From contig NZ_OBEI01000001.1 of assembly GCF_900215515.1 (NCBI RefSeq), positions 248,001-312,000 of the forward strand: DNA of 64,000 nt. Reading direction: 5' to 3'. The position numbers and the translations under genes were made by a program. The stretch comes from Persephonella hydrogeniphila (lineage in GTDB: Bacteria; Aquificota; Aquificia; Aquificales; Hydrogenothermaceae). Positions 1 to 64,000 of the stretch are shown in pieces (within the stretch, counting starts at the first letter, position 1; each line of letters begins with the position of its first letter). The notes under the pieces are model-generated. The model had not been told where the DNA came from and ran no database searches. It was given only the letters and a program-made list of their open reading frames with translations.

Positions 1-480
1 AGAGGAAAGATACTCAGACTGATACCTAAGATTCATCCTGCAATGGTTGATATTGGAGGAACTTCTATGTATGATGCCCTTATAGATGCACTTGATATGT
101 TTAATCCTGCACTGAAAAATAAGATAGTTATCTTGCTGTCTGATGGAGGAGATATAAACAGTAAAAACACTATTGAAGATGTTATCCTGAAAAATAGAAC
201 TGTAAAAGCCAAGATTTATACTATAGGAATCAGCAGTGGCATTCATTCTTTTGCGCTTGAGAGACTTGCTTACTCATCAGGAGCAAAGCCTTTTTTTGTG
301 ACAGGAGATTACAGAGAAGCTCTTCAAGGGATCTTTAGAGAGATAAACAGACTTGAACCGTCTTTTGTGCAGGAGTATTCATACGAAGTAGAAAAGCCGG
401 TAGATTTTTATCTGAAAATTCTTGCTTTTTTAGTAGGAAGTGTGATTTTAGTTAAAATTCTTACAAAAAGGGAAATATGA
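1..480 (+). CDS. VWA domain protein, BatA-like (5' end outside window)
   Basis: The reading frame is open from base 1, so only the last 159 residues are visible and the start lies outside the window. The visible part is the second half of a von Willebrand factor A domain: a GTSMYDAL segment supplying the MIDAS threonine, then a strand ending LLSDGGD that carries the MIDAS aspartate. A single C-terminal membrane segment follows (about the last 25 residues), with a short basic tail. The stop overlaps the next ATG (ATGA). In Bat operons this type of protein sits in the inner membrane with the VWA domain in the periplasm. BatA is the likeliest name because of the following BatD-like and BatB-like genes. 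Confidence 0.8.
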   Translation, partial: RGKILRLIPKIHPAMVDIGGTSMYDALIDALDMFNPALKNKIVILLSDGGDINSKNTIEDVILKNRTVKAKIYTIGISSGIHSFALERLAYSSGAKPFFVTGDYREALQGIFREINRLEPSFVQEYSYEVEKPVDFYLKILAFLVGSVILVKILTKREI

Positions 481-1964
481 AAGCTTTAATTTTGTTGTTA
501 CTTTTTATAGGAATTTCTTCAGCTTATGAGATAAACTACAAATGGCTTAAGCTTGATGTAGTCAGAATGTATCCAGCAAAAACATCACTGTATGAAAAAG
601 AGCCTATCTTTGTAAGATTCGATATATTTATAAAAGAAAACAGAACCGGACTTCAGAAAGAAGTTCTGTTAAGTTTTATACGGATGCGACCTGTAGACAA
701 AAAACTTATATCGTACCAGCAGGAAAGATTTATACATCCTGATGAAAAAAAACTGAAAGTAAAAAATGTTTTGTACATGAAAAAAGGAGATACTTACTTT
801 CCCTTTGAGATTTATTTTGATACATCTATGATGAAAGGTATTCTTGAAGAAGCAGTTTTAAAGGAACTGTCCAAAAAATTTGTTATAGAAAAAAGACAAC
901 CTGTGTACATATCACCGATTCCATACAAAACTCCTTATGTAGGAAGCTTTCAGCTAAAAACAGAGCTACAGGAAGAAAACGGAACAGCAACACTTTATAT
1001 TTATATAACAGGAAAAGGTTTTCCAAAAATCCCAAATTACACAGTTGCTGTGAAAAATGGTTCAGCAAAAAAAACAGGATTCGATATAAAGAATGATATG
1101 GGGTATATAAAATCTGTTCAGAAATATAAAATCGTTTATATGGACAGTCTTGAAGTTTTGCCTGTCAGATTTACATTTTTTGATCCTTTTCAACAAAAGT
1201 TAGTCGAAAAAGAAACAAAAACAATAAAGATAACTTCTCCGGAAAAAGAGAAAAAAATACCGTTAGAAGAGCTTCCTGAGGAAAAAAAGATAGATTTTTA
1301 TCTGCAAAAATTTAAATCTCTGCATCCTGAATATTTTGAGGAAAAAAATCTACTTGAAGTTTCTATAAAGAAGATACACCAATACAGAAACCACATTCTT
1401 TCTTTTATTCTTCTTACTCTTATTGTTGCTGTAGTCTTATCAAGGAGAATTTTTGTTAAAGCAGTGCCTGAAAAAATTAAAGAGATACTTTCCTGTAAAC
1501 TTTTGGAACTTAACGATTTCAAAAAACTGTTCCGGTTCATACAGCCAAACTCCCGTACAGAAAAAGAGTATTTTGATGCTATAGATTTGCTGTTTTTTAG
1601 ATCAAAGATAGAAAAAGAAGGGGATTTCTTGAAGAGATTAGTAGCAGAGAACGCTTCTTACAGTCCTTCAAAGATAGTAAAGCTCTTTAATCGGATAAAA
1701 CTTTCCCTGATAGAAGAACAGTTAGAGCATCTTTCTCCTAAGAAAAAAGCAGTGGTAAAAACTTACATCTTTATAGAGAGCTACTTTGATATTCTGTTTA
1801 TAACAGGATTTATCATTTTCCTCTCACTTGTTTTACAGATAATGATAAACAGATTTCCCCAGTATTCACACATACTTTTGATACTAAATACTGTTGTAAT
1901 AATAGGAGGAATTACAGGGATTTTCCTGTTTAGAAAACCACTTATAAGGGTAAAAGATGATTGA
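477..1964 (+). CDS. BatD-like membrane-anchored periplasmic protein
   Basis: This 495-residue protein has a clear signal peptide (MKALILLLLFIGISSA), a long beta-rich extracytoplasmic region to about residue 300, one membrane segment near 308-325, a cytoplasmic helical stretch, and two more hydrophobic segments near the C-terminus (about 435-480). That layout and the position between two VWA genes fit the BatD family (oxygen-tolerance or aerotolerance protein). I see no catalytic motif. It overlaps the preceding gene by 4 bases and the following gene by 8, so translation is probably coupled. The family assignment rests on architecture and neighbours more than on sequence motifs. Confidence 0.7.
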   Translation: MKALILLLLFIGISSAYEINYKWLKLDVVRMYPAKTSLYEKEPIFVRFDIFIKENRTGLQKEVLLSFIRMRPVDKKLISYQQERFIHPDEKKLKVKNVLYMKKGDTYFPFEIYFDTSMMKGILEEAVLKELSKKFVIEKRQPVYISPIPYKTPYVGSFQLKTELQEENGTATLYIYITGKGFPKIPNYTVAVKNGSAKKTGFDIKNDMGYIKSVQKYKIVYMDSLEVLPVRFTFFDPFQQKLVEKETKTIKITSPEKEKKIPLEELPEEKKIDFYLQKFKSLHPEYFEEKNLLEVSIKKIHQYRNHILSFILLTLIVAVVLSRRIFVKAVPEKIKEILSCKLLELNDFKKLFRFIQPNSRTEKEYFDAIDLLFFRSKIEKEGDFLKRLVAENASYSPSKIVKLFNRIKLSLIEEQLEHLSPKKKAVVKTYIFIESYFDILFITGFIIFLSLVLQIMINRFPQYSHILLILNTVVIIGGITGIFLFRKPLIRVKDD

Positions 1965-3282
1965 GTTTTTAGATAAAAGCTATCTGTGGCTTATTATTCT
2001 CCTTATAGGTATAATACCGGTTGCCTTTAAAAGGGGTGTTGTTAAAAGAATAGAGTTCTGGATGATTTTTTTACTGCTATTTCTACTCATAATAATTCTT
2101 GCCAGACCTGTTATAAAATCTGGAGAAAAAGCTTTTTACAAAAAAGATACAGAAGTTGTCATCCTTCTTGATAGTTCGCTTTCTATGGGAGTAAAAGATA
2201 TAAAGCCTGACAGACTCCATTTTGCATTGAAAAAACTAAAAAAACTTGTTGAAGATCTGAAAGATGAAAAAGTGGGACTTATTGTTTTCTCAGATAAAGC
2301 CGAGATTATATCTTTTCCTTATCAGAAGATAACTCCTGAGGATATAAACAATTTGTCCTTAAAACCAGAAGGCTCAACAGATATGCTTTCTGCTTTCAGT
2401 ACAGCAAACTCAGTTCTGACTGGAAAAGAGAGAATAGTAATACTTGTATCTGACGGAGGAGATGAAGATCTTGAGAAAGTAAAAGAACTTATAGAACAAT
2501 CAGGAATAAGAGTTGTTTTTTATGGAGTTGCGACAGAAAAAGGAGGGAAAGTTCCCGGGTATAATGCTCTGTCCCAATTGAACAGGGAAATGGTAGCAGT
2601 GGCAAGAGAAAATGGAATTTTTGTAAAAGCTACAGAATCAGACAATGATATCAGAAAAATATCAGAGTATGTAAAAAACATATCAGAAAAAACAAAAACT
2701 ATCCTGATAAAAGTAAGTTCAAAAATTGAGCTCTCTCCATTTATAGCCCTTGTATCCCTTGGCGTTGTATTTGGAGGTTTTTTTATGAGAAGATTTATTG
2801 CAGTTATTTTATTTTCAGCTCTAGTCTTTACACCTTCATACAGCGGAGAACTTTCAGGTTTCTTCTACTACATCACCGGTAACTATAAGAAAGCTGCCAC
2901 AGAGTTCTTAGAAGATAAGACTCCGGAAAACATGTATAATGCTGCTCTTTCTTATTTCAAAGCTGGAATGTACGAAAACGCAGAAGCTGTGTTAAAAGAG
3001 ATAAAGACAGAAAATGTAGAGTTAAAAAAGAAAATAAAGTACACTTTTGCCCTCTGTCTGATAGCAAGAAAAAAATTTAAAAAGGCAGAAAAAGTAGCAG
3101 AAGAGCTCATAGAGATATACCCCCAAGATAGAAGAATAAGAAAACTTTACCAGTTTACAAATATGGTCGTAAATTTAGGTAAAAAGCCAGAAAAAAGGAA
3201 AACCATAGTTAAAATAAAAGAAAAAAAATCAAGACATTTTAAAGCTTCTCCAATGGAAATTGGAGAAAGAAATCCGTGGTAA
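1957..3282 (+). CDS. VWA-TPR membrane protein, BatB-BatC fusion-like
   Basis: The N-terminus has two hydrophobic segments (about 10-23 and 34-50). A complete VWA domain follows, with the DSSLSM MIDAS motif (DxSxS) near residue 72, the GSTDM threonine loop and the LVSDGGD strand. A further membrane segment lies at about 258-272. The last 150 residues contain TPR-like helices (YNAALSYFKAGMYENAEAVL, then a second pair) and a very basic tail. In many bacteria the VWA part (BatB) and TPR part (BatC) are separate genes; here they are one polypeptide. The next gene starts 12 bases downstream behind an AAAGGAG ribosome site. Confidence 0.8.
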   Translation: MIEFLDKSYLWLIILLIGIIPVAFKRGVVKRIEFWMIFLLLFLLIIILARPVIKSGEKAFYKKDTEVVILLDSSLSMGVKDIKPDRLHFALKKLKKLVEDLKDEKVGLIVFSDKAEIISFPYQKITPEDINNLSLKPEGSTDMLSAFSTANSVLTGKERIVILVSDGGDEDLEKVKELIEQSGIRVVFYGVATEKGGKVPGYNALSQLNREMVAVARENGIFVKATESDNDIRKISEYVKNISEKTKTILIKVSSKIELSPFIALVSLGVVFGGFFMRRFIAVILFSALVFTPSYSGELSGFFYYITGNYKKAATEFLEDKTPENMYNAALSYFKAGMYENAEAVLKEIKTENVELKKKIKYTFALCLIARKKFKKAEKVAEELIEIYPQDRRIRKLYQFTNMVVNLGKKPEKRKTIVKIKEKKSRHFKASPMEIGERNPW

Positions 3283-3294
3283 AGGAGAGTTCAG

Positions 3295-4260
3295 ATGGAA
3301 GTAATAAAAAAGATCAAAAATGAGCTAAAAAAAGCAATCATAGGTCAGGAGAAAATGGTTGATGCCCTTTTGATAGGGCTGATAACCGAAGGACATATTT
3401 TGATTGAAGGTGTTCCCGGGGTGGCAAAAACCACAGCAGTGAAAACGCTGGGAAAAGTCCTGAATTTAGATTTTAAGAGAATCCAGTTTACTCCAGATCT
3501 AATACCTTCAGACATATTAGGAGGAGAGATTTATATAATAGAAAAGGACGAGTTCAGAGTAAAAAAAGGGCCTATTTTCACAAATCTGCTTCTTGCAGAT
3601 GAAATAAATAGAGCACCTGCAAAAGTCCAGTCTGCACTCCTTGAAGCTATGCAGGAAAGACAGGTAACAATAGGAGAAGACACTTTTCCTCTTGATGAAC
3701 CTTTTCTTGTGATGGCCACTTTAAACCCAATAGAAGAAGAGGGAGTTTACAACCTTCCTGAAGCTCAGTTAGACAGATTTTTAATGAAGGTTGTTATAGA
3801 CTATCCAGATGAAAAGGAAGAGTACGATATACTGAAGCTTGTTGTTTCAAAGGAAGGAATATCAAATGACAGACAGGAGCCTCCTCCAGAACCACAACAG
3901 GTCGCAACAAAAGAAGAAATAATTAACCTGAAATCTGCACTGAAAGAAGTACACGTAGATAAAGAGGTTGAGGAGTATATGGTTAATCTTACTATGGCAA
4001 CGAGAACTCCAGAAAAATATGGAATTCCCAAAGAGTATATAAGATTAGGACTCAGCCCTAGAGCCACAATAAACCTGTACAAAGTTTCAAAAGCTGTAGC
4101 CCTTATAAATGGAAAAGATTATGTTTCACCTTCAGATATTATCTCTTATATAAAAGATGTTTTCAGACATAGATTTCTCGTTTCGTTCCATGCTGAAGCA
4201 GAAGGTATAACAACAGATAATATCATTGATATGATTGTAGAAAAAGTGCCTATGCCTTAG
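3295..4260 (+). CDS. MoxR-family AAA+ ATPase
   Basis: This 321-residue AAA+ protein has a Walker A motif GVPGVAKTT near residue 40, Walker B LLLADEINRA near 100, the ATLNPIEEEGVYNLPEAQLDR sensor/arginine region near 143-163, and a C-terminal AAA lid with LGLSPRATINLYK. Length and motifs are typical of MoxR ATPases, which act as chaperones with VWA proteins and are usually encoded next to DUF58 and Bat proteins. In most Bat operons moxR comes first; here it follows the VWA genes. The start is supported by AAAGGAGAG about 7 bases upstream. Confidence 0.93.
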   Translation: MEVIKKIKNELKKAIIGQEKMVDALLIGLITEGHILIEGVPGVAKTTAVKTLGKVLNLDFKRIQFTPDLIPSDILGGEIYIIEKDEFRVKKGPIFTNLLLADEINRAPAKVQSALLEAMQERQVTIGEDTFPLDEPFLVMATLNPIEEEGVYNLPEAQLDRFLMKVVIDYPDEKEEYDILKLVVSKEGISNDRQEPPPEPQQVATKEEIINLKSALKEVHVDKEVEEYMVNLTMATRTPEKYGIPKEYIRLGLSPRATINLYKVSKAVALINGKDYVSPSDIISYIKDVFRHRFLVSFHAEAEGITTDNIIDMIVEKVPMP

Positions 4261-4267
4261 GTGAGAC

Positions 4268-5074
4268 ATGGATAAAAAAAGAATAATAACAATAAAAATA
4301 AGGCAGAAAGTACTCAGTTTTTTTGAAGGACAGCACAGAGCATTAAAGTTTGGAGAAGAAGATGACCTGAAAAATATAAGAGAGTACACATACGGAGATA
4401 ATGTAAAAAGAATAAACTGGATTATAACAGCAAAAGAAAAAAAGCCTTACATAGTAGAGAGGGAAGAAAGAAAAAGCCAGAATATAATCGTTGTACTACT
4501 GCTGGATCAAGAAATGCTTTATGAAAATAAGATAGATAAGCTCGTTGAGGTTTATTCTATAATTGGCTTTTCAGCCCTGTACCAGAAAGATAAACTTTAT
4601 ACATACATACTTACTGACAGAGTTGAAACATTTATAAAACATAGGAATAGTTTTTCCCTGATTGACGATGCAGTGGATGAAATATTGAATTTAGAACTTA
4701 AAAACAAAAAGTTAAACTTAAAAGAGTTAGAAAGATATTTATTAAAGCACAAAAGATCATACGTTATACTGATTGGGGATTTTGTTTATCCTGTTGATCT
4801 TACAAAAATTTCAGGGAAACATAAAATAGCAATAATAAAAATAAGAGACAGAACCGAAGAAAACCCTGAAAAATTCACCGGATATCAGTTAAAAAGCTTT
4901 GATGAAAAAAGAAAAATCCCGTATCTAATTAAACCTATGGTGAACACATACAGAAAAAATCTGAAGGAGATAGATGAAAAACTAAGACAGTTTACTGTCT
5001 TAAAGAGAATCCCTGTAAAAACTATATACACCGATGAAGACCCATTTCTAAAACTGAGACTGATGTTTAGTTAA
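4268..5074 (+). CDS. DUF58 protein of the Bat operon
   Basis: The signature region of the DUF58 family is visible at residues 23-65: GQHRALKFGEEDDLKNIREY, then YGDNVKRINWIITAKEKKPYI, which matches the usual D-x-R-x-Y-x-x-G-D-x-x-R-x-I-x-W pattern. The rest resembles a degenerate VWA fold. The protein has 268 residues and no membrane segment. DUF58 genes regularly travel with moxR and the Bat VWA genes, and here it starts 7 bases after moxR. Its molecular role is not established. The stop overlaps the stop of the opposing mechanosensitive channel gene by 4 bases. Confidence 0.85.
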   Translation: MDKKRIITIKIRQKVLSFFEGQHRALKFGEEDDLKNIREYTYGDNVKRINWIITAKEKKPYIVEREERKSQNIIVVLLLDQEMLYENKIDKLVEVYSIIGFSALYQKDKLYTYILTDRVETFIKHRNSFSLIDDAVDEILNLELKNKKLNLKELERYLLKHKRSYVILIGDFVYPVDLTKISGKHKIAIIKIRDRTEENPEKFTGYQLKSFDEKRKIPYLIKPMVNTYRKNLKEIDEKLRQFTVLKRIPVKTIYTDEDPFLKLRLMFS

Positions 5075-6171
5075 GAGTTAAGTATATCTTCTGGTAGTTT
5101 CTCCACATAAATGGACTGACTTGGAAATGCAAAAGAAGAACCATTTTTTTCTACAATTTCCATTATCCTCAAGTTTATATCCTGTTTTATCTGTACATAC
5201 TCAAGCCAGTTTGAAGTATTGGCAAAGAACAGGATGAAAATGTTAAGAGAGCTGTCTCCAAACTCATCAAAATAAACAACAATAGACTGGTCTTTTGCTA
5301 CATCAGGGTGATTTTCGAGCATATTTTTAATATCAGAGACAATCTTCCTTACAACATCAGAAGGGGTCTCATATACAACGCCAATGGTCATTTTTATTCT
5401 TCTTACATTTCTTCTGGAAAAATTTTCTATAGGATTGTTGGCTATATACTGGTTTGGAACAGTAATAAGAGATTTTTCAAAAGTTCTTATTCTTGTTGTT
5501 CTCATTCCGAGATCTTCAACAATCCCCTCAACTGAACCTACTTTAACCCACTCTCCTATTTTCAAAGATTTATCAGCGAGAATCGTCAAACCCCCAAACA
5601 GATTTGCTGCAGTATCTTTAGCTGCCAGGGCAATAGCAAGACCTCCAATACCGAGAGATGCTATAAGAGCTGTTACATTTATTCCCCATTCCTGTAAAAC
5701 AGCAAGGACAGCAATAATAACGATAAATACTTTAATCGATTTTATAAGAAAGGTTCCAACTTCTCTGGCAAGCTCTTTACCAAATTTATCTGCAAATTTG
5801 AAAACATCCTCAGAAAAAACATTAACACCGTTATAAAAAATCCAAAAAACAAGAATAATAAACATTGATCTTATGATATGCTGTGCTATATCTGCCTGAA
5901 GATTTAATATATCTAAAACTATCCACAGACCTATTACTATGAAAAGAAACCTCAAAGGGCTTTCTATCATACTGAGGAGTTTATCGTCTATAGTGGTTTT
6001 GGTTCTTGATACAAGAGTTTTTATACTGTTTACAATAATGCGGCTAAATAGCTTTCTAAAAAACAGGAACAAAATAAAAATAAGTAAAGCTACTGCCCAT
6101 TTATATAGGGGTGTCCCCAAAAAAACCTGATTAAGTATTTCATTTAATCTGTTAATTAGTTGCCCATCCAT
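5071..6171 (-). CDS. Small-conductance mechanosensitive channel (MscS family)
   Basis: The protein has 366 residues. About five hydrophobic segments fill the first 190 residues. The last is the glycine/alanine-rich pore helix TALIASLGIGGLAIALAAKD, the hallmark of MscS, followed by TAANLFGGLTILADKSLKIGEWV, which begins the cytoplasmic beta domain. The remaining residues form the vestibule (RTTRIRTFEKSLITVPN is typical). The role is release of solutes under hypo-osmotic stress, in the inner membrane. It is a single gene, with the CRISPR leader region upstream and the Bat operon converging on it without an intergenic gap. Confidence 0.93.
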   Translation of the reverse strand: MDGQLINRLNEILNQVFLGTPLYKWAVALLIFILFLFFRKLFSRIIVNSIKTLVSRTKTTIDDKLLSMIESPLRFLFIVIGLWIVLDILNLQADIAQHIIRSMFIILVFWIFYNGVNVFSEDVFKFADKFGKELAREVGTFLIKSIKVFIVIIAVLAVLQEWGINVTALIASLGIGGLAIALAAKDTAANLFGGLTILADKSLKIGEWVKVGSVEGIVEDLGMRTTRIRTFEKSLITVPNQYIANNPIENFSRRNVRRIKMTIGVVYETPSDVVRKIVSDIKNMLENHPDVAKDQSIVVYFDEFGDSSLNIFILFFANTSNWLEYVQIKQDINLRIMEIVEKNGSSFAFPSQSIYVEKLPEDILNS

Positions 6172-6261
6172 ACTAATAATTATGTAGATATTTTTCCGTT
6201 AAGTAAATACTGAACTTCACTTAACAGATTAAAGTTAGTTATGTTTCAAGATTAATTTTTA

Positions 6262-6282
6262 ATATATCTTGTAAAGATATAT
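6262..6282. repeat. Palindrome ATATATCTT-GTA-AAGATATAT
   Basis: A perfect 9-bp inverted repeat with a 3-base loop lies between the start of the mscS gene and the CRISPR promoter. It could be an operator for either, or part of the CRISPR leader. Nothing in the sequence decides this. The remaining DNA from 6172 to 6347 is AT-rich and holds no credible gene. Confidence 0.5.
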
Positions 6283-6347
6283 CCAAAATTTTACTTGAAA
6301 TTCAAGGTTTATCGGCAGAATACTTCTCATTAATTGATACTATAACG

Positions 6348-6470
6348 AGTCTCAATTATAAAAAATCGGTGAAAATCCGCATTTTTTGAAAATCTGTACA
6401 GATTTTCGGGCATTTTTTCGAGCCTGAAATCCGTAAGTCGTTGAAAAATAAAGAATTCGTAATTGAGACT
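6348..6470. repeat. MITE-like element with 11-bp terminal inverted repeats
   Basis: AGTCTCAATTA at 6348-6358 is matched by its exact reverse complement TAATTGAGACT at 6460-6470, bounding a 123-bp segment. Inside is a perfect 20-bp palindrome, GAAAATCTGTACAGATTTTC (6388-6407), flanked by two near-identical GCATTTTTT stretches. The element has no coding capacity and I see no clear target duplication. It lies directly upstream of the CRISPR promoter. It may be a miniature transposable element or a structured part of the leader. Confidence 0.5.
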
Positions 6471-6487
6471 GTACTGAGACTTTAGAA

Positions 6488-6516
6488 TTGACAATTTTTC
6501 GATTTTATCGTATTTT
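6488..6516 (+). promoter_or_regulatory. Promoter of CRISPR array 1
   Basis: TTGACA (6488-6493), a 17-base spacer and TATTTT (6511-6516) make a good sigma-70-type promoter. Transcription would start near 6523, about 65 bases before the first repeat. It points into the array in the same direction as inferred from the repeat sequence and from the degenerate distal repeat. Confidence 0.7.
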
Positions 6517-6589
6517 AATAAGAAGTCTGTACAAAAAACTGCTGTTTGGAAAATGAATACGTTGATATTCAAGGTTTTTAAGGGGGTAA

Positions 6590-6999
6590 CTTGCAATTGA
6601 CCCGTTTAATGAGGGTATTGCGACAAATGTGATAAGAAATTGTATGTATCTATATCTTCTATGTCTTGCAATTGACCCGTTTAATGAGGGTATTGCGACT
6701 TTGCTCACAAACCTTCCATTTTCCAATTCTCTTGTTTCCACTTGCAATTGACCCGTTTAATGAGGGTATTGCGACTTGATCTTGGGGATTTTTACCTCTA
6801 TCCCCTCTTCTCTTGCAATTGACCCGTTTAATGAGGGTATTGCGACATTGATAATTTAGAATCGTCAATATCCTGTATATAAATATCTTGCAATTGACCC
6901 GTTTAATGAGGGTATTGCGACTCGCAAGAATTTTCAGGATCTCCATAAATAAGATTTCCTTCTGCTTGCAGTTGACTCGTCTAATAAGGATATTATGAC
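6590..6999 (+). CRISPR. CRISPR array 1: six 35-nt repeats, type III-like
   Basis: Five identical 35-nt repeats begin with CTTGCAATTGACCC and end with GAGGGTATTGCGAC. They start at 6590, 6665, 6741, 6812 and 6887. A sixth, degenerate copy with about seven changes is at 6965-6999. The five spacers are 40, 41, 36, 40 and 43 nt and look unrelated. The ATTGCGAC end resembles the 3' end (future crRNA handle) of type III repeats in thermophiles such as Thermus. That end, the degenerate copy on the right and the promoter on the left all indicate plus-strand transcription. No cas genes lie in the window, so the array must use Cas proteins encoded elsewhere. Confidence 0.96.
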
Positions 7000-7071
7000 A
7001 GGAATCACTTAATGAAAGTCCAGTGATAAGCTGAAAACCATCTTGAGATCAAAAATGTTGAATTGCTCTTG

Positions 7072-7536
7072 TTACTTTTCTTTTTTCCTTTCTTCTATCT
7101 CTTTCAGGGCTTTTTCAAAATCTTTAATATCCTGAAACTCATTGTAAACAGACCTAAATCTCAGGTAAGCTACTGGATCTATCTGCTTTAATTTTTCCTG
7201 GACAAGATCTCCTATTTCTGTACTGTCAACGACAAGTTTTCCTTCTTCCAATAAATACTTTTCTATTTCATCTGCTATTTCAATCATCTGTTTTTCAGAT
7301 ACAGGTCTGTTCTTTGAGGCAAGTCTTATTCCTCTAATGATTTTGTCCTTATTGAAAGATTCTGTAGTACCGTTCTTTTTCTTTACTATAATTTTTTCTT
7401 CTTCATATCTTTCATACGTAGTAAACCGAAATCCACAGTCAAGACACTCCCTTCTCCTCCTGATAACAGTTCCGTCCTTAGATTGTCTCGTATCTACAAC
7501 CTTATCGTTAAGAGAGCCACAGTTGGGACATTTCAT
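7072..7536 (-). CDS. nrdR: Transcriptional repressor NrdR
   Basis: The 154-residue protein starts with the NrdR zinc ribbon: MKCPNCGSLNDKVVDTRQS, then RRRECLDCGFRFTTYER (two CxxC pairs). An ATP-cone domain follows from about residue 48 (VKKNGTTESFNKDKIIRGIRLA). NrdR senses ATP/dATP and represses ribonucleotide reductase genes. Length is typical. It is the last gene of a minus-strand unit with hemL and an NTF2-like protein, and its ATG overlaps the stop of the preceding gene by 1 base. No reductase gene is in the window. Confidence 0.97.
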   Translation of the reverse strand: MKCPNCGSLNDKVVDTRQSKDGTVIRRRRECLDCGFRFTTYERYEEEKIIVKKKNGTTESFNKDKIIRGIRLASKNRPVSEKQMIEIADEIEKYLLEEGKLVVDSTEIGDLVQEKLKQIDPVAYLRFRSVYNEFQDIKDFEKALKEIEERKKEK

Positions 7537-7934
7537 TAACTATTGTTAACCTCCTCTATTTCTTTGTAAGAAAGCCCGTAATAAACAAAATGACCTTGAA
7601 TTTTGTTTTCTCTATTCATATAAAACTTCGATATAACATCTGCTTTTGCATCTTTTTGTGTGTAAACGTAGTATTCCAACAAAGCTTCGTGATTTTTTAT
7701 CCACAAACCAAGAGGTTTGATTTTTATTTCAGGAAATAGCTTCAAAACAACTTCATAGTACTTTTTGATATTCTCTTTACCTACTAATGTTAAAGTTTCC
7801 GGATAAAGCTCTTTTATTTTGGGGTCATATAGCTCTGCCGTTTCTGCATAATTTTCTATAATTTTGTCTATATTGTGCTCGTTCCAACCATCTATCCAGC
7901 TGTCTACTGTCTGTTGAATGGGAGATTTCGTCAT
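7536..7934 (-). CDS. SnoaL/NTF2-like domain protein
   Basis: The 132-residue protein has the cone-shaped NTF2-like pattern: helix TVDSWIDGWNEHNIDKIIENYAE, the strand TAELYDPKIKELYPETLTLVGKENIKKYY, then alternating strands ending in KFYMNRENKIQGHFVYYG. Such proteins bind or isomerise small hydrophobic molecules, or serve only as binding modules. No specific substrate can be named. It sits between hemL and nrdR in one transcript (9 bases after hemL, 1-base overlap with nrdR). Confidence 0.7.
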   Translation of the reverse strand: MTKSPIQQTVDSWIDGWNEHNIDKIIENYAETAELYDPKIKELYPETLTLVGKENIKKYYEVVLKLFPEIKIKPLGLWIKNHEALLEYYVYTQKDAKADVISKFYMNRENKIQGHFVYYGLSYKEIEEVNNS

Positions 7935-7943
7935 AGTTCCTCC

Positions 7944-9227
7944 TTACAGATTTTTGAATGTATCTTCAACAGCATTTAATGTATCACTTATATCTTCCTC
8001 ACTGTGAGCTGTGCTAAGGAAAGAGGCTTCAAACTGTGATGGTGCCAGATAAACACCTCTTTCAAGCATTAATCTATAAAATTTGTTAAATAATTCAAGG
8101 TCTGAGGATTTAGCATCTTCAAAATTTTTCACCTCTTTGTCGGTAAAGAACATAGTTATCATTGAACCTACCCTGTTAACAGTAGCTTTTACACCGTATT
8201 TGTCTATTAGATAATTAAAACCATCTTCTAATTTTTTCCCTTTTTGATCCAACTCAGGATATGGATTTTTCTCTTTGAGAATCTGAAGTTGTCTTAGCCC
8301 GGCAGCCATAGCAAGAGGGTTTCCTGACAGAGTTCCTGCCTGATATACAGGACCTTCCGGGGCGACATGCATCATTATCTCTTTTTTCCCTCCGTATGCT
8401 CCTACAGGCAGACCAGCTCCAATAACTTTTCCCATTGTTGTTAAATCAGGGTCAATTTCATAAAGTTCCTGTGCACCTCCCAGCGCAAGTCTAAATCCTG
8501 TCATCACCTCATCCCATATTAAAAGAGCTCCGTACTCTCTGGTAAGTTCTCTTAACCTTGTATGATACTCTTTTGGTGGAGCTACAACACCCATGTTTCC
8601 GGCAACAGGTTCAAGTATTACACAGGCTATATCATCTCCATGTTTTCTGAAGGCTTCCTCAACAGCATCTATATCGTTATAAGGTAAAACTATAGTTAAC
8701 TGTGCCAGCTCTTCAGGTATTCCGGGAGTTCCGGGAATTCCCAAAGTCGCCACTCCTGAACCAGCAGAGACAAGAAGAGAATCGCCATGCCCGTGATAAC
8801 AGCCTTCGAATTTTATTATCTTCTTTTTCCCTGTGTAGCCCCTTGCAAGTCTAATAGCTGACATGGTTGCTTCTGTTCCAGAATTGACGAATCTGACCAT
8901 TTCAACTGAAGGTACTGCCTCAACAACAGCTTTTGCCATTTCGATCTCAAGCTCTGTCGGAGCACCAAAACTGGTACCATAATTGGAAACATGTTTTATA
9001 GCATTTATTATTTGATCATTGGCATGACCGAGGATAAGTGGTCCCCATGATAATACATAGTCTATAAACTCATTTCCATCTACATCCCATACGCGACTTC
9101 CCTTTCCTTTCTCTATGAAAAGAGGCTCCATCCCCAGAGCTTTGAATGCTCTAACCGGTGAATTAACCCCTCCAACAAGATATTTTTGTGCTTCTTTAAA
9201 CAGTGCTCTAGATTTATCTGTTTTCAT
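7944..9227 (-). CDS. hemL: Glutamate-1-semialdehyde 2,1-aminomutase
   Basis: This 427-residue PLP enzyme converts glutamate-1-semialdehyde to 5-aminolevulinate for haem and other tetrapyrroles in the cytoplasm. Family signatures are clear: [14 protein letters not shown] at residue 19, the [21 protein letters not shown] phosphate-binding region, [11 protein letters not shown], and the PLP lysine in [18 protein letters not shown]. Length is standard. It is the first gene of a three-gene minus-strand transcript, with an extended -10 promoter just upstream. Haem demand fits the two multiheme cytochromes elsewhere in the window. Confidence 0.98.
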
Positions 9228-9250
9228 AGCTTCCCTCGTTTTTTTGAATA

Positions 9251-9259
9251 ATTATACCA
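9251..9259 (-). promoter_or_regulatory. Extended -10 promoter of hemL
   Basis: Read on the minus strand the sequence is TGGTATAAT, a perfect extended -10 (TGnTATAAT). The likely transcription start is near 9244, 17 bases before the hemL ATG at 9227. The -35 region (TTATAT at 17 bases) is poor, as often seen with extended -10 promoters. Confidence 0.55.
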
Positions 9260-9298
9260 GAGATAAATATTGAATATAAAAGGCAAAAAAAGTATGGT

Positions 9299-10183
9299 TT
9301 AATCTGAATATATATTTTCTAATTCTCCTTCCGGTCTGGTTTTCCATCTTTTATGTACCCAGAAATACTGGTCTGGATGTTTTCTTACAGCGTCTTCTAT
9401 CTCCTTTGTATACGCCTGAACAAGATTTTTTATGGATCTGTCTGTGTCTTCTGATTTCTTCCAGTTTATTTCTTTAATAATTCCTCTATAGACTTTTGTT
9501 TCATAATCATAATACTGATATGCAAAGAACACAGGAACTCCATACCTGACAGCAAGTTTGGCAGGAAAAGAAACAGTTGATGCTGGTAGACCAAAAAAAT
9601 CCACAAATACGCCTCTGTGTCTCAAAGCGTTCTGGTCAGCAAGAAAAACAACTGTCTTTTCATCTTTTAAAGACTTAAGGAAATCCTTGAGAGGTTGATC
9701 ATGAAATATTATCTTCATACCTGAAGATTCTCTTATTTCTGTGATAAGCTGATTTAGCTTCTTATTTTTTATTCTGTAGGCAAGGGAGACCACATTTCCA
9801 TACATGTATGAAAGTCCTGCTCCTCCTATCTCCCAATTTCCAATATGGGCTGTGATTATAATTTTTCCTCCTTCTATTTCTAATATTTCTCTACCTTTCT
9901 CTACTGTAAATATATCTTTTATCTGCCCTGTTTTAATGTAATCTGGTATCTTTGAAAACTCTGTTAATGTCCTTCCAATATTCTGTAGTGAGCTTTTTCC
10001 TGTTTTCTTTTTCCAATTTAAATCCTTTTCAGGAAAAGCTATATCAAGATTTTTCAGAATCACCTTCTTTCTGTAGCCTGCGTTCCAGAAAAGGGAGCCG
10101 ATAAGCTCACCTAAACGAAGATTACTCTCTCTGTCAAGAGAACTAAAAACTGAAAAGAGAGCTTTTGCCAGTAGATATGTCAT
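9299..10183 (-). CDS. Lipid A acyltransferase, LpxL/HtrB family
   Basis: The 294-residue protein belongs to the LpxL/LpxM family, which adds secondary acyl chains to lipid A at the inner membrane. The active-site motif is ITAHIGNWEIGG near residue 109 (HxxxxE motif H-I-G-N-W-E). The downstream VVFLADQNALRHRGVFVDFFG and YRGIIKEINW segments are also typical. It overlaps the Nudix gene by 1 base. Together with hldD it shows that the organism makes LPS. Which chain it adds cannot be told from sequence. Confidence 0.9.
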   Translation of the reverse strand: MTYLLAKALFSVFSSLDRESNLRLGELIGSLFWNAGYRKKVILKNLDIAFPEKDLNWKKKTGKSSLQNIGRTLTEFSKIPDYIKTGQIKDIFTVEKGREILEIEGGKIIITAHIGNWEIGGAGLSYMYGNVVSLAYRIKNKKLNQLITEIRESSGMKIIFHDQPLKDFLKSLKDEKTVVFLADQNALRHRGVFVDFFGLPASTVSFPAKLAVRYGVPVFFAYQYYDYETKVYRGIIKEINWKKSEDTDRSIKNLVQAYTKEIEDAVRKHPDQYFWVHKRWKTRPEGELENIYSD

Positions 10184-10611
10184 TAAATCTCACCTATTTT
10201 TTTCAGTACCTCTAAAGCCCTCTCAAATATTTTTTTATCTGTAGGATACGTTAATGTTTTTTCCACCTCTTTTAGAGGTATAAATTTAGCTTCATCTATC
10301 TCTTCTTTTTGAGGAATTATATCTCCTCCTTTATATCTCATAAGGTAATAGTAAACAAACTTGTGAATTCTGTACAGTTCCATACTGTACCAGTAGTCTA
10401 CCTCTCCGAGATACTCAACTATCTCAGCATCCACTCCTGTTTCTTCCTTTACCTCCCTCAAAGCTGCTTCAGCTCTCGGCTCTCCCCTTTCAATGTTGCC
10501 TTTTGGAAAGCTCCATCTGTTTTTCACTCTGATAAGAAGAATCTCAATTTCTCCTTCCTCATTCTTTCTGTAAACAACTCCACCGGCAGAAAACTCCCAT
10601 TTTGTTTCCAT
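10183..10611 (-). CDS. Nudix hydrolase, probable diadenosine tetraphosphatase
   Basis: The 142-residue protein carries a complete Nudix box (G-x5-E-x7-REVKEETG) at residues 39-61: GNIERGEPRAEAALREVKEE followed by TGVD. The N-terminal EFSAGGVVYR segment and small size resemble Ap4A hydrolases, including the well-studied Aquifex enzyme, but substrate cannot be proved from sequence. The start codon lies 9 bases after the transporter gene, and its stop region overlaps the acyltransferase start. Confidence 0.85.
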   Translation of the reverse strand: METKWEFSAGGVVYRKNEEGEIEILLIRVKNRWSFPKGNIERGEPRAEAALREVKEETGVDAEIVEYLGEVDYWYSMELYRIHKFVYYYLMRYKGGDIIPQKEEIDEAKFIPLKEVEKTLTYPTDKKIFERALEVLKKIGEI

Positions 10612-10620
10612 TCACCCACC

Positions 10621-12069
10621 TCACTTCATATAGATTAATATGAAAGTAGTTATTATAACCGAGCCTATTATATTCATAAAGAAACCTACCTTAACCATCT
10701 TACTTAGAGGAACAAGTCTGCTTCCATATATAATGGCGTTAGGAGGTGTTGCGATAGGAAGCATAAATGCAAAACTTGCAGCAATAATGATACCAAATAT
10801 AGGATAGAAAAGATCAATATTCAATTCTTTCAGTATTCCAATTAATATAGGTGCAAATGTTATCACTGTAGCGGTATTGGAGCTTATCTCTGTCAAAAAT
10901 ATCATGGAAATAACAAGAATGAAAATAAATAAAACCACAAATTCAGGAGATACAATAGCAGCCACATGTTTACCTATATAAGCAGCAAGACCTGTTTTTA
11001 TAATAAGTTTTCCAAGGGCTATACCACCACCAAAAAGAAGTATTGTGTCCCAGTCGAGTTCTTTCAAATCTTTTGCCGTTAGTGTTCCTTCTCCCTTTTT
11101 TGCAGGAAGAAGGAAAAGAAGTATAGCTGCAATCAGAGCAACTACAGCTTCAGGTATATGTGCTTTTAGGAAACTGTACAGTTCTTTATTTCCCAGTAAA
11201 TTTGCCAGCCCCGGAATAATCCATAAAAATGCTGCCAGAAAAAACACAAAAACAGTGTTTTTTTCTCCAAGAGAGATTCTTGGGAGTTCTTTTTTTTCTT
11301 CTGCTATTAATTTCTTTATTTTATGGTAATCGAGTTTAAAATTTCTGACATGGAATTTTATGTAAAGAAGCATACTTATATAACTCAGAACAGTGATAGG
11401 AGCAGCAAGCAAGAACCATTTTAAAAAGTCAACATCATACCCTTCTTCTTTCAGAAAACCAGCACCTATAAGGTTCGTGGGAGTTCCTATAAGAGTTGTT
11501 GCTCCACCAATAGAGGCAGAATAAGCTACAGCAAGAAGGGCAAAAACAGCAAACTTACCTGTCTCTCCTATCTTTTTTTGTCTGAACATATGAACTATTC
11601 CCAGAACAAGAGGCAGAAGCATTGCTGTTGTCGCTGTATTGCTAACCCACATAGAGAGAATAAAAGCTATTATAGAAAAACCAGCTATAAGTCTTATAGG
11701 ACTTTTAAGAAAAAATTCTTTTGAAAGAAGGTTCAGAGCAAATCTCCTGTCAAGACCATGTTTTGTCATTGCCTGTGCAATAAGAAAACTGCCTATAAAA
11801 AGAAGAATTACAGGATGTCCGAGACTTAAAAATGCCTCTTTTATACTTACAACTCCAAAGACAACAGCAGCTGTAACTCCTAAAAGCGCAGTTATAGATA
11901 AAGGTATAACTTCTGTGAGCCAGAATACTATACAGAAAACCATTATAGAAAAAACTATATGAGCATCTGTAGGAAGATCTAAAGGCATAAGGTAGACCAA
12001 AACAGAAAGAAAGGGAGCTAAAATTAGCCCTATCTCTCTCCTGAATTTTTCAATAGATTTAATGCTCAT
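10621..12069 (-). CDS. DASS (SLC13) family anion symporter
   Basis: The 482-residue polytopic membrane protein has about 11-12 hydrophobic segments and the two internally repeated SNT motifs of the divalent anion:sodium symporter family: SNTATTAMLLPL near residue 143 and SSNTATVITFAPI near 395. The paired TLIGTPTNLIG and IATPPNAIIYGS loops are also present. Members take up dicarboxylates, citrate, sulfate or phosphate with sodium. The substrate is not predictable. It overlaps the stop of hom by 4 bases, so it is in the hom transcript. Confidence 0.9.
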   Translation of the reverse strand: MSIKSIEKFRREIGLILAPFLSVLVYLMPLDLPTDAHIVFSIMVFCIVFWLTEVIPLSITALLGVTAAVVFGVVSIKEAFLSLGHPVILLFIGSFLIAQAMTKHGLDRRFALNLLSKEFFLKSPIRLIAGFSIIAFILSMWVSNTATTAMLLPLVLGIVHMFRQKKIGETGKFAVFALLAVAYSASIGGATTLIGTPTNLIGAGFLKEEGYDVDFLKWFLLAAPITVLSYISMLLYIKFHVRNFKLDYHKIKKLIAEEKKELPRISLGEKNTVFVFFLAAFLWIIPGLANLLGNKELYSFLKAHIPEAVVALIAAILLFLLPAKKGEGTLTAKDLKELDWDTILLFGGGIALGKLIIKTGLAAYIGKHVAAIVSPEFVVLFIFILVISMIFLTEISSNTATVITFAPILIGILKELNIDLFYPIFGIIIAASFAFMLPIATPPNAIIYGSRLVPLSKMVKVGFFMNIIGSVIITTFILIYMK

Positions 12070-13394
12070 ATTTCTTCGTCTTCCACCCTTATAAGTACTG
12101 TCTTTTCAACGGTTATCTTCTCTTGTTCTATTTCTTTTATTGCTTTTTGTATATTATTTTCAGATGCTGTATGTGTCAAAATAACAAGAGGAACTACTTT
12201 TTCTTTTTTCTCTCCGGTAAAGGAGAGAACTTTCTCTTTTTGAATCACAGCAGCAATACTTATACTGTATTTTGCGAAAACGGCAGCAACTCTGGCCAAT
12301 ACTCCTGTAACATCAGGAACTGTAAATCTCAGATAATACCGTGTATAAAAGTCTGAAACTTTAGTTAAACTCAGATCTTTATGTTCCCAGTTCATAGAGG
12401 TGACTTCTATCTCTCTTCCAACCCCAAGGGCTATGCTTTTCCCGATATCAACAATATCACTTATAACAGAGCTTGCCGTTGGAAGACTTCCAGCTCCTTT
12501 ACCGTAAAACATCGTTTCTCCTACAGAATCTCCTTCTACCATGACAGCGTTATAAACACCATCAACTTTAGCAAGGGGATGTTCTGAAGGTAAAAATGTA
12601 GGATGAACTCTTACTTCTATCTCTCCATTATGACTTTTTGCTATAGCAAGGAGTTTTAGCGTATATCCTAATTCTCTACCTAATGAGATGTCTAAATTGT
12701 TTACCTTCTCGATCCCCTCTACATAAATGCCTGAAAAATCAATGAATCCTCCGTAGGAAAGAGATGCAAGTATAGCTATCTTATGGGCAGCATCAGTCCC
12801 ATTAATATCAAGTGTAGGGTCAGCCTCTGCATATCCAAGTTCCTGTGCTTCCTTCAAAACAGAATTAAAATCTTTTTTCTCCTTTAACATTTTTGTCAGT
12901 ATATAATTTGTTGTCCCATTCAGAATACCGTAGATTCTTTCTATACTGTTTGCCACAAGACCTTCCCTTAAAGCTCTTATTATTGGAATACCACCTGCAA
13001 CTGCCGCCTCAAAACCTATTCTTATTCCTTTTTCCTCAGCAAGTAAAAAAACATCTTTTCCTTTTTCTGCGAGAAGGGCTTTATTTGCTGTTACTACATG
13101 CTTTCCTTTTTTTATACATTCTGTTATTAGATTATAAGGAAACTCTATTCCTCCGGTCAGTTCTACAACTATGTCTATATCTTTATCTTCTGTTATCTCT
13201 TCAAGGGAGTATGCTTTTTTTTCTTCCGGTAAGGGATACGGAAAACTTTTATTCCAGTTTCTTGTAAACACCTTTTTTAGATTTATCTGTATCCCGCTTT
13301 TTTTTATGAGAAGTTCTTTTTTTTCCTCTAAAATTCTGGCAACACCGTTTCCAACAACTCCATAACCAACAATACCTACATTAATCTGTTTCAA
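12066..13394 (-). CDS. hom: Homoserine dehydrogenase
   Basis: The 442-residue enzyme reduces aspartate semialdehyde to homoserine for threonine and methionine synthesis. It has the N-terminal NAD(P) motif VGIVGYGVVGNGV, the catalytic-domain segments HVVTANKALLAEKG and GILNGTTNYILTKM, and AEADPTLDINGTDAAHKI carrying the conserved aspartates. A C-terminal ACT regulatory domain starts near residue 352 (YYLRFTVPDVTGVLARVAAVF), as in threonine-sensitive enzymes. The next pathway enzyme, thrB, is at 24200 in a different operon. Confidence 0.97.
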   Translation of the reverse strand: MKQINVGIVGYGVVGNGVARILEEKKELLIKKSGIQINLKKVFTRNWNKSFPYPLPEEKKAYSLEEITEDKDIDIVVELTGGIEFPYNLITECIKKGKHVVTANKALLAEKGKDVFLLAEEKGIRIGFEAAVAGGIPIIRALREGLVANSIERIYGILNGTTNYILTKMLKEKKDFNSVLKEAQELGYAEADPTLDINGTDAAHKIAILASLSYGGFIDFSGIYVEGIEKVNNLDISLGRELGYTLKLLAIAKSHNGEIEVRVHPTFLPSEHPLAKVDGVYNAVMVEGDSVGETMFYGKGAGSLPTASSVISDIVDIGKSIALGVGREIEVTSMNWEHKDLSLTKVSDFYTRYYLRFTVPDVTGVLARVAAVFAKYSISIAAVIQKEKVLSFTGEKKEKVVPLVILTHTASENNIQKAIKEIEQEKITVEKTVLIRVEDEEI

Positions 13395-13404
13395 TATAAC
13401 CTCC

Positions 13405-13878
13405 TCATTCTGTTTTTGAGAGGAATATGTGAACTACAGGCATATTTTTAAAAATTCTTACAGGAAAGTCATTTACATTTTGAAGGCAGAGAGTTATGTT
13501 CCCCTCGTATCCATGTTCAAGCCAGCCTGCATTTATAAGAGATAGACCCATCCTTGCAAGTCTAAATTTTGGCTGTAAAAAGACAGTAATATTTTCAGGA
13601 ACAGATATATACTCTAAAGTCTCGATTATAAGAAATTTAGCCGGTTCAATAACGATTCCCTGTTCAGATATAAAATCTTTTTCCAATATATTCAGATAAG
13701 GATTTTTAGGGTCTAAGATTTGCAACTCAGGTTCTATTTCTTTTGGATATCGGTAAAACCTGTCTGATGTTCTCAGATCTATAGAGGAGGGCTGCAGCTG
13801 CAGCTCCTCATCAAAAGGGTCTATCTTAATTGAACCTATTCTGATAAGCTCTTTAATCTGCTGATATTTTAAAATCAA
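13405..13878 (-). CDS. Dcd/dUTPase-fold protein lacking the usual deaminase residues
   Basis: This 157-residue protein is clearly homologous to dCTP deaminase: QPSSIDLRTSDRFYRY, the FLIIETLEYISVPENIT strand pair, RLARMGLSLINAGWLEHGYEGN, then FKNMPVVHIFLSK. It is about 25 residues shorter than usual. The motif that is normally RSSLxRLGL reads KFRLARMGL (104-112), and the catalytic glutamate of the (I/V)xLE(F/L)xN strand is Cys131 (ITLCLQN). I therefore doubt it is an ordinary dCTP deaminase. The start is TTG, 1 base after the elbB stop, with an AGGTAAG ribosome site. Confidence 0.75.
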   Translation of the reverse strand: MILKYQQIKELIRIGSIKIDPFDEELQLQPSSIDLRTSDRFYRYPKEIEPELQILDPKNPYLNILEKDFISEQGIVIEPAKFLIIETLEYISVPENITVFLQPKFRLARMGLSLINAGWLEHGYEGNITLCLQNVNDFPVRIFKNMPVVHIFLSKTE

Positions 13879-13879
13879 T

Positions 13880-14536
13880 TTACTTACCTGCCAGTCTGAG
13901 AACTTCTTTTACTAATTTCTCTATTCCTTCAGCGACATCTTTTATAGTTTTCCCTTCCATGTAAGCAGGAGTAGAAACAATTTTGTGCTCTTCATCAACG
14001 AGAGCTTCAGAAACAGGACAGACAAGATGTTGCTGTCCCATAGCTTCTATAGCTTTGGCAACCTGCTCATCGCTACCTATAGTCAGCTTTACTTTGGCTT
14101 CTCTCAAAGCAGCAGCTACAATGACAGGAGATATACAAACCGCTCCTATAGGCTTTCCTTTTTCAAATAGCTCAACAAGAAGTCTTTTTACTTCAGGTAT
14201 AACATCTGCTTCTGCTCCCTTTTCTAAAAAAGTAGAGAAATTTTTTGCAACTCCGTATCCACCGGGCATAATTAGAGCATCTATATCATCTGCAGAAACC
14301 TCATTTATATCCTTTATATCTCCTCTTGCAATTCTCGCAGCCTCAACAAGAACATTTCTTGTTTCATTCATCTTCTCTCCGTTAAGATGATTTATCACCT
14401 CTTTTTGAGGGATATTAGGAGCCATACATACTATTTCAGCACCTTCTCTGTCTAAAAAATAGAGTGTAAGAGTTGCCTCATGTATTTCAGCCCCATCAAA
14501 CACTCCACATCCTGATAATAAAACTCCTACTCTCAT
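13880..14536 (-). CDS. elbB: ElbB-type glyoxalase (DJ-1/PfpI superfamily)
   Basis: The 218-residue protein begins VGVLLSGCGVFDGAEIHEA, the ElbB signature, and has the nucleophile elbow IGAVCISPVIVAAAL with its cysteine near residue 137. Family members have glyoxalase activity and were linked to isoprenoid production in E. coli. It starts a minus-strand run with the Dcd-like gene and hom, and is divergent from atpC across a 77-base gap. Confidence 0.9.
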   Translation of the reverse strand: MRVGVLLSGCGVFDGAEIHEATLTLYFLDREGAEIVCMAPNIPQKEVINHLNGEKMNETRNVLVEAARIARGDIKDINEVSADDIDALIMPGGYGVAKNFSTFLEKGAEADVIPEVKRLLVELFEKGKPIGAVCISPVIVAAALREAKVKLTIGSDEQVAKAIEAMGQQHLVCPVSEALVDEEHKIVSTPAYMEGKTIKDVAEGIEKLVKEVLRLAGK

Positions 14537-14613
14537 AATTCCACCCCCTTTTATGAAATTTGACTGAATTTATTGTAAACTAAATTATTGAAAGAATTAA
14601 TAGGAGGCAAGGA

Positions 14614-15024
14614 ATGTATCAACTGGAAGTTGTTACACCTAAAGGTATTGTTTTTCAGGGAGAAGTTGAGCAAACAGTGATAAACACATCTGACGGTGAA
14701 ATAGGAATTTTAGAAAACCATATGCTTTTACTTACAAATGTTGTTCCTGGAAAACTGAGAATAGAAAGACCTGAACAAGAACCAATAGAGCTTGCTGTAA
14801 CATACGGAAATATAGACGTCAGGGGAGATAGAGTAATAGTTCTTGTTGAAGAGGCTTTTGAGTTTGGAGAGATAAATGTAGAACAGGAGAAAAAAATATT
14901 AGAAGAAGCTACAGCAAAACTTGAACAAAGGGAAACCCTTTCTCTTGAAGAGATAGAAAATTTTGAAAAGATGAAAGAAAGAGCAGAAGTTTTACTTGAG
15001 CTTGCCGGTGTCAAAGTAAGATAA
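14614..15024 (+). CDS. atpC: F1Fo ATP synthase epsilon subunit
   Basis: This 136-residue subunit couples the rotor and inhibits F1 ATPase. The beta-sandwich starts YQLEVVTPKGIVFQGEVEQTV and continues TSDGEIGILENHMLLLTNV, both typical. The helical hairpin at the C-terminus (about 90-136) is complete. A strong AATAGGAGGCAAGGA ribosome site precedes the ATG. No other atp gene is near; it heads an unrelated nine-gene operon. The following gene begins directly after its stop codon. Confidence 0.95.
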   Translation: MYQLEVVTPKGIVFQGEVEQTVINTSDGEIGILENHMLLLTNVVPGKLRIERPEQEPIELAVTYGNIDVRGDRVIVLVEEAFEFGEINVEQEKKILEEATAKLEQRETLSLEEIENFEKMKERAEVLLELAGVKVR

Positions 15025-15780
15025 ATGGAAATAAAACCTAAAGAAAATGAAACTCTGACACCTTTTATAAGAGGAAAATTACAGGTAATTCAGAGTAAAG
15101 AAGGATACAGATTTAACGTCGATAGTGTTTTTTTAGCTTCGTTTGTCAATATCCCAGACAGAAAATCAAATCTTATAGATTTAGGAACAGGTTCTGGCAT
15201 TATACTGCTTCTTCTGTCTTTAAAATATAAAAATATCAATCTATTTGGGGTCGAGCTTCAGGAAACTCTTTTTTCTCAGGCATGGAGAAATATCCAGTTA
15301 AACAAAGTAAAAGCCCAGCTTTTTAAAGGGGATATCAGAGAAATCAGGAGAATTTTCAAGCCAGAAACCTTTGATCATGTGGTTTTCAATCCTCCTTACC
15401 ATACACCAGAAAAAGAAGTAGAACCTACAGAAAAAAATATAGCAAGATACGAGATAGAAGGAAAGCTAAGGGATTTTATAAAAGCAGCAGGCTATCTTCT
15501 GAAACAAAAAGGAAAACTATTCCTAATATTTCCATCTACAAAGCTATCATCAGTTATCTCTTTATTAATTGAAAGGGAAATACAACCTAAAAGATACAGA
15601 TTTGTTCACCCTACCAGAGAAGAAAAAGCAACACATATTCTTGTTGAAGGAGTAAAAGGAGGAAAAGCCGGAGGGGAGATCATTGAAAAACCACTTATAG
15701 TTTATGAGGATCCTTATAAAAAAATATACACCCCTGAGGTAGAATTTCTGCTGGAAAAATTCAGTGAGGTGGAAAGTTGA
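15025..15780 (+). CDS. TrmN6-type N6-adenine methyltransferase
   Basis: The 251-residue protein is a class I SAM methyltransferase: LIDLGTGSGIILLLLS is the SAM-binding motif and FNPPYHTP is the N-x-P-P-Y catalytic motif of N6-adenine enzymes. N-terminal KLQVIQSKEGYRFNVDSVFLASF matches the TrmN6/YfiC family, which modifies A37 of tRNA-Val. The exact tRNA target in this organism is unknown. Its stop overlaps the start of the following small membrane protein by 4 bases. Confidence 0.85.
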   Translation: MEIKPKENETLTPFIRGKLQVIQSKEGYRFNVDSVFLASFVNIPDRKSNLIDLGTGSGIILLLLSLKYKNINLFGVELQETLFSQAWRNIQLNKVKAQLFKGDIREIRRIFKPETFDHVVFNPPYHTPEKEVEPTEKNIARYEIEGKLRDFIKAAGYLLKQKGKLFLIFPSTKLSSVISLLIEREIQPKRYRFVHPTREEKATHILVEGVKGGKAGGEIIEKPLIVYEDPYKKIYTPEVEFLLEKFSEVES

Positions 15781-16097
15781 AAAAACTTGCAATCATATCC
15801 CTGATAGAAGGAATATCTCTTATTATTCTTGTCTTTATCGGAATGCCTCTCAAATATATATGGGGCTACAAAATAGCCACGATGATTTTTGGTTCTATAC
15901 ACGGAGTTTTGTGGCTTATATTTCTATTTATCCTTTATAAAGTCAGAAAAGAGTATAACTTAGACAACAGTTTCACCGTAAAGATGCTCGTGTTCTCGGT
16001 AATACCTTTTGGTCTCATTCCTATGGAAAAAATGATAAGAGATTTTAATGGTAAAATAGATAAAAACCAAAAAGAAGGAGAGTTTATCAATGCCTAA
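15777..16097 (+). CDS. DUF3817 small membrane protein
   Basis: A 106-residue protein with three hydrophobic segments (about 5-25, 38-58 and 72-85), including the IIxLIEGISLIILVFIGMPLK start and GSIHGVLWLIFLFILY segment characteristic of DUF3817. Function is unknown in this family. It overlaps genes on both sides (4 and 8 bases), so it is translated as part of the operon. Confidence 0.75.
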   Translation: MKKLAIISLIEGISLIILVFIGMPLKYIWGYKIATMIFGSIHGVLWLIFLFILYKVRKEYNLDNSFTVKMLVFSVIPFGLIPMEKMIRDFNGKIDKNQKEGEFINA

Positions 16098-16704
16098 ACT
16101 TGTTCTTGTAAGACATGGACAGTCTATATGGAATCTCCAAAACAGATTTACAGGGTGGATCGACGTTCCTTTAACAGAAAAAGGAAAAGAAGAAGCATAC
16201 AAAGCAGGTGAATTACTGAAAGATATTAGATTTGATGTTGCTTATACCTCTATGCTTACAAGAGCACAGGAAACTCTCAGAATAATACTTGAAACTGTAG
16301 GACTTTTAATACCTGTTATAAAAGATGAAGCCTTAAATGAAAGACATTACGGCGCCCTTCAGGGTCTCAATAAGGACAGGGCAAGAGAAAAGTGGGGTAA
16401 AGAGATCGTTCATCTGTGGAGAAGATCCTACGATATACCACCGCCTGAGGGGGAATCCCTCAAAGATACTGCAGAGAGAACAATACCATTTCTTGAAAGG
16501 GCTATAATGGGAGATATAAAAGACGGAAGAGATGTTCTTGTTGTTGCACATGGAAACTCTTTAAGATCAATAGTAATGTATCTTGAGAAGCTTGGACCTG
16601 ATGAAATCATAAAAGTAGAAATACCTACAGGAACACCTATAGTGTATGAGCTTGATGAAAATGAAAACATAATAAGCAAAGAAATAAGACATTTAGAGGA
16701 GTAA
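16090..16704 (+). CDS. gpmA: 2,3-bisphosphoglycerate-dependent phosphoglycerate mutase
   Basis: The 204-residue histidine phosphatase-fold protein has the catalytic LVRHGQSIWN motif (His8), NRFTGWIDVPLTEKG and ERHYGALQGLNKDRAREKWG, plus VVAHGNSLRSIVMYLE with the second catalytic histidine. These are the dPGM signatures for interconversion of 3- and 2-phosphoglycerate. It is shorter than E. coli GpmA (about 250) but has the substrate loop. It lies directly before tpiA, another glycolytic gene, with a 1-base gap. Confidence 0.88.
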   Translation: MPKLVLVRHGQSIWNLQNRFTGWIDVPLTEKGKEEAYKAGELLKDIRFDVAYTSMLTRAQETLRIILETVGLLIPVIKDEALNERHYGALQGLNKDRAREKWGKEIVHLWRRSYDIPPPEGESLKDTAERTIPFLERAIMGDIKDGRDVLVVAHGNSLRSIVMYLEKLGPDEIIKVEIPTGTPIVYELDENENIISKEIRHLEE

Positions 16705-16705
16705 T

Positions 16706-17476
16706 ATGAGCTATCTTGTAGCTGCCAACTGGAAAATGAACAAAACTGTAGGGGATACACTTGAGTATTTAGAGCTTTTTTTACCTTCCGTTAAAGATTT
16801 AACAAAAGTTGAGATAATGATAGCACCTCCATTTACAGCACTCTCTTCTGCTTCTATAAAACTTGATGCTGCAAAAAAAGAGGGAGAGTATAATGTCAAG
16901 TTAGGTGCCCAGAATATGTACTTTGAGGAAAAAGGAGCATTCACAGGTGAGATTTCTCCTGTCATGCTTACAGAACTTGAAGTAGATTATGTAATTCTGG
17001 GACACTCAGAAAGAAGGCATATATTTGGAGAAAAGGATGAACTTATTAATAAAAAGGTGATATCTGCTGTTGAACACGGAATAAGACCTATTCTGTGTGT
17101 GGGTGAAACTATAGAAGAAAGAGAACAGGGAAAGACTCTTTCTGTTGTTGAAAGGCAGATAAGAAATGGTCTTGCCGGTGTTGAAAGGGATATGGTTTAT
17201 ATAGATATAGCTTATGAACCTGTATGGGCTATAGGAACAGGAGTAAATGCAACTCCACAGCAGGCACAGGAAGTCCACAGATTTATAAGATCATTAATAA
17301 ATGAGATCTCAAAAGGAAATGACAGTAAAACAAGAATTCTTTACGGTGGAAGCGTAAATGAAAAAAATGCAAGGGAACTGATCAAAGAACCAAATATTGA
17401 TGGATTTTTAGTAGGAACTGCAAGCTTAGACCCAGAGAGATTTTACAAAATAATTACTGAAGTGCTGGAGGTTTAA
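16706..17476 (+). CDS. tpiA: Triosephosphate isomerase
   Basis: The 256-residue TIM barrel has all active-site motifs: AANWKMNKT (Asn/Lys), GHSERR (His), and AYEPVWAIGTG (catalytic Glu), plus the ILYGGSVNEKNA phosphate-binding loop. It interconverts DHAP and glyceraldehyde-3-phosphate in the cytoplasm. It sits between gpmA and secG in a tightly packed operon. Confidence 0.98.
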   Translation: MSYLVAANWKMNKTVGDTLEYLELFLPSVKDLTKVEIMIAPPFTALSSASIKLDAAKKEGEYNVKLGAQNMYFEEKGAFTGEISPVMLTELEVDYVILGHSERRHIFGEKDELINKKVISAVEHGIRPILCVGETIEEREQGKTLSVVERQIRNGLAGVERDMVYIDIAYEPVWAIGTGVNATPQQAQEVHRFIRSLINEISKGNDSKTRILYGGSVNEKNARELIKEPNIDGFLVGTASLDPERFYKIITEVLEV

Positions 17477-17477
17477 G

Positions 17478-17774
17478 ATGGATATACTTTTTACGGTGCT
17501 TTCTATTCTGCTTATTATAGATGCTGTTCTCCTAATAGTAATTGTTCTCATGCAAAAAACAAAGGGTGCCGAGATAGGAGCGATATTTGGTTCAGGAGCA
17601 GCTGCTGCTGTTCTTGGGGCAGGGGCATCAAATATACTAACAAAAATCACTTACTGGCTCGGTGGTATATTTCTTTTCCTTGTTTTTGCCCTTTCCTTTA
17701 TCCATCATAAATCTGTTAAGAGCTCATCTGTTATAAGTGATATACCTGAAACACAACAGACGGAAAAAAAGTAA
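17478..17774 (+). CDS. secG: Protein translocase subunit SecG
   Basis: The 98-residue protein has two membrane segments (about 3-23 and 52-72) separated by the glycine/alanine-rich loop MQKTKGAEIGAIFGSGAAAA, typical of SecG (usual motif LxQxxKGxxxGxxFGG). It assists SecYE in protein export at the inner membrane. tpiA-secG adjacency is common in bacteria. The tail is short and polar. Confidence 0.92.
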   Translation: MDILFTVLSILLIIDAVLLIVIVLMQKTKGAEIGAIFGSGAAAAVLGAGASNILTKITYWLGGIFLFLVFALSFIHHKSVKSSSVISDIPETQQTEKK

Positions 17775-17785
17775 AGGAGTAGGAA

Positions 17786-18382
17786 TTGAGATTTTTTATT
17801 CTGATTTTAAGCCTCGTTGTGCTTACTCCTGCTTTTGCACAGACACTTGAAGAACGAATAAACAGGCTTGAAGAAAAAGTAAAACAATTAGAGGAAAGGT
17901 TAAACAGAATAGAGGGAAAAACTCAGAAAAAAGAGATATCTTCAGATTTATCAGATGTCATACTATTAGATGAGAATCAAAATTTGATAAGCTACAAAGT
18001 CCTTTCTAAAAAGTTCAAACCTATGAATCTAAAGGAAACTCTATGGCAGAGATCAGATCAGATAATTTTGAAAATGGTTTTTAAGAATAATACTGGCAAA
18101 GAAGTAAAGAACATCACAGGAAAGGTTGTTATATACGATAAATCCGGTAATAAACTTATGGAAAAAAAGATAAATATAAACAAAGCTCTGAATTTCTTCA
18201 AAGGGATGGAGATAAAGCCTGAAGAAGAGGTAAAAATGAGTGTGGAATTCGATTACGATAAACATAAAGAAGAACACAGAAAAGTAAAAGAACTACCATT
18301 AGATCAACTTGTCATAAAATTTTATCCCCTCAAAATAGAGTTTTCAGACGGGACAACAAAATATATTAAATACAAGAGGTAA
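17786..18382 (+). CDS. Secreted coiled-coil protein of unknown function
   Basis: The start is a TTG behind AAAGGAGTAGGAA. A signal peptide (about residues 1-18, ending PAFAQ) is followed by a short coiled coil TLEERINRLEEKVKQLEERL (20-43) and a beta-rich domain that includes LKMVFKNNTGKEVKNITGKVVIYD, reminiscent of domains that follow DUF-type lipoprotein folds. No enzyme motif is visible. It is probably periplasmic. Position in the operon does not reveal its role. Confidence 0.7.
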   Translation: MRFFILILSLVVLTPAFAQTLEERINRLEEKVKQLEERLNRIEGKTQKKEISSDLSDVILLDENQNLISYKVLSKKFKPMNLKETLWQRSDQIILKMVFKNNTGKEVKNITGKVVIYDKSGNKLMEKKININKALNFFKGMEIKPEEEVKMSVEFDYDKHKEEHRKVKELPLDQLVIKFYPLKIEFSDGTTKYIKYKR

Positions 18383-18385
18383 TGG

Positions 18386-18955
18386 ATGAAAAACAGTCAT
18401 GTGTACATATCTGTAGTCCATTATCCTGCTGTAAACAAAGATAAAAAGTGGGTTGTTACTTCATTCACAACCCTTGATTTTCATGATATTGCCAGACCTG
18501 CAAGGACATACGAGCTTGGAGGGTATTACATAGTACAGCCACTTGAAGCCCAGCAGTTTGTTATATCAGAGCAGATAAAATACTGGACTGAAGGTTTTGG
18601 TTCCACATTTAATCCAAGAAGGGCAGAGGCTGCAAAATTAGTAAGATTAGTGTCCTCTATAACTGAAGCAATGGAACAAATAGAAAAAGAAACAGGAAAA
18701 ATTCCAAAACTAATAGCTACTTCAGCAAAAAAATACCCTCAGACAGTTTCCTATAAAGAGATGGCAGAAATTATACGAAAAAAAGATGATGTGTTTTTAA
18801 TTCTAATGGGAACAGGTTGGGGTATGCCTGAAGAATTAGTAGGAAGCTGTGATTATGTTCTTGAGCCAATTTTAGGAACAGGTGATTACAACCACCTATC
18901 TGTCAGAAATGCTTCAGCAATAATACTTGATAGATTATTTTCGCCGAACAGGTAG
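18386..18955 (+). CDS. SPOUT-like RNA methyltransferase (PF09936 family)
   Basis: The 189-residue protein matches the family of small SAM-dependent RNA methyltransferases first solved from Aquifex. It starts VYISVVHYPAVNKDKKWVVTSFTTLDFHDIARPARTYE, and the trefoil-knot end contains LILMGTGWGMPEELVGSCDYVLEP and GTGDYNHLSVRNASAIILDRL. The RNA target is unknown. It starts 3 bases after the upstream gene and 4 bases before mraY. Confidence 0.8.
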   Translation: MKNSHVYISVVHYPAVNKDKKWVVTSFTTLDFHDIARPARTYELGGYYIVQPLEAQQFVISEQIKYWTEGFGSTFNPRRAEAAKLVRLVSSITEAMEQIEKETGKIPKLIATSAKKYPQTVSYKEMAEIIRKKDDVFLILMGTGWGMPEELVGSCDYVLEPILGTGDYNHLSVRNASAIILDRLFSPNR

Positions 18956-18959
18956 GTGA

Positions 18960-20024
18960 ATGCTTTACCATTTACTGTACCAGTATTTAGATATAAATCT
19001 TTTTAAATACATAACTTTTAGAGGATTTTACGCCCTTATTACCTCATTTTTGATATCTCTGATAATAGGTCCTTATATAATATCAAGGTTAAAAATATTT
19101 CAGAAGAAAGAAGGAGGATATGTAAGGGAGTACACACCCAATGGACATGAACTGAAAAAACACACCCCTACAATGGGAGGGATTCTTATAGTTCTCTCTG
19201 TTTTTATCTCTGCAATTCTGTGGTGCAGACTTGATAATTTTTATATATGGATTGTTATATTTGCTATGCTTTCCTTTGCACTTTTAGGAGGATGGGACGA
19301 CTACAAAAAGATCAAAACAAAAAAGGGAATATCCTCAAAGACAAAATTTACAGTACAGCTTATTCTTGCCTCTGTGATAGCTTTTTCCCTTTATTTTTAT
19401 CCTGATTTCAATACTGTTCTTTATTTCCCGTTTTTTAAAAATGTACAGATAGATCTGGGAGTTTTTTATATACTGTTTATGATTTTTATAATTGTTGGAA
19501 CATCAAATGCTGTTAATCTTACAGATGGTCTTGACGGACTTGCAATAGGACCTTCTTTGATAGCGATAGCATCATTTGCTTTTTTCGCTTATGTTGCAGG
19601 TCATGCAAAATTAGCAGGATATCTTCATCTTCCCCACATCGCAGGAAGTGGAGAACTTACAGTGTTTATGATGGCTTTTTTAGGTGCAGGTCTTGGTTTC
19701 TTGTGGTTTAACTCCTTTCCTGCAGAAGTTTTTATGGGAGATGCAGGCTCTCTGTCCATAGGAGCAGTTCTCGGAACTACAGCAATAATAACAAAACAGG
19801 AGATTGTTCTTGCTATAGTTGGAGGAATATTTGTCGTTGAAACTTTATCTGTAATACTTCAAGTAGCATACTTTAAACTAACAGGCAAAAGACTTTTCCT
19901 TATGGCTCCAATACATCACCATTTCGAAAAAAAAGGAATTGAAGAGCCAAAGATTGTAACAAGGGTGTGGATAGTATCTATTCTACTTGCAATTATAGCT
20001 TTATCCACACTAAAAATCAGATAA
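18960..20024 (+). CDS. mraY: Phospho-N-acetylmuramoyl-pentapeptide-transferase
   Basis: The 354-residue inner-membrane enzyme forms lipid I in peptidoglycan synthesis. It has about ten membrane segments and the catalytic aspartates in GGWDDYKK and NLTDGLDGLA, plus FMGDAGSLSIGA and the MAPIHHHFEKKG loop. No other mur gene is adjacent, unlike the usual dcw cluster. Its stop codon directly abuts the stop of the opposing rtcB gene, leaving no intergenic terminator. Confidence 0.97.
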   Translation: MLYHLLYQYLDINLFKYITFRGFYALITSFLISLIIGPYIISRLKIFQKKEGGYVREYTPNGHELKKHTPTMGGILIVLSVFISAILWCRLDNFYIWIVIFAMLSFALLGGWDDYKKIKTKKGISSKTKFTVQLILASVIAFSLYFYPDFNTVLYFPFFKNVQIDLGVFYILFMIFIIVGTSNAVNLTDGLDGLAIGPSLIAIASFAFFAYVAGHAKLAGYLHLPHIAGSGELTVFMMAFLGAGLGFLWFNSFPAEVFMGDAGSLSIGAVLGTTAIITKQEIVLAIVGGIFVVETLSVILQVAYFKLTGKRLFLMAPIHHHFEKKGIEEPKIVTRVWIVSILLAIIALSTLKIR

Positions 20025-21125
20025 CTACCCTTTTATGTTGATAACGGGTTTTATAACATCAATAACCTTTACAACAACACCATCCTGTGCCTCTATTACT
20101 TTGTTAATGTCTTTGTAGGCAAAAGGAGCTTCGTCAATAGTCTTTTCACTTACTTTTGCTACTATATCAGCCATTTCCATAACTTTTTTAAACTCTTTCA
20201 GGTCTATAAGCTCCTTTGCTTTTTTTCTGGACATCACTCTGCCTGCTCCATGTGAAGCAGAAGATAAAAACTCTTTATTCCCCAGACCTACAGTCAGGTA
20301 TACACCATCCCTCATATTGGCAGGTATTATACCCTTCTGACCTTCATCTGCAGGTGTAGCTCCTTTTCTGTGAAGAACACCATCTTCTGTTATAACAGCG
20401 TGGTTATGATTTTCGTTTACCAGAGATTTTTTTATTATCTTATTTATCTCTTTTTCTGTAAAACCGAGAATTTTCAATATTATCTTCATCATTGTGAGCC
20501 TGTTTTCAAGAGCATACTCAAGGGCAAAATTCATATCCTGAAGATAGGCTTCTCCCCAGAAGGAGTCAAGGGACAGAAATCTCCCTTTTTTCATGTAGTA
20601 AGATGCTATAGAATGTCCTATATTTCTTGAACCTGAATGTATTGTGATGCACACATTCCCTTCAAGATTTTCTCCTATCTCAATAAAATGATTACCGCTT
20701 CCGAGAGTTCCAAGGGAGTGGAATAGCTTATCGTTTACCTTCTTATCTAACTTTTTGTCCCCAGAGGCAGACCTGAAAGGTGTATAATCAAGAGGCTTTT
20801 TCCTTATATTTTTTCCAACAGGAATCTCCCTGTATATCTCCTGTGCAATTTTTTCCCTTTCTTTTTTTGAAGGAAAAAGCTCTTCTTTTTTTATACCGGT
20901 ATCTACAAAACACATACCACATCCTATATCATAACCAACAAAAGAAGGGGATATATGTCCATCAACAAGAGCAACCCCTCCAATACAAAGATCATAACCG
21001 GCATGAACATCAGGCATAATCGCCAGTTTTTTTACAATATCAAGAGAAGCTACATCATATATCTGCTTTAATGCTTCAGGTTCTATTTCTCCTAAGTCTA
21101 TAAGGCTTTTTATTTTTTCCTTCAT
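20025..21125 (-). CDS. rtcB: RNA-splicing ligase RtcB, short form
   Basis: The protein has 366 residues; the E. coli enzyme has 408. Metal ligands and active-site residues are present: PDVHAGYDLCIGG, GYDIGCGMCF (Asp/Cys), GSGNHFIEIG, HSGSRNIGH, NHNHA and the guanylylated histidine in SASHGAGR. RtcB joins 2',3'-cyclic phosphate and 5'-hydroxyl RNA ends in RNA repair or tRNA maturation. There is no archease or RtcA gene beside it. It is followed on the same strand by no further gene, and thiL lies 29 bases upstream. Confidence 0.92.
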   Translation of the reverse strand: MKEKIKSLIDLGEIEPEALKQIYDVASLDIVKKLAIMPDVHAGYDLCIGGVALVDGHISPSFVGYDIGCGMCFVDTGIKKEELFPSKKEREKIAQEIYREIPVGKNIRKKPLDYTPFRSASGDKKLDKKVNDKLFHSLGTLGSGNHFIEIGENLEGNVCITIHSGSRNIGHSIASYYMKKGRFLSLDSFWGEAYLQDMNFALEYALENRLTMMKIILKILGFTEKEINKIIKKSLVNENHNHAVITEDGVLHRKGATPADEGQKGIIPANMRDGVYLTVGLGNKEFLSSASHGAGRVMSRKKAKELIDLKEFKKVMEMADIVAKVSEKTIDEAPFAYKDINKVIEAQDGVVVKVIDVIKPVINIKG

Positions 21126-21154
21126 AACTTTCCTTTTACTTTTTTTATTAAGAG

Positions 21155-22108
21155 TTATATATGCTCAAATCCTTTTTCTTCAAGTTTTTTTGTAGATATT
21201 CCATCTTTTAAAAAGATACCCTCTCCCTCTTCTACACTTCCTATAACAAAACAGTTGTCAAAATAGTTTATATTTTCTTTCGAGACTGTAAAAACAAGCT
21301 CATAGTCTTCGCCACCGTATAAAATATACTCGAATGGGTCTTTACTGTATTTTTTACAGAACAGTCTAAGATCTGGATGGACAGGGAGATTCTCCTTTCT
21401 CAAAACTATTTTTACTGAACTACTTCTTTCTACATGTCCCAGATCTCCTATTAGACCATCACTCACATCTATACAGCTGTTTGCATAATTCATAATTTTT
21501 TGCGACAGATCTATTCTTGCTTTAGGTCTGGTATGGGCTTTTATCAATCTTTTTTCAAAATCTTCATAATTTTTCTTATTCATAAGTAAAAGTTCCAGTC
21601 CTGCCCTTGATAGTCCTGTGTATCCTGATAAAATTAGATAATCTCCCTTTTTTGCTCCCTTTCTCCCTACAAATCTATCTGTCTTTCCAGTGAGATAAAG
21701 ATCGAGAAGAACCATATCTGAAGCTGTTGTGTTTCCTCCTATTATTTCCGTTTTGTAAAAATCACAGGCATCTTTCATACCTCTGTAAATCTTTTCAACA
21801 TACTTAAACTCTGTGTCAGGAGGAAAACCTACAGATATAAAGCCCCATTTTGGTACTCCTCCACAAGAAACTATATCACTTACATTTATCGAAATAAGTT
21901 TCCATCCAAGGTCTTCAGGTTCTATCTTTTCCTTTAAAAAATGTTTCCCTTCCAGCTGAATGTCTGAAGTAAAAAGTATCAACTCACCATTTATATTTAC
22001 ACAGGAACAGTCATCACCAAATCCAACTACCACAGAGCTGTCACTCACCTGCAAAATAGATGTAAGTCTATCTATAAGACCAAACTCCCCTAAATCTTTT
22101 ATTTTCAA
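21155..22108 (-). CDS. thiL: Thiamine-monophosphate kinase
   Basis: The 317-residue protein converts thiamine phosphate to thiamine diphosphate. Signature motifs are VVGFGDDCSCV, the SDIQLEGKHF loop, INVSDIVSCGGVPKWGFISVGFP, GGNTTASD and CIDVSDGLIGDLGHVERSS, then YGGEDYELVFTV. The ATP-binding aspartates are intact. It is divergent from efp across 76 bases. No TPP riboswitch is visible in its short upstream region. Confidence 0.95.
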   Translation of the reverse strand: MKIKDLGEFGLIDRLTSILQVSDSSVVVGFGDDCSCVNINGELILFTSDIQLEGKHFLKEKIEPEDLGWKLISINVSDIVSCGGVPKWGFISVGFPPDTEFKYVEKIYRGMKDACDFYKTEIIGGNTTASDMVLLDLYLTGKTDRFVGRKGAKKGDYLILSGYTGLSRAGLELLLMNKKNYEDFEKRLIKAHTRPKARIDLSQKIMNYANSCIDVSDGLIGDLGHVERSSSVKIVLRKENLPVHPDLRLFCKKYSKDPFEYILYGGEDYELVFTVSKENINYFDNCFVIGSVEEGEGIFLKDGISTKKLEEKGFEHI

Positions 22109-22184
22109 TGTCCAAACCTCAAAATTTTGTAAAACTAATTATATGCTAAAATTATATGAATCTATATCAAAAATGGAGGTTTCT

Positions 22185-22757
22185 ATGGGAGTAAAAATCG
22201 GTATTAATCAGATCAAAAAAGATATGTTTATTGTACACGACGGAGAACCTTACAGAGTACTTGATTATGACCATGTAAAACCGGGAAAAGGTCAGGCCTT
22301 TGTAAGGGTTAAAGCAAAAAATATGAAAACAGGGAATGTTATAGAAATCACATATAAATCATCCGATTCTATAGAACTTGCGGATTTTGAACAGAGACAG
22401 ATGTCCTACTCTTATTCTGACGGAGACTCCTATTGGTTTATAGATATGAATACCGGAGATATGATAGCCGTTCCTGCTGCTGTCTTAGGAGATGAAGCAA
22501 AATTCCTGAAAGAAGGTATGGAAGTTTTTATATTCCTCGACAAGGGGCAGCCTATTGGTGTAGAACTGCCAAAATCAGCTGTTTATGAAGTGATAGAAAC
22601 AGAACCCGGATTTAAAGGAGATACAGCAACATCAACACTAAAGCCTGCAAAAATAGATACAGGAGCAGAAATTCAAGTTCCTCTGTTTATAAACGAAGGA
22701 GATAAAATCAAGGTAGATACGAGAACAGGAAAGTACATTGAAAGAGTTAATGAATAA
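22185..22757 (+). CDS. efp: Elongation factor P
   Basis: The 190-residue protein prevents ribosome stalling at polyproline. I chose the ATG at 22185 because GGAGG lies 6 bases upstream and the translation begins [20 protein letters not shown], aligning with the EF-P N-terminus. The longer open frame upstream overlaps thiL and is not real. The tip loop reads [13 protein letters not shown], with lysine at the modifiable position, so an EpmA-type lysylation is possible; no modification gene is nearby. It is the first of four plus-strand genes. Confidence 0.96.
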
Positions 22758-22768
22758 AGGGGTTGATC

Positions 22769-23224
22769 ATGGATAAGGAGCTTATCTTTGAGATTATTGA
22801 AAAAATAAAAGGTACAAAAATCGAAGAAGTAGAGTTTGAAAATGAAAAAGGCAGGATAAAGATAAAACAGTATGTTGGACCAAAGAAAGAAGTTATAGCT
22901 CCAACTTCTCAACCTGTAGTAGAAGTGAAAGAAGAAATAAAAGCTCCTGCTCATGTAGAAATAGAAAAGAAAGAAAGCCAAAAATACCATGTTATCAAAT
23001 CCCCACTTGTCGGAACTTTTTATAGAGCACCATCTCCTGGAGCACCTCCATTTGTTGAAGAAGGGGATACTGTTTCAAAGGGTCAGGTTCTGTGCATAAT
23101 AGAGGCTTTAAAAGTAATGAATGAGATTGAAAGCGATATAAACGGAAAAGTTGTAAAAATACTTGTTGAAAACGGACAACCTGTTGAGTACGGACAGGAA
23201 CTGTTTTATATAGAACCAATTTAA
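22769..23224 (+). CDS. accB: Biotin carboxyl carrier protein of acetyl-CoA carboxylase
   Basis: This 151-residue BCCP has an N-terminal helical region, a Pro/Ala/Glu-rich linker (about 45-75) and a C-terminal biotinyl domain with the biotinylated lysine in EALKVMNEI. The usual motif is EAMKMMN, so both methionines around the lysine are substituted (A-L-K-V), a tolerated variation. An ATG at 22769 with AAAGGGG upstream is preferred over a TTG two codons earlier. efp-accB adjacency is common in bacteria. Confidence 0.95.
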
Positions 23225-23236
23225 AGGGGTAGAGAA

Positions 23237-24199
23237 TTGCAGGAAGTAAGTAGTATTTTAATAACAGGAGGAGCAGGTTTTATAGGCTCAAACCTCGCTC
23301 TTGAATTACAGGAAAGATACCCAAAAGCAAAAATTCTTATACTTGATGATTTTTCAAGTGCAAACTTTAAAAATCTAAAAAAATTTAATGGAGAAGTCCT
23401 TGCCTGCGATGTTTCTACTGATGAAGTATTCTTTAAGATTGACGATTTCCAGCCTGAACTGATATTTCATCTTGCTTCTATAACAGACACAACAGTAACA
23501 GATCAGGAACTTATGATGAGGAGAAATGTTGATGGTTTTAAGAATATACTTGAAATTGCAGCTGAAAACGAATCTATAGTGGTGTATGCCTCATCTGCTT
23601 CTGTTTACGGAAATGTTAAAGAACATGTACCTTTAAAAGAAGAGAGAGAAAAATCACCGGAAAATGTTTATGCATTTTCAAAGTATATAATGGACAATAT
23701 AGCAAAGGATTTCTCAGAGAAAACAGGCCTTAAAATAGTAGGAGTCAGATATTTCAATGTTTATGGTCCTGGAGAAGCACACAAAGGAAAATTCGCCAGC
23801 ATGATATACCAGTTATACCTGCAGATGAGAAAAAACAAAAGACCGAGACTTTTTAAATGGGGAGAACAAAAAAGAGATTTTGTTTATGTTAGAGATGCTG
23901 TAGATGCAACTATTCTGGCTAAAGAAGCTCCGGAAACAACTGTGTACAATATAGGATCAGGAGAGGCAAGGTCTTTCAATGAGATTGTTGCATTACTGAA
24001 CAAATATTTAGGAAAAGATCTTGAACCTGATTATTTTGACTGCCCTTACGATTTTTATCAGGAATTTACACAGGCAGACATGTCAAAAATAAAAAAAGAG
24101 TTAGGATTTGTTCCTAAATACAACCTTGAAAAAGGTATAAAAGAATATGTAGAAATATTAGAAGGAAAAATACCGCACCCGGTAGGTGGTCTTAAATAG
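23237..24199 (+). CDS. hldD: ADP-L-glycero-D-manno-heptose 6-epimerase
   Basis: The 320-residue short-chain epimerase makes the heptose donor for LPS core. NAD binding is at ILITGGAGFIGSNLA. The catalytic Y-x3-K is YAFSKYIMD, followed by YFNVYGPGEAHKGKFASMI, which is characteristic of HldD/RfaD, and GEQKRDFVYVRDAVDA. The start codon is TTG behind AAAGGGGTAGAG. It runs directly into thrB, with no gap. Confidence 0.92.
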   Translation: MQEVSSILITGGAGFIGSNLALELQERYPKAKILILDDFSSANFKNLKKFNGEVLACDVSTDEVFFKIDDFQPELIFHLASITDTTVTDQELMMRRNVDGFKNILEIAAENESIVVYASSASVYGNVKEHVPLKEEREKSPENVYAFSKYIMDNIAKDFSEKTGLKIVGVRYFNVYGPGEAHKGKFASMIYQLYLQMRKNKRPRLFKWGEQKRDFVYVRDAVDATILAKEAPETTVYNIGSGEARSFNEIVALLNKYLGKDLEPDYFDCPYDFYQEFTQADMSKIKKELGFVPKYNLEKGIKEYVEILEGKIPHPVGGLK

Positions 24200-25102
24200 A
24201 TGAAAAAACTCAGAGCTATAGTTCCAGCAACAACGGCAAACTTAGGAGCTGGATTTGATACTTTTGGTTTAGCTTTATCCCTTTATAATGAATTTGAAGT
24301 TGAAGAGCACGACGGAGTCGTCATAGAAACAATTCCTGACAATCCATTTTTAAAAACACCTGAAAAAAATCTTTTTGTTCAAGTTCTTAAATATGCATGT
24401 GAAAGAAGGGGAAAAACATTTCACGGCGCAAAGGTCAAACAGATAACAAATGTACCAGTTGCCCGGGGACTTGGAAGTAGTGCAACAGCTATAGTTGCTG
24501 CAATTTTAATAAGTGCTACAGTAAGTAAAGTGGAACTTACAGATGATCTATTTTTCGAGATAGCATATAGATTTGAGCCTCACCCTGATAATTTACTTCC
24601 AGCGTGGAAAGGGGGATTTATAACAGCCCTCCTCCAAAACAAAAAAACATACTATCAACACATTGATTTTCCACAAGATATTAAGGCTGTAGTTGTTATC
24701 CCAGATTTTGAGCTTTCTACAGAAAAAGCCAGAGCTGTCTTACCTGAGAAAATATCTCTAAAAGATGGTGTTTTTAATGTCCAAAGGGCTTCTCTTTTTA
24801 TATCTGCACTGGTTAACAAACAGTATGACATTTTAAAAATTGCTATGGACGACAGATTTCATCAGCCTTACAGAAAAAAATTGATTCCCGGATTTGATGA
24901 GGTTATTTCAAATGCATTGGAGGCTGGAGCTCTTGGAGCAAGCTTAAGTGGAGCGGGTCCAACAGTTCTGGCTCTTGCAATAGAAAAGTTTGATGATATT
25001 GGAAAAGCAATGATAGAAGGATTTGAAAAACACAGTATTAAAGCTGATTATAAAGTATTAGAGGTAGATAAAAGGGGAGCAAGAGTAGAAATAATAGAGT
25101 AA
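24200..25102 (+). CDS. thrB: Homoserine kinase
   Basis: The 300-residue GHMP kinase phosphorylates homoserine for threonine synthesis. It shows PATTANLGAGFDTFGLAL, the ATP-binding motif VARGLGSSATAIVAA and the C-terminal ASLSGAGPTVLAL. The ATG directly follows the hldD stop codon, so expression probably depends on the upstream efp-accB-hldD transcript. It is the last gene before the phage/CRISPR region. Confidence 0.96.
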   Translation: MKKLRAIVPATTANLGAGFDTFGLALSLYNEFEVEEHDGVVIETIPDNPFLKTPEKNLFVQVLKYACERRGKTFHGAKVKQITNVPVARGLGSSATAIVAAILISATVSKVELTDDLFFEIAYRFEPHPDNLLPAWKGGFITALLQNKKTYYQHIDFPQDIKAVVVIPDFELSTEKARAVLPEKISLKDGVFNVQRASLFISALVNKQYDILKIAMDDRFHQPYRKKLIPGFDEVISNALEAGALGASLSGAGPTVLALAIEKFDDIGKAMIEGFEKHSIKADYKVLEVDKRGARVEIIE

Positions 25103-25197
25103 AATCTATTAGAGCAGGAATAGGTTTCTTTACACTTTCAGAAAAAAATCAACCTGCTACAGTACAGCCTGAAATAGAAAAAATATAAAATCTTTTT

Positions 25198-25219
25198 GAG
25201 AAGCCTTCGAAGGCTTCTC
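25198..25219. other. Perfect 22-bp palindrome after thrB
   Basis: GAGAAGCCTTCGAAGGCTTCTC could fold into an 8-11 bp hairpin with either strand. Neither strand has a U-tract directly after it, so a classical intrinsic terminator is not assured. It separates thrB from the converging phage-derived genes. The rest of 25103-25343 shows no gene. It contains a 25-codon open frame (25108-25188) that begins inside AT-rich DNA and has no start or match I recognise. Confidence 0.5.
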
Positions 25220-25343
25220 ATTCACAGATTCCCTCACTATAGATACTCCACAAATTTGTAAGTCCACAGTAAATCTTAAAGATTATTTAAGAGTTAATAT
25301 AAGAGATTTATTTTAGGATTAAGGAAAAGCTTTTTGTTATCTT

Positions 25344-25640
25344 CTATTTGAGTTGAGCTGAAAGATTAACTTTTGCTATTTTCGCTATGTCAAAAAGCCA
25401 ATCTTTAACTGTGTCTGTATTTAATTCTTTATATTTTTCATAAAGCTCTATTGCTTTTAAGTCATATTCTTTTAAAAGTTCAAGGTCTTCTTTTGATAAA
25501 TATTCTTTGTTTTCTTCTAATACTTTTCTTTCGGCATAGGTAACAGATGCATCATTCCAATAATCATTATCAGGCTTAAAATAATCTAATCCTACCCCAT
25601 AGTTCTTTAGTAGCTTTCTTAATTGTTTCACTGTATACAT
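25344..25640 (-). CDS. Small acidic protein overlapping the phage-derived nuclease gene
   Basis: The 98-residue protein has no motif I recognise. It is mostly helical with many Glu, Asp and Lys residues (LSKEDLELLKEYDLKAIELY). Its ATG lies 65 bases inside the 3' end of the upstream gene in another frame, behind GAGGTGAAAGAAA, a fair ribosome site. The position right after a possible toxin domain would suit an immunity protein, but this is inference from arrangement only. Confidence 0.55.
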   Translation of the reverse strand: MYTVKQLRKLLKNYGVGLDYFKPDNDYWNDASVTYAERKVLEENKEYLSKEDLELLKEYDLKAIELYEKYKELNTDTVKDWLFDIAKIAKVNLSAQLK

Positions 25641-26302
25641 TTTCTTTCACCTCTACTCCCTTAAATATATGAGTTTCCAACCAGCTTTTCAAGGGTATGT
25701 CTAATTTAAAGGCTGTTTCTATTTTACCTTTTTCTGATATCACAACAATCCAGTTATTTTTAACGGCATAAGAAGATTGAAATTTCCCATGTGATCTTTC
25801 AACAATAACTTTATCGTGAAAGACTAATACTTCTATTATTTTTTTTGCGTAAAAAAGGTCTGCATTTTCTTTTGGGATATGTTTTTTTTGAACTCTCTCA
25901 TTGACATGTTCTTTAAACCTTCTTTTCCTTTTCCATAAATTAGGGAAAGTTTCCAAAAACCTTTCTTTTGATGATATGTCAAGTAGTTCCAAATTTTTGA
26001 TAAATTTTTCTTCTATGGTTCTTTGAATCTTTTCAAATCTTTTTTGCTTCAAAACTGCATCAAGCTCCCTTTTAGGTATAAATGTCTCTCTTTTTTGTTA
26101 AAAGTTCTTTAATATCAAATCCTTTATTAACCAGCTGTTTAATATACTTAGGGGCAAATATTTCTAAAACTTTCCTGTCTATTGTTGATCTTATTCTTTT
26201 CTTCCCTTTTGTCTCCAAATCATAAATAGGTTCTAAGTAATACATACAGTTTAGGTGAGCTTTTTCTCTTGGGATTTTGTCCTTTGGATGGATCTCTGTA
26301 AT
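25576..26302 (-). pseudogene. Truncated, frameshifted phage MuF-type gene with C-terminal nuclease-like domain
   Basis: Two minus-strand frames join into one protein if one A is dropped from the A6 run at 26091-26096. The first part (26302-26072) reads IHPKDKIPREKAHLNCMYYL and on to KELLTKK, like the end of a phage head-morphogenesis (MuF) domain. The second (from about 26085 to 25576, 158 residues from a TTG at 26052) ends with AVKNNWIVVISEKGKIETAF, resembling the PBECR phage nuclease folds found at the ends of MuF proteins. The 5' part is missing: a stop lies at 26303-26305 and the CRISPR array starts 12 bases beyond. The family assignment is from memory of pattern and moderate. Confidence 0.55.
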
Positions 26303-26316
26303 CTACATTTGTAATA

Positions 26317-27554
26317 GTTTCAATTCCTTATAGGTACTCTAAAAACATATAGAAGAAATAGAAAAATGAATTTTTGGGGACTCGTTTCAATTCCTTATAG
26401 GTACTCTAAAAACAAAACGGAAGGTTTAGAATTGAGGAAAGCATAAAATGTTTCAATTCCTTATAGGTACTCTAAAAACTCAACTAAAAGCAAGTCCTGA
26501 GCAACTAAAACTTTCTGAGTTTCAATTCCTTATAGGTACTCTAAAAACATATGTATAAAAATGAAGATTACGAAAATTACGATGGTTTCAATTCCTTATA
26601 GGTACTCTAAAAACTACCTTTTGGGGGTAAAGGCCTTCTTCAATTTCAACGGTTTCAATTCCTTATAGGTACTCTAAAAACTCTTTATTGATTTGAGCCT
26701 TTCAATTTTTTTCCTAATGTGGTTTCAATTCCTTATAGGTACTCTAAAAACTGGCAATGAGCCGCGAGAGTTAGTTAGTTGCAGAATGGTTTCAATTCCT
26801 TATAGGTACTCTAAAAACTGTTATACATCTCATGGCCCTCTGGGTTTGCGTGTTATGTTTCAATTCCTTATAGGTACTCTAAAAACTAATCATCTTCTGA
26901 GATTCATATTTTTTTATTACAAGTTTCAATTCCTTATAGGTACTCTAAAAACTCATCTATCAAATTTTGTAATTTTTTTTCATTTTCTAAGTTTCAATTC
27001 CTTATAGGTACTCTAAAAACATGTTTTTAAGCTGGGCTTTAAGGATGTGGTTTCTTTTGTTTCAATTCCTTATAGGTACTCTAAAAACTGATGATGCTAT
27101 TTATTTCAAAAGATACGATATAATTTAGTTTCAATTCCTTATAGGTACTCTAAAAACAAGAGATAAGGTAAGTCTTAGGTTAGAGAATATTATGTTTCAA
27201 TTCCTTATAGGTACTCTAAAAACAAGAGATAAGGTAAGTCTTAGGTTAGAGAATATTATGTTTCAATTCCTTATAGGTACTCTAAAAACAAGAGATAAGG
27301 TAAGTCTTAGGTTAGAGAATATTATGTTTCAATTCCTTATAGGTACTCTAAAAACAAGAGATAAGGTAAGTCTTAGGTTAGAGAATATTATGTTTCAATT
27401 CCTTATAGGTACTCTAAAAACTATAATCATTTATAAACCACGAAATAAGAAATTACCGTTTCAATTCCTTATAGGTACTCTAAAAACAATGAAAATATGA
27501 AGGAACTACTCGAAAAATACATTTGTTTCAATTCCTTATAGGTACTCTAAAAAC
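26317..27554 (-). CRISPR. CRISPR array 2: nineteen 30-nt repeats, type I-B-like
   Basis: Nineteen identical 30-nt repeats are separated by 18 spacers of 36-40 nt. On the minus strand the repeat begins GTTTTTAGAGTACC and ends AAGGAATTGAAAC; ATTGAAAC is the canonical 5' crRNA handle of type I-B systems. A TTGACA-17-TATATT promoter to the right points the same way, so the leader is at 27555-27882 and the oldest spacers are near 26317. Four adjacent spacers (27158-27391) are identical. The last repeat ends against a truncated phage gene. No cas genes are in the window. Confidence 0.98.
27158..27421 (-). repeat. Four tandem 66-bp units: one spacer repeated four times
   Basis: The 36-nt spacers at 27158-27193, 27224-27259, 27290-27325 and 27356-27391 are identical base for base (plus strand starts AAGAGATAAGGTAAGTC). 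With the 30-nt repeat they form four perfect 66-bp tandem units. They are the third to sixth spacers from the leader. Confidence 0.97.
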
Positions 27555-27613
27555 CCTTCAACTGCTTTCTTATTCTGTTTCCAAGAAACCATTGATATAT
27601 CTTATTGATTTTA

Positions 27614-27642
27614 AATATAAAGAAAAAACAAAAAGCTGTCAA
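27614..27642 (-). promoter_or_regulatory. Promoter of CRISPR array 2
   Basis: On the minus strand TTGACA (27642-27637), a 17-base spacer and TATATT (27619-27614) form a near-consensus promoter. Transcription would begin around 27607, about 52 bases before the first repeat at 27554. This fixes the array orientation. Confidence 0.8.
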
Positions 27643-27882
27643 ATTGAGTTAATTTTCAGTCGACCTCCAATCCTGCAAAAACTCCCGGGGATCGACAAAC
27701 TATTGAAGCTCTAAGCTTGGATGGAAAAAACAGACAAAATCTCAATGAGAATGAGTCCAGAAAAAGCCCCATTTTTTAAGATCGACAAATATTTGATATA
27801 TCTATTTATTTTCTAATAGTGAATAAAAATTGTGCAAAATTTTGTCTCATTTAAACAATTAAACTTACATCCAAAATCTCAA
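27643..27882 (-). other. Leader of CRISPR array 2
   Basis: This AT-rich, non-coding region upstream of the array promoter contains an imperfect inverted repeat, GTCGACCTCC (27659-27668) against GGGGATCGAC (27687-27696). It also contains a direct repeat GATCGACAAA at 27690-27699 and 27780-27789, and AAAATCTCAAT at 27736-27746 and again at 27873-27883. Such elements are plausible recognition sites for spacer integration. A 63-codon plus-strand frame here is judged accidental. Confidence 0.6.
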
Positions 27883-29178
27883 TTAACCAAAGCATACCTT
27901 ACATGTTTTATTTAAGTGGGCTTTTATTTCTTCAGGGAACTTTTTGAGAGCATCTGCTACAGCATTAGGCGCCGACATGCCAAGCCCACATATTGAATTT
28001 GCAGGGATGTTCTCTGATAGATGCTTAAGGTATTCTATATCTTTTTCTGTTGCTTCTCCTTCTTTTAGTTTTTTAAGAATACTGTGTTGTTCATAAGTCC
28101 CTACCCTACACGGAGTACATTTACCACAACTTTCATGATGAAAAAAATTTGTGATCACAACCAGTGCATCGACTATACAATCATCTTCGTCAAGGACAAT
28201 AGTAGTTCCAGTACCACCAAAACCCTTTGGAGAATAATCCATTGGCATATCAAGTTCGTTTTCACTAAATATCCCGAGAGCTCCTGCAAATACAGCTTTT
28301 ACCTTTTTACCGTCCTTAACTCCTCCTGCCATATCTATTAATTCACCAAGTGTAATATCCATTGTTGCTTCATAAACACCGGGTTTTTCAACCTTCCCGC
28401 TTATAGGAAAAAGTTTTGGACCATAGAAACCTGAAGGTCCTATATTCATAAAGTAAGCTTCATATGTAACTATTATCGGTATATTTGAAAGTGTCTCTAC
28501 ATTATTAACAACAGTCGGTTTGCCGTACAACCCAATCTGAGCAGGATAAGGAGGTCTAAGTCTTGGATGTCCTCTTTTCCCTTCCAGACTTTCTATTAGA
28601 GCTGTTTCTTCCCCACATATATATGCACCTGCTCCTCTATAAACTTTTATATCAAAGGAAAAATCTGTCCCCATTATGTTTTCGCCTAAATATCCCCTGT
28701 CTTTTGCTTCTTTTATGGCATTCTCAAGAATGAGATAACCTGCCGGATATTCTCCCCTAATGTAGATATAACCCTCTTTAGCTCCTAGGGCATATCCGGC
28801 TATTATCATGCCTTCGAGAAGAAGATGAGGATCTCTTTCTATTATAATTCTGTCTTTAAATGTTCCTGGTTCAGATTCATCAGCATTACATATAAGGTAT
28901 CTTGGTGGAGGATTCATTAAAGCGTATCTCCACTTTCTGCCTGTTGGAAATCCTGCACCTCCCCTGCCTCTAAGCGTACTCTCTTCTACCAAAACAACGA
29001 TATCTTCAGGGGTGAACTTCTTTAATGCTTTTTTTAAAGCAGAATATCCACCTGTCGTCTCATATTCCTCTATACCAACAGTTCTGTTTTCCTTCGCTCT
29101 TCTTAACAAAAGGTTAAGATTGCTTTCTACATGTATTTCTGGTAATCTCGGTATTTTATTTCTTATATCTTCCATCAC
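27883..29178 (-). CDS. nuoF: NADH dehydrogenase subunit F (NuoF)
   Basis: The 431-residue flavoprotein subunit of complex I carries the FMN/NADH site RGRGGAGFPTGRKW, the NADH motif GAGAYICGEETALIESLEGKRG and the 4Fe-4S ligands CGKCTPCRVGT with a fourth cysteine in SICGLG. It overlaps nuoE by 4 bases. Other nuo genes are absent, so the module is separate from the main complex I locus or serves another NAD-linked enzyme such as a hydrogenase or formate dehydrogenase. The gene ends right at the CRISPR leader. Confidence 0.95.
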   Translation of the reverse strand: MMEDIRNKIPRLPEIHVESNLNLLLRRAKENRTVGIEEYETTGGYSALKKALKKFTPEDIVVLVEESTLRGRGGAGFPTGRKWRYALMNPPPRYLICNADESEPGTFKDRIIIERDPHLLLEGMIIAGYALGAKEGYIYIRGEYPAGYLILENAIKEAKDRGYLGENIMGTDFSFDIKVYRGAGAYICGEETALIESLEGKRGHPRLRPPYPAQIGLYGKPTVVNNVETLSNIPIIVTYEAYFMNIGPSGFYGPKLFPISGKVEKPGVYEATMDITLGELIDMAGGVKDGKKVKAVFAGALGIFSENELDMPMDYSPKGFGGTGTTIVLDEDDCIVDALVVITNFFHHESCGKCTPCRVGTYEQHSILKKLKEGEATEKDIEYLKHLSENIPANSICGLGMSAPNAVADALKKFPEEIKAHLNKTCKVCFG

Positions 29179-29660
29179 TCATACCTGCTGAGAATTTCTT
29201 CTATATCTTCTTCTGTTTTTATTTTACTTCCATCGTAAAGATCGTTATTTATCAAAAATGCAGGGGCTATCCCACAACTTCCTATACACTCAACAAGTTC
29301 TATATACCATTTGCCGTCTGGACTATTTTTTCCGACATCTGCTCCTGTTTTTTCTTTTATCATTTTGAGGATATTCTGGTATCTTGCCAGGTGACAGGGA
29401 AGATTTCTGCATATTCTTATATGGTTTCTGGCATTCTTTTTATACCGGAACATATCGTAAAAAGAAACAATACCTTCTATCTCAGCAAGAGGAACAGAAA
29501 GATAGTCTGATAATTCTTCTACTGCCTTTTCAGGAATATCTCTATATTTTTCAAGAATCTCATGTAAAGAAGGAATAATAGCCTGTTCTTTTAAAGGAAA
29601 TTTAGCCTTATAGTTTTCTATTTTTTCCAATATATCCTGTGTAAGATATCTGTATTCCAT
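29175..29660 (-). CDS. nuoE: NADH dehydrogenase subunit E (NuoE)
   Basis: The 161-residue thioredoxin-like 2Fe-2S subunit has the four ligands in C-x4-C (CRNLPC) and C-x3-C (CIGSC), spaced as in NuoE. The N-terminal helical part (SLHEILEKYRDIPEKAVEELSDYL) is normal. It works with NuoF to pass electrons from NADH. It lies 13 bases after metG, so the nuoEF pair may be co-transcribed with a tRNA synthetase gene. Confidence 0.95.
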   Translation of the reverse strand: MEYRYLTQDILEKIENYKAKFPLKEQAIIPSLHEILEKYRDIPEKAVEELSDYLSVPLAEIEGIVSFYDMFRYKKNARNHIRICRNLPCHLARYQNILKMIKEKTGADVGKNSPDGKWYIELVECIGSCGIAPAFLINNDLYDGSKIKTEEDIEEILSRYE

Positions 29661-29673
29661 TTATTTCTCCAGA

Positions 29674-31566
<1,893 letters not shown>

Positions 31567-31690
31567 TTAATACCTCTGCCCTTTTAGTAATAATTATATA
31601 CAATATTTTGATTAAGGAGATTTTGAAGCTTTAAAAATTTAAAAATTAAAATATCTTAAATATTATAGGAAATAAACGAAAGAAAGATAG

Positions 31691-34285
31691 ATGAAAAACA
31701 GTAAATATGTCAGACTTAACAAAATATTAGAAAAGTACTTCAAAGTAAGGAGTTATGGGCAGAAAGTTGTTTTAATTCTAATTCTGCTGTTCATTTTTTC
31801 TTTCTCTCTTGTTAGTGGTATTTTTGCCTACATGAACTTAGAAAAAAAGTATAAAAAAGTAGCACACTCCCTTGAAAAATCTGTGATAATAAAAGAAAAC
31901 CTCCTCATAAAAGAGTTAGAAGATATAGAGGACAACGGCAAAATTTTAATAACTACTTATAAGCAAACTGATATAAATATAGATCCATCCATTCTGAGAA
32001 AATTTAAAATATACGGAATATTTGTAAAAGAAACAGGTGATTTTATAGGACGTAGAATCCCTCTGTCCCCCATTGAATTAAAAAAATACAAAAATTACAG
32101 ATACGCCCTTATAGGAGATAATCTAATTATAAATCTGAGAAATGCTTATTACATCATAACAAAAACAAGGTATATCAATCATATACTCGACCCAAAAATG
32201 AGTTTTATATATGAGTACAACCCTATCTTTATGTTTGAGACTCAGGAAAAAAAGTATAAATCATTTATATGCAGCAAAAGAAAAATTACAGAAAGTAATT
32301 TTTACATAATGGGCTGTGTTGAAAAATCCAGTATAACTACAAAAGAACTTTCTTCAATTGCCGCAGAAAGTATCTCTTTGTTCTCTACACTCTTTATTCT
32401 CGGCTTTATTATGTACCATACCTTTTTTAGAAGTCTACTTCTGTACCCTATCCACAGACTAAAAGAAGATATCGAAAAGATGAATAAAGAAGGTCTTGAA
32501 AATGTCAGATTTACACTTCATAAATTTGGTGAAGATGAGTTTGCTCAGATATCTTTTGTTTTAGAAGAAACAAGAAAAAAGATACTCAAACACCAGAAAG
32601 GAATGTCCCTTGTCTTACAAACTACATCAAAAATGATATCCATGACAAACGATATACACAGGTTTTCCCTTTTTACAGTAGACAAACTTGATGAGCTTTT
32701 AGACGCTGAAGGCTCAGTGCTCTGTTTGTACTCAAAAATTGAGGATAGATGTATATTCAAGGTACACTCTGAAAGATATCTAAAGAGTACTGTGCCTTCC
32801 TATTTAGAGAATAGAGAGATTGAAAAACTCTCTAACAAAACAGAAAAAAATACTGTTTTGAAAAATACAGAAGGTCATAGACATGTTGTCTCTATAAAAA
32901 AAGAGATAAACAATGAGTACTCTATTTTTTATATAACCTTCAAGAAAAATAACCCTGTACTGAAAGAAGACCTTGATTATCTTGATATGGTTCTATCACA
33001 TCTCGTATACAGTATAAATCTTTTAAACCTTGCGACGTACGACCCTCTTACAAAACTGTACAACAGAAGGGCTGTTGTCGAGTATGCAGAAAAAGAAGTA
33101 GAGCGTTCAAAAAGATACAACCATCCTTTCAGTATAATTCTCCTTGATATAGATGATTTTAAAGGAATAAACGATACATACGGTCATACAGTAGGGGATA
33201 TTGTTCTTAAGATGATAGGAGATGTTATAAAGGAGGAAACGAGAGACATAGATAAAGTTGGAAGATACGGAGGAGAAGAGTTTATAATTCTTCTTCCAGA
33301 AACCAAATTAGAAAATGCCAGAAAACTTGCTGAGAGAATAAAAAATAGGATTTCCGAAACCATTTTCGATATTGGAGATTACAGTATATCCGTTACAATC
33401 AGTGCAGGTATATCAGGATTGGGAATACATGGAGACACTTTTGAAGAAATGCTTAAGGCAGCAGACCTTGCCCTTTATCAAGCTAAAAGAAGAGGAAAAA
33501 ATCAGGTTGTTATGCTGGAAAGGGAAGAGATAAATCAGATACTAAAGGAAGAGTTCCAGAGCAAAAATTTCTTGATAGAGGCAATTCAGGAAAATAGAAT
33601 CGTACCGTTTTTCCAGCCTATTGTTGATACAGAAACCCTTGATGTAGTTGGTTATGAGATTCTTGCAAGGATAAAAGAAGGGGAAGATAATGTGATTCCT
33701 GCCTATAAGTTTATAGGAACATCTATAAAATTTGGAATAATTCTAAAGATAGATGAGATTATCCAGAAAAAAACTGTCGAATTTCTGAAACAACAAGAAA
33801 AAATACCTGAAATGCTGTTCTTTAATTTATCAAGACCTTACATTCAGGATATACACCATATTATGAACTTTGTTGAATTACTCGAGAAAAATAACATTCC
33901 AAAAGAAAATATAGTCCTCGAAATAACAGAAGAAGAGGCGATTAGTGAAATTACTGTTGTCAAGGAAGCGATAAGAATAGCAAAATCAAAAGGAATAAGA
34001 TTCGCCCTTGATGATTTTGGTGTTGGCTACTCTACATTTTCTTATATCAAACATTTTGATATTGATATTATTAAACTTGACGGTTCTCTTGTAAAAGATA
34101 TTCATAAGGACAGAGACAAACAGATCATCATCGGAGGAATAGCATATATCTGCAAAGAAAAAGGAATAAAACTACTTGCAGAAATGGTAGAAACAGAAAA
34201 AGAGCTTGAAACGTTAAGAAAATTAGGTGTATCCTATGCCCAGGGATTTTTGTTTGGAAAAGCAAGCGGTAAGTTTAAAGAATAA
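31691..34285 (+). CDS. Membrane GGDEF-EAL cyclic-di-GMP protein
   Basis: This 864-residue protein has two membrane segments (about 24-46 and 226-246) enclosing an extracytoplasmic sensor. A HAMP-like stretch and a GAF-like region follow, then a GGDEF domain whose active site reads GGEEF near 527. An RDID inhibitory-site motif sits five residues before it. The EAL domain starts near 630 and retains EIL for EAL, the NLS, EITEEEA, DDFGVGYS, KLD and AEMVET motifs. Both synthesis and hydrolysis of c-di-GMP look possible. Divergent from metG; no strong ribosome site is visible. Confidence 0.93.
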   Translation: MKNSKYVRLNKILEKYFKVRSYGQKVVLILILLFIFSFSLVSGIFAYMNLEKKYKKVAHSLEKSVIIKENLLIKELEDIEDNGKILITTYKQTDINIDPSILRKFKIYGIFVKETGDFIGRRIPLSPIELKKYKNYRYALIGDNLIINLRNAYYIITKTRYINHILDPKMSFIYEYNPIFMFETQEKKYKSFICSKRKITESNFYIMGCVEKSSITTKELSSIAAESISLFSTLFILGFIMYHTFFRSLLLYPIHRLKEDIEKMNKEGLENVRFTLHKFGEDEFAQISFVLEETRKKILKHQKGMSLVLQTTSKMISMTNDIHRFSLFTVDKLDELLDAEGSVLCLYSKIEDRCIFKVHSERYLKSTVPSYLENREIEKLSNKTEKNTVLKNTEGHRHVVSIKKEINNEYSIFYITFKKNNPVLKEDLDYLDMVLSHLVYSINLLNLATYDPLTKLYNRRAVVEYAEKEVERSKRYNHPFSIILLDIDDFKGINDTYGHTVGDIVLKMIGDVIKEETRDIDKVGRYGGEEFIILLPETKLENARKLAERIKNRISETIFDIGDYSISVTISAGISGLGIHGDTFEEMLKAADLALYQAKRRGKNQVVMLEREEINQILKEEFQSKNFLIEAIQENRIVPFFQPIVDTETLDVVGYEILARIKEGEDNVIPAYKFIGTSIKFGIILKIDEIIQKKTVEFLKQQEKIPEMLFFNLSRPYIQDIHHIMNFVELLEKNNIPKENIVLEITEEEAISEITVVKEAIRIAKSKGIRFALDDFGVGYSTFSYIKHFDIDIIKLDGSLVKDIHKDRDKQIIIGGIAYICKEKGIKLLAEMVETEKELETLRKLGVSYAQGFLFGKASGKFKE

Positions 34286-34301
34286 TAATTAGGAGGGTAT
34301 T

Positions 34302-35681
34302 ATGAATATAAAATTTGGTACAGATGGATGGAGGGCAGTAATTGCAAAAGATTTCACATATGATAACCTCCTGAAAGTTGCTCAGGCACATGCAGACCAT
34401 CTAAAAGAAAAAAATGGAAAAAAGGTCGTTATAGGATATGATACCCGTTTTATGTCTGAAAATTTTGCGTCTGCTGTAGCTGAGGTGTTTTCCTCAAATG
34501 GATTTAAAGTAATTCTTTCTTCAACATTTTGCTCAACACCAGCCCTTTCTTTAGCCGCAAAGGAGTTTAATGCTGACGAAGGAGTAATGATAACAGCTTC
34601 CCATAATACCTATCAGTATAACGGATACAAAATCAAAGGTGGATATGGAGGTCCTGCAACTCCGGAAATAATAAGCAGAGTAGAAGAAAGAATAGGGAAG
34701 AATGAGATAAAAACAGGTACAACAAAATGGGAAAAGGTAGATTTTAACAGCTACTATGTAGAAAAACTGCAAAAATATATAACTCCAGGGGTATTTAATC
34801 AAAAGCCAGAAAAGGTGATACATGACCCTATGCATGGTGCAACGATTGGACTTTTACACAGAGTCCTTGAAAATACACTGATAGACGTAATAGAGATAAA
34901 TCATTTCAGAGATGCTTTCTTTGGGTTTAAGCATCCTGAACCGGTAGAAAAAAATCTGCCTCTTTTAAGAGGGAAAACCGTTGCAGAGGAAGCTATTGCA
35001 GGCATAGCAAATGATGGAGATGGAGATAGAGTCGGTATTGTTGACGAAGCAGGTGAATTTATAAGCACTCAGATAGTTTTTGCCCTTTTACTTCTACACA
35101 CAATAAGGAATAAGAAAATCGAAGGTGCTATTGCGAAAACAGTATCAACCACATATCTGGTTGACAGGATAGCCAAAAAAGAAGGACGAAAACTGTTTAA
35201 AACCCCTGTAGGCTTCAAATACATAGCAGACCTGTTCTTGAAAGAAAAGATAGCCTTTGGTGGAGAAGAATCAGGAGGGTACGGTTTTGGATTTCATATC
35301 CCAGAGAGAGACGGTCTTTTATCAGGTCTTATGATATTAGAAATGATACATCTTCATGGAAAACCCCTTACAGAGCTTGTCGAAGATCTATTTAGGGAGT
35401 TCGGAACAGCATACTACAAAAGACTGGATCTTAAGGTAGAAGGAAATCAAGGAAGAGTTCTTGTAGAAAAGCTAAAAAAAGAACCTTTAAAAGAACTTGG
35501 AAACAAAAAAGTAAAAGAAACAGATCTAACAGATGGAGTAAAATTTATATTTGAAAATGATGGATGGGTTCTGTTCAGAGCCTCAGGAACAGAACCTGTT
35601 CTCAGGATATATGTAGAGATGCCAGAAAAAGAAGAAGTTGATATGATATTAGAAGAAAGTAAAAAACTTATCGGAGGATAA
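34302..35681 (+). CDS. Phosphoglucomutase/phosphomannomutase
   Basis: The 459-residue alpha-D-phosphohexomutase has the phosphoserine loop ITASHNTYQYNGYKIK, the metal loop NDGDGDRVGIVDE, the sugar loop GGEESGGYGFG and the phosphate-binding FRASGTEPVLRIYVE. It interconverts hexose 1- and 6-phosphates. Choice between glucose, mannose and glucosamine substrates cannot be made from these motifs, though GGEESGG favours glucose/mannose over GlmM. A GGAGG site precedes the ATG. Confidence 0.93.
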   Translation: MNIKFGTDGWRAVIAKDFTYDNLLKVAQAHADHLKEKNGKKVVIGYDTRFMSENFASAVAEVFSSNGFKVILSSTFCSTPALSLAAKEFNADEGVMITASHNTYQYNGYKIKGGYGGPATPEIISRVEERIGKNEIKTGTTKWEKVDFNSYYVEKLQKYITPGVFNQKPEKVIHDPMHGATIGLLHRVLENTLIDVIEINHFRDAFFGFKHPEPVEKNLPLLRGKTVAEEAIAGIANDGDGDRVGIVDEAGEFISTQIVFALLLLHTIRNKKIEGAIAKTVSTTYLVDRIAKKEGRKLFKTPVGFKYIADLFLKEKIAFGGEESGGYGFGFHIPERDGLLSGLMILEMIHLHGKPLTELVEDLFREFGTAYYKRLDLKVEGNQGRVLVEKLKKEPLKELGNKKVKETDLTDGVKFIFENDGWVLFRASGTEPVLRIYVEMPEKEEVDMILEESKKLIGG

Positions 35682-35683
35682 AA

Positions 35684-36097
35684 GTGGAAGAGCATATCTA
35701 CCAGCCTTACGATGTTAGAATGTCTGAAGAAGGGGAAATTATTGCTATTGTTGAACCTGACAGCTATATAAAAGAGATGATAGAAAACAAAGAAACATGC
35801 TGGGAAGTAGATGTTGATGTTGATTATGATGAGGAAGAACACGAACCATATCTTATGCTTACTTTACACAAAGATAACGGACAGGTGTTTATGGCCTTTC
35901 CTTATGGGGAAGCGTGGGACGCCCTTTCTGAAAAAGGAATTGTATCTGTAGTTCTGCTCACCCAGTTTGATTTAGACCATGGTGATACATCTGACGCCAT
36001 AACAGTTACTATTGAACTTGACGGCTTTCTAAAAGGGTATATTGCAGGTGCTTCAAGAATGTGGGAAGCTGTTAGCGAAGAGATTGAAGAGGAATGA
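35684..36097 (+). CDS. Conserved acidic protein of unknown function
   Basis: The 137-residue protein starts at a GTG 2 bases after the mutase stop. It is strikingly acidic (for example VDVDVDYDEEEHEPYLM and a terminal EEIEEE) with no cysteine cluster or membrane segment. I do not recognise the family. Its stop overlaps the start of the YbgC gene by 4 bases, showing it is a translated operon member. Confidence 0.65.
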   Translation: MEEHIYQPYDVRMSEEGEIIAIVEPDSYIKEMIENKETCWEVDVDVDYDEEEHEPYLMLTLHKDNGQVFMAFPYGEAWDALSEKGIVSVVLLTQFDLDHGDTSDAITVTIELDGFLKGYIAGASRMWEAVSEEIEEE

Positions 36098-36471
36098 TAT
36101 ATTCCAGAAAAGTTAATTTTTATGAAACAGATGCTCAAGGGGTAGTTCACCACTCTAACTACCCCCGTTATTTTGAAGAAGCAAGAGGATTTTATCTGGA
36201 AAGTTTAGGATATCCTTACGAAAAAATCAGGAAAGAGCTTAATATAGATATAATTCTTTTAGAGCTGAAAGTCCGGTACAAAAATCCTCTGTTTTTTGGA
36301 GACATTTTTAAGGTGGATTTTTATATATCAGATATGGATAGATTCTTTTTTACATTCAAGTACACTGTCAAGAAGGAAAATACCGTGATAGCAACAGGAG
36401 AAACAAAGCACGCCTGTATTAACAGGGATAATAGAAAAATTGTATCTATCCCGGATATCTTGAGGATATAA
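36094..36471 (+). CDS. YbgC-type acyl-CoA thioesterase
   Basis: A 125-residue hotdog-fold protein with the catalytic signature YETDAQGVVHHSNYPRYFEEAR (D and H residues as in 4-hydroxybenzoyl-CoA thioesterases and YbgC). Length is typical. YbgC hydrolyses acyl-CoAs and is often linked to the Tol-Pal system, which is not present here. It lies between an unknown gene and the PmbA/TldE gene with no spacing. Confidence 0.85.
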   Translation: MIYSRKVNFYETDAQGVVHHSNYPRYFEEARGFYLESLGYPYEKIRKELNIDIILLELKVRYKNPLFFGDIFKVDFYISDMDRFFFTFKYTVKKENTVIATGETKHACINRDNRKIVSIPDILRI

Positions 36472-37785
36472 ATGGAGATAAATCAGATACTGAAAGAAGT
36501 AAAAGACCTGCTTTCTAAGTATAAGTGGGAGATTTACATATCTGAAATCTCAAAACTGAAATCAAAATCGAAAGACTTTGAGATTGAATCCATTACAAAA
36601 TCCAGAGAATACGGATTATCTGTCAGAGTTCTAAAAGATGGTAAATCCGGATTTTCCTACACATCAGATCCAACTCCACAAAACATAAGAAAATCTATTG
36701 AAAAAGCTTTAGAACTTTTAAAAATTTCAACACCTGATGAAAATCTATCATTTCAAAAACCTGTTAACACAGAAAAGGTAGAGTATTACGACAGCTATGC
36801 ATCAGAAGTTTTAGACAGCGATGAGAAAATCTTAAAAGCTATTGAGATAGAAAGATCTATAAAGACAAAAGATATAAGAATAAAAAACGTAAGAGAGTGT
36901 AGTTTTTCAGAAACTATTTTTAAGTACTCATTAATAAACAGTGAAGGAGTCAATACAACAGAAAAAGGAACCATTTATACAGCTTTTGCTTCTGCAGTAG
37001 CTGAAGAAAGGGGAGATACCCAGATTGCATGGGATTTTATCCAATCTCGATTTTTAAAGGATTTAGATATAGAATTTTTAGCTGATGAGATAGTCAGTAA
37101 TGCCGTTTCCCTGTTAGGAGCAACCCCTACAGAAACAAAATCAATTCCTGTCCTCTTTCCTCCTTATGCTTTCTCACAGATATTAGAAGCGTTTTATCCT
37201 GCCTTCTCAGGAGACTATCTGATCAAAGGAAAATCTTACTTTGAAGACAAAAAAGATACCCCTGTAGCCTGTAGTGATCTTTCTATTGTTGATAATGGCA
37301 GACTGGCAAAAGGAATAATGACAAGAAGTTTTGATGATGAAGGAACTCCTACCCAAAAAACCGTACTGGTAGAAAAAGGAATATTTAAGAATTTCATACA
37401 TAATCTGTATACATCCTCTGTATCTGGTGAAAAACCAACAGGAAATGGATACAGAAGCTCATTTAAAGATTCGACTTCAGTCAAACCTTCAAATTTTTAC
37501 GTAGAATCCGGTGAAGGCATAAAGATAAAAAACGATACATTTAAAGTAATAGAGATGCTTGGACTACATACATCAAACCCTGTTACAGGAGATTTTTCTG
37601 TAGGTGTTTCTGGACTAATAATAAATGAGAAAGGGATTGTAAAACCTGTAAGAGGAGTTACACTTACAGGAAACTTTTTTGAGATTATAAAAAATATAGT
37701 CCAGATAGGTAACGACTTAAGATTTTATGGAGGTTTTGGAAGCCCTTCCGTACTTGTTAAGGAGATGGTAATAGGAGGAATTTAA
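36472..37785 (+). CDS. PmbA/TldE protease subunit
   Basis: The 437-residue protein belongs to the TldD/PmbA family. The start (EIYISEISKLKSKSKDFEIESITKS) and the end (GLHTSNPVTGDFSVGVSGLIINEKG and VTLTGNFFEIIKNIVQIGND) match PmbA. I find no HExxxH motif, so it is the TldE/PmbA partner rather than the metalloprotease TldD. The pair degrades or matures small peptides. TldD is not in this window. The stop abuts the 3' end of the opposing tRNA-Leu gene. Confidence 0.85.
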   Translation: MEINQILKEVKDLLSKYKWEIYISEISKLKSKSKDFEIESITKSREYGLSVRVLKDGKSGFSYTSDPTPQNIRKSIEKALELLKISTPDENLSFQKPVNTEKVEYYDSYASEVLDSDEKILKAIEIERSIKTKDIRIKNVRECSFSETIFKYSLINSEGVNTTEKGTIYTAFASAVAEERGDTQIAWDFIQSRFLKDLDIEFLADEIVSNAVSLLGATPTETKSIPVLFPPYAFSQILEAFYPAFSGDYLIKGKSYFEDKKDTPVACSDLSIVDNGRLAKGIMTRSFDDEGTPTQKTVLVEKGIFKNFIHNLYTSSVSGEKPTGNGYRSSFKDSTSVKPSNFYVESGEGIKIKNDTFKVIEMLGLHTSNPVTGDFSVGVSGLIINEKGIVKPVRGVTLTGNFFEIIKNIVQIGNDLRFYGGFGSPSVLVKEMVIGGI

Positions 37786-37872
37786 TGGTGCCCAGGGCGG
37801 GAGTCGAACCCGCACGCCCTTACGGGCACTACCCCCTCAAGATAGCGCGTCTGCCAATTCCGCCACCTGGGC
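37786..37872 (-). tRNA. tRNA-Leu (anticodon GAG)
   Basis: The minus strand encodes an 87-nt tRNA with a 7-bp acceptor stem GCCCAGG/CCTGGGC, discriminator A and encoded CCA. The anticodon arm is CTATC-TTGAGGG-GGTAG, giving anticodon GAG, and a T arm with GGTTCGACTCC. A long variable arm (GTGCCCGTAAGGGCGT region) marks it as class II, as expected for leucine. The 3' end touches the stop codon of the PmbA gene. Confidence 0.96.
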
Positions 37873-37885
37873 AATGGAGATAAAT

Positions 37886-37914
37886 ATTATATGCAAAAGG
37901 AGGGAAATTTGCAA
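37886..37914 (-). promoter_or_regulatory. Promoter of tRNA-Leu
   Basis: On the minus strand TTGCAA (37914-37909), a 17-base spacer and a consensus TATAAT (37891-37886) predict a start near 37879, giving a leader of about 7 nt before the mature tRNA. The -35 covers the TTG start codon of the divergent nucleotidyltransferase gene. Confidence 0.65.
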
Positions 37915-40506
37915 GTAGTTTTCCTCAGCGATGGGGCTGATCTGGATGCACTTTCAACAGGATACGGGATAACTCTTTTATATCCTGAAGCGAAGATTTT
38001 AATTCCTTCTGCAGTTTCAACAACAGTTAAATTAGCATATAAAAGGTTCGAGAACCTGTTAAAAAACAGAACAGTTTCTTACAAAGACCTAAAAGAGATA
38101 GACACCCTTTTCCTGTCAGACACAAATAACTATAAAAATGCTGTAAAAAAGCTAAAAGAATTTATCACAGACAAGACAAAAATCATAATATACGATCATC
38201 ATCCTGTAAGGGAAAAACTCCCTAAAAATATCATCAGGAAAATAAAAAACACAGGTGCAGCAGCAACAATAGTAGTAAATGAAATCAAAAAGAAAAAAGT
38301 AGAACTTTCTCCTGATGATTCAACAGTACTTGCCCTTGGTATATATGAAGATACAGGAAGCTTTACTTATAACTCAACTACAGAAAAAGATCTACAAGCA
38401 GCTGCGTATCTTCTTAAAAAGGGGGCTGACCTTGATACAATCAAAAATATCATCGAAGAAAGAATAGATCAGGAGCAGATATATATAATTCACCAGCTTG
38501 TCGAAAACATACAGTATTTCATATTAAAAGATAAAAAAATTATATTTACATTCGCTTATTATGATAGATACATCCCAGACATATCTGCCTTTTTACATAT
38601 GATAAAACCACTTCAGGAAGCTGACGCTTTTTTTGTCCTAATAAATGAGAAAGGTAAAACAAGTATAATAGCAAGATCAAAAAGAAAAGATATAGATGTA
38701 GGGAAAATAATGTCTTATCTTGGAGGAGGAGGTCATTATACAGCGGCAAGTGCAACAGTAAAAGGCCTTACTGTACAGGAAATAAAAAACTATATAGAAG
38801 GAGTGCTTTTATCTGAAGCGTATAAAAATAAAAAAATTGCAGATTTTATGTCTAAAGATATAATAACAGTTCCTAAAAATACACAGATAATTCAGATAAA
38901 AGAATTGATAGACAAAGCTCCGGTTTTATTTGTTATAAATGAAAAAGGAAAATTTACCGGAATAGTACTCTCACGGGTTCTAAAGGAAAGCCTAAGGCAT
39001 GGTATAGAAAATGTAAATATAGAAAATTTTGTAATAGACAGCATAATAACCTTTGAGCCTGAAACAACCCTCTCAGAAGCAGAAAAAATGATAACCCTAT
39101 CTTCTCAGGAGTACTTCCCTGTACTAAAAAATGGAATACCAGTAGGGGTGATAAACAGAACATACATAATAAAGATATTACACGGACAGGTCTTTGATTC
39201 AGAGAAAGATATATTTATTTCCAGAGAAAGAATAAAACCTAAATTTATGAACTACGAAAAAAAACTTCAAAAGTATCTGCCAGAACATATATTCCACCAC
39301 CTGAAAGAGATAGGAAAAATCTCCAAAAAATTAGGATTCAGTACGTATCTGGTAGGAGGAATAGTCAGAGATATAGTTTTAGGCAAAAAAAACTTAGATA
39401 TAGATCTTATAGTTGAGGGAGATGCAATAAAATTGGCAAAAGAGTATGCAAAGGAAAAAGGGTATCCATTTCACACATTTGATGAATTTATGACAGCCCA
39501 GATAACACTTGATACCGGAGAAAAAATAGACCTTGCCACAGCAAGAAAAGAAACATATACCCATCCTGGAGCATACCCAAAAGTAGAAAAAGCAACAATA
39601 AAAGAAGACCTGTACAGAAGAGATTTTACTATAAACACTCTGGCGATAGAGCTTACAGAAGGCAAATTTGGGATTTTAATAGACTTTTTCAACGGACTAA
39701 AAGACATAAAAGACAAAATGATAAGGATTCTGCACCAGCTGAGTTTCATAGAAGATCCGATAAGAATACTGAGAGCTTTAAGGTTTGCTGGCAGGCTTGG
39801 TTTTAGACTCGGGAAACCTACAGAAAAACTGCTAAAACTAGCTGTTGATGAAAACATGCTGGATGTAGCTCCTACAGGAAGAATAAATCTGGAACTGAAC
39901 TACTCTTTAAATGAAGAAAAAGTTATAGACATACTTATGCTTATGAATAGATACAGAGTGCTCCACAGTCTGATACCTGAATTCTATATGGATGAAAAAA
40001 GGGAAGAGATACTAAACAGACTGAGAGACACTATTATGTCCTTTGAGATGTTTTTTGATATAAAAATAGACAGAGTTTCAAACTATCTGCTTGCCCTTAC
40101 CTACCATCTACCTTTTGATATATCTTACAAATTACTGGAAAAGTATCACTTCTCAAAAAGTGTAAAATTTTTTGAAGAGTACTATGAAGTAAAAGATATT
40201 CTCAGAGAGATACCAGAAAAGGACTCCGACCTGTACAAAAAAATCAAATTTATAAGAAAAGATATTCTTGTTTATATATGTGCATCATCTGAGATAGAAC
40301 TTTCAGAAAGAATAATAAAAATACTGAAAAAAGAAGAAGAAAAACAACTTCTTATCTCCGGAAAAGACCTTAAAGAATTAGGGATTCCTCCATCTCCTCT
40401 GTACAAGAAGATCATAGATGACGTTTTTAAAAAATATCTTGATGATGAGATAAGATCAAAAAAAGAAGCGTTTGAATATGTAAAACAACGCTACATACAA
40501 CCGTAA
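37909..40506 (+). CDS. DHH-CBS-tRNA nucleotidyltransferase fusion (A- or CCA-adding enzyme)
   Basis: The protein has about 865 residues. Domains in order: DHH phosphoesterase (DTNNY, YDHHPVREKL), DHHA1 with GGGGHYTAASATVKG near 278, a CBS pair (about 310-440), then a class II nucleotidyltransferase head (YLVGGIVRDIVLG with DIDLIVEGD, near 485-510), RRDFTINTLAIEL and EDPIRILRALRFAGRLGFRL. The same architecture is known for the A-adding enzyme of Aquifex, which works with a separate CC-adding enzyme. TTG at 37909 is chosen because AAGGAGG ends 4 bases before it and the DHH fold starts there; an ATG at 37891 precedes the ribosome site. Confidence 0.88.
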   Translation: MQVVFLSDGADLDALSTGYGITLLYPEAKILIPSAVSTTVKLAYKRFENLLKNRTVSYKDLKEIDTLFLSDTNNYKNAVKKLKEFITDKTKIIIYDHHPVREKLPKNIIRKIKNTGAAATIVVNEIKKKKVELSPDDSTVLALGIYEDTGSFTYNSTTEKDLQAAAYLLKKGADLDTIKNIIEERIDQEQIYIIHQLVENIQYFILKDKKIIFTFAYYDRYIPDISAFLHMIKPLQEADAFFVLINEKGKTSIIARSKRKDIDVGKIMSYLGGGGHYTAASATVKGLTVQEIKNYIEGVLLSEAYKNKKIADFMSKDIITVPKNTQIIQIKELIDKAPVLFVINEKGKFTGIVLSRVLKESLRHGIENVNIENFVIDSIITFEPETTLSEAEKMITLSSQEYFPVLKNGIPVGVINRTYIIKILHGQVFDSEKDIFISRERIKPKFMNYEKKLQKYLPEHIFHHLKEIGKISKKLGFSTYLVGGIVRDIVLGKKNLDIDLIVEGDAIKLAKEYAKEKGYPFHTFDEFMTAQITLDTGEKIDLATARKETYTHPGAYPKVEKATIKEDLYRRDFTINTLAIELTEGKFGILIDFFNGLKDIKDKMIRILHQLSFIEDPIRILRALRFAGRLGFRLGKPTEKLLKLAVDENMLDVAPTGRINLELNYSLNEEKVIDILMLMNRYRVLHSLIPEFYMDEKREEILNRLRDTIMSFEMFFDIKIDRVSNYLLALTYHLPFDISYKLLEKYHFSKSVKFFEEYYEVKDILREIPEKDSDLYKKIKFIRKDILVYICASSEIELSERIIKILKKEEEKQLLISGKDLKELGIPPSPLYKKIIDDVFKKYLDDEIRSKKEAFEYVKQRYIQP

Positions 40507-40596
40507 AGAGGTACAAAGATGAGAAATTTAGATGGCAGTTTTGTAAAAAGCTGTGATTACGGTGAGTGGTGATTTAAGATTTATGGAATATATTAA

Positions 40597-40612
40597 TTCA
40601 CATAAATTTCAC
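40597..40612 (+). promoter_or_regulatory. Direct repeat TTCAC-N6-TTCAC before the response regulator gene
   Basis: TTCAC at 40597-40601 and 40608-40612 are 11 bases apart start to start, one helical turn, the layout bound by OmpR/PhoB-type regulators. The same pair recurs at 42455-42470. TATATA follows 16 bases later at 40629-40634, which would start transcription inside the first codons, so the site may drive a leaderless mRNA or act otherwise. Confidence 0.5.
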
Positions 40613-40636
40613 TTTTCAGGGATTAGAGTATATAAC

Positions 40637-41293
40637 ATGAAGATACTTGTAGTTGAAGATAATATAGAGCTGAACAATACGCTTAAAGAGATACTTGAGA
40701 TAAACAACTATCTCGTTGATGCTGTTTTTGATGGAGAACAGGCTTTAGAGTATCTAAATCTTTACGATTACGATCTGGTTATTTTAGACATAATGCTTCC
40801 TAAAATAGACGGATATAAAGTCTGCCAGATAATGAGAGATAAAGGAAATGATACTCCTGTTTTGATGCTAACAGCAAAAGACACCACACAGGACAAAGTA
40901 AAAGGACTTGATATAGGTGCAGATGATTATCTTGTTAAACCATTTGAGATAGATGAGCTACTCGCAAGGATAAGAGCCTTAATAAGAAGAGTTTCTGTAG
41001 AAAAATCCAATATCGTCCAGATAGGAGATATAAAAATAGATCTTGAAAAAAGAGAGGTTTATAAAGACGGAAAAAGTCTTATTATCACACCTAAACTCTT
41101 CTGCATACTGGAGCAGCTTATAAGAAACAGAGGAAAAGTTGTTACATACGAAAGTCTGATGAACAAATGCTGGGATATAACAGACTATCCATCAAGGGAA
41201 ACAGTCAGGGCTAATATAAAACTTTTGAGAAAGATACTACAGGATAAAGATATTATTCAGAATATCTCTGGAGTCGGATACAAAATAGAATGA
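40637..41293 (+). CDS. OmpR/PhoB-family response regulator
   Basis: The 218-residue regulator starts at ATG 40637 (KILVVEDNIELNNTLKEIL); the frame extends further upstream but not as receiver sequence. The receiver has the acidic pair VVEDN, phospho-acceptor LVILDIMLPKIDGYKV, MLTAKD and DDYLVKPF. The C-terminal winged helix ends with YPSRETVRANIKLLRKIL and NISGVGYKIE. Its stop overlaps the kinase ATG. The signal is unknown. The ribosome site is weak. Confidence 0.95.
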   Translation: MKILVVEDNIELNNTLKEILEINNYLVDAVFDGEQALEYLNLYDYDLVILDIMLPKIDGYKVCQIMRDKGNDTPVLMLTAKDTTQDKVKGLDIGADDYLVKPFEIDELLARIRALIRRVSVEKSNIVQIGDIKIDLEKREVYKDGKSLIITPKLFCILEQLIRNRGKVVTYESLMNKCWDITDYPSRETVRANIKLLRKILQDKDIIQNISGVGYKIE

Positions 41294-42450
41294 AATTAGA
41301 CCAGTTTCTAAAAGCCCGCTTTAAAATAACCCTTCTTATCTCGGCGATCTCAACTCTTATCCTATCAGCATTTTCTGGAAGTATTTACTATTTTTATAAA
41401 GAGCAGCTCCTTTATGAGATTTCTGATGAACTCAAAAGTATAGCCTTTGAAGTTTCAAAAGCTGTGGAAAATCCTGTTGTAGATTTTTCAATAGTAAAAA
41501 ATATCAATATCCCAGATGATACATACCTGTGTGTTTACAACAGAGATGCGAAAATGGTTTTTTACAAAAATAAGCTGTGTGATATCGATAGGTTTTTTCA
41601 GGGGTTTATCATAAAAGGATATGATGTCATGTTTGGAAGTTCTATAAAAAAAGGAGGTACTCTTTATAACGTCTACGTAGGAAAAGATCTGAGCAAAATT
41701 CTCGCAAACCTGGAAAAACTTAAACTTATCCTAATATATCTTACATTTGTTATATCAACAGTAATACTGGTTTTCTCTTTTATTATCTCAAAAAGAATAC
41801 TCTCTCCAATAAAAGAAACATTCGAAAAACAGGAAAGGTTTACACAGAACGTTTCTCATGACCTCAGAACTCCTCTGACGGTTATCTCTACGAACTTGTA
41901 TCTTATAAAACAAAAAGGATTCAAAAATATAGATCAGAATATAGAAAATATATCTAAGACAGTTGATTATATGAAAAATCTTGTATCTGATCTTCTGTTT
42001 ATAAGCCAGATAGGTGAGAAAGAGAAAAAAAATATAAATATAAACGAACTTATAAAAAAACAGCTATCTATTCTCTCTCCAAAAATAGAAGAAAAAAACC
42101 TAGGGATAGTATTTAAAGAGGAAGATCAGCTTGAGTTTGAGGCAAACGAAGCAGACATGGAAAAGCTATTCTCAAACTTACTTGAAAATGCAATAAAGTA
42201 CAACTACAGAAATGGTGAGATAATTATAATAATCAGGAAGAAATCAGTATATATCAAAAACACAGGAAAACTAATAAATAAAGAGAATATCGATAAGATT
42301 TTTGAGCGTTTTTACAGAGAAGACAAATCCAGAACTTCAGAAGGTTGTGGTCTCGGACTGGCAATAGTCAAAGAAATTGCAGACCATTACAGACTAAAAA
42401 TAAAAGTAAAAGTAGAAGGAATGCATAACGTCTTTACTGTAAAATTCTGA
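41290..42450 (+). CDS. Sensor histidine kinase
   Basis: The 386-residue kinase has two membrane segments (about 14-35 and 150-170) around a short extracytoplasmic sensor of some 110 residues. The H-box QNVSHDLRTPLTVIST, the N-box NLLENAIKYN, the F-box FERFYREDKSR and the G2 loop EGCGLGLAIVKEI are intact. The G1 loop reads KNTGKLI instead of D-x-G-x-G, a variant seen in some kinases. It overlaps the regulator gene by 4 bases and certainly forms a pair with it. Confidence 0.94.
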   Translation: MKLDQFLKARFKITLLISAISTLILSAFSGSIYYFYKEQLLYEISDELKSIAFEVSKAVENPVVDFSIVKNINIPDDTYLCVYNRDAKMVFYKNKLCDIDRFFQGFIIKGYDVMFGSSIKKGGTLYNVYVGKDLSKILANLEKLKLILIYLTFVISTVILVFSFIISKRILSPIKETFEKQERFTQNVSHDLRTPLTVISTNLYLIKQKGFKNIDQNIENISKTVDYMKNLVSDLLFISQIGEKEKKNININELIKKQLSILSPKIEEKNLGIVFKEEDQLEFEANEADMEKLFSNLLENAIKYNYRNGEIIIIIRKKSVYIKNTGKLINKENIDKIFERFYREDKSRTSEGCGLGLAIVKEIADHYRLKIKVKVEGMHNVFTVKF

Positions 42451-42454
42451 AATT

Positions 42455-42492
42455 TTCACAGCATTTTCACATTGGATTTATATACTTATAAT
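42455..42492 (+). promoter_or_regulatory. TTCAC direct repeat and -10 element after the kinase gene
   Basis: TTCAC occurs at 42455-42459 and 42466-42470, again 11 bases apart (the longer match is TTTTCACA twice). TATAAT follows at 42487-42492, exactly 16 bases after the second repeat. The spacing is the same as in front of the regulator gene. This looks like an activator-dependent promoter firing plus-strand into the intergenic region. Confidence 0.5.
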
Positions 42493-42498
42493 CGTAGA

Positions 42499-42579
42499 AG
42501 GTTTTAGGTCCACTTAAGTTTTCTCCTAAACCTCCTCCCCTCTCCCTCCTTTCCCCCTCAAAGGGGGATTTTTATTTTT
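42499..42579 (+). ncRNA. Candidate small RNA with anti-Shine-Dalgarno sequence
   Basis: Between the TATAAT at 42487 and the terminator at 42553 lies a non-coding stretch of about 60 bases, extremely rich in C and T (42522-42557). It contains CCTCCTCCCC and CCTCCTTT (42545-42552); the latter equals the anti-Shine-Dalgarno end of 16S rRNA. Such an RNA could pair with GGAGG ribosome sites. Promoter, body and terminator are inferred from sequence only. Confidence 0.35.
42553..42579 (+). terminator. Intrinsic terminator after the two-component operon
   Basis: CCCCCT-CAA-AGGGGG (42553-42567) forms a perfect 6-bp GC-rich stem with a 3-base loop, followed by ATTTTTATTTTT on the plus strand. It ends plus-strand transcripts from the kinase gene or the candidate small RNA. 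The T-tract runs into the stop codon of the opposing aroE gene. Confidence 0.8.
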
Positions 42580-43420
42580 CCTCTAAGACCCTCCTCATTA
42601 CTTCTACAGGTGCTTTTTTACCTGTCCATATTTCAAAGGCTTTAACTCCCTGATAGAGCAGCATAGGAAGTCCATCCTGATATTTACAACCTTTCTTTTC
42701 TGCTGCTTCTAACAGTTTTGTTTTTTTATATATTATATCAACAACTATATGTTCTTTTTTTATTTTAGAGTAATCAAACAAAGGAGGATCTTCATCTTTA
42801 AGTCCGACAGATGTCGTATTGACAATAACATCAACATTTTCTAAGTTTTCTTCTATCTTTTCAAGAGAAACAGGTTTTAGGATATCTTTAATAAACCGGT
42901 TAAGGGTTTTGAAATCTTCTATTATTCTGTTAACCCTCTCTAAAGTTCTGTTTGCAACAGTTATATGCTGAACTCCTTCTTTTATAAGACCGTACAAAAC
43001 AGCCCGTGATGCACCTCCAGCACCTATGACAAGAAATCTCTTATCGTGAATTACCGGTAATATTTCCTTTAAACCTTCTATAAATCCATATGAATCTGTA
43101 TTGTATCCTATCAGATAACCATCTAAGTTTTTTACTGTATTGGAAGCCCCTATATATCTAACCTCTTCTGACAGCTCATCTATATATTTTATTACTTCTT
43201 CTTTATGGGGAACTGTAACATTTATACCTTTAATAGATAAAGCTTTAACACCTTCTATAGCTGCCTGAAGATTTTCAGGCTTTACCTCAAATGGAAGATA
43301 AATACAGTTAAGACCAAGGGAGAAAAATGCAGCAGTCTGGAACTGAGGTGATTTTGAATGTTTAACAGGGTATCCTATAATTCCATAAACTTCTGTGTTC
43401 CCATTTACAGGAATTTCCAT
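42572..43420 (-). CDS. aroE: Shikimate dehydrogenase
   Basis: The 282-residue enzyme reduces 3-dehydroshikimate. It has the substrate-binding IGYPVKHSKSPQFQT (SKS motif), INVTVPHKEEV with the catalytic lysine, GASNTV, and the NADP motif VIGAGGASRAVLYGL. The C-terminal LLYQGVKAFEIWTG is typical. It directly follows the Nfu gene with 1-base overlap, so aromatic amino acid synthesis is tied to the Fe-S/sulfur cluster transcript. Confidence 0.97.
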   Translation of the reverse strand: MEIPVNGNTEVYGIIGYPVKHSKSPQFQTAAFFSLGLNCIYLPFEVKPENLQAAIEGVKALSIKGINVTVPHKEEVIKYIDELSEEVRYIGASNTVKNLDGYLIGYNTDSYGFIEGLKEILPVIHDKRFLVIGAGGASRAVLYGLIKEGVQHITVANRTLERVNRIIEDFKTLNRFIKDILKPVSLEKIEENLENVDVIVNTTSVGLKDEDPPLFDYSKIKKEHIVVDIIYKKTKLLEAAEKKGCKYQDGLPMLLYQGVKAFEIWTGKKAPVEVMRRVLEEK

Positions 43421-43674
43421 TATTTTTTTATCTCAAATTTGTGCTGTCCTATCTGTACTTTTTTAACCCAAGGCAAGAAATTCTTTATAGCCACAATAAT
43501 AACATCTTTCATTGTAATATCAGGAACAGGACATGTTGAACAGGCTCCAAGTAATTCCAGATAAACTGTGTCGTCCTCAACTTTAACCAGCCTGATATCT
43601 CCCATATCAAGGGCAAGAGCTGGTCTTATCATCTCAAGAACTTTTTCCACTTCCTGTTCTTTTGTTTTGACCAT
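43420..43674 (-). CDS. NifU C-terminal-like (Nfu) Fe-S scaffold
   Basis: The 84-residue protein consists of one Nfu domain: VEKVLEMIRPALALDMGDIRLV followed by LLGACSTCPVPDITMKDVI, where the C-x2-C pair (CSTC) is the cluster-binding motif. Stand-alone Nfu proteins carry 4Fe-4S clusters to targets. The ATG overlaps the stop of the DUF1858 gene. The IscU-type scaffold is in the same operon. Confidence 0.92.
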   Translation of the reverse strand: MVKTKEQEVEKVLEMIRPALALDMGDIRLVKVEDDTVYLELLGACSTCPVPDITMKDVIIVAIKNFLPWVKKVQIGQHKFEIKK

Positions 43675-43922
43675 TACTCTCTCTCCAAATTTGTTTTTGG
43701 TACATCTAACCCTAATTTTTCATGAATCTCTTTAAAAAACTCTTCCCTTTTATCATCGGGAAGGTTTAAAACATTAAAAGCTCCTTTTATACTTAACCTT
43801 TTTAAAGCTATATCTTCAAGTTTTTTTTCGTAAAAATAAGCAAAATACTTTCTAACTATCTCCTCGCTTTCTGGATACTCTTCAAGGAGGTGGAAAACCT
43901 TAGTTTCTTCTGTTATTCTCAT
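43674..43922 (-). CDS. DUF1858-like small protein
   Basis: The 82-residue protein begins ITEETKVFHLLEEYPESEEIVRKYF, the pattern of DUF1858 (a helical domain often near Fe-S or redox proteins), and has no cysteine, unlike several relatives. Function is unknown. It lies 4 bases after the TusA-like gene and overlaps the Nfu gene by 1 base. Confidence 0.65.
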   Translation of the reverse strand: MRITEETKVFHLLEEYPESEEIVRKYFAYFYEKKLEDIALKRLSIKGAFNVLNLPDDKREEFFKEIHEKLGLDVPKTNLERE

Positions 43923-43926
43923 CCTT

Positions 43927-44178
43927 TTAGTCCTGTGTTTTTCTTACATAAAAAATGTATATTCCATCTTCTTCTTTATAACCTAAAAACTCGTTCCCTG
44001 TCGTCTCACACCACGCAGGAACATCCTGAACAGCACCTTCGTCATCAGCAAGAAGTTCAATAATCTGTCCTTTTTCTGCTTTTTTCATAACTTTTGCCAG
44101 CTCTGTTATCGGGATAGGACAGTAAGTTCCGGTAGCATCATGAACTATATCTGGTTTTATGTTCTCTAACTCCATCAT
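43927..44178 (-). CDS. TusA/SirA-like sulfur carrier protein
   Basis: The 83-residue protein has the TusA signature DATGTYCPIPITELAKVMKK, where the cysteine in TYCPIP is the sulfur-accepting residue. A second cysteine occurs in PAWCETTGNEF. TusA proteins pass persulfide sulfur to tRNA-modifying or sulfur-oxidation enzymes. It overlaps the upstream PP-loop gene by 4 bases, pointing to sulfur delivery to that enzyme. Confidence 0.9.
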   Translation of the reverse strand: MMELENIKPDIVHDATGTYCPIPITELAKVMKKAEKGQIIELLADDEGAVQDVPAWCETTGNEFLGYKEEDGIYIFYVRKTQD

Positions 44179-45227
44179 ATCCTCCAGCTTTCTATAGTTT
44201 CTTCCTGCATTCTCTGCCCCGTGATTACACCTTTATTATTTCCTTCAGGAGATGTATATCTGATATCTATTTTACCATTTTCATCTGTTTTGGAGTACCT
44301 TGCAACAAGGTCTGCTATCATCTTTATCTCATCCTCTGTAAGTCCTCTGTTTTCAATCGTTTTTGCTATTGCAACGGCACCTTTACCGACAGGCTCAAAA
44401 AACCAGTAGTTGTTTTTTAAACCTTTTATAAAGTTTCCTTCACCTTCATTTCTTGACACAACCACTTTAGTTCCTGTTGGAAGCCTAAAATGTCTTCCTA
44501 TAGTGAGAAGGTAAAGATCTTCTCTTGTTATCCTGTTCTCTACAGATACAGTCTCAAGGTATTTTCTTGCAAAATTCTCATCAGTAAGATAACAGCACCC
44601 ACCTGCAGGTTGCTCAAATTCGTCTATTCCTAATTCTTTTGCAAGCTGTAGCTGTCTTTTCCTGCTTCTGCCTACTATTCCTTCAAGCTTTTCTCTGTCT
44701 ACCCAACCTTTTATTTCCGGTACTGTCGGAGGGAGAACTTTTGCAGAAAGAGGTTTTAGAACAAGACCTTCAACCCCAGCCTCTCTTTCTATGATTTTCA
44801 TCGCTTTGAGGTGCTGACTCATAGGTCTCTGGTTTAGAACTTCTCCTGATACTATAAAATCTGCATCAAATTCTTTCATCAGCTCTTTTGCCTTTTTATA
44901 CATAAAAGCTCTACAGTCTATGCAGGGATTTATATTTGATCCATAACCGTATTTCGGATTTGTTACTATATCAAAATAATCTTCTGATATATCAACTATC
45001 TCGAGTCTAAAGCCATATTTTGCTGCATACTTCAAGGCAGGATTCATATAATGGGAACCGTCAGGTTTTTTCTCTCCTCTTCTTCTCTTGGTCTCTGTAA
45101 TACAAAATCCCGTATAAAAATGAACTGCGATTACATCAATACCTTGATTCTGAACTAATTTAATGGCTAAAGTACTATCAAGACCTCCAGAGTATAAAGC
45201 TATAGCTCTTCTTTTATCCTTCATCAC
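44175..45227 (-). CDS. PP-loop ATPase of the MnmA/ThiI type with C-terminal NFACT-R-like domain
   Basis: The 350-residue protein has an ATP-pyrophosphatase motif LYSGGLDSTLAIKL at the N-terminus, NPCIDCRAFMYKKAKELM (C-x2-C, as in MnmA NPC), and VSGEVLNQRPMSQHLKAM. A GGCCYLTDENFARKY segment supplies paired cysteines. The C-terminal part (about 260-330) resembles an NFACT-R/DUF814 RNA-binding domain. A tRNA-thiolating enzyme is the likeliest role, using sulfur from the adjacent TusA, but neither THUMP nor the full MnmA tail is present, so tRNA position is open. Confidence 0.75.
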   Translation of the reverse strand: MMKDKRRAIALYSGGLDSTLAIKLVQNQGIDVIAVHFYTGFCITETKRRRGEKKPDGSHYMNPALKYAAKYGFRLEIVDISEDYFDIVTNPKYGYGSNINPCIDCRAFMYKKAKELMKEFDADFIVSGEVLNQRPMSQHLKAMKIIEREAGVEGLVLKPLSAKVLPPTVPEIKGWVDREKLEGIVGRSRKRQLQLAKELGIDEFEQPAGGCCYLTDENFARKYLETVSVENRITREDLYLLTIGRHFRLPTGTKVVVSRNEGEGNFIKGLKNNYWFFEPVGKGAVAIAKTIENRGLTEDEIKMIADLVARYSKTDENGKIDIRYTSPEGNNKGVITGQRMQEETIESWRI

Positions 45228-45682
45228 CCTATATGCTCTAAATCGATACCTTCTTCTTCCTCTTCTTCTATACAGTCTGGAATTTTATTTGCTTCTTCAA
45301 TTCTTCCCTGTTTTAAAAGGTAGTCTTTTATAGCAACATGGAGTGTTTCAAGACCTAAGTTTGTGCAGTGAATTTTCTGTGATGGAAGACCACCTAACTC
45401 TTCAAAAATCTCTTTGTATGTGAGATTCAGAGCATAGTCTATAGGTTTTCCCTTTACCATTTCTGTAAGAACAGAAGATACTGCGATAGCAGAACCACAT
45501 CCAAATGTTTTGAACTTGACATCTGTTATAACATCTGTTTCTTTATCAACTTTTATAGTAAAAAGCATTGCGTCTCCACATGATGGATTACCACACTGTC
45601 CATATCCATCCGGATCAGGTATCTCTCCAAGATTTCTCGGATTCATGAAATGATCCATCACCTTTTCAGTATATTCGAACAT
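45224..45682 (-). CDS. iscU: IscU/NifU N-terminal Fe-S scaffold
   Basis: The 152-residue scaffold starts YTEKVMDHFMNPRNLGEI and has the three cluster cysteines in SCGDAM (Cys35), FGCGSAIA (about 63) and IHCTNLGLE (about 106), plus an acidic C-terminal tail (CIEEEEEEG). The usual LPPVK chaperone motif is not seen. No cysteine desulfurase gene is in this operon. It is the first gene of a six-gene unit running to aroE and is divergent from a small regulator gene. Confidence 0.93.
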   Translation of the reverse strand: MFEYTEKVMDHFMNPRNLGEIPDPDGYGQCGNPSCGDAMLFTIKVDKETDVITDVKFKTFGCGSAIAVSSVLTEMVKGKPIDYALNLTYKEIFEELGGLPSQKIHCTNLGLETLHVAIKDYLLKQGRIEEANKIPDCIEEEEEEGIDLEHIG

Positions 45683-45808
45683 ATCTAAACCTCCTGAATT
45701 TTTATCCTTGCCTTCAATTTATTACTTATAATACAGCCTCTCAATGAGTTAAATCATAAACGATTCCTATCGAAATATTAATTATACTAACTTTTTGGAG
45801 GTAGGGAT

Positions 45809-45988
45809 ATGTCTGTAGAAGAAAAAGTTTTAGAAGCGATGAAAAAAGCAGGAAAACCTCTAAAGACAGGAGAAATAGTAGAAATCACAGGTCTGGACAA
45901 AAAAGAAGTAGAAAAAGCTATAAAAAAACTCAAAAAAGAAGGGAAAATTGAATCTCCAAAAAGATGTTACTATACCCCTGCCGGCTAA
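45809..45988 (+). CDS. Small winged-helix regulator (59 aa)
   Basis: This short gene has GGAGG 9 bases before its ATG. The product is a single helix-turn-helix/winged-helix: EEKVLEAMKKAGKPLKTGEI, then the recognition helix region TGLDKKEVEKAIKKLKKEG and a wing ending KRCYYTPAG. It resembles the 66-residue protein at 59672-59872, including the Arg-Cys-Tyr near the wing. It is divergent from iscU, so control of the Fe-S operon is plausible but unproved. It may be related in fold to DsrD. Confidence 0.75.
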   Translation: MSVEEKVLEAMKKAGKPLKTGEIVEITGLDKKEVEKAIKKLKKEGKIESPKRCYYTPAG

Positions 45989-46029
45989 AAGTTGTATTAT
46001 TATATTAAAAGGTTCTTGGCAGGGTTTAA

Positions 46030-47793
46030 TTGGTAAGAATAAAGGCTATCTTCAGTTACAGGTTTAATTACCTTAATTTGCTTATACCTATACTTATAGG
46101 AGTATGTGCCGGTCTGTTTGGAATAGCCTTTTTGAAAGCCATTCATTTCTTCACGGAACTTTTTCTTGTAGATTTTGCAGGTTATATACCTCCTTATCCT
46201 CTTGGAGAAGGGGGTAGCCTTTCTTATAAGTTTTTTATGGAACATCCCTATATGATACCTATTTCTACAGCTGTAGGAGGCTTGATAGTAGGCATCCTTG
46301 TCCAGTTATTTTCTCCTGAATCTGCAGGTGTAGGAACAGATGCTGCTATAAAAGCTTTTCACGAGAAAAAAGAGATAGGAATAAGAACATCTATCTGGAA
46401 ATTAATAACTTCTGCCGTAACAATTGGAAGTGGACAGGTTTCTGGAAAAGAAGGTCCTATTGCTCTGATTGGGGCTGGTATAGGGTCTTTTATCGGGAAA
46501 ATATTCCATTTACCAGAAAAAGAAAGGAAGATAGCTCTTGCTGTTGGGTTAGGAGCAGGAATTGGGGGAGTATTCAAAGCTCCATTTGCCGGAGCGATTA
46601 TCAGCTCTGAAGTTTTTTATAAAAAAGATTTTGAGATAGAAACTCTTGTACCTGCCTTCATAGCATCTTTTGTCTCTTTTATTATTGTTGCCTCTGTTTT
46701 TGGCTTTTCTCCTTTATTTTATGTAGAACTTCCCCAGTTTACAGGTTTTTCTTTTTACGATGCAGTAGGATACATAACACTCGGTATGACTACAGCTTTT
46801 ATAGCAAGGCTGATGATATACGCCCTTGATTCTATCAGGAGCTTATTTGAAAGACTTGAAGTGCCGTTTTTTGTCAAGCCTGCCATAGGAGGTTTTTTTG
46901 TAGGCATTATTGGGATGTCTGTTCCTGTAGCTATAGGAACAGGATATGGATGGCTACAGCTAATAATGTTAGGAAAATTAGAGTATTTCCCTGAATGGAA
47001 GATCATAATAAGCATATTTCTTGTTATACTTGCTTTTGCCTTCACACTTGGTTCAGGTGGTTCAGGGGGTGTTTTTGGTCCTTCCCTTGTAATAGGTGGT
47101 TTAACAGGGGCTTCTGTCTATTTTTTTCTTAAAAATTTTTTATTTTTTCCTGAAAGTTCAACCTTTAATCTGACGGCTTTCACTGTAGTCGGAATGGTCT
47201 CTACTTTTGCTGCAGCAGCAAAAGCCCCCTTATCTACTATTATTCTGGTTGCTGAAATAACAGGAGGATATCAACTTCTTATCCCTGCTACCATAGCTGT
47301 TGCTGTATCCCATTTCTTATCCGGAGAAAAAAGTATCTTTAAAAGTCAGGTCAACACAAAACTGGATTCACCTGTTCATTACGATGAGTTCAAATATATG
47401 CTTCTTCGTAAATATCTTGTTAAGGATGTTATGAAAAAGGAAGTATACACTACAACTCCAGACACAACTGTTTTATATGCAAGTAAATTTATGGAACAGT
47501 ATAGTATTTCTGCACTTCCGGTAATAGATGAAGAAAACAGAGTGATCGGCCTTGTTACAAGCACAGATATTATAAAAGCCTGTGGTATGAATCTGACAGA
47601 AACAAAAGTCAGAGATATAATGAAAGAAAATCCTTTATGTATTACTCAGGATTTAACGCTTTTTGATACTTTAAGTATATTTGTAGAAAACAATATCGGT
47701 GTTGCACCTGTTGTTAATAATCTTGAAGACAAAAAAATCATCGGTATTATATCAGATTATGATATAGGTAAAGTTCTTACAGGAAAAGTGTAA
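46030..47793 (+). CDS. ClC-family chloride channel/transporter with CBS pair
   Basis: The 587-residue membrane protein has the ClC filter motifs GSGQVSGKEGPIALIGAG (gating glutamate present) and GSGGSGGVFGPSLVIGG, and ISSEVFYKKDFE where the internal glutamate aligns with the proton glutamate of exchangers. Two CBS domains occupy about 458-585 (VKDVMKKEVYTTTPDTTVLY and VRDIMKENPLCITQDLTLF). Start is TTG at 46030; no ATG lies nearby in frame. A bidirectional terminator follows. H+/Cl- exchange is more likely than a channel, from the two glutamates. Confidence 0.9.
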   Translation: MVRIKAIFSYRFNYLNLLIPILIGVCAGLFGIAFLKAIHFFTELFLVDFAGYIPPYPLGEGGSLSYKFFMEHPYMIPISTAVGGLIVGILVQLFSPESAGVGTDAAIKAFHEKKEIGIRTSIWKLITSAVTIGSGQVSGKEGPIALIGAGIGSFIGKIFHLPEKERKIALAVGLGAGIGGVFKAPFAGAIISSEVFYKKDFEIETLVPAFIASFVSFIIVASVFGFSPLFYVELPQFTGFSFYDAVGYITLGMTTAFIARLMIYALDSIRSLFERLEVPFFVKPAIGGFFVGIIGMSVPVAIGTGYGWLQLIMLGKLEYFPEWKIIISIFLVILAFAFTLGSGGSGGVFGPSLVIGGLTGASVYFFLKNFLFFPESSTFNLTAFTVVGMVSTFAAAAKAPLSTIILVAEITGGYQLLIPATIAVAVSHFLSGEKSIFKSQVNTKLDSPVHYDEFKYMLLRKYLVKDVMKKEVYTTTPDTTVLYASKFMEQYSISALPVIDEENRVIGLVTSTDIIKACGMNLTETKVRDIMKENPLCITQDLTLFDTLSIFVENNIGVAPVVNNLEDKKIIGIISDYDIGKVLTGKV

Positions 47794-47815
47794 AAGCCCC
47801 TTATAAGGGGCTTTT
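47792..47815. terminator. Bidirectional intrinsic terminator
   Basis: AAAAGCCCC-TTATAA-GGGGCTTTT is a perfect 24-bp palindrome between the convergent ClC and IscS-like genes. Both strands have a GC stem followed by a T-run, so it can terminate both transcripts. It overlaps the ClC stop codon and ends 2 bases before the last base of the other gene. Confidence 0.9.
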
Positions 47816-47817
47816 AA

Positions 47818-49053
47818 TTATCTTACATTTTTAAACTTATCTGCTTTTTTGGTAAATTCTTCCCAGTTCTCAGGACCAAAAGGTGATATTTCTCTCAGTC
47901 TTTGTACTGCTGCAGGGTATTTTTCTAAGATGTAATCTATATCTTCCTCTGTATTTTCTCTACCAAGAGAAAATACTATAGAACCGTTAGAAGCCTCTTT
48001 ATCTACGCCTATAGCAGCAAGAACATGGGACTGTTTAAGAGCATAGGAAACACATGCTGAACCGGAAGCTGTGTATATTTTATGGTAGTCAAGCATAAGA
48101 AGCATAGCTTCCCCTTCGATATACATAACAATCAGCGAAAGGTGGTTCGGAAGTCTCTTTTCTGGATGTCCTGTAAATTGTATATAAGGAATCTTTTCTT
48201 CTATTCCCTTTTTCAGTTTGTCTCTTAACTTTTTCAGTCTGTTTACTCTGTCGTCCATCTCCTTTATAGCCAGTTCTGCAGCAGCACCCATACCTACTAT
48301 CAATGGTACAGGTTCTGTTCCTGCTCTTCTTCCACCTTCCTGAATACCACCTTCAATAAGGGGTTTCAACCTAACACCTTTTCTTACATATAAACCACCT
48401 ACTCCTTTAGGAGCGTAGAAGTAATGACCTGTGAATGAAGCCATATCAAGACCCCATTCTTCAACATTGACAGGTGTATGTCCAACAGCTGCAGCTATGT
48501 CTGAGTGGAAAACGACCCTCGGGTTTTTTTCCTTAGCTGCTGCAACGAGAGCTGGCATATCCTGAAGGGTTCCTATTTCTCTGTTTGCATAGCCAATAGA
48601 TACAAGGATTGTATCCTCCCTGACTGCTTCTGCTACCTGTTCTGGATGTATAATTCCGTAATTATCAGGTTGAAGATATGTAATTTCAAATCCTTCCTTT
48701 TCAAGAGTCTTACAGGAATGTAGAACAGAATGGTGTTCTATAGCTGATACGACAATATGTTTTCCTCTTCTTGTTATTCCGGGAGCTTTAGCAAACCCTT
48801 TTATTGCAAGGTTGTTAGCCTCAATTGCTCCTGATGTATATACTATATCTTCAGGTCTTCCTATATTAAGAAGTTCTGCTACCTGTTCTCTTGCTCTGTT
48901 AATCGCTTTCTTCGCTTCAACACCAAGTTTATGGAGAGATGTGGGATTTCCAAAGTGTTCGGTAAAATAAGGCTTCATAACCTCAACTATCTCTTCAGGC
49001 ACTGGTGTTGTAGCAAGATGATCTGCATATACGATTCCTCTTTTCTCTAACAT
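47818..49053 (-). CDS. IscS/NifS-like protein without the PLP lysine
   Basis: The 411-residue protein aligns along its length with cysteine desulfurases: ATTPVPEEIVEVMKPYF, FGNPTSLH, AIEHHSVLH, VVFHSD, GGRRAGTEPV and the nucleophilic-cysteine loop TASGSACVSYALKQSHV (Cys334). However the PLP-lysine motif SxxGHK reads SFTGHYFYAPKG, with Tyr211 in place of lysine. The glutamine after the cofactor aspartate is Ala188, and the ATE threonine is Ile77. It should not bind PLP normally. It lies 14 bases after mrp in one transcript. Confidence 0.85.
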   Translation of the reverse strand: MLEKRGIVYADHLATTPVPEEIVEVMKPYFTEHFGNPTSLHKLGVEAKKAINRAREQVAELLNIGRPEDIVYTSGAIEANNLAIKGFAKAPGITRRGKHIVVSAIEHHSVLHSCKTLEKEGFEITYLQPDNYGIIHPEQVAEAVREDTILVSIGYANREIGTLQDMPALVAAAKEKNPRVVFHSDIAAAVGHTPVNVEEWGLDMASFTGHYFYAPKGVGGLYVRKGVRLKPLIEGGIQEGGRRAGTEPVPLIVGMGAAAELAIKEMDDRVNRLKKLRDKLKKGIEEKIPYIQFTGHPEKRLPNHLSLIVMYIEGEAMLLMLDYHKIYTASGSACVSYALKQSHVLAAIGVDKEASNGSIVFSLGRENTEEDIDYILEKYPAAVQRLREISPFGPENWEEFTKKADKFKNVR

Positions 49054-49067
49054 ATTTTATCCTCCTC

Positions 49068-50138
49068 TTATTGCTTACTTAGTTTTTTAATTAATTCTTC
49101 TGCTACTTTCATAAAAGCCTTTGACGATTCTGAATCTTCTTTGGCAAGTACTACCGGTATTCCTAAATCGGCAAATTCTGCTACTTTAGGTTCTATAGGA
49201 ATTCTGCCTAAAAGTTCAGTATTGTATTGCTTTGCTACCTCTTCTGTTTTTGATTTTCCGAATATCTCATATTTTTTTCCTGAGTCTGGACATACAAAAT
49301 AACTCATATTCTCTACTATTCCCAGTACAGGTATCTGTACCTCATTGAACATCTGTATACCTTTTTTTACATCTATCAGGGCTACATCCTGAGGTGTTGT
49401 TACAATAACAGCTCCATCTATTTCTGCCGTCTGTCCCAATGTTATCTGAACATCTCCCGTTCCGGGAGGAAGATCTATAATAAGAAAATCCAATTCTTCT
49501 CCCCAGTTAATGTCAAAAAGAAACTGCGACAGTGCTTTAAAGAGAACAGGACCTCTCCATATCACAGGAGTATCTTCAGAAGGAAGCAGTAAGCCTATTG
49601 ACATAATTTTTATGCCGTGAACTTCAGGAGGGATAAGCTTGTTATCTGGAGTTGCTGTTACCTGTTTATCCTTTGCTCCAAGCATTGTGGGACCAGAAGG
49701 TCCGTACATATCTGCATCAAGGTATCCTACGTTGTATCCCATCTTTCTAAGAGCAGCTGACAGATTAACAGCTACTGTGGATTTTCCTACACCACCTTTA
49801 CCGGAAGCCACAGCAATAACTTTTTTGACTTTTGGAATTCTTCTTCTTGATTCAAAAGGGTTTTGCTGTGCAGTCGGAGGAGGTTGTGGAGGCTGTTGCT
49901 GTTTTGGAGGTTCTGATGTAAACTCTACCTGAACATTTTTCGCCCCTATAGATTTTAATACTGTCTCTGCCTTTTCCCTCAGATAGTCGTGGTATTTCTC
50001 ACTTGGAGAAAAAAGTTTTATATAAACATTATCATCTTCTATCTTTAAGTCTCTCATCAGGTCTGCAAGGGAAAAACTTACCCCTATTTCCTGAAGATTA
50101 GTATTCTTTAGAGTATCTATAACTCCCTGAAGTGCCAT
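49068..50138 (-). CDS. mrp: Mrp/ApbC-type Fe-S carrier P-loop ATPase
   Basis: The 356-residue protein has an N-terminal MIP18/DUF59-like domain (1-75), a Pro/Gln-rich linker (about 76-95) and the Mrp ATPase: deviant Walker A ASGKGGVGKSTVAVNLSAAL, DADMYGPSGP and IDLPPGTGD. The cluster-binding motif is normally C-x2-C after ENMSYF; here it is CPDSG, Cys283 with Ser286, so only one of the two bridging cysteines is present. Mrp proteins carry 4Fe-4S clusters between subunits. It is upstream of the IscS-like gene. Confidence 0.93.
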   Translation of the reverse strand: MALQGVIDTLKNTNLQEIGVSFSLADLMRDLKIEDDNVYIKLFSPSEKYHDYLREKAETVLKSIGAKNVQVEFTSEPPKQQQPPQPPPTAQQNPFESRRRIPKVKKVIAVASGKGGVGKSTVAVNLSAALRKMGYNVGYLDADMYGPSGPTMLGAKDKQVTATPDNKLIPPEVHGIKIMSIGLLLPSEDTPVIWRGPVLFKALSQFLFDINWGEELDFLIIDLPPGTGDVQITLGQTAEIDGAVIVTTPQDVALIDVKKGIQMFNEVQIPVLGIVENMSYFVCPDSGKKYEIFGKSKTEEVAKQYNTELLGRIPIEPKVAEFADLGIPVVLAKEDSESSKAFMKVAEELIKKLSKQ

Positions 50139-50264
50139 AAAAACCTCCTGAAATAATTGTTAGTAATAATAGAATAATTTTTTTATTAATTTAAGGTATG
50201 ACCGCTATCATACCTATTATATGCTTTAAATGATTTTTTCAATATGACTTTAGTCAAGAGACAT

Positions 50265-50966
50265 TTAGATGATAATTCTATTTTTTATAAGGGTTTTGAA
50301 AAACTTCTCCATATGATTGGATATAAGTTCAAGATTTACAGAGTATTTAACAGAAATCTCTGTAGAGATTTTATACAGATTTCCTGATTCTAAGCTGTTC
50401 AATATCTCATACAAAAAGTCTGTCAGCTGTATGTATTCTACTTCAAAGCTTTCAGGATTTTGATAAATAATCAGGTTATACCTGCCCTTTTTATGCTTAA
50501 AACTTGTTATTCCTATTTGAGATATATGGTGAACAGGATACTGAAAAACAACAGCTCTTGCAGAGTTTGATAATCTGTAGGTATTTTGCCAGCTGAACTC
50601 AGACTCTTTCAAGGGTACATCCTGATTAAAAATCTCTACCTCAAGCCATTCATACCGGAGCAGATCCTTCAAATATTCTTCATCTTTGAAAACGTCTTTC
50701 TTCTCAATATACTCAATAAAATGAAAAGGCAGATCCTGAAGATACGGGGATGTGAAGTTCTGGCTTGATACGAAGCTTTCTATTAGATCTTCCCATTTAT
50801 CTTCTGTTATTTTTTTCGTCAAAGGAAAAACTGAAGATAAAAATTCATATACTGTATGTCTGATAAGATTTCTGTAGATTTCCAGTCCTTCTTCCGGGAG
50901 ACTTAACGGATTTCCACCTTCTTTGACAGATTTATAAAACTCTTCAATAATCTTTTTATACTGCAT
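50265..50966 (-). CDS. DUF2063 partner protein of the MNIO cassette (HvfC/BufC-like)
   Basis: The 233-residue protein has the N-terminal DUF2063 helical pattern (EGLEIYRNLIRHTVYEFLSSVFPLTKKI, then DLPFHFIEYIE). In MNIO peptide systems this protein binds the precursor peptide and presents it to the DUF692 enzyme. Its start overlaps the MNIO gene stop by 11 bases. Gene order precursor-MNIO-partner matches the BufABC and HvfABC arrangement. Confidence 0.85.
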   Translation of the reverse strand: MQYKKIIEEFYKSVKEGGNPLSLPEEGLEIYRNLIRHTVYEFLSSVFPLTKKITEDKWEDLIESFVSSQNFTSPYLQDLPFHFIEYIEKKDVFKDEEYLKDLLRYEWLEVEIFNQDVPLKESEFSWQNTYRLSNSARAVVFQYPVHHISQIGITSFKHKKGRYNLIIYQNPESFEVEYIQLTDFLYEILNSLESGNLYKISTEISVKYSVNLELISNHMEKFFKTLIKNRIII

Positions 50967-51780
50967 TTTTTACTACTTCCCTTAGATAATCATACTCATT
51001 AAGAAGCTCTCTGTAAGGGGGTATATTGTTATCTCTTTCAAGAAGAACAGGTTTTTTCCCTATTTTTTTCAGTGTAAAAATCAGAAGCTGATAAACAGAC
51101 TGGGAAATTTCAGAACCATGAGTATCTAAAATTAAATCTTCCTTTATTTTTTTATGACCGGCTATATGTATATAAGACACCCACTCTGGTTTTATTTTCT
51201 CTATATACAGATAAGGATCAAACCGGTGATTACAAGAGTTCACATAAACGTTATTTACATCAAGTAGCAATTTACATCCTGTTTTTTCAATTATATATCC
51301 GATAAAGTCTGTTTCTTCCATATCTCCTGAAAGCTCTACATAACTTGATGCATTTTCTAGAGATATCTCTCTACCTAAAAAATCCTGAATAAAAGAAATT
51401 TTTTGAGACATATCTTCAGCAAGCTCCCTGGTAAAGGGGAGGGGAAAAAGATCATAAATATAACTGCCATAGAGAGAAGAAAAACTAAGATGTTCTGAGT
51501 ATATAGAAATCTCATAGTAATCTAAAAAGTCCTTTAACTCTTTTAAGAAATACTTATTAACAGGGTCAGGACTTCCTACAGATAGGGAAAGCCCGTGACA
51601 TACTACAGGAAAATCTTTTCTGATATCTTCAAAAAGTTTTCTAAGATATCCACCTTTTTTAATCCAGTTTTCAGGAGCAATCTCAAACCATTCAGGTTTA
51701 AGGTCATAATCGTGGATATCTTCAATAAAAGCTGTTCTTAATCCTAAGCCTGTACCTTTTATTTCCCCATCGAACCACAT
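50956..51780 (-). CDS. MNIO (DUF692) multinuclear iron oxygenase of a peptide-modification cassette
   Basis: The 274-residue enzyme has the metal-ligand motifs of the MbnB/BufB/HvfB family: WFEIAPENW, CHGLSLSVGSPD, SEHLSF, SLENASSY, LLDVNNVYVNSCNH, HIAGH, DTHGSE and LLERDNNIP. It binds two or three irons and oxidises cysteines of a precursor peptide. The start ATG lies inside the precursor gene, 22 bases before that gene's end, so translation is coupled. The C-terminal region overlaps DUF2063 by 11 bases. Confidence 0.93.
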   Translation of the reverse strand: MWFDGEIKGTGLGLRTAFIEDIHDYDLKPEWFEIAPENWIKKGGYLRKLFEDIRKDFPVVCHGLSLSVGSPDPVNKYFLKELKDFLDYYEISIYSEHLSFSSLYGSYIYDLFPLPFTRELAEDMSQKISFIQDFLGREISLENASSYVELSGDMEETDFIGYIIEKTGCKLLLDVNNVYVNSCNHRFDPYLYIEKIKPEWVSYIHIAGHKKIKEDLILDTHGSEISQSVYQLLIFTLKKIGKKPVLLERDNNIPPYRELLNEYDYLREVVKNAV

Positions 51781-52058
51781 TTTCCACAGGCCATCTCTTT
51801 TACTTTTTCTTTTGTTCCCATAATTTTTTTACACTCTTTCATCTGCTCCATCATTTCTTTTCCACATTTCATCTCTTCCATCATCTTCCTGCAACTTTCC
51901 ATTTTCTCTTTCATCTCTTTGCCACATTTCATCTCCCCAGATGCCAGTAGAACCCTGCTGTCTGATACCTTCCCCTGAGAATAATCTACTACAGATGCCT
52001 GTGAACCTATAAATGCAACTCCTATAGCTGTAGAAACAGCTGTTAATTTCTTTCTCAT
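51759..52058 (-). CDS. Met/Cys-rich precursor peptide of the MNIO cassette
   Basis: The 99-residue product has a signal-like N-terminus (MRKKLTAVSTAIGVAFIGSQ), a polar spacer, and a core from residue 42 with six cysteines (45, 56, 65, 76, 91, 94) and twelve methionines but no histidine. Residues 43-62 and 63-82 are two copies of a 20-residue unit with C-x10-C, each beginning MKCGKEM. Three K-C-G motifs occur, including GKCGSM near the end, echoing the EGKCG motif modified in HvfA-type peptides. Position before the DUF692 gene makes it the substrate. Copper binding is inferred from composition. Strong GGAGG site upstream. Confidence 0.8.
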   Translation of the reverse strand: MRKKLTAVSTAIGVAFIGSQASVVDYSQGKVSDSRVLLASGEMKCGKEMKEKMESCRKMMEEMKCGKEMMEQMKECKKIMGTKEKVKEMACGKCGSMGK

Positions 52059-52085
52059 AATCTTTTCCTCCTTTTACTACATTAG

Positions 52086-52100
52086 ATAGTAGCTAACTAT
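52086..52100. promoter_or_regulatory. Operator-like palindrome on the precursor promoter
   Basis: ATAGT-AGCTA-ACTAT has perfect 5-bp arms around a near-palindromic centre and overlaps the -10 element. A repressor here would block the MNIO cassette promoter. Which regulator binds is unknown; none is encoded next to the cassette. Confidence 0.5.
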
Positions 52101-52123
52101 ACAGTAAAAATATGTTTTGTCAA
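52096..52123 (-). promoter_or_regulatory. Promoter of the MNIO cassette
   Basis: On the minus strand TTGACA (52123-52118), a 16-base spacer and TATAGT (52101-52096) give a near-consensus promoter. The start is expected near 52089, about 30 bases upstream of the precursor ATG at 52058. Confidence 0.75.
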
Positions 52124-52134
52124 CCTTAATTTTT

Positions 52135-53769
52135 TTAAGTCTTGAATCTTTCTAACATCTCTACTAACTCTTCTGTTTCTCTTTCCAACTGAGAAATTGT
52201 ATCTGTTATTTCTCTAATATCCCGTGCAGAAGCTTTCACAATCTCAGAATAGCTATTTATCTCATTGTATATCTGACTCAATAGACTGTTCTCATTTTTA
52301 ACTTCCTGTCTTATACTGTTTCCTACATCAGTTACTATATTAATTTTGTCTACTATCTCATCAAAAACAATTTTCGTTTTTTGTGCTATTTCCACTCCTT
52401 CTTCTACACTTTCTTTCGCATTACTCATTTCTATCTTTGCATTTTTTGTTTCTATCTGTAATGTTTCAATTATATGATTTATCTCTTCTGTAGCTTTTCT
52501 TGTTCGTTCAGCAAGATTTCTCACCTCATCAGCAACAACAGCGAAACCTTTTCCAGCTTCCCCTGCCCTTGCTGCCTCTATTGCTGCATTCAATGCCAGA
52601 AGATTTGTTTGATTGGCAAGCTCATTTATGACCTTTGTTATTTTTCCTATCTCTTCTGAAGAAACAGAGAGATTATCTATTTTTTCTTCTAATAACTCAG
52701 CTTTTTCCCTGATTTTGTTTATCTTCTCTATAGTGTTCTCGATACTTTCCTTTCCATCGGAAGCTTTAATCAAAGTGTCTTCAGTTGCATCTTTTAAATT
52801 AGTGTTTACCATAGAATCTATCTTTTTTGCTGCTGTATTTAACTGAGATATCTTGTCAAATAGCAGGGTAAAGGATCTTTCTTGAGCATCAGTTCTTGAT
52901 AGAATCTCTTCTGCCTTTTCTTTTAGGGTTGTTGCCATTTTAAAGATAAAGGCTGTATTATTCTTTACTTTAACAAATATCTCATTTAATGCTTCCATCA
53001 AATTATTGAAATATCTTGATATCAGCGATATTTCATCTTTTCCATCTTCTTCCATTCTTATTGTCAGATCACCTTCAGCTGCTTTTACAAAGTTGGAGAC
53101 AAACTGTTCTATAGGTCTGGAAATAGTTGTTATTATCCCAAATACAATACCGAAAATCACAATCAGAGATACCGGAACTCCTATATATATCATCTCTTTT
53201 ATAGAAGATATATTTTCTTCTACTTTTTCAAATCCTTGATTGAAATATTTCAGTTTTAACTGTTCTAATTTGTTAAAGTATTTTCGTGCTTCTTCTGCGA
53301 GGGGTGTAGCCCTTTTATGATACTCAGGATAAGCCTTATATCTCTCTTCAGGAGGAAGGTTCTCTAAACCTTTCACAAGTTCATAACCATCTTTTACAAA
53401 TGCAAGCGTAGCTCTCTTGCTTTTAAGTATTAGCTGCTTTTCTTCTTCAGATTGGGCTGTATTTAATAAACGATCAAAGTTGTTCTCTATTCTACTAAGC
53501 CTTTGCTCAAATTTTTTAATATCTTTATTAAAATCTGCACCAAGCATAATATTCCTTGTAAGACGGCTTATATAATTAACATCTCTATTTATCTCCAGTA
53601 CAAGAACCTGACCCAGAACTGCTTTATTTTTCAGCTCTGTAAAACTGCTTTCGATCTTGTTCAGGTAGAGAAAAGTAAGTGAGGCCATAACAATATATGA
53701 AAGAACCACAATAATAAGCGTGAAAATTAATTTTGCTTTTATTGAAAACTTTCTGAGCAAACTCATCAT
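52135..53769 (-). CDS. Methyl-accepting chemotaxis protein
   Basis: The 544-residue receptor has membrane segments at about 13-33 and 193-213, enclosing a helical sensor (four-helix-bundle type) that probably faces the periplasm. A HAMP domain follows (to about 270) and then the signalling hairpin whose tip reads [38 protein letters not shown]. No CheR/CheB pentapeptide is seen at the C-terminus. A sigma-28-type promoter precedes it. CheB and CheR are encoded at 60008-62402. Confidence 0.95.
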
Positions 53770-53798
53770 TAATACCTCAGCTATAAACTTAATAATAA

Positions 53799-53825
53799 AT
53801 ATCGGAATGTATTAAGAATAATTTA
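53799..53825 (-). promoter_or_regulatory. Flagellar sigma-28-type promoter of the chemoreceptor gene
   Basis: On the minus strand TAAA, 15 bases and TCCGATAT match the FliA consensus (TAAA-N15-GCCGATAA) at ten of twelve positions. The predicted start is near 53792, 23 bases before the ATG at 53769. Confidence 0.65.
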
Positions 53826-53865
53826 ATAATTTTCCAGACATGAGGCCACTCCCGTTTAAAAGTTG

Positions 53866-53893
53866 TTGACCTTTCTGTATAAAGATGTAGAAT
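53866..53893 (+). promoter_or_regulatory. Promoter of the 85-residue membrane protein gene
   Basis: TTGACC, 16 bases and TAGAAT resemble a sigma-70 promoter. Transcription would begin near 53900, about 22 bases before the ATG at 53922, with GGAG as ribosome site. Confidence 0.55.
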
Positions 53894-53921
53894 GTAAATA
53901 AATTACTCTACGGAGATTACC

Positions 53922-54179
53922 ATGGACAGTATAATTAGTATTTTATTGTCGATAGTAGAGATTTTTGATAACGGTATAAAAGCCTTTGAGCCTTATCAGG
54001 GAAGTGTTTCTATGGATGAAAAACAGTACACAGCCATGCAAGGTATTATACATTTTATAGGCTGGACTGTTGCGATAGGAATAATAATATGGGTCTTTAG
54101 ATATATGAAAAAACATTCACAGCAGGATGAAAGAATGAAAAAATACTACTCAGAAGAGGATAAAAAACAGTCAGAATAA
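53922..54179 (+). CDS. Small single-span membrane protein of unknown function
   Basis: The 85-residue protein has one clear membrane segment (about 43-62, FIGWTVAIGIIIWVFRYM) and possibly an N-terminal amphipathic helix, then a charged C-terminal tail. I do not recognise the family. It has its own promoter, is divergent from the chemoreceptor gene, and overlaps the convergent cytochrome gene by 9 bases. Confidence 0.65.
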   Translation: MDSIISILLSIVEIFDNGIKAFEPYQGSVSMDEKQYTAMQGIIHFIGWTVAIGIIIWVFRYMKKHSQQDERMKKYYSEEDKKQSE

Positions 54180-55085
54180 AAATTCTTTCTCAAAAACTTT
54201 TTCTCTTTTTTCCATCCAGGAGAGTCTTCTATTTATTAATATCTTTAATCTGTCTATCTTCCTATCTTTATAAAAAACAAACTCCTTCCATTTTTTGTAA
54301 TGGAAACCGTTCCTCGGAGTAATCATCACATTCTCTCTTAAAATCTCTTCACTTTCTTTGAATCCTATTACCACAAGGTAGTATTTAGGGCTTCCCTGCT
54401 GGGCTGTTGGAATGGTATGTGGTACAGAGAGATTTTTAATACTTATTTTCAGAATGTTTTTCTCTTGGAATACTTTTGTCATAAAATCTTTTCCTGACGC
54501 CTTCAGAGGCGGGAAAGAATGATCATGAAGCTCTTTTTTAGAATGAAAGTACATAAAGGGAAATTTCTGTATAAGTCTGTCTTTTTTATGGGGCATATGG
54601 CATTCCTGACAGTTTTGTTTAGCACCAGTTTTTTTCCATATTTTGTATGTCTTCTGATGACATCCTGAACATATCTTTGAAGAGATGTAATCAGGGTCAT
54701 ATGTAGAGTAATGGGGCGGAGAAAAAACTTCATACGGACCATGCATTGAATTGGTCTTTTCTCTGTAATGACATGAAAAACAGTTTACACCTTCTTCTCT
54801 GAGTTTTTCTCTCAATTCCGGTTCTTCTTCAGGTTTTATTTCCAAAGGAGCATGGCAGGAGAGACATTTTGTTTTTGTTCTGTTTTTTGTTTTTTTGATA
54901 AACTCCTCAGAAACCCATGCAGCTGAGTGCCTTGAGTTCTTCCACTGGTTGTATATTTTGGTATGACAGTCTGCACATCTTTTAGAAGGAGGACGCTGTA
55001 GAATGTCCTCCTCTACAAACAGTCTCTCTATTTTTTCACATCCTGTAATAAAAACCAAAAAAACAACCAGTAATACTCTCATCAT
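54171..55085 (-). CDS. Pentaheme cytochrome c lipoprotein
   Basis: The 304-residue protein has a lipoprotein signal (LVVFLVFITGC) and five CxxCH haem sites: CADCH, CLSCH, CFSCH, CSGCH and CQECH. Spacing and the KIYNQWKNSRHSAAW segment after the first haem resemble the cytochrome c554 family (PF13435). The last 120 residues are haem-free and beta-rich. It is probably anchored in a membrane facing the periplasm, carrying electrons in a respiratory or nitrogen/sulfur pathway that the window does not reveal. It starts 4 bases inside the upstream cytochrome gene. Confidence 0.9.
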   Translation of the reverse strand: MMRVLLVVFLVFITGCEKIERLFVEEDILQRPPSKRCADCHTKIYNQWKNSRHSAAWVSEEFIKKTKNRTKTKCLSCHAPLEIKPEEEPELREKLREEGVNCFSCHYREKTNSMHGPYEVFSPPHYSTYDPDYISSKICSGCHQKTYKIWKKTGAKQNCQECHMPHKKDRLIQKFPFMYFHSKKELHDHSFPPLKASGKDFMTKVFQEKNILKISIKNLSVPHTIPTAQQGSPKYYLVVIGFKESEEILRENVMITPRNGFHYKKWKEFVFYKDRKIDRLKILINRRLSWMEKREKVFEKEFLF

Positions 55086-55900
55086 TTACCGAATTTTTCT
55101 TTTAGCAGATAAAGTGTCTGGTGAACATTATGGCACTTAGCACAGTTATTTTCTGATATCCATTTCAGACTCTTGTTTATCTTGATGAGTTCACCATTAA
55201 CTATAGCTTCCCTCAGAGAAGTTATCCTCTTATTTGCCTCTATTCCAAAGTATATTTCTTCTGAGAGCTTTCCTGTATGGCAGTCTCCACACATCTGCGT
55301 CATACCTTCAAACCTTTTTATAAAATTAAATCCTTCTTTTCTTGCTTTTGCCTTTTCTCCATCAACAAGATGTATCCTCATCATCTTCATATTATTTGTC
55401 ATGGCTTTCATATAATCCTCAATAGTGTAATCAAGACCTGTTACAGGATCTTCTATGTTTGTTCCGGAAAAATCAGGGGCATGAAATTTTACTTTCGCAG
55501 ATAGTCTGTATGCCTTATGACATTGCACACAGGATTTTCCTACTGCCTGTATAGAGCTCATTGCGAGAGATTTATTCTTTGATTTAACAGCTTCAACAAG
55601 ATTTTTAACCTCTTTTTTCTTCAGAACCTTATCCCATTTTTTCACCATCTTCCCTATTTTCAGGTAGTTTCCTTGTAATCTTTCTGCCCATTTTTGTGCA
55701 TTTTGCCAGTTGTTTTCCTTTATATTCGAAACAACACCTGTTATAGATGTGGAAAGCATATGCATCAGCTCAACAAATTCCATTCTTTCAGACTTTGGGG
55801 GATAGTAATTGGACAGTTCTTCAGGGACATCCTTCAGTCTCAGATTTTTTGCATAGGAAATAGTTGAGATAATAAGAAGTAGTACAAGTATTTTTCTCAT
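55082..55900 (-). CDS. Secreted triheme cytochrome c with a cytochrome c'-like part
   Basis: The 272-residue protein has a signal peptide (1-17) and three haem sites: CVQCHKAYR near 126, CGDCH and CAKCH. The first domain (about 40-135) is a helical bundle ending in C-x2-C-H-K-x-Y-R, the cytochrome c' signature. The second half repeats a similar helical pattern with the other two haems. It overlaps the pentaheme gene by 4 bases, so the two are expressed together and probably exchange electrons. Confidence 0.88.
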   Translation of the reverse strand: MRKILVLLLIISTISYAKNLRLKDVPEELSNYYPPKSERMEFVELMHMLSTSITGVVSNIKENNWQNAQKWAERLQGNYLKIGKMVKKWDKVLKKKEVKNLVEAVKSKNKSLAMSSIQAVGKSCVQCHKAYRLSAKVKFHAPDFSGTNIEDPVTGLDYTIEDYMKAMTNNMKMMRIHLVDGEKAKARKEGFNFIKRFEGMTQMCGDCHTGKLSEEIYFGIEANKRITSLREAIVNGELIKINKSLKWISENNCAKCHNVHQTLYLLKEKFGK

Positions 55901-55946
55901 GGCTAACCCTCCTGATATATTTTTTTTTAATCTAATAGAGGGATTT

Positions 55947-56570
55947 TTATTTTTTTATGGCAATTATCAGAAAAACAGGATACTCTCTAATTTTTCCTTC
56001 ACGCTCTTTTTTTATTGAGTACACGATACGGTAATCAACTTTTTCCAATCCTGAAGTCTCAAGCCACTTTTCAATATCCTTCTCATCAAAACCAAAATGC
56101 TTAACATCTGTGTTATCTGAATGGAATGTCCCATCTTCCTTGTAAAGATCTATTACTGCTATGTATCCTCCCTTTTTTAGATACTTTTTCAGGTGTTTTA
56201 AGGATTCTTCAGGATTATCAAGATGGTGAAATGTCATCGATGTGATAATTAGATCAAAATCTTTTTCTTGAAGATCTTCAGAAAATAGATCCTTTTTATA
56301 AATTCTTATGTTTTTGATACCCTTGTCTTTTATCTTTTTACGAAATACATCAAGCATTCCTTCAGAAAGGTCTAAAGCTACAATCTCTTTCACATAGGGA
56401 GATAAAAATACATCCACATTTCCTGTTCCTGCCCCTATATCTAAAACCTTAAAACTTTTATTAATAGGAAGTATCTTTAAAAGATCCTGTACAAAACTTT
56501 TTGATCTTTCGATCTTGTCAGAGGTATCATATCTGTCTGCAACCTTGTCAAATCTTTTACCTATGTCCAT
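55947..56570 (-). CDS. Class I SAM-dependent methyltransferase
   Basis: The 207-residue protein has the SAM-binding motif [15 protein letters not shown], an acidic LDLSEGML and post-motif [19 protein letters not shown] with the [10 protein letters not shown] segment. That is the general pattern of small-molecule methyltransferases (UbiE-like). Substrate unknown. Its start overlaps the rubredoxin stop by 14 bases. Confidence 0.85.
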
Positions 56571-56763
56571 CTTTCACCATATAAAACTGTGATTTTGGGT
56601 AATAGCATACAGGACATCTCCAGTTATCGGGCAGATCTTCAAACTGTATACCCGGAGATATAGCTCTTTTTTCATCTCCCCTTTCAGGATCGTATGTATA
56701 CCCACATATCCTGCATTTATATTTTTTATTTTGAAGAACTTTCACCTTTACCACTCTTTCCAT
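56557..56763 (-). CDS. Rubredoxin
   Basis: A 68-residue protein with the rubredoxin iron site: [16 protein letters not shown] and later [13 protein letters not shown] (two C-x2-C pairs). It is a one-electron carrier, often for oxygen- or superoxide-detoxifying enzymes. The frame runs 34 codons further upstream, but that part is hydrophobic and overlaps the promoter of mtnC, so I start at ATG 56763; a GTG six codons later is also possible. Confidence 0.9.
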
Positions 56764-56822
56764 AAGGAAAAATATACCATAAACTCCTGTTAAAATATTA
56801 AAAAAGATATTAAGGAGGAAAA

Positions 56823-57503
56823 ATGATAAAAGCCATACTGATAGATATTGAAGGTACTGTTGCACCTATAAGTTTTGTCAAGGATGTTCTGTTTCCATAC
56901 TCAAAGGAAAGGTTAGAAAAATTTTTAGAAGAAAACAAAGAGAATCCACATATAAAAAGGATTGTCGAAGAGATAAAAAAAATTGAAGGGAAAGACCTTT
57001 CTCTAAAGGAAGCAGTTAACACACTTAAAAAATGGATTGATGAAGACAGAAAAATAGCCCCTTTAAAAGATATTCAGGGGTTTATATGGAAGGAAGGCTT
57101 CGAAAAAGGTGATATAAAATCTCCTATATATGAAGATGCCTATAAAAAACTGAAAGAGTGGAAAGAAAAAGGTCTGAAACTGTATATTTACTCCTCTGGC
57201 TCTGTTCAGGCTCAAAAACTTTTTTTCTCCCACACAGAACACGGAAACCTGTTAGATCTATTTGATGGATTTTTTGATACAAGAATAGGAAATAAAAAAG
57301 AAAAAGACTCCTATGTAAAAATAGCACAAAAGATAGGTTTGAAACCTGAAGAAATACTGTTCTTATCCGATAATCCTGACGAGATTAAAGCAGCAGCACA
57401 GGCAGGAATGAAGGTTTACAGGATTGTAAGACCTGAAGATGCAGAGTTTATAGATAATTTTCCGTTTAGGCAGGTAAAAGATTTTAACGGAGTAAAGCTA
57501 TGA
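56823..57503 (+). CDS. mtnC: Enolase-phosphatase E1 (methionine salvage)
   Basis: The 226-residue HAD enzyme begins [18 protein letters not shown], the MtnC version of the DxDGT motif (DIEGT), with [14 protein letters not shown] and [17 protein letters not shown] as the later HAD motifs. It acts on the acireductone precursor in methionine salvage. Other salvage genes are not adjacent. It overlaps the rsgA start by 4 bases. Confidence 0.92.
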
Positions 57504-58387
57504 GAAAAGGGCTTGTTATTGACAGAGAAGCCCAGATGATAGGTGTTTACCTATTTGAAAATAAAAAGATATACAGAGGAATTCCCCGTAAGAAAGTTCT
57601 GAAAAAAACAAAGATATATGCCGGAGATTATGTTCTCGGAGAAGTTGTAGATGAAAATACCTTCGCAATAGAAGATATAGAAGAAAGAAAAAATTTCCTC
57701 GTCAGACCTCCTGTTGCAAATGTGGATAAAGTTCTTGTTGTTATGACATTAAAGATGCCTGAATTTGATAATTTCCTTCTGGATAATCTGCTTGCTGTTT
57801 ATGAATATCTGAATGCTGACCCTGTTATTGTTTTTAACAAGATAGATATACTTGATGAAAGTGAAAAAAAAGAGCTTAAAAGATGGGAAGAGCTATATAA
57901 AAGTGCAGGTTATGATGTTCTAAAGGTAAGTGCCAGAGAGAACACAGGAATTGAAAGACTAAAAGAGTACCTTAAGGGAGCTATATGTATTCTTGCAGGA
58001 CCATCAGGTGTTGGAAAATCCTCTATACTATCAAGGCTGGTTGGTATTCAACTTGAAACAAGAGAGGTTAGTGAAAAAACAGAGAGAGGAAGGCACACAA
58101 CAACAGGAGTAAAGCTTTTTCCTTTTGGGGATAACTCTTTTATAGGAGATACTCCGGGATTTTCAAGCGTCGATGCACTCTACTTTATGGACAAAAAAGA
58201 AGTAAGGCTTTATTTCAGAGAGTTTTTAAGATACAAATGCCGTTTTCCAGACTGTACACATACAAAAGAGCCTGGATGTCAGGTAAAAGAAGCTGTAAAG
58301 AAAGGGGAGATATCCTGCGAAAGATACAGAAACTATCTAAAAATAATAAAAGAGGACATCTCCATAGCTAAAGACCTCTGTCAATAA
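57500..58387 (+). CDS. rsgA: Ribosome small-subunit GTPase RsgA
   Basis: The 295-residue circularly permuted GTPase has an N-terminal OB fold, G4 (VFNKIDI) before G1 (AGPSGVGKSSILSRL), G2/G3 (TTTGVKLF, DTPGF), and a C-terminal zinc region CRFPDCTHTKEPGC with the last cysteine in ISCERY. It aids 30S maturation. The 3' end overlaps the opposing Fe-S oxidoreductase gene by 7 bases. Confidence 0.96.
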   Translation: MRKGLVIDREAQMIGVYLFENKKIYRGIPRKKVLKKTKIYAGDYVLGEVVDENTFAIEDIEERKNFLVRPPVANVDKVLVVMTLKMPEFDNFLLDNLLAVYEYLNADPVIVFNKIDILDESEKKELKRWEELYKSAGYDVLKVSARENTGIERLKEYLKGAICILAGPSGVGKSSILSRLVGIQLETREVSEKTERGRHTTTGVKLFPFGDNSFIGDTPGFSSVDALYFMDKKEVRLYFREFLRYKCRFPDCTHTKEPGCQVKEAVKKGEISCERYRNYLKIIKEDISIAKDLCQ

Positions 58388-59679
58388 ACAGAACTAATAG
58401 ACTCCGGTTCTTCTTCTTTTTCCTCTTTTTTCTCTATCTTTTCATCAGTAAGTCTTTCAGCAAGATAATCAGCAAGATGAACCACTTTTATATTTTTGTA
58501 ATCTCCGTGCTTATACATACCATCAGCTATATTAAAAACACATCCGGGACAATCACTTAATACATATTGAGCCTGCGTACTTTCTATGTCTTTTACCTTT
58601 CTTTTCTGTATCTGTGTTGCTACATCGTAGTTTGATACTGAAAAATAACCTGCAAAACCACAGCACATCATTGCATCTTCTCCCTCAACATACTCTGCAT
58701 CAACCACACCTTTAAGGAGATTTCTGTAAACATCCGGATTTGTAGACATAGCTGTATAGGAGTGGCAGGGGAAATGGAATGTTACTCTCTCTCCGTTACC
58801 TTTGAAAACAAGATATCCTTCCTCTTCAAGAATCTCAGCAAAATCTTTTACAGGATATTTATACTCTTCTTCTAAAGCCCCCCCACATGTCGGACATGCA
58901 ACAACAATATAATCAAAATCGTATCTGTCTATCTCTTCTTTGTTATGTCTGTACAGTTTCTCAAAAAGCTCAACCTCTCCACCATAAAGCTGTGGAGCAC
59001 CGCAACACCTTATATTTTCAGGAACTACAACCTCATATCCAGCTTTTTCCATCAGTTTTATAACACTTTCACCTGTTTTTCCGTAAAAAGCATCTATCAT
59101 ACATCCTGTGAAAAACAACAGTTTTCCTTTTGGTTTTTCAGGTTTTACCCTTTTTCCTCTGAGACCAAAGGGTTTTGCTGTCGGTTTTGGTATCAGCTTT
59201 GTGTACTTAGGGATACCTGTATTGAGGAAAACAGCATTGTACTCAGGAACATCTTTTTTGAATAGTTTTCCGTACGTGTTCATCAGCGAAGGAGCAAATT
59301 TCATAGAAATCTTTGTGATAAAGTTACCGGTCATTGCAAGCCCTTGATAAACAGCTGTTTTAACAGGATCAAATCCTGATTTTTTCTCCTCTTTCGCAAG
59401 ATGCCTTGCCCTGAACATAATCTCTTTATACTCAACCTCATTGGGACATATCCATTCACATCTTCTACACATAGCACACTCATTCCACTGCCTTGCTATA
59501 TCTTCATTGAGGGGTAAAATACCATCAACAACAGCTTCTGCAAGGGCTAATCTTCCCCTCGGTGAAGATCTTTCCTGCTTTACAACAGAATAGGTAGGAC
59601 ATACAGACCTACATGCAGAGCATTTGACACATTGATGGGCAAGATTTTCAGGAAGGGTTACATCTATCTTATCAGCCAT
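58381..59679 (-). CDS. Fe-S oxidoreductase with CCG domains (GlcF/GlpC/HdrD-like)
   Basis: The 432-residue protein has two 4Fe-4S ferredoxin motifs at the N-terminus (CVKCSACRSVCP, CAMCRRCEWICP) and two C-terminal CCG domains (CCGAPQLYGG; MCCGFAGYF with HFPCHSYTAM). This is the common layout of the electron-accepting subunit of glycolate, lactate or glycerol-3-phosphate oxidoreductases and HdrD. No flavoprotein partner lies nearby, so the substrate cannot be assigned. It overlaps the small regulator gene by 8 bases. Confidence 0.88.
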   Translation of the reverse strand: MADKIDVTLPENLAHQCVKCSACRSVCPTYSVVKQERSSPRGRLALAEAVVDGILPLNEDIARQWNECAMCRRCEWICPNEVEYKEIMFRARHLAKEEKKSGFDPVKTAVYQGLAMTGNFITKISMKFAPSLMNTYGKLFKKDVPEYNAVFLNTGIPKYTKLIPKPTAKPFGLRGKRVKPEKPKGKLLFFTGCMIDAFYGKTGESVIKLMEKAGYEVVVPENIRCCGAPQLYGGEVELFEKLYRHNKEEIDRYDFDYIVVACPTCGGALEEEYKYPVKDFAEILEEEGYLVFKGNGERVTFHFPCHSYTAMSTNPDVYRNLLKGVVDAEYVEGEDAMMCCGFAGYFSVSNYDVATQIQKRKVKDIESTQAQYVLSDCPGCVFNIADGMYKHGDYKNIKVVHLADYLAERLTDEKIEKKEEKEEEPESISSVY

Positions 59680-59872
59680 TTTCTTCTCCTTTCAGACCTA
59701 TTATTTTGTTATAACAGCGATCTACCTCAATCCTTCCTTCCAGACTTAATTTATTTATGGTTTTCTGTATACTGTTCCTATCATATCCTGTAAGTCTCTG
59801 TATATCACCAACCTTAACAGGTTTTTTACTTTTCTTTAAGATATCAATTATAAATTTTTCTAAATCCATCAT
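59672..59872 (-). CDS. Small winged-helix regulator (66 aa)
   Basis: The 66-residue protein is one winged helix: KFIIDILKKSKKPVKVGDIQ, recognition-helix segment TGYDRNSIQKTINKLSLEG and a wing with DRCYNKIIGLKG. It is a homologue of the 59-residue protein at 45809, sharing K-P-x-K-x-G-x-I, T-G-x-D and the Arg-Cys-Tyr. It overlaps the Fe-S oxidoreductase gene it precedes by 8 bases, which suggests it regulates that gene or works with its product. Confidence 0.75.
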   Translation of the reverse strand: MMDLEKFIIDILKKSKKPVKVGDIQRLTGYDRNSIQKTINKLSLEGRIEVDRCYNKIIGLKGEENG

Positions 59873-60007
59873 CTCTTCAGCTTAGAATATAAAACTATAC
59901 TGGTAAAAACACTATAACCTAAATCATAAAGGTTAGTGAAGATTAACCACCATTGACATGAAAACAAAACAAAAACAATTTATTCATAAAAGACACAGGG
60001 AGGTTTT

Positions 60008-61057
60008 ATGAAAAAAGTTTTAATTGTAGATGATTCCTCATTTGTAAGAAAAATATTATCAAAAATTATCTCCCAGTTAGGATACACTGTAGATACAGCA
60101 AAAGACGGAGAAGAGGCAGTTAAAAAAATACTCCATAACGATTATGACCTTGTAACTCTTGATATAGAAATGCCTGTAAAAAATGGAATTGAAGTTTTAA
60201 AGGAAATAATGGATGTAAAGCCCACCAGAGTTGTAATCATAAGCTCCTACACCACAGAAAATGCAGATATAACCTTTAAAGCTCTTGACATGGGAGCCAT
60301 TACATACATAACAAAACCTGGGAAATTAGGGGTTGATCTTAAAAAGATAGAAGAAGATATAAAAGAAACTGTCAAAGAAGTATCAGAACTGCCGTTATCA
60401 AGATTACAAACAAGAACAGAAATAAAAGAACCATCTGCAAAAAATTACCCTTCAGAAAAAAAATATATACTGATAGGAGCTTCGACAGGAGGTCCAAAAC
60501 ATATAGAAGATATTCTCAAAGCACTTCCTGAAAACTACCCAAATCCTATCTGTATAGTTCAACATATGCCAAAAGATTTTATACCTACATTTGTAAAGCG
60601 CTTAAATTCAGTAAGCAAACTTAAGGTAACAGAAGCAAAAGACGGAGAACCTGTTGATACTGGAAAAGTGATTATAGGAAAAGGAGGATACCATCTCAAT
60701 TTTGAGAAAAAAAATGGGAAAGTGGTGTGCAGATTAAAATCTGACAATAATAATTCTCTTTTTGTGCCTTCTGTTGACGAGATGTTTAAATCTGCTTTAA
60801 AAGCTATAGAACCTGAGAAAATTGTTGGTGTTCTCCTTACAGGCATAGGTTCTGACGGAGCAGAAGGTTTGTTAGAACTAAGAAAAGCAGGTGCTATAAC
60901 TATTGCAGAGAGTGAAGAAACCGCGATAGTATATGGAATGCCGAGGGAAGCTTATAATAAAGGGGCAGTTAAAAAGCTACTTCCCTTTCCACAGATTATA
61001 AAAGAGATAATAAAAATAGGGGCTGATAGAGATGTTCAAAAAGCACAATCCAGATGA
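60008..61057 (+). CDS. cheB: Chemotaxis methylesterase CheB
   Basis: The 349-residue protein has a receiver domain (LIVDDSSFVRKIL, phospho-acceptor LVTLDIEMPVKNG), a linker and a CheB catalytic domain with the Ser-His-Asp triad in GASTGGPKHI, IVQHMP and LLTGIGSDGAEG. It demethylates chemoreceptors such as the one at 52135. GGGAGG precedes the ATG. The stop lies 26 bases inside the next gene. Confidence 0.96.
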   Translation: MKKVLIVDDSSFVRKILSKIISQLGYTVDTAKDGEEAVKKILHNDYDLVTLDIEMPVKNGIEVLKEIMDVKPTRVVIISSYTTENADITFKALDMGAITYITKPGKLGVDLKKIEEDIKETVKEVSELPLSRLQTRTEIKEPSAKNYPSEKKYILIGASTGGPKHIEDILKALPENYPNPICIVQHMPKDFIPTFVKRLNSVSKLKVTEAKDGEPVDTGKVIIGKGGYHLNFEKKNGKVVCRLKSDNNNSLFVPSVDEMFKSALKAIEPEKIVGVLLTGIGSDGAEGLLELRKAGAITIAESEETAIVYGMPREAYNKGAVKKLLPFPQIIKEIIKIGADRDVQKAQSR

Positions 61058-61559
61058 AGAATACCATATAAAAAGATTTAATGATTTTGATGAAGCAAGG
61101 ATTTTTATCGAAGATATGAATAGGGATAAGGAACTAACTATAGCAGCGATAGATTACATGATTTCTCATAAAGAGTACTACTTCCTGCTAAAAAACCTTT
61201 ATAGACATATAAAAGAGAAAAATCTAAGAAGAGAGATATTCGAGTACGCTTTACTGAGTCTTGATATCTGTCCAAAAAGAGAAGAAGATATTAAAATAAT
61301 TATGGAAATTTTACAGATGAAAAACAGTTTTAGCGAGGACATGGTAGAATTTTTGAAAGGATGTAGTTGCCAGTTAAAAGATTTTATTCTGGGTCTTCTT
61401 GAAAATAAAGATCCTTACATAAGAAAAAATGCAGTCTCTATTCTGATGCATTGTCCTGATGAAAAAACAAAAAATAAAATAAAACTTCTTATAAAAAAAG
61501 AAGAAAGTTCAGAAGTAAAAGATGAGATGAGAAAATTCCTTGATATCGTAAACGACTAA
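61032..61559 (+). CDS. Helical repeat (HEAT-like) protein between cheB and cheR
   Basis: The 175-residue protein is entirely helical, with HEAT-like pairs visible at the C-terminus (DPYIRKNAVSILMHCPDEKTKNKI). It overlaps cheB by 26 bases and precedes cheR by 12, so it is made with the adaptation enzymes. I know no named family. A scaffold or regulatory role in chemotaxis is a guess from position. Confidence 0.7.
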   Translation: MFKKHNPDEEYHIKRFNDFDEARIFIEDMNRDKELTIAAIDYMISHKEYYFLLKNLYRHIKEKNLRREIFEYALLSLDICPKREEDIKIIMEILQMKNSFSEDMVEFLKGCSCQLKDFILGLLENKDPYIRKNAVSILMHCPDEKTKNKIKLLIKKEESSEVKDEMRKFLDIVND

Positions 61560-61571
61560 GAGAATGGGAGA

Positions 61572-62402
61572 ATGAAAAAACTACAATCAGAGGAGCTAAA
61601 AAAAATCAGAGATCTGATCCAGCTGAAATCAGGTATATCCATAAAAGAAAAAAAGTTCGAAATCATTCACAGGAAAAAAATAGAAAAACTAATCAGTGAA
61701 GAGGGATATTCAGATTTCAAAACTTTTTACCACGATATTGTTTACAACAGAAAACCTGAGCTTATTCAGAAACTATACAATATAGTAACAATAAATGAGA
61801 CTTACTTTTTTAGAGAAAATGAACATTTCCGCATCCTGACTGAGAAGATTCTACCTGAGATAAACAGCATAAGGCCAAAGGGAGAAACTATAAATATCTT
61901 GAGTGCTCCCTGTTCAACAGGAGAAGAAGTCTACTCAATTCTTATTCAGCTGCTTGAAGAAAACAGGTTGATAAAAGAGAGAGATTTTATGCTTTTAGGT
62001 ATAGATATAGACTCTCAGGTCATAAAAGAAGCTAAAAAAGGTGTATACACAGAAAGCAGCATGAGAAATACCCCAGAAAAAATAAAATCCAGATACTTTA
62101 AAAATGCAGGAAATCTATACCATATAGACAAAAAACTGAAAGATTCTGTCTCTTTCGAAAATGTAAATGTTTTAGACAGATACAAAATGAAAAAATTAGG
62201 AAAGTTTGATGTTATTTTTTCAAGAAATATGCTTATTTATTTTGAGGAAAATGTACGCAAAGAAGTTATCGCAAACTTTTACAGCATGCTAAAATCAGAT
62301 GGATATCTCATACTGTCCCATGTAGAACGCATACCAGAATCTATCCAGCTTTTTAAAAAAATAAAAATAGGGAATTCTATAATATACAAGAAAAACAGTT
62401 AA
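61572..62402 (+). CDS. cheR: Chemotaxis methyltransferase CheR
   Basis: The 276-residue enzyme methylates chemoreceptors. It has the N-terminal CheR helical domain, NETYFFRENEHF, the SAM motif LSAPCSTGEEVYSI, LGIDIDSQVIKEAKKGVY and VIFSRNMLIYFEE. All catalytic regions are present. Its stop overlaps the opposing bioA stop by 4 bases. Together with cheB it forms an adaptation pair far from cheA or cheW. Confidence 0.96.
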   Translation: MKKLQSEELKKIRDLIQLKSGISIKEKKFEIIHRKKIEKLISEEGYSDFKTFYHDIVYNRKPELIQKLYNIVTINETYFFRENEHFRILTEKILPEINSIRPKGETINILSAPCSTGEEVYSILIQLLEENRLIKERDFMLLGIDIDSQVIKEAKKGVYTESSMRNTPEKIKSRYFKNAGNLYHIDKKLKDSVSFENVNVLDRYKMKKLGKFDVIFSRNMLIYFEENVRKEVIANFYSMLKSDGYLILSHVERIPESIQLFKKIKIGNSIIYKKNS

Positions 62403-63760
62403 ACCTTTTCAAGGGCTTTAATACTTTCAAACATTGTATCAAGCAGATATTCTAATTCCTTCTCAGATATTACAAGAGGAGGCATTATTACCATAACATC
62501 CCCAAGTGGCCTGACCCATACACCTTTTTCCATCATCATTCTTGCCACTTTAAAACCTGTTCTTTCCCCGTAAGGAAAAGGTTCATTTTTCTCTTTATCC
62601 TTCACAAGCTCAATCCCTGCCATAAAACCATACTGTCTCACATCACCAACATGTTTAAGAGTCCAGAACTCTTTAAGTCTTTCCTCAAGAAGTTTTATTT
62701 TTGGTTGAAGTTTTTTTAATGTTTGCTCTTCCTCAAACAGCTCTAAATTGGCTATTGCAACACTGCAAGCAAGGGGATTTCCTGTATAGGTATGTCCATG
62801 GTAAAAATGCTTTGCTTCCCCAAACTCTCCAAGAAAAGCATCGAATATATCATCTGTAACAACAGTCGCAGCAAGTGGCAGGTATCCTCCAGTTATGCCT
62901 TTACCTAAAGCCATTATATCTGGCTCTACTCCTTCTTTTTCACAAGCAAACATATATCCAGTTCTACCAAATCCTGTTGCTACCTCATCAACGATCATCA
63001 AGATATTGTACTCATCACATATCCTTCTTATCTCTTTCAGATATCCCTTTGGAAAAGGAAGAATTCCTGCAGCACCTTGAACTCCTGCTTCTAAAACAAA
63101 AGCTGCAATTTCCTGATGGTTGTGGAATATAAAATCCTCGACCTCCTCTATGAGAATTTTTGTTGTGTCGTATTCAAGAGCCTTCTCTCTGCCTACTTTT
63201 TTGACAGCTTCAAGATAAGGAGATGGCACTTTATAAACATCAAAAAGTAGGGGTCTGTACTTTTCATGAAATATATTAATTCCTCCGACACTGACGCTCC
63301 CTATGGTATCACCATGGTAAGCCTCAGACAGAGTAACAAATTTTGTTTTTTTCTCCCCTTTATTATGCCAGTAATGATAGGCGATTTTTATAGCTATCTC
63401 CATAGCCTCAGCACCATCTTCAGAATAAAAGACCTTTGTAAGCCTGGGAGGAGTAATATCAACAAGATTTTTTGCAAAAACTATTGCAGGAACATTAGAA
63501 GCCCCCAGCGTCGTAAAATGAGCTATCTTATTTACCTGCTCAATCAAGGCTTTATTCAGTTTTGGATGGTTATGGCCATGCACATTGCACCACAAAGAAG
63601 CAACACCATCAAGATATTTTTTGCCGTTTATATCATACACATATACACCTTCTCCTTTCTCAACTATAAGGTTTTCTTCTTCTCTGTAGACTTTCATCTG
63701 TGTAAAAGGATGCCAGAAGTACTCTTTATCCCACTCTTTCAGATATTCTCTTTTTAGCAT
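62399..63760 (-). CDS. bioA: Adenosylmethionine-8-amino-7-oxononanoate aminotransferase
   Basis: This class III PLP aminotransferase of 453 residues makes 7,8-diaminopelargonate in biotin synthesis. The start WDKEYFWHPFTQMKVY and YLDGVASLWCNVHGHNHP are BioA-specific, with IVDEVATGFGRTG and the PLP lysine in MALGKGITGGYLPLAAT. ATG at 63760 is chosen because GGAAGGTGG lies just before it; the frame could begin 12 codons earlier without a ribosome site. accB at 22769 needs the biotin. Confidence 0.95.
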   Translation of the reverse strand: MLKREYLKEWDKEYFWHPFTQMKVYREEENLIVEKGEGVYVYDINGKKYLDGVASLWCNVHGHNHPKLNKALIEQVNKIAHFTTLGASNVPAIVFAKNLVDITPPRLTKVFYSEDGAEAMEIAIKIAYHYWHNKGEKKTKFVTLSEAYHGDTIGSVSVGGINIFHEKYRPLLFDVYKVPSPYLEAVKKVGREKALEYDTTKILIEEVEDFIFHNHQEIAAFVLEAGVQGAAGILPFPKGYLKEIRRICDEYNILMIVDEVATGFGRTGYMFACEKEGVEPDIMALGKGITGGYLPLAATVVTDDIFDAFLGEFGEAKHFYHGHTYTGNPLACSVAIANLELFEEEQTLKKLQPKIKLLEERLKEFWTLKHVGDVRQYGFMAGIELVKDKEKNEPFPYGERTGFKVARMMMEKGVWVRPLGDVMVIMPPLVISEKELEYLLDTMFESIKALEKV

Positions 63761-63864
63761 TTTTCCACCTTCCTTTTTATTTAAATTATAAATCAATGAA
63801 TTTCCTCATAAGAAACAAACAGACACAGGGATATTATTTTATGAAAATCTTACAGGAGAGAAGA

Positions 63865-64000
63865 ATGTTTAACAAATTTTCCTACTACTTTAAAGAAGGT
63901 CTTCCAAAAGGAGAAAGTGACTATTTTATCGCGACTGAAGAAGAGTTAGATAGAAACAACCCTTTAAAAGACCTGAAAAAAGTAAAATGGGCTATTTATG
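63865..64000 (+). CDS. Start of an unidentified protein (cut by window end)
   Basis: Only about 45 codons are visible, beginning FNKFSYYFKEGLPKGESDYF and continuing DLKKVKWAIY. ATG at 63865 is preferred because AGGAGAG precedes it by 6 bases; an in-frame ATG at 63841 is possible. I do not recognise the family. It is divergent from bioA, with GACACAGGGA upstream that also occurs just before cheB. Confidence 0.55.
   Translation, partial: MFNKFSYYFKEGLPKGESDYFIATEEELDRNNPLKDLKKVKWAIY

What the first reader, a model, noticed from the sequence alone, without database searches (positions are those of the whole stretch)
47818..49053. Cysteine-desulfurase homologue with the PLP lysine replaced by tyrosine
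In IscS the cofactor lysine lies in SxxGHK; here the sequence reads SFTGHYFYAPKG with Tyr211. Two other cofactor contacts are also changed (Gln to Ala188, Thr to Ile77), while the catalytic-cysteine loop (SGSACVS, Cys334) and the overall fold are kept. The gene is intact, so it may be selected for a role other than PLP chemistry, such as a persulfide carrier or scaffold partner. It is the only desulfurase-like gene in the window.
Basis: partly seen in the sequence, partly recalled or inferred. Interest (0 to 1): 0.72.

Follow-up and report, generated by a model that had tools for sequence, protein, structure and literature searches.

The report
Cysteine desulfurase lookalike lacking its cofactor
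A gene that looks like the enzyme cells use to pull sulfur out of cysteine has lost every residue needed for that chemistry yet is kept intact across a whole bacterial order, next to the scaffold that builds iron-sulfur clusters, which suggests these bacteria build the clusters from sulfide instead of cysteine.

Summary
The 411-aa gene (minus strand, 47818-49053) is an intact IscS/NifS homologue with Tyr211 for the PLP lysine. At least six active-site positions are degenerate (L13, I77, R158, A188, Y211, V360), while Cys334 is kept. This is fixed, not local. All 91 distinct Aquificales orthologue genes read carry I77, R158 and V360, with Tyr211 (38/38, window's family) or Leu211 (53/53, Aquificaceae); Cys334 is 91/91. 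The gene sits with Mrp, and in many relatives with IscU, a ThiI-like protein and TusA. A canonical second copy exists in this genome. In 26 of 34 near-complete Aquificaceae genomes, however, the lysine-less protein is the only IscS-like gene, and SufS reaches its cut-off in 0 of 136 Aquificota. Lysine-less IscS is a known kind: A. fulgidus IscS (Asp199) and, in the PDB, seven chains of the A. aeolicus orthologue that look like a stepwise reactivation. New here: a supported clade with Elusimicrobiota and Verrucomicrobiota homologues, separate from the archaeal loss. Most likely role: a PLP-free IscU partner whose Cys334 serves as cluster ligand or persulfide site for sulfide-fed Fe-S assembly (inferred).

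The parts
47818..49053 (-). IscS/NifS-like protein without the PLP lysine ('IscS*'), 411 aa
   Evidence: Aminotran_5, 2e-72; best NifS TIGR03402 462 bits, below its 530.75 cut-off; model pLDDT 92
48421..48423 (-). codon of Tyr211, at the place of the PLP-Schiff-base lysine
49015..49017 (-). codon of Leu13 (canonical Ala of DNAATT)
48823..48825 (-). codon of Ile77 (canonical Thr/Ser)
48580..48582 (-). codon of Arg158 (canonical Asn)
48490..48492 (-). codon of Ala188 (canonical Gln)
47974..47976 (-). codon of Val360 (canonical substrate-binding Arg)
48052..48054 (-). codon of Cys334, the retained catalytic-loop cysteine
   Evidence: loop 333-338 is low-confidence in the model
49068..50138 (-). 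Mrp/ApbC (NUBPL-type) Fe-S carrier ATPase, directly upstream; upstream of the orthologue in 83 of 85 Aquificota loci
45224..45682 (-). IscU (NifU_N) scaffold with three cluster cysteines and Asp37
44175..45227 (-). ThiI/MnmA-like PP-loop protein with NFACT-R_2 domain
43927..44178 (-). TusA-family sulfurtransferase
46030..47793 (+). ClC-type channel on the opposite strand, inserted between IscS* and IscU in the window's genus only; not thought to be part of the system

Best explanation
The protein is a cofactor-free descendant of IscS, kept as the dedicated partner of the scaffold IscU in a sulfide-rich lifestyle. SHOWN: the PLP lysine and at least five other pocket residues are replaced and fixed across the order; Cys334 and IscU's cluster-binding residues are invariant; the gene is under purifying selection; it is linked to Mrp and, in many relatives, to IscU, ThiI-like and TusA genes; many relatives have no other cysteine-desulfurase-like gene. 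INFERRED: it cannot release sulfur from cysteine. It forms an IscS2-IscU2 complex in which the mobile Cys334 loop reaches the IscU site and completes the ligand set of the nascent [2Fe-2S] cluster, or holds one sulfur atom (persulfide) supplied from sulfide, polysulfide or TusA. The sulfur therefore comes from inorganic sulfide, not cysteine.
For: Degenerate residues and invariant Cys334 in 91/91 distinct genes. dN/dS about 0.01-0.08. IscU present in 99/105 genomes of families f1+f2 and 0/31 of f3-f5; IscS* in 97/105 and 0/31 (my count). IscU Cys35, Cys62, Cys106 and Asp37 in 88/88 sequences. Synteny. In 26 of 34 f2 genomes of >=95% completeness it is the only IscS-like gene; SufS model over its cut-off in 0/136. 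Fold matches A. fulgidus IscS in its IscU complex (Z 53.9, 1.2 A). PMC7585200 (passages) reports that A. fulgidus IscS lacks desulfurase activity because Asp replaces the Lys and gives a Cys ligand to IscU's [2Fe-2S]. PMC9978102 (passages): E. coli K206A, H104, D180 and Q183 variants lose activity. PMC13015791 (abstract and passages): H2S replaces IscS in E. coli, and IscU is needed.
Against: No biochemistry. PLP can remain non-covalently bound without the lysine (E. coli K206A; the A. fulgidus structure 4EB5 is drawn with PLP). The window's own genome and about 31 of 41 genomes of its family keep a second, IscS-like copy (canonical in the 13 of these that I inspected), so the protein is not their only option. 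In f2 the IscU gene lies elsewhere in the genome, and G034 (99% complete) has IscU but no IscS-like match at all.
Confidence: 0.7

Rival explanations
1. Persulfide relay: Cys334 is loaded by TusA, a rhodanese or the canonical desulfurase and passes sulfur to IscU or the ThiI-like protein, with no role as a cluster ligand.
For: TusA and a ThiI-like protein follow IscU in the operon, and the ThiI-like gene follows IscU in A. aeolicus; the loop Cys is kept; some Elusimicrobiota have canonical IscS, lysine-less IscS and IscU in tandem.
Against: Most f2 genomes have no canonical copy to act as donor; the A. fulgidus precedent favours a ligand role.
Confidence: 0.3
2. It is a regulator or heterodimer partner of the canonical copy (a 'dead' subunit), not a scaffold partner.
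For: A second copy is present in this genome and in about 31 of 41 genomes of the family; the 13 inspected there are canonical.
Against: About 33% identity only; no second copy in 26 of 34 near-complete f2 genomes; the linkage is to Mrp and IscU, not to the canonical copy.
Confidence: 0.08
3. It still binds PLP non-covalently and catalyses another reaction, or uses another cofactor in the emptied pocket.
For: Asp185 and His107 are kept in 91/91 genes; lysine-less IscS can hold PLP.
Against: Gln, Asn, Thr and the substrate Arg are all lost, and the replacement differs between families (Tyr or Leu), which does not look like a new catalytic base.
Confidence: 0.06
4. Decaying gene, local mutation or sequencing error.
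For: None found beyond the lysine change itself.
Against: Same state in 91 distinct genes with silent codon changes at each altered site; dN/dS far below 1.
Confidence: 0.01

Closest known systems
A. aeolicus orthologue in the PDB: 9wfy, 9wfe, 9wfb, 9wf8, 9wew, 9wer, 9wep (titles and paper not seen)
   Same: 9wfy is 100% identical over 396 aa to the f2 orthologue in G001, so it looks like the wild type: I13, I77, R158, P188, L211, V360. It is the closest solved relative of the window protein (phmmer 7.6e-188).
   Different: Leu instead of Tyr at 211. The other six chains carry canonical residues step by step (N158+K211; +R360; +Q188; +T77; +A13; +M154, V187, S208), which I read as a reactivation series by others.
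Archaeoglobus fulgidus IscS (4eb5, 4eb7, 4hvk, 4r5f D199K)
   Same: IscS fold, Lys lost, Gln->Ala, Arg->Leu, Cys kept, iscU adjacent; reported inactive.
   Different: Lys->Asp, Asn and Thr kept; on the tree it nests within canonical sequences (99/97* with a canonical archaeal one), i.e. an independent loss.
Methanosarcina acetivorans IscS1
   Same: Reported to lack the lysine and proposed to act like A. fulgidus IscS (PMC7585200 passages).
   Different: Sequence not compared here.
Canonical IscS/NFS1/NifS (1p3w, 3lvm, 8tvt, TIGR02006, TIGR03402)
   Same: Fold (Z about 53-54), Cys loop, His107, Asp185.
   Different: PLP lysine and other pocket residues replaced; below the equivalog cut-offs.
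MIS, minimal ISC system (IscS+IscU)
   Same: An IscS-like protein and IscU as the core gene content of the locus.
   Different: MIS is described as having a cysteine desulfurase (PMC12192291 passages); here that activity should be absent. Other ISC components were not searched for.

Membership tests
PLP-dependent group I cysteine desulfurase (IscS/NifS) | class V aminotransferase fold and sequence family | tested here: met
   (PF00266 2e-72)
PLP-dependent group I cysteine desulfurase (IscS/NifS) | Schiff-base lysine in GHK/AHK | tested here: not met
   Tyr211; 0 of 91 orthologue genes have Lys
PLP-dependent group I cysteine desulfurase (IscS/NifS) | PLP/substrate residues Thr77, Asn158, Gln188, Arg360 | tested here: not met
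   Ile, Arg, Ala, Val
PLP-dependent group I cysteine desulfurase (IscS/NifS) | mobile-loop catalytic cysteine SGSAC | tested here: met
   Cys334, 91/91
PLP-dependent group I cysteine desulfurase (IscS/NifS) | curated equivalog score | tested here: not met
   462.2 vs 530.75 (NifS), 385.2 vs 643.2 (IscS)
PLP-dependent group I cysteine desulfurase (IscS/NifS) | cysteine desulfurase activity | not testable with these tools
   needs purified protein
A. fulgidus-type lysine-less IscS | Lys lost, Cys kept, iscU adjacent | tested here: met
   (IscU downstream in 21 of 32 f1 loci; in the window a ClC gene lies between)
A. fulgidus-type lysine-less IscS | common descent of the lysine loss | tested here: not met
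   archaeal group nests in canonical sequences, 99/97* with L275
A. fulgidus-type lysine-less IscS | loop Cys ligates IscU [2Fe-2S] | not testable with these tools
   needs the IscS*-IscU complex
Lysine-less IscS clade of Aquificota, Elusimicrobiota and Verrucomicrobiota | groups together away from canonical rows | tested here: inconclusive
   99/98* with one lysine-bearing Nitrospirota row inside; AU test without that row p 0.2; 3 changes on the tree; long branches present

The most novel reading that the evidence does not exclude
There is an old clade of IscS-like proteins in Aquificota, Elusimicrobiota and Verrucomicrobiota that gave up cysteine desulfuration but kept the loop cysteine and IscU. 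In many Aquificaceae it is the only IscS-like protein, so their ISC system is fed by inorganic sulfide. A similar change arose independently in archaea, so losing desulfurase activity while keeping IscS as an assembly partner is a recurrent solution. It implies that the platform/ligand role of IscS is separable from, and outlives, its enzymology.
Probability: 0.55. Interest if true: 0.78.

Novelty: new variant of a known kind. Interest (0 to 1): 0.64.

Why it matters
Textbook ISC systems start with a PLP enzyme that takes sulfur from cysteine. Here a whole order keeps the enzyme's body and its cysteine without the chemistry, and many members have no substitute. That makes two open questions directly testable: what IscS does for cluster assembly besides supplying sulfur, and whether hyperthermophilic, sulfide-exposed bacteria build Fe-S clusters from sulfide as methanogens do.

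Tried and rejected
Pseudogene or read error: rejected by 91 distinct orthologue genes with silent codon changes at the altered residues. A shifted lysine taking over: the next lysine (PKG, Lys216) is invariant in canonical and degenerate sequences alike, so it is not a replacement. A SufS substitute: the SufS model passes its cut-off in 0 of 136 Aquificota genomes although it does in 11 of 14 controls. One single origin of all lysine-less IscS: the archaeal group nests in canonical rows. A first tree without the degenerate columns and with few outside rows had put all lysine-less rows together at weak support (74/81); the larger trees overrode it. An Arg158-Asp185 salt bridge in place of the pyridinium ring: only an idea, since I had no coordinates to measure. 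Titles of the 9we*/9wf* entries: not obtained (they are not listed by the fold library, which ends 2026-04-08). Literature: searches of the open-licence library listed no paper whose title or shown abstract describes a lysine-less IscS of Aquificota; I read only the passages named in the report, so this is not proof that none exists.

Dropped rows: the tree sets are hand-picked subsets (59, 62 and 67 rows). L194 and nine other rows were left out of the last tree; L196-L198 are in the first tree and in its column-dropped version but in neither later one. The second copy of G024 was not read.

Full report
CHECK. The gene is on the minus strand, 47818-49053, 411 aa, uninterrupted. Three more pocket positions are changed: Leu13, Arg158 and Val360. 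It is the only PF00266 match inside the window. Pfam calls it Aminotran_5 (2e-72); NCBIfam scores stay below the NifS and IscS cut-offs.

CONSERVATION. The genome-contig scan with this protein gave 80 named loci; a search of 136 Aquificota genomes gave a match in 102. Counting matches of at least 60% identity, contig-edge fragments included, I find the orthologue in 38 of 41 genomes of the window's family (f1) and 59 of 64 of a sister family (f2), and in 0 of 31 genomes of the other three families (my count). Named members of f1 are Persephonella, Sulfurihydrogenibium and Hydrogenothermus, i.e. Hydrogenothermaceae. I equate f2 with Aquificaceae because G001 has a 1,551,335-base chromosome, the recalled size of A. 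aeolicus VF5 (contig length). Of the orthologue ORFs in the loci held, 116 of 116 lack the lysine (some genes sit in two loci). After removing identical genes there are 91 (38 f1, 53 f2): Ile77, Arg158, Val360, Asp185, His107 and Cys334 in 91 of 91; Ala or Pro at 188; Leu13 in f1 and Ile13 in f2; Tyr211 in 38 of 38 f1 (TAC 27, TAT 11) and Leu211 in 53 of 53 f2 (five codons). Pairwise dN/dS against the window gene is about 0.01-0.08 where dS is defined; dS exceeds 1, so the values are rough, and three pairs had no defined dS. By contrast 53 of the 55 other loci keep the lysine. Twenty-one columns separate the two sets; several lie in the cofactor pocket and the Cys loop.

SURROUNDINGS. Directly upstream is Mrp/ApbC; it is there in 83 of 85 Aquificota loci (L009-L033, L119-L178). 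One of the two exceptions is cut by its contig end; L167 is a real one. In f1 the ancestral order seems to be Mrp, IscS*, IscU, ThiI/NFACT-R2, TusA, AroE; IscU is downstream in 21 of 32 f1 loci shown. A ClC channel gene on the other strand sits between IscS* and IscU in loci of the window's genus only. In A. aeolicus, IscU, the ThiI-like gene and AroE lie together elsewhere. IscU is present in 99 of 105 f1+f2 genomes and in 0 of 31 others. In 88 of 88 IscU sequences the three cluster cysteines and Asp37 are kept; the 32 Aquificota ones have two more cysteines.

OTHER DESULFURASES. The window's genome has a second, fully canonical copy, L002, about 33% identical. Of 21 second copies inspected in the phylum, 17 are canonical and 4 are lysine-less. 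Of 34 f2 genomes with at least 95% completeness, 33 have IscS*, and in 26 it is the only match to the query. In four more (G028, G029, G036, G051) the second copy also lacks the lysine. No Aquificota genome passes the SufS cut-off (0 of 136), and the rows that one search listed for PF00266 showed no other strong candidate in these genomes (its list is cut). A canonical cysteine desulfurase is therefore probably absent from many Aquificaceae; a non-homologous enzyme cannot be excluded.

KNOWN RELATIVES. The closest solved structures are seven chains named only 'cysteine desulfurase'. 9wfy is identical over 396 aa to the G001 protein and carries all the degenerate residues. The other six bring back canonical residues stepwise at nine positions, several of them in my independent signature list. 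I infer that someone is reactivating this very protein; I saw neither titles nor a paper. A. fulgidus IscS has Asp for the lysine (entry title of 4r5f; genome copy), is reported inactive and gives a Cys ligand to IscU's cluster; M. acetivorans IscS1 also lacks the lysine (PMC7585200, passages). The AlphaFold model (pLDDT 92, pTM 0.91) matches human NFS1, A. fulgidus IscS and E. coli IscS alike (Z 53-54). A shared fold shows no function.

WIDER FAMILY. Searches around three outside hits (149, 246 and 194 genomes) and reading of the 30 best loci each gave: Elusimicrobiota, 30 of 30 lysine-less (mostly Val; 27 with IscU in the short locus); archaea, 29 of 30 with Asp (30 with IscU); Verrucomicrobiota, 3 with Arg, 4 with Gln and 23 canonical. 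These are the best-scoring loci, not a random sample. In three Elusimicrobiota loci the order is canonical IscS, lysine-less IscS, IscU. On a 67-row tree rooted with a SufS-type row and with 14 active-site columns removed, Aquificota, Verrucomicrobiota and Elusimicrobiota proteins form a clade (99/98*) together with one Nitrospirota protein (L306) that keeps the lysine but has lost the Gln and the Arg. The archaeal group nests in canonical sequences (99/97*). The tree needs 3 changes; holding the 29 non-archaeal lysine-less rows together without L306 is not rejected (AU p 0.2). Some branches are long, so the deep clade is likely, not certain.

MECHANISM. Without the lysine, E. coli IscS holds some PLP but is inactive, and Gln183, Asp180 and His104 are also needed (PMC9978102, passages). 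The window protein has lost the Lys, Gln, Asn, Thr and substrate Arg equivalents, so desulfuration is very unlikely. The conserved parts are the fold, the Cys loop and the link to IscU. In E. coli, H2S can replace IscS as sulfur source if IscU is present (PMC13015791, abstract and passages), and the SMS system uses sulfide with no desulfurase (PMC12192291, passages). I therefore propose a PLP-free IscU partner whose Cys334 is a transient cluster ligand or persulfide site, with sulfide as the sulfur source. Steps shown: conservation, linkage, absence of other desulfurases in many relatives. Steps inferred: no PLP, IscU complex, sulfide source, ligand or relay.

VERDICT. The kind (lysine-less IscS) is known from archaea, and the Aquificota protein is already in the PDB. 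The order-wide fixation, the frequent lack of any other desulfurase and the link to other bacterial phyla are, as far as my searches show, the new part.

Noticed in passing
L199:7121-8188 (- strand), also L200-L202 (G029, G051, G028): A second lysine-less IscS paralogue (motif SFDGPS, loop SxSPC) in some Aquificaceae; in L199 it overlaps a homocitrate-synthase-like gene and an aldehyde-ferredoxin-oxidoreductase-like gene in what looks like a nif cluster (NifB-, NifE/N-, NifX-, NifA-like, by eye).
   Followed up: partly
L306 (G139, Nitrospirota), minus-strand ORF 1131-2429: An IscS 52% identical to the window protein that keeps the lysine but has Met for the Gln and Leu for the Arg: a possible intermediate state, beside IscU.
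   Followed up: partly
L317, L318, L319: Elusimicrobiota operons with canonical IscS, lysine-less IscS and IscU in tandem, which hints at a division of labour.
   Followed up: partly
Aquificota families f3-f5 (31 genomes, G105-G135): No match to the window's IscS-like protein, no IscU and no SufS over the cut-off: their Fe-S sulfur source is unclear.
   Followed up: no
window 50265-52058 (- strand): Cys-rich 99-aa peptide followed by MbnB/TglH/ChrH-type (DUF692) and DUF2063 proteins: looks like a metal-linked RiPP (bufferin-like, name recalled) operon.
   Followed up: no
window 46030-47793 (+ strand): ClC channel with CBS domains inserted against the operon direction between IscS* and IscU, only in loci of the window's genus.
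   Followed up: partly
L012: Contig labelled 'Flavobacteriales bacterium' carries a 94% identical copy with the Persephonella-type gene order: probably a mis-binned contig.
   Followed up: no
G034 (f2, 99% complete): Has IscU but no IscS-like match at all; true loss or assembly gap.
   Followed up: no

Follow-up and report, generated by a model that had tools for sequence, protein, structure and literature searches.

Organization of the cassette

The window (the whole 64-kb stretch of DNA that was analysed) carries three overlapping genes on its minus strand, coding in succession for a candidate precursor peptide, an MNIO enzyme and a DUF2063 partner (Table 1). The final 22 bases of the precursor gene form the start of the MNIO gene, and 11 bases are shared between the end of the MNIO gene and the start of the partner gene. 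This is the gene order of hvfABC and bufABC, as the earlier note had claimed, and Pfam bears the assignment out: both the MNIO (308 bits against PF05114, cut-off 25) and its partner (47.8 bits against DUF2063, cut-off 27.2) score above the respective cut-offs. The partner also reaches 24.7 with NGO1945_C (Pfam), just below the cut-off of 27. Among NCBIfam models, HvfB is the best for the MNIO (320.5, cut-off 360), followed by BufB (282, cut-off 310), and HvfC is the best for the partner (117.5, cut-off 142). The MNIO resembles structure 3bww (E 2.8e-57) and the partner structure 3dee (E 8.6e-11). The precursor matched no Pfam or NCBIfam family and gave no match to DUF2282 at E up to 1. Since all three proteins stay below the curated NCBIfam cut-offs, the cassette is to be regarded as a relative of the hvf and buf systems rather than as a curated member of either.

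Table 1. Features of the cassette and regulator genes at homologous loci (positions refer to the window unless a locus is given)
Feature	Position	Strand	Basis
Precursor gene, 99 aa, type A family	51759..52058	-	ORF; conserved in 8 genomes, each time directly upstream of MNIO
Probable Sec signal peptide, residues 1-21: basic N-terminus, then a hydrophobic stretch, with S-Q-A resembling a cleavage site at its end	51996..52058	-	Inspection
Conserved GKVS[DE][ST]R motif, residues 29-35	51954..51974	-	Alignment of 8 homologues
Repeat 1, residues 43-62, MKCGKEMKEKMESCRKMMEE	51873..51932	-	Internal repeat; one-sided Met/Cys p 0.0026
Repeat 2, residues 63-82, MKCGKEMMEQMKECKKIMGT	51813..51872	-	60% identity to repeat 1; one-sided Met/Cys p 0.009
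C-terminal EMACGKCGSM motif, residues 88-97	51768..51797	-	C91, G92, C94 and G95 invariant; aligns with type B C-terminal motif
MNIO enzyme, 274 aa, PF05114, HvfB-like	50956..51780	-	Pfam, HvfB model, 3bww
HvfC-like partner, 233 aa, DUF2063 and C-terminal RRE-like domain	50265..50966	-	DUF2063, HvfC model, 3dee
Promoter-like site TTGACA-16-TATAGT, 5' of precursor	52096..52123	-	11/12 consensus positions; consensus match only
Ribosome-binding-like AGGAGG, 5' of precursor ATG	52068..52073	-	Sequence itself; GGAGG also in homologues
Crp/Fnr-like regulators	L044:7517-8215, L045:7395-8114, L048:593-1288		By eye
Crp/Fnr-like regulators, further loci	L051:7164-7859, L055:2959-3642, L058:11145-11408		By eye

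The precursor and its family

The composition of the precursor is as previously described, with six cysteines (positions 45, 56, 65, 76, 91 and 94, spaced by 11, 9, 11, 15 and 3), twelve methionines besides the initiator and no histidine. The two 20-residue units recognised at the same time are also real by our measures: they share 60% identity as protein and 68% as DNA, and an internal repeat of equal strength arose in one of 20,000 shuffles of the precursor core. The further claim that the peptide is unlike the EGKCG and DUF2282 types holds in part. It does fall outside the descriptions of EGKCG-repeat, DUF2282, Buf2 and CxxxxC precursors, but KCG occurs in it three times and EGKCG, which it does not have, is present once in the homologue from genome G001.

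On a helical wheel, C45, M49, M53, C56, M59 and M60 of the first repeat fall inside an arc of 120 degrees, and C65, M69, M73, C76 and M80 of the second inside 80 degrees, with M70 off that face. The permutation p value for such one-sidedness is 1e-4 for the two repeats jointly (single values in Table 1) and below 0.007 for the first repeat of each of the seven other homologues; the segment was picked after seeing the sequence, starting from the first Cys, and wider segments give p values of 0.03-0.05. AlphaFold2 models the precursor poorly (pLDDT 46, pTM 0.23) and places helices, at very low confidence, at residues 45-62 and 67-80. It is therefore an argument from sequence that puts most of the Met and Cys of each repeat on the same side of a putative helix.

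The MNIO served as the query for a whole-genome search, and precursor homologues were read upstream of each relative that it found within the same bacterial family. In an alignment of the eight members of this precursor family, here called type A, a probable signal peptide (ending at the same place in ALA, AMA, SIA, SKA, SHA or AQA, by inspection of the eight homologues) is followed by a near-fixed GKVS[DE][ST]R motif, a number of CGKEMKEKMKECKKMM-like repeats that varies, and a C-terminal KEMxCGxCG. The GKVS[DE][ST]R motif, in which G29, K30, V31, S32 and R35 are invariant, sits between the signal peptide and the Cys/Met region and is a possible recognition segment. Both the repeat count and the middle section differ among homologues; the alignment marks the '2 x 20' architecture as a trait of the species, not of the family. 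Family members have 5-8 cysteines each, and the invariant columns comprise five cysteines (45, 56, 76, 91 and 94) and the methionines at 43, 49, 60, 73 and 89.

The earlier note had suggested a search of MNIO neighbourhoods in Aquificota, and this was fruitful: the type A profile matches 8 of 136 Aquificota genomes, all of them Hydrogenothermaceae and in each case directly upstream of an MNIO. Precursor, MNIO and DUF2063 partner occur in the same eight of the 41 Hydrogenothermaceae genomes, and the other 33 have none of the three. For one pair this would correspond to p = 1e-8 if genomes were independent; the eight are related and spread over four genera, and the co-occurrence is taken as support that carries no clean probability. 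The distribution within the family is thus patchy, and type A precursors were seen nowhere else among the genomes sampled. The 'thermophile-specific' class of the earlier note accordingly becomes, in this sample, a class restricted to one family that includes thermophiles. A profile search of a 391-genome sample reaching beyond Aquificota gave no further clear match, no plasmid relatives of the precursor were found, and comparison with a Moraxella KCG-type precursor yielded nothing meaningful. Where cysteine precursors could be read beside MNIOs of the other sampled phyla, they differ, and none is Met-rich like type A. Weak profile matches outside the eight genomes (E 0.01-0.1) were set aside, since most of them fall in long reading frames or in a frame that is interrupted by a stop. 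Some members gave zinc-ribbon Pfam matches (best E 0.00085), which were ascribed to chance CxxC-like spacing.

The MNIO enzyme and its probable choice of cysteines

MNIOs paired with type A precursors form one clade (support 99/99), and the expected iron-binding and catalytic residues are invariant in the 23 MNIOs compared, including H62, H97, E142, D174, N176, H185, H209, D219, H221, E248 and D250, the last of which corresponds to D249 of FonB. Substrate selection in FonB has been assigned to R15, R16 and F250 (PMC13097082). R15 is retained in the window MNIO. The position of R16 is occupied by Thr in the window enzyme, by T, S, L or R in type A enzymes in general and by Y or F in type B enzymes (see below), and that of F250 by Asn in all Aquificota MNIOs. 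Arg and Phe stand at these two positions in the KCG-type plasmid MNIOs (n=2), and K or S and D or G, respectively, in MNIOs with Buf2-like precursors (n=3). Asn after the catalytic Asp is likewise found in the MNIO of the Pectobacterium plasmid Drgb3 (L062), which belongs to a cassette of CxxxxC type that also has genes for MBL-fold and DoxX proteins and is flanked by a cytochrome oxidase gene.

FonB as a rule requires Gly or Ala after the modified Cys. In front of the Cys it accepts Lys, Ala, Arg or Thr; Glu in that position blocks it, as does a charged residue following the Cys (PMC13097082). C45, C65, C91 and C94 of the window precursor fit this rule, since each has Gly after it and Lys or Ala before it. 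By the same rule C56 (S-C-R) and C76 (E-C-K) would probably remain thiols or form a disulfide. The modified sites could, however, differ from those of FonB, given the changes of R16 to Thr and F250 to Asn. We therefore considered that the peptide belongs to the same class with other chemistry or sites (all six cysteines, the cysteines not followed by Gly, or a different product) as a result of a different selectivity pocket. Besides these two residues, of which the Asn is common to every type A enzyme, the invariance of C56 and C76 in the family would be expected of sites that matter, and an F250D change in FonB relaxed its substrate choice (PMC13097082). On the other hand, it is the C-G cysteines that multiply and vary in number from one homologue to another, in the manner of modified EGKCG sites, and the non-Gly pair stays constant, and on balance we think a different set of sites or products unlikely.

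A second type of precursor in Aquificota

The remaining Aquificota MNIOs, those of genus g17 and of a second cassette in G014, are accompanied by a different precursor, here called type B (loci L010, L011 and L051-L058). Where readable, it begins with a signal peptide, contains EGKCAG and TCAGM units and has TCAGPGGCGGKM at its C-terminus; it did not match NCBIfam where tested. Two g17 loci are less informative, as no clear precursor was read in G073 and G078 holds an MNIO fragment only, at a contig end. Type B resembles type A in that its MNIOs, sisters of the type A enzymes, also have Asn after the catalytic Asp and in its similar C-terminal KEMxC...CG. It differs in its EGKCAG and TCAGM units, in the absence of the GKVS[DE][ST]R motif, in the divergent orientation of the precursor, which lies on the strand opposite to its MNIO and is often followed by DoxX, and in its low Met content (4-9% of the mature region, against 10-16% in type A and 2% in the ORFs of the window). 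Profile-profile comparison connects the two types (E 4.5e-6, probability 86.5%), and it is chiefly their C-terminal motifs that align; as the alignment is of low complexity with few effective sequences, kinship of type A and type B is weakly indicated and serves only as a lead.

Homologous cassettes with another precursor, an observation that the earlier note had said would refute its proposed new class, do thus exist, but their enzymes lie outside the type A clade. This points to matching of enzyme and precursor and leaves the proposed class standing. A further idea is that the small ORF is an unmodified Met/Cys metal-binding peptide which shares the operon and is not an MNIO substrate. Such a peptide is conceivable, as helices rich in Met could bind Cu(I) even when unmodified and no HMM ties the precursor to a known precursor family. 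We nevertheless consider it very improbable, because in the genomes sampled the precursor was never seen without MNIO and DUF2063, no other candidate precursor was found among the ORFs of the window cassette, and its C-terminal motif aligns with those of type B precursors beside the sister MNIOs.

Several loci with type B cassettes (L051, L053, L054, L056, L057 and L059) have neighbours in common that look, by eye, like DsrE-type, QueF, glutaredoxin-like, CcdA-like, YkgJ-like and rhodanese proteins; this hints at a context of sulfur or redox chemistry.

Possible function

Taken together, it seems likely that the locus is a captophorin/bufferin-class RiPP operon, the product of which would carry thiooxazoles at its C-G cysteines, be exported and buffer Cu(I) or another soft metal. 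The Sec signal of the precursor would double as a leader, through which the DUF2063/RRE partner would bind it. The diiron MNIO would oxidise the Gly-followed cysteines C45, C65, C91 and C94, each losing four hydrogens to become a 5-thiooxazole. After export of the modified peptide by Sec, thiooxazole sulfurs, Met thioethers and Cys thiols on the helix face would bind the metal and buffer it. For the window precursor we infer the modification and its sites, the export and the copper role from relatives: the MNIO-DUF2063 systems characterised so far form 5-thiooxazole and bind Cu, and they are the source of the chemistry, of the leader function given to the signal peptide and of the role in copper handling (PMC13097082, PMC12452194, PMC13419390). 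In favour of the RiPP reading we counted the gene set, the co-occurrence, the invariant catalytic residues, the C-G sites and the one-sided Met/Cys arrangement. Against it we counted the T16 and Asn changes, the scores below curated cut-offs, the poor AlphaFold model, the lack of any recognised copper gene next to the cassette, and the missing DoxX and Crp/Fnr neighbours.

The same biosynthesis might also serve a purpose other than copper in a hot habitat rich in sulfur, such as dealing with redox stress, with reactive sulfur or with a different soft metal. We regard this as possible but rather improbable: copper is bound by the characterised relatives, a composition with much Met and no His is suited to Cu(I) or Ag(I), and no sulfur genes are among the window cassette's own neighbours, even though no copper gene was recognised nearby, type B loci have the sulfur- and redox-type neighbours mentioned above, and Antoine et al. 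expect roles beyond copper for many such peptides (PMC12452194). The copper-buffering RiPP may be taken one step further. As a speculative possibility, offered tentatively, the peptide might be a helix-presented buffer in which Cu(I) is arranged in an ordered row by three kinds of ligand together (thiooxazole, thioether and thiol), and its maker would be an MNIO subclade that follows substrate rules of its own. Each repeat would form a short helix; its ligand-bearing face would then run in the order modified Cys, Met, Met, unmodified Cys, Met, and Asn after the catalytic Asp would be the mark of the subclade.

Relation to known systems

The operon is of a known kind. It shares with captophorin/MNIO-PME1 cassettes an MNIO, a DUF2063 partner with an RRE-like domain and, before the MNIO, a Cys-rich precursor with a Sec signal (by inspection). 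Its closest likeness is to the oxazolin/fontiphorin/gonophorin systems (HvfABC, FonABC; Buf_EGKCG, captophorins), with which it shares gene order, signal peptide, KCG sites and HvfB as best NCBIfam match. The window precursor nonetheless lacks repeated EGKCG and 17-residue repeats, and the window type has Met-rich helical-type repeats, two non-Gly cysteines and changed R16/F250 positions. With bufferins 1 and 2 (BufABC) it shares the core genes and a likely copper role. It differs from both in the BufB score below cut-off, from bufferin 1 in the lack of a DUF2282 match, and from bufferin 2, which has a fixed 6 or 12 cysteines, is of Cys-Lys type and has Asp after the catalytic Asp, in having 5-8 cysteines and Asn; nor does the precursor contain a CYGxNxCKG-like Buf2 pattern, seen beside related MNIOs. 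The CxxxxC motif of CxxxxC precursors is absent as well. Methanobactin (MbnB and MbnC, precursor without signal peptide) is more distant, as the window MNIO scores 54 bits with the NCBIfam MbnB model against a cut-off of 325 and the partner is HvfC-like. Copper storage proteins and Met-rich copper proteins have Cys or Met aligned along helices as Cu(I) ligands; compared with this general description, the window peptide is distinguished by its accompanying biosynthetic enzyme, and no relation to them in sequence was seen.

Antoine et al. 2025 report hundreds of unclassified Cys precursors before MNIOs, and the ORFs of their Table S2 are described as small, with a signal peptide and 1-18 cysteines, preceding MNIOs of the bufferin supercluster (PMC12452194). 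The window precursor may be among these unclassified ORFs; the main text of that paper neither describes it nor mentions Aquificota, and a literature search that combined MNIO with Aquificota gave no paper. As far as checked, the novelty lies in the precursor family, in its Met/Cys stripe and in the matched enzyme clade, which has specificity residues of its own. The peptide is probably a thermophile's variant of copper-buffering peptides that are already known. The candidate copper-peptide RiPPs of Aquificota are thereby extended by a precursor family of which the literature searched gave no description. The type A and type B sets of enzyme and precursor also offer matched pairs for testing how MNIOs choose cysteines, and proteins from a group that contains thermophiles may help to solve the structure of an MNIO-partner-precursor complex.

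Genomic surroundings and regulation

In G001, G017 and G024 the precursor gene has DoxX in front of it; no DoxX was found in the window's genome. Crp/Fnr-like regulators (recognised by eye, Table 1) adjoin the cassette in G017, G024 and G014 and at three type B loci, and may control the cassettes they adjoin. The Crp/Fnr homologues of the window's genome are distant (31% identity at best) and located elsewhere. Upstream of the G018 precursor (L047, about 8550-8695) there is a short frame, MEKIWYFNRLDV, resembling the start of this Crp/Fnr-like protein; it may be what is left of a regulator gene that was lost.

An imperfect palindrome, ACTATCTAATGTAGT, lies at 52076-52090 of the window, directly behind the promoter-like site, and similar palindromes precede two homologous precursors. 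The corresponding pattern ACTA-n7-TAGT (G000, G034, G031) was rejected as an operator, as its refined form has 8 genome sites against 13 for the reversed control; the only other palindrome site in the window (61772-61786) falls within apparently coding sequence, and the palindrome was treated as chance. Upstream of the cassette is a chemoreceptor-like gene (52135-53769), and beyond it, on the same strand, are two multi-CxxCH (multihaem cytochrome-like) genes (54171-55900).
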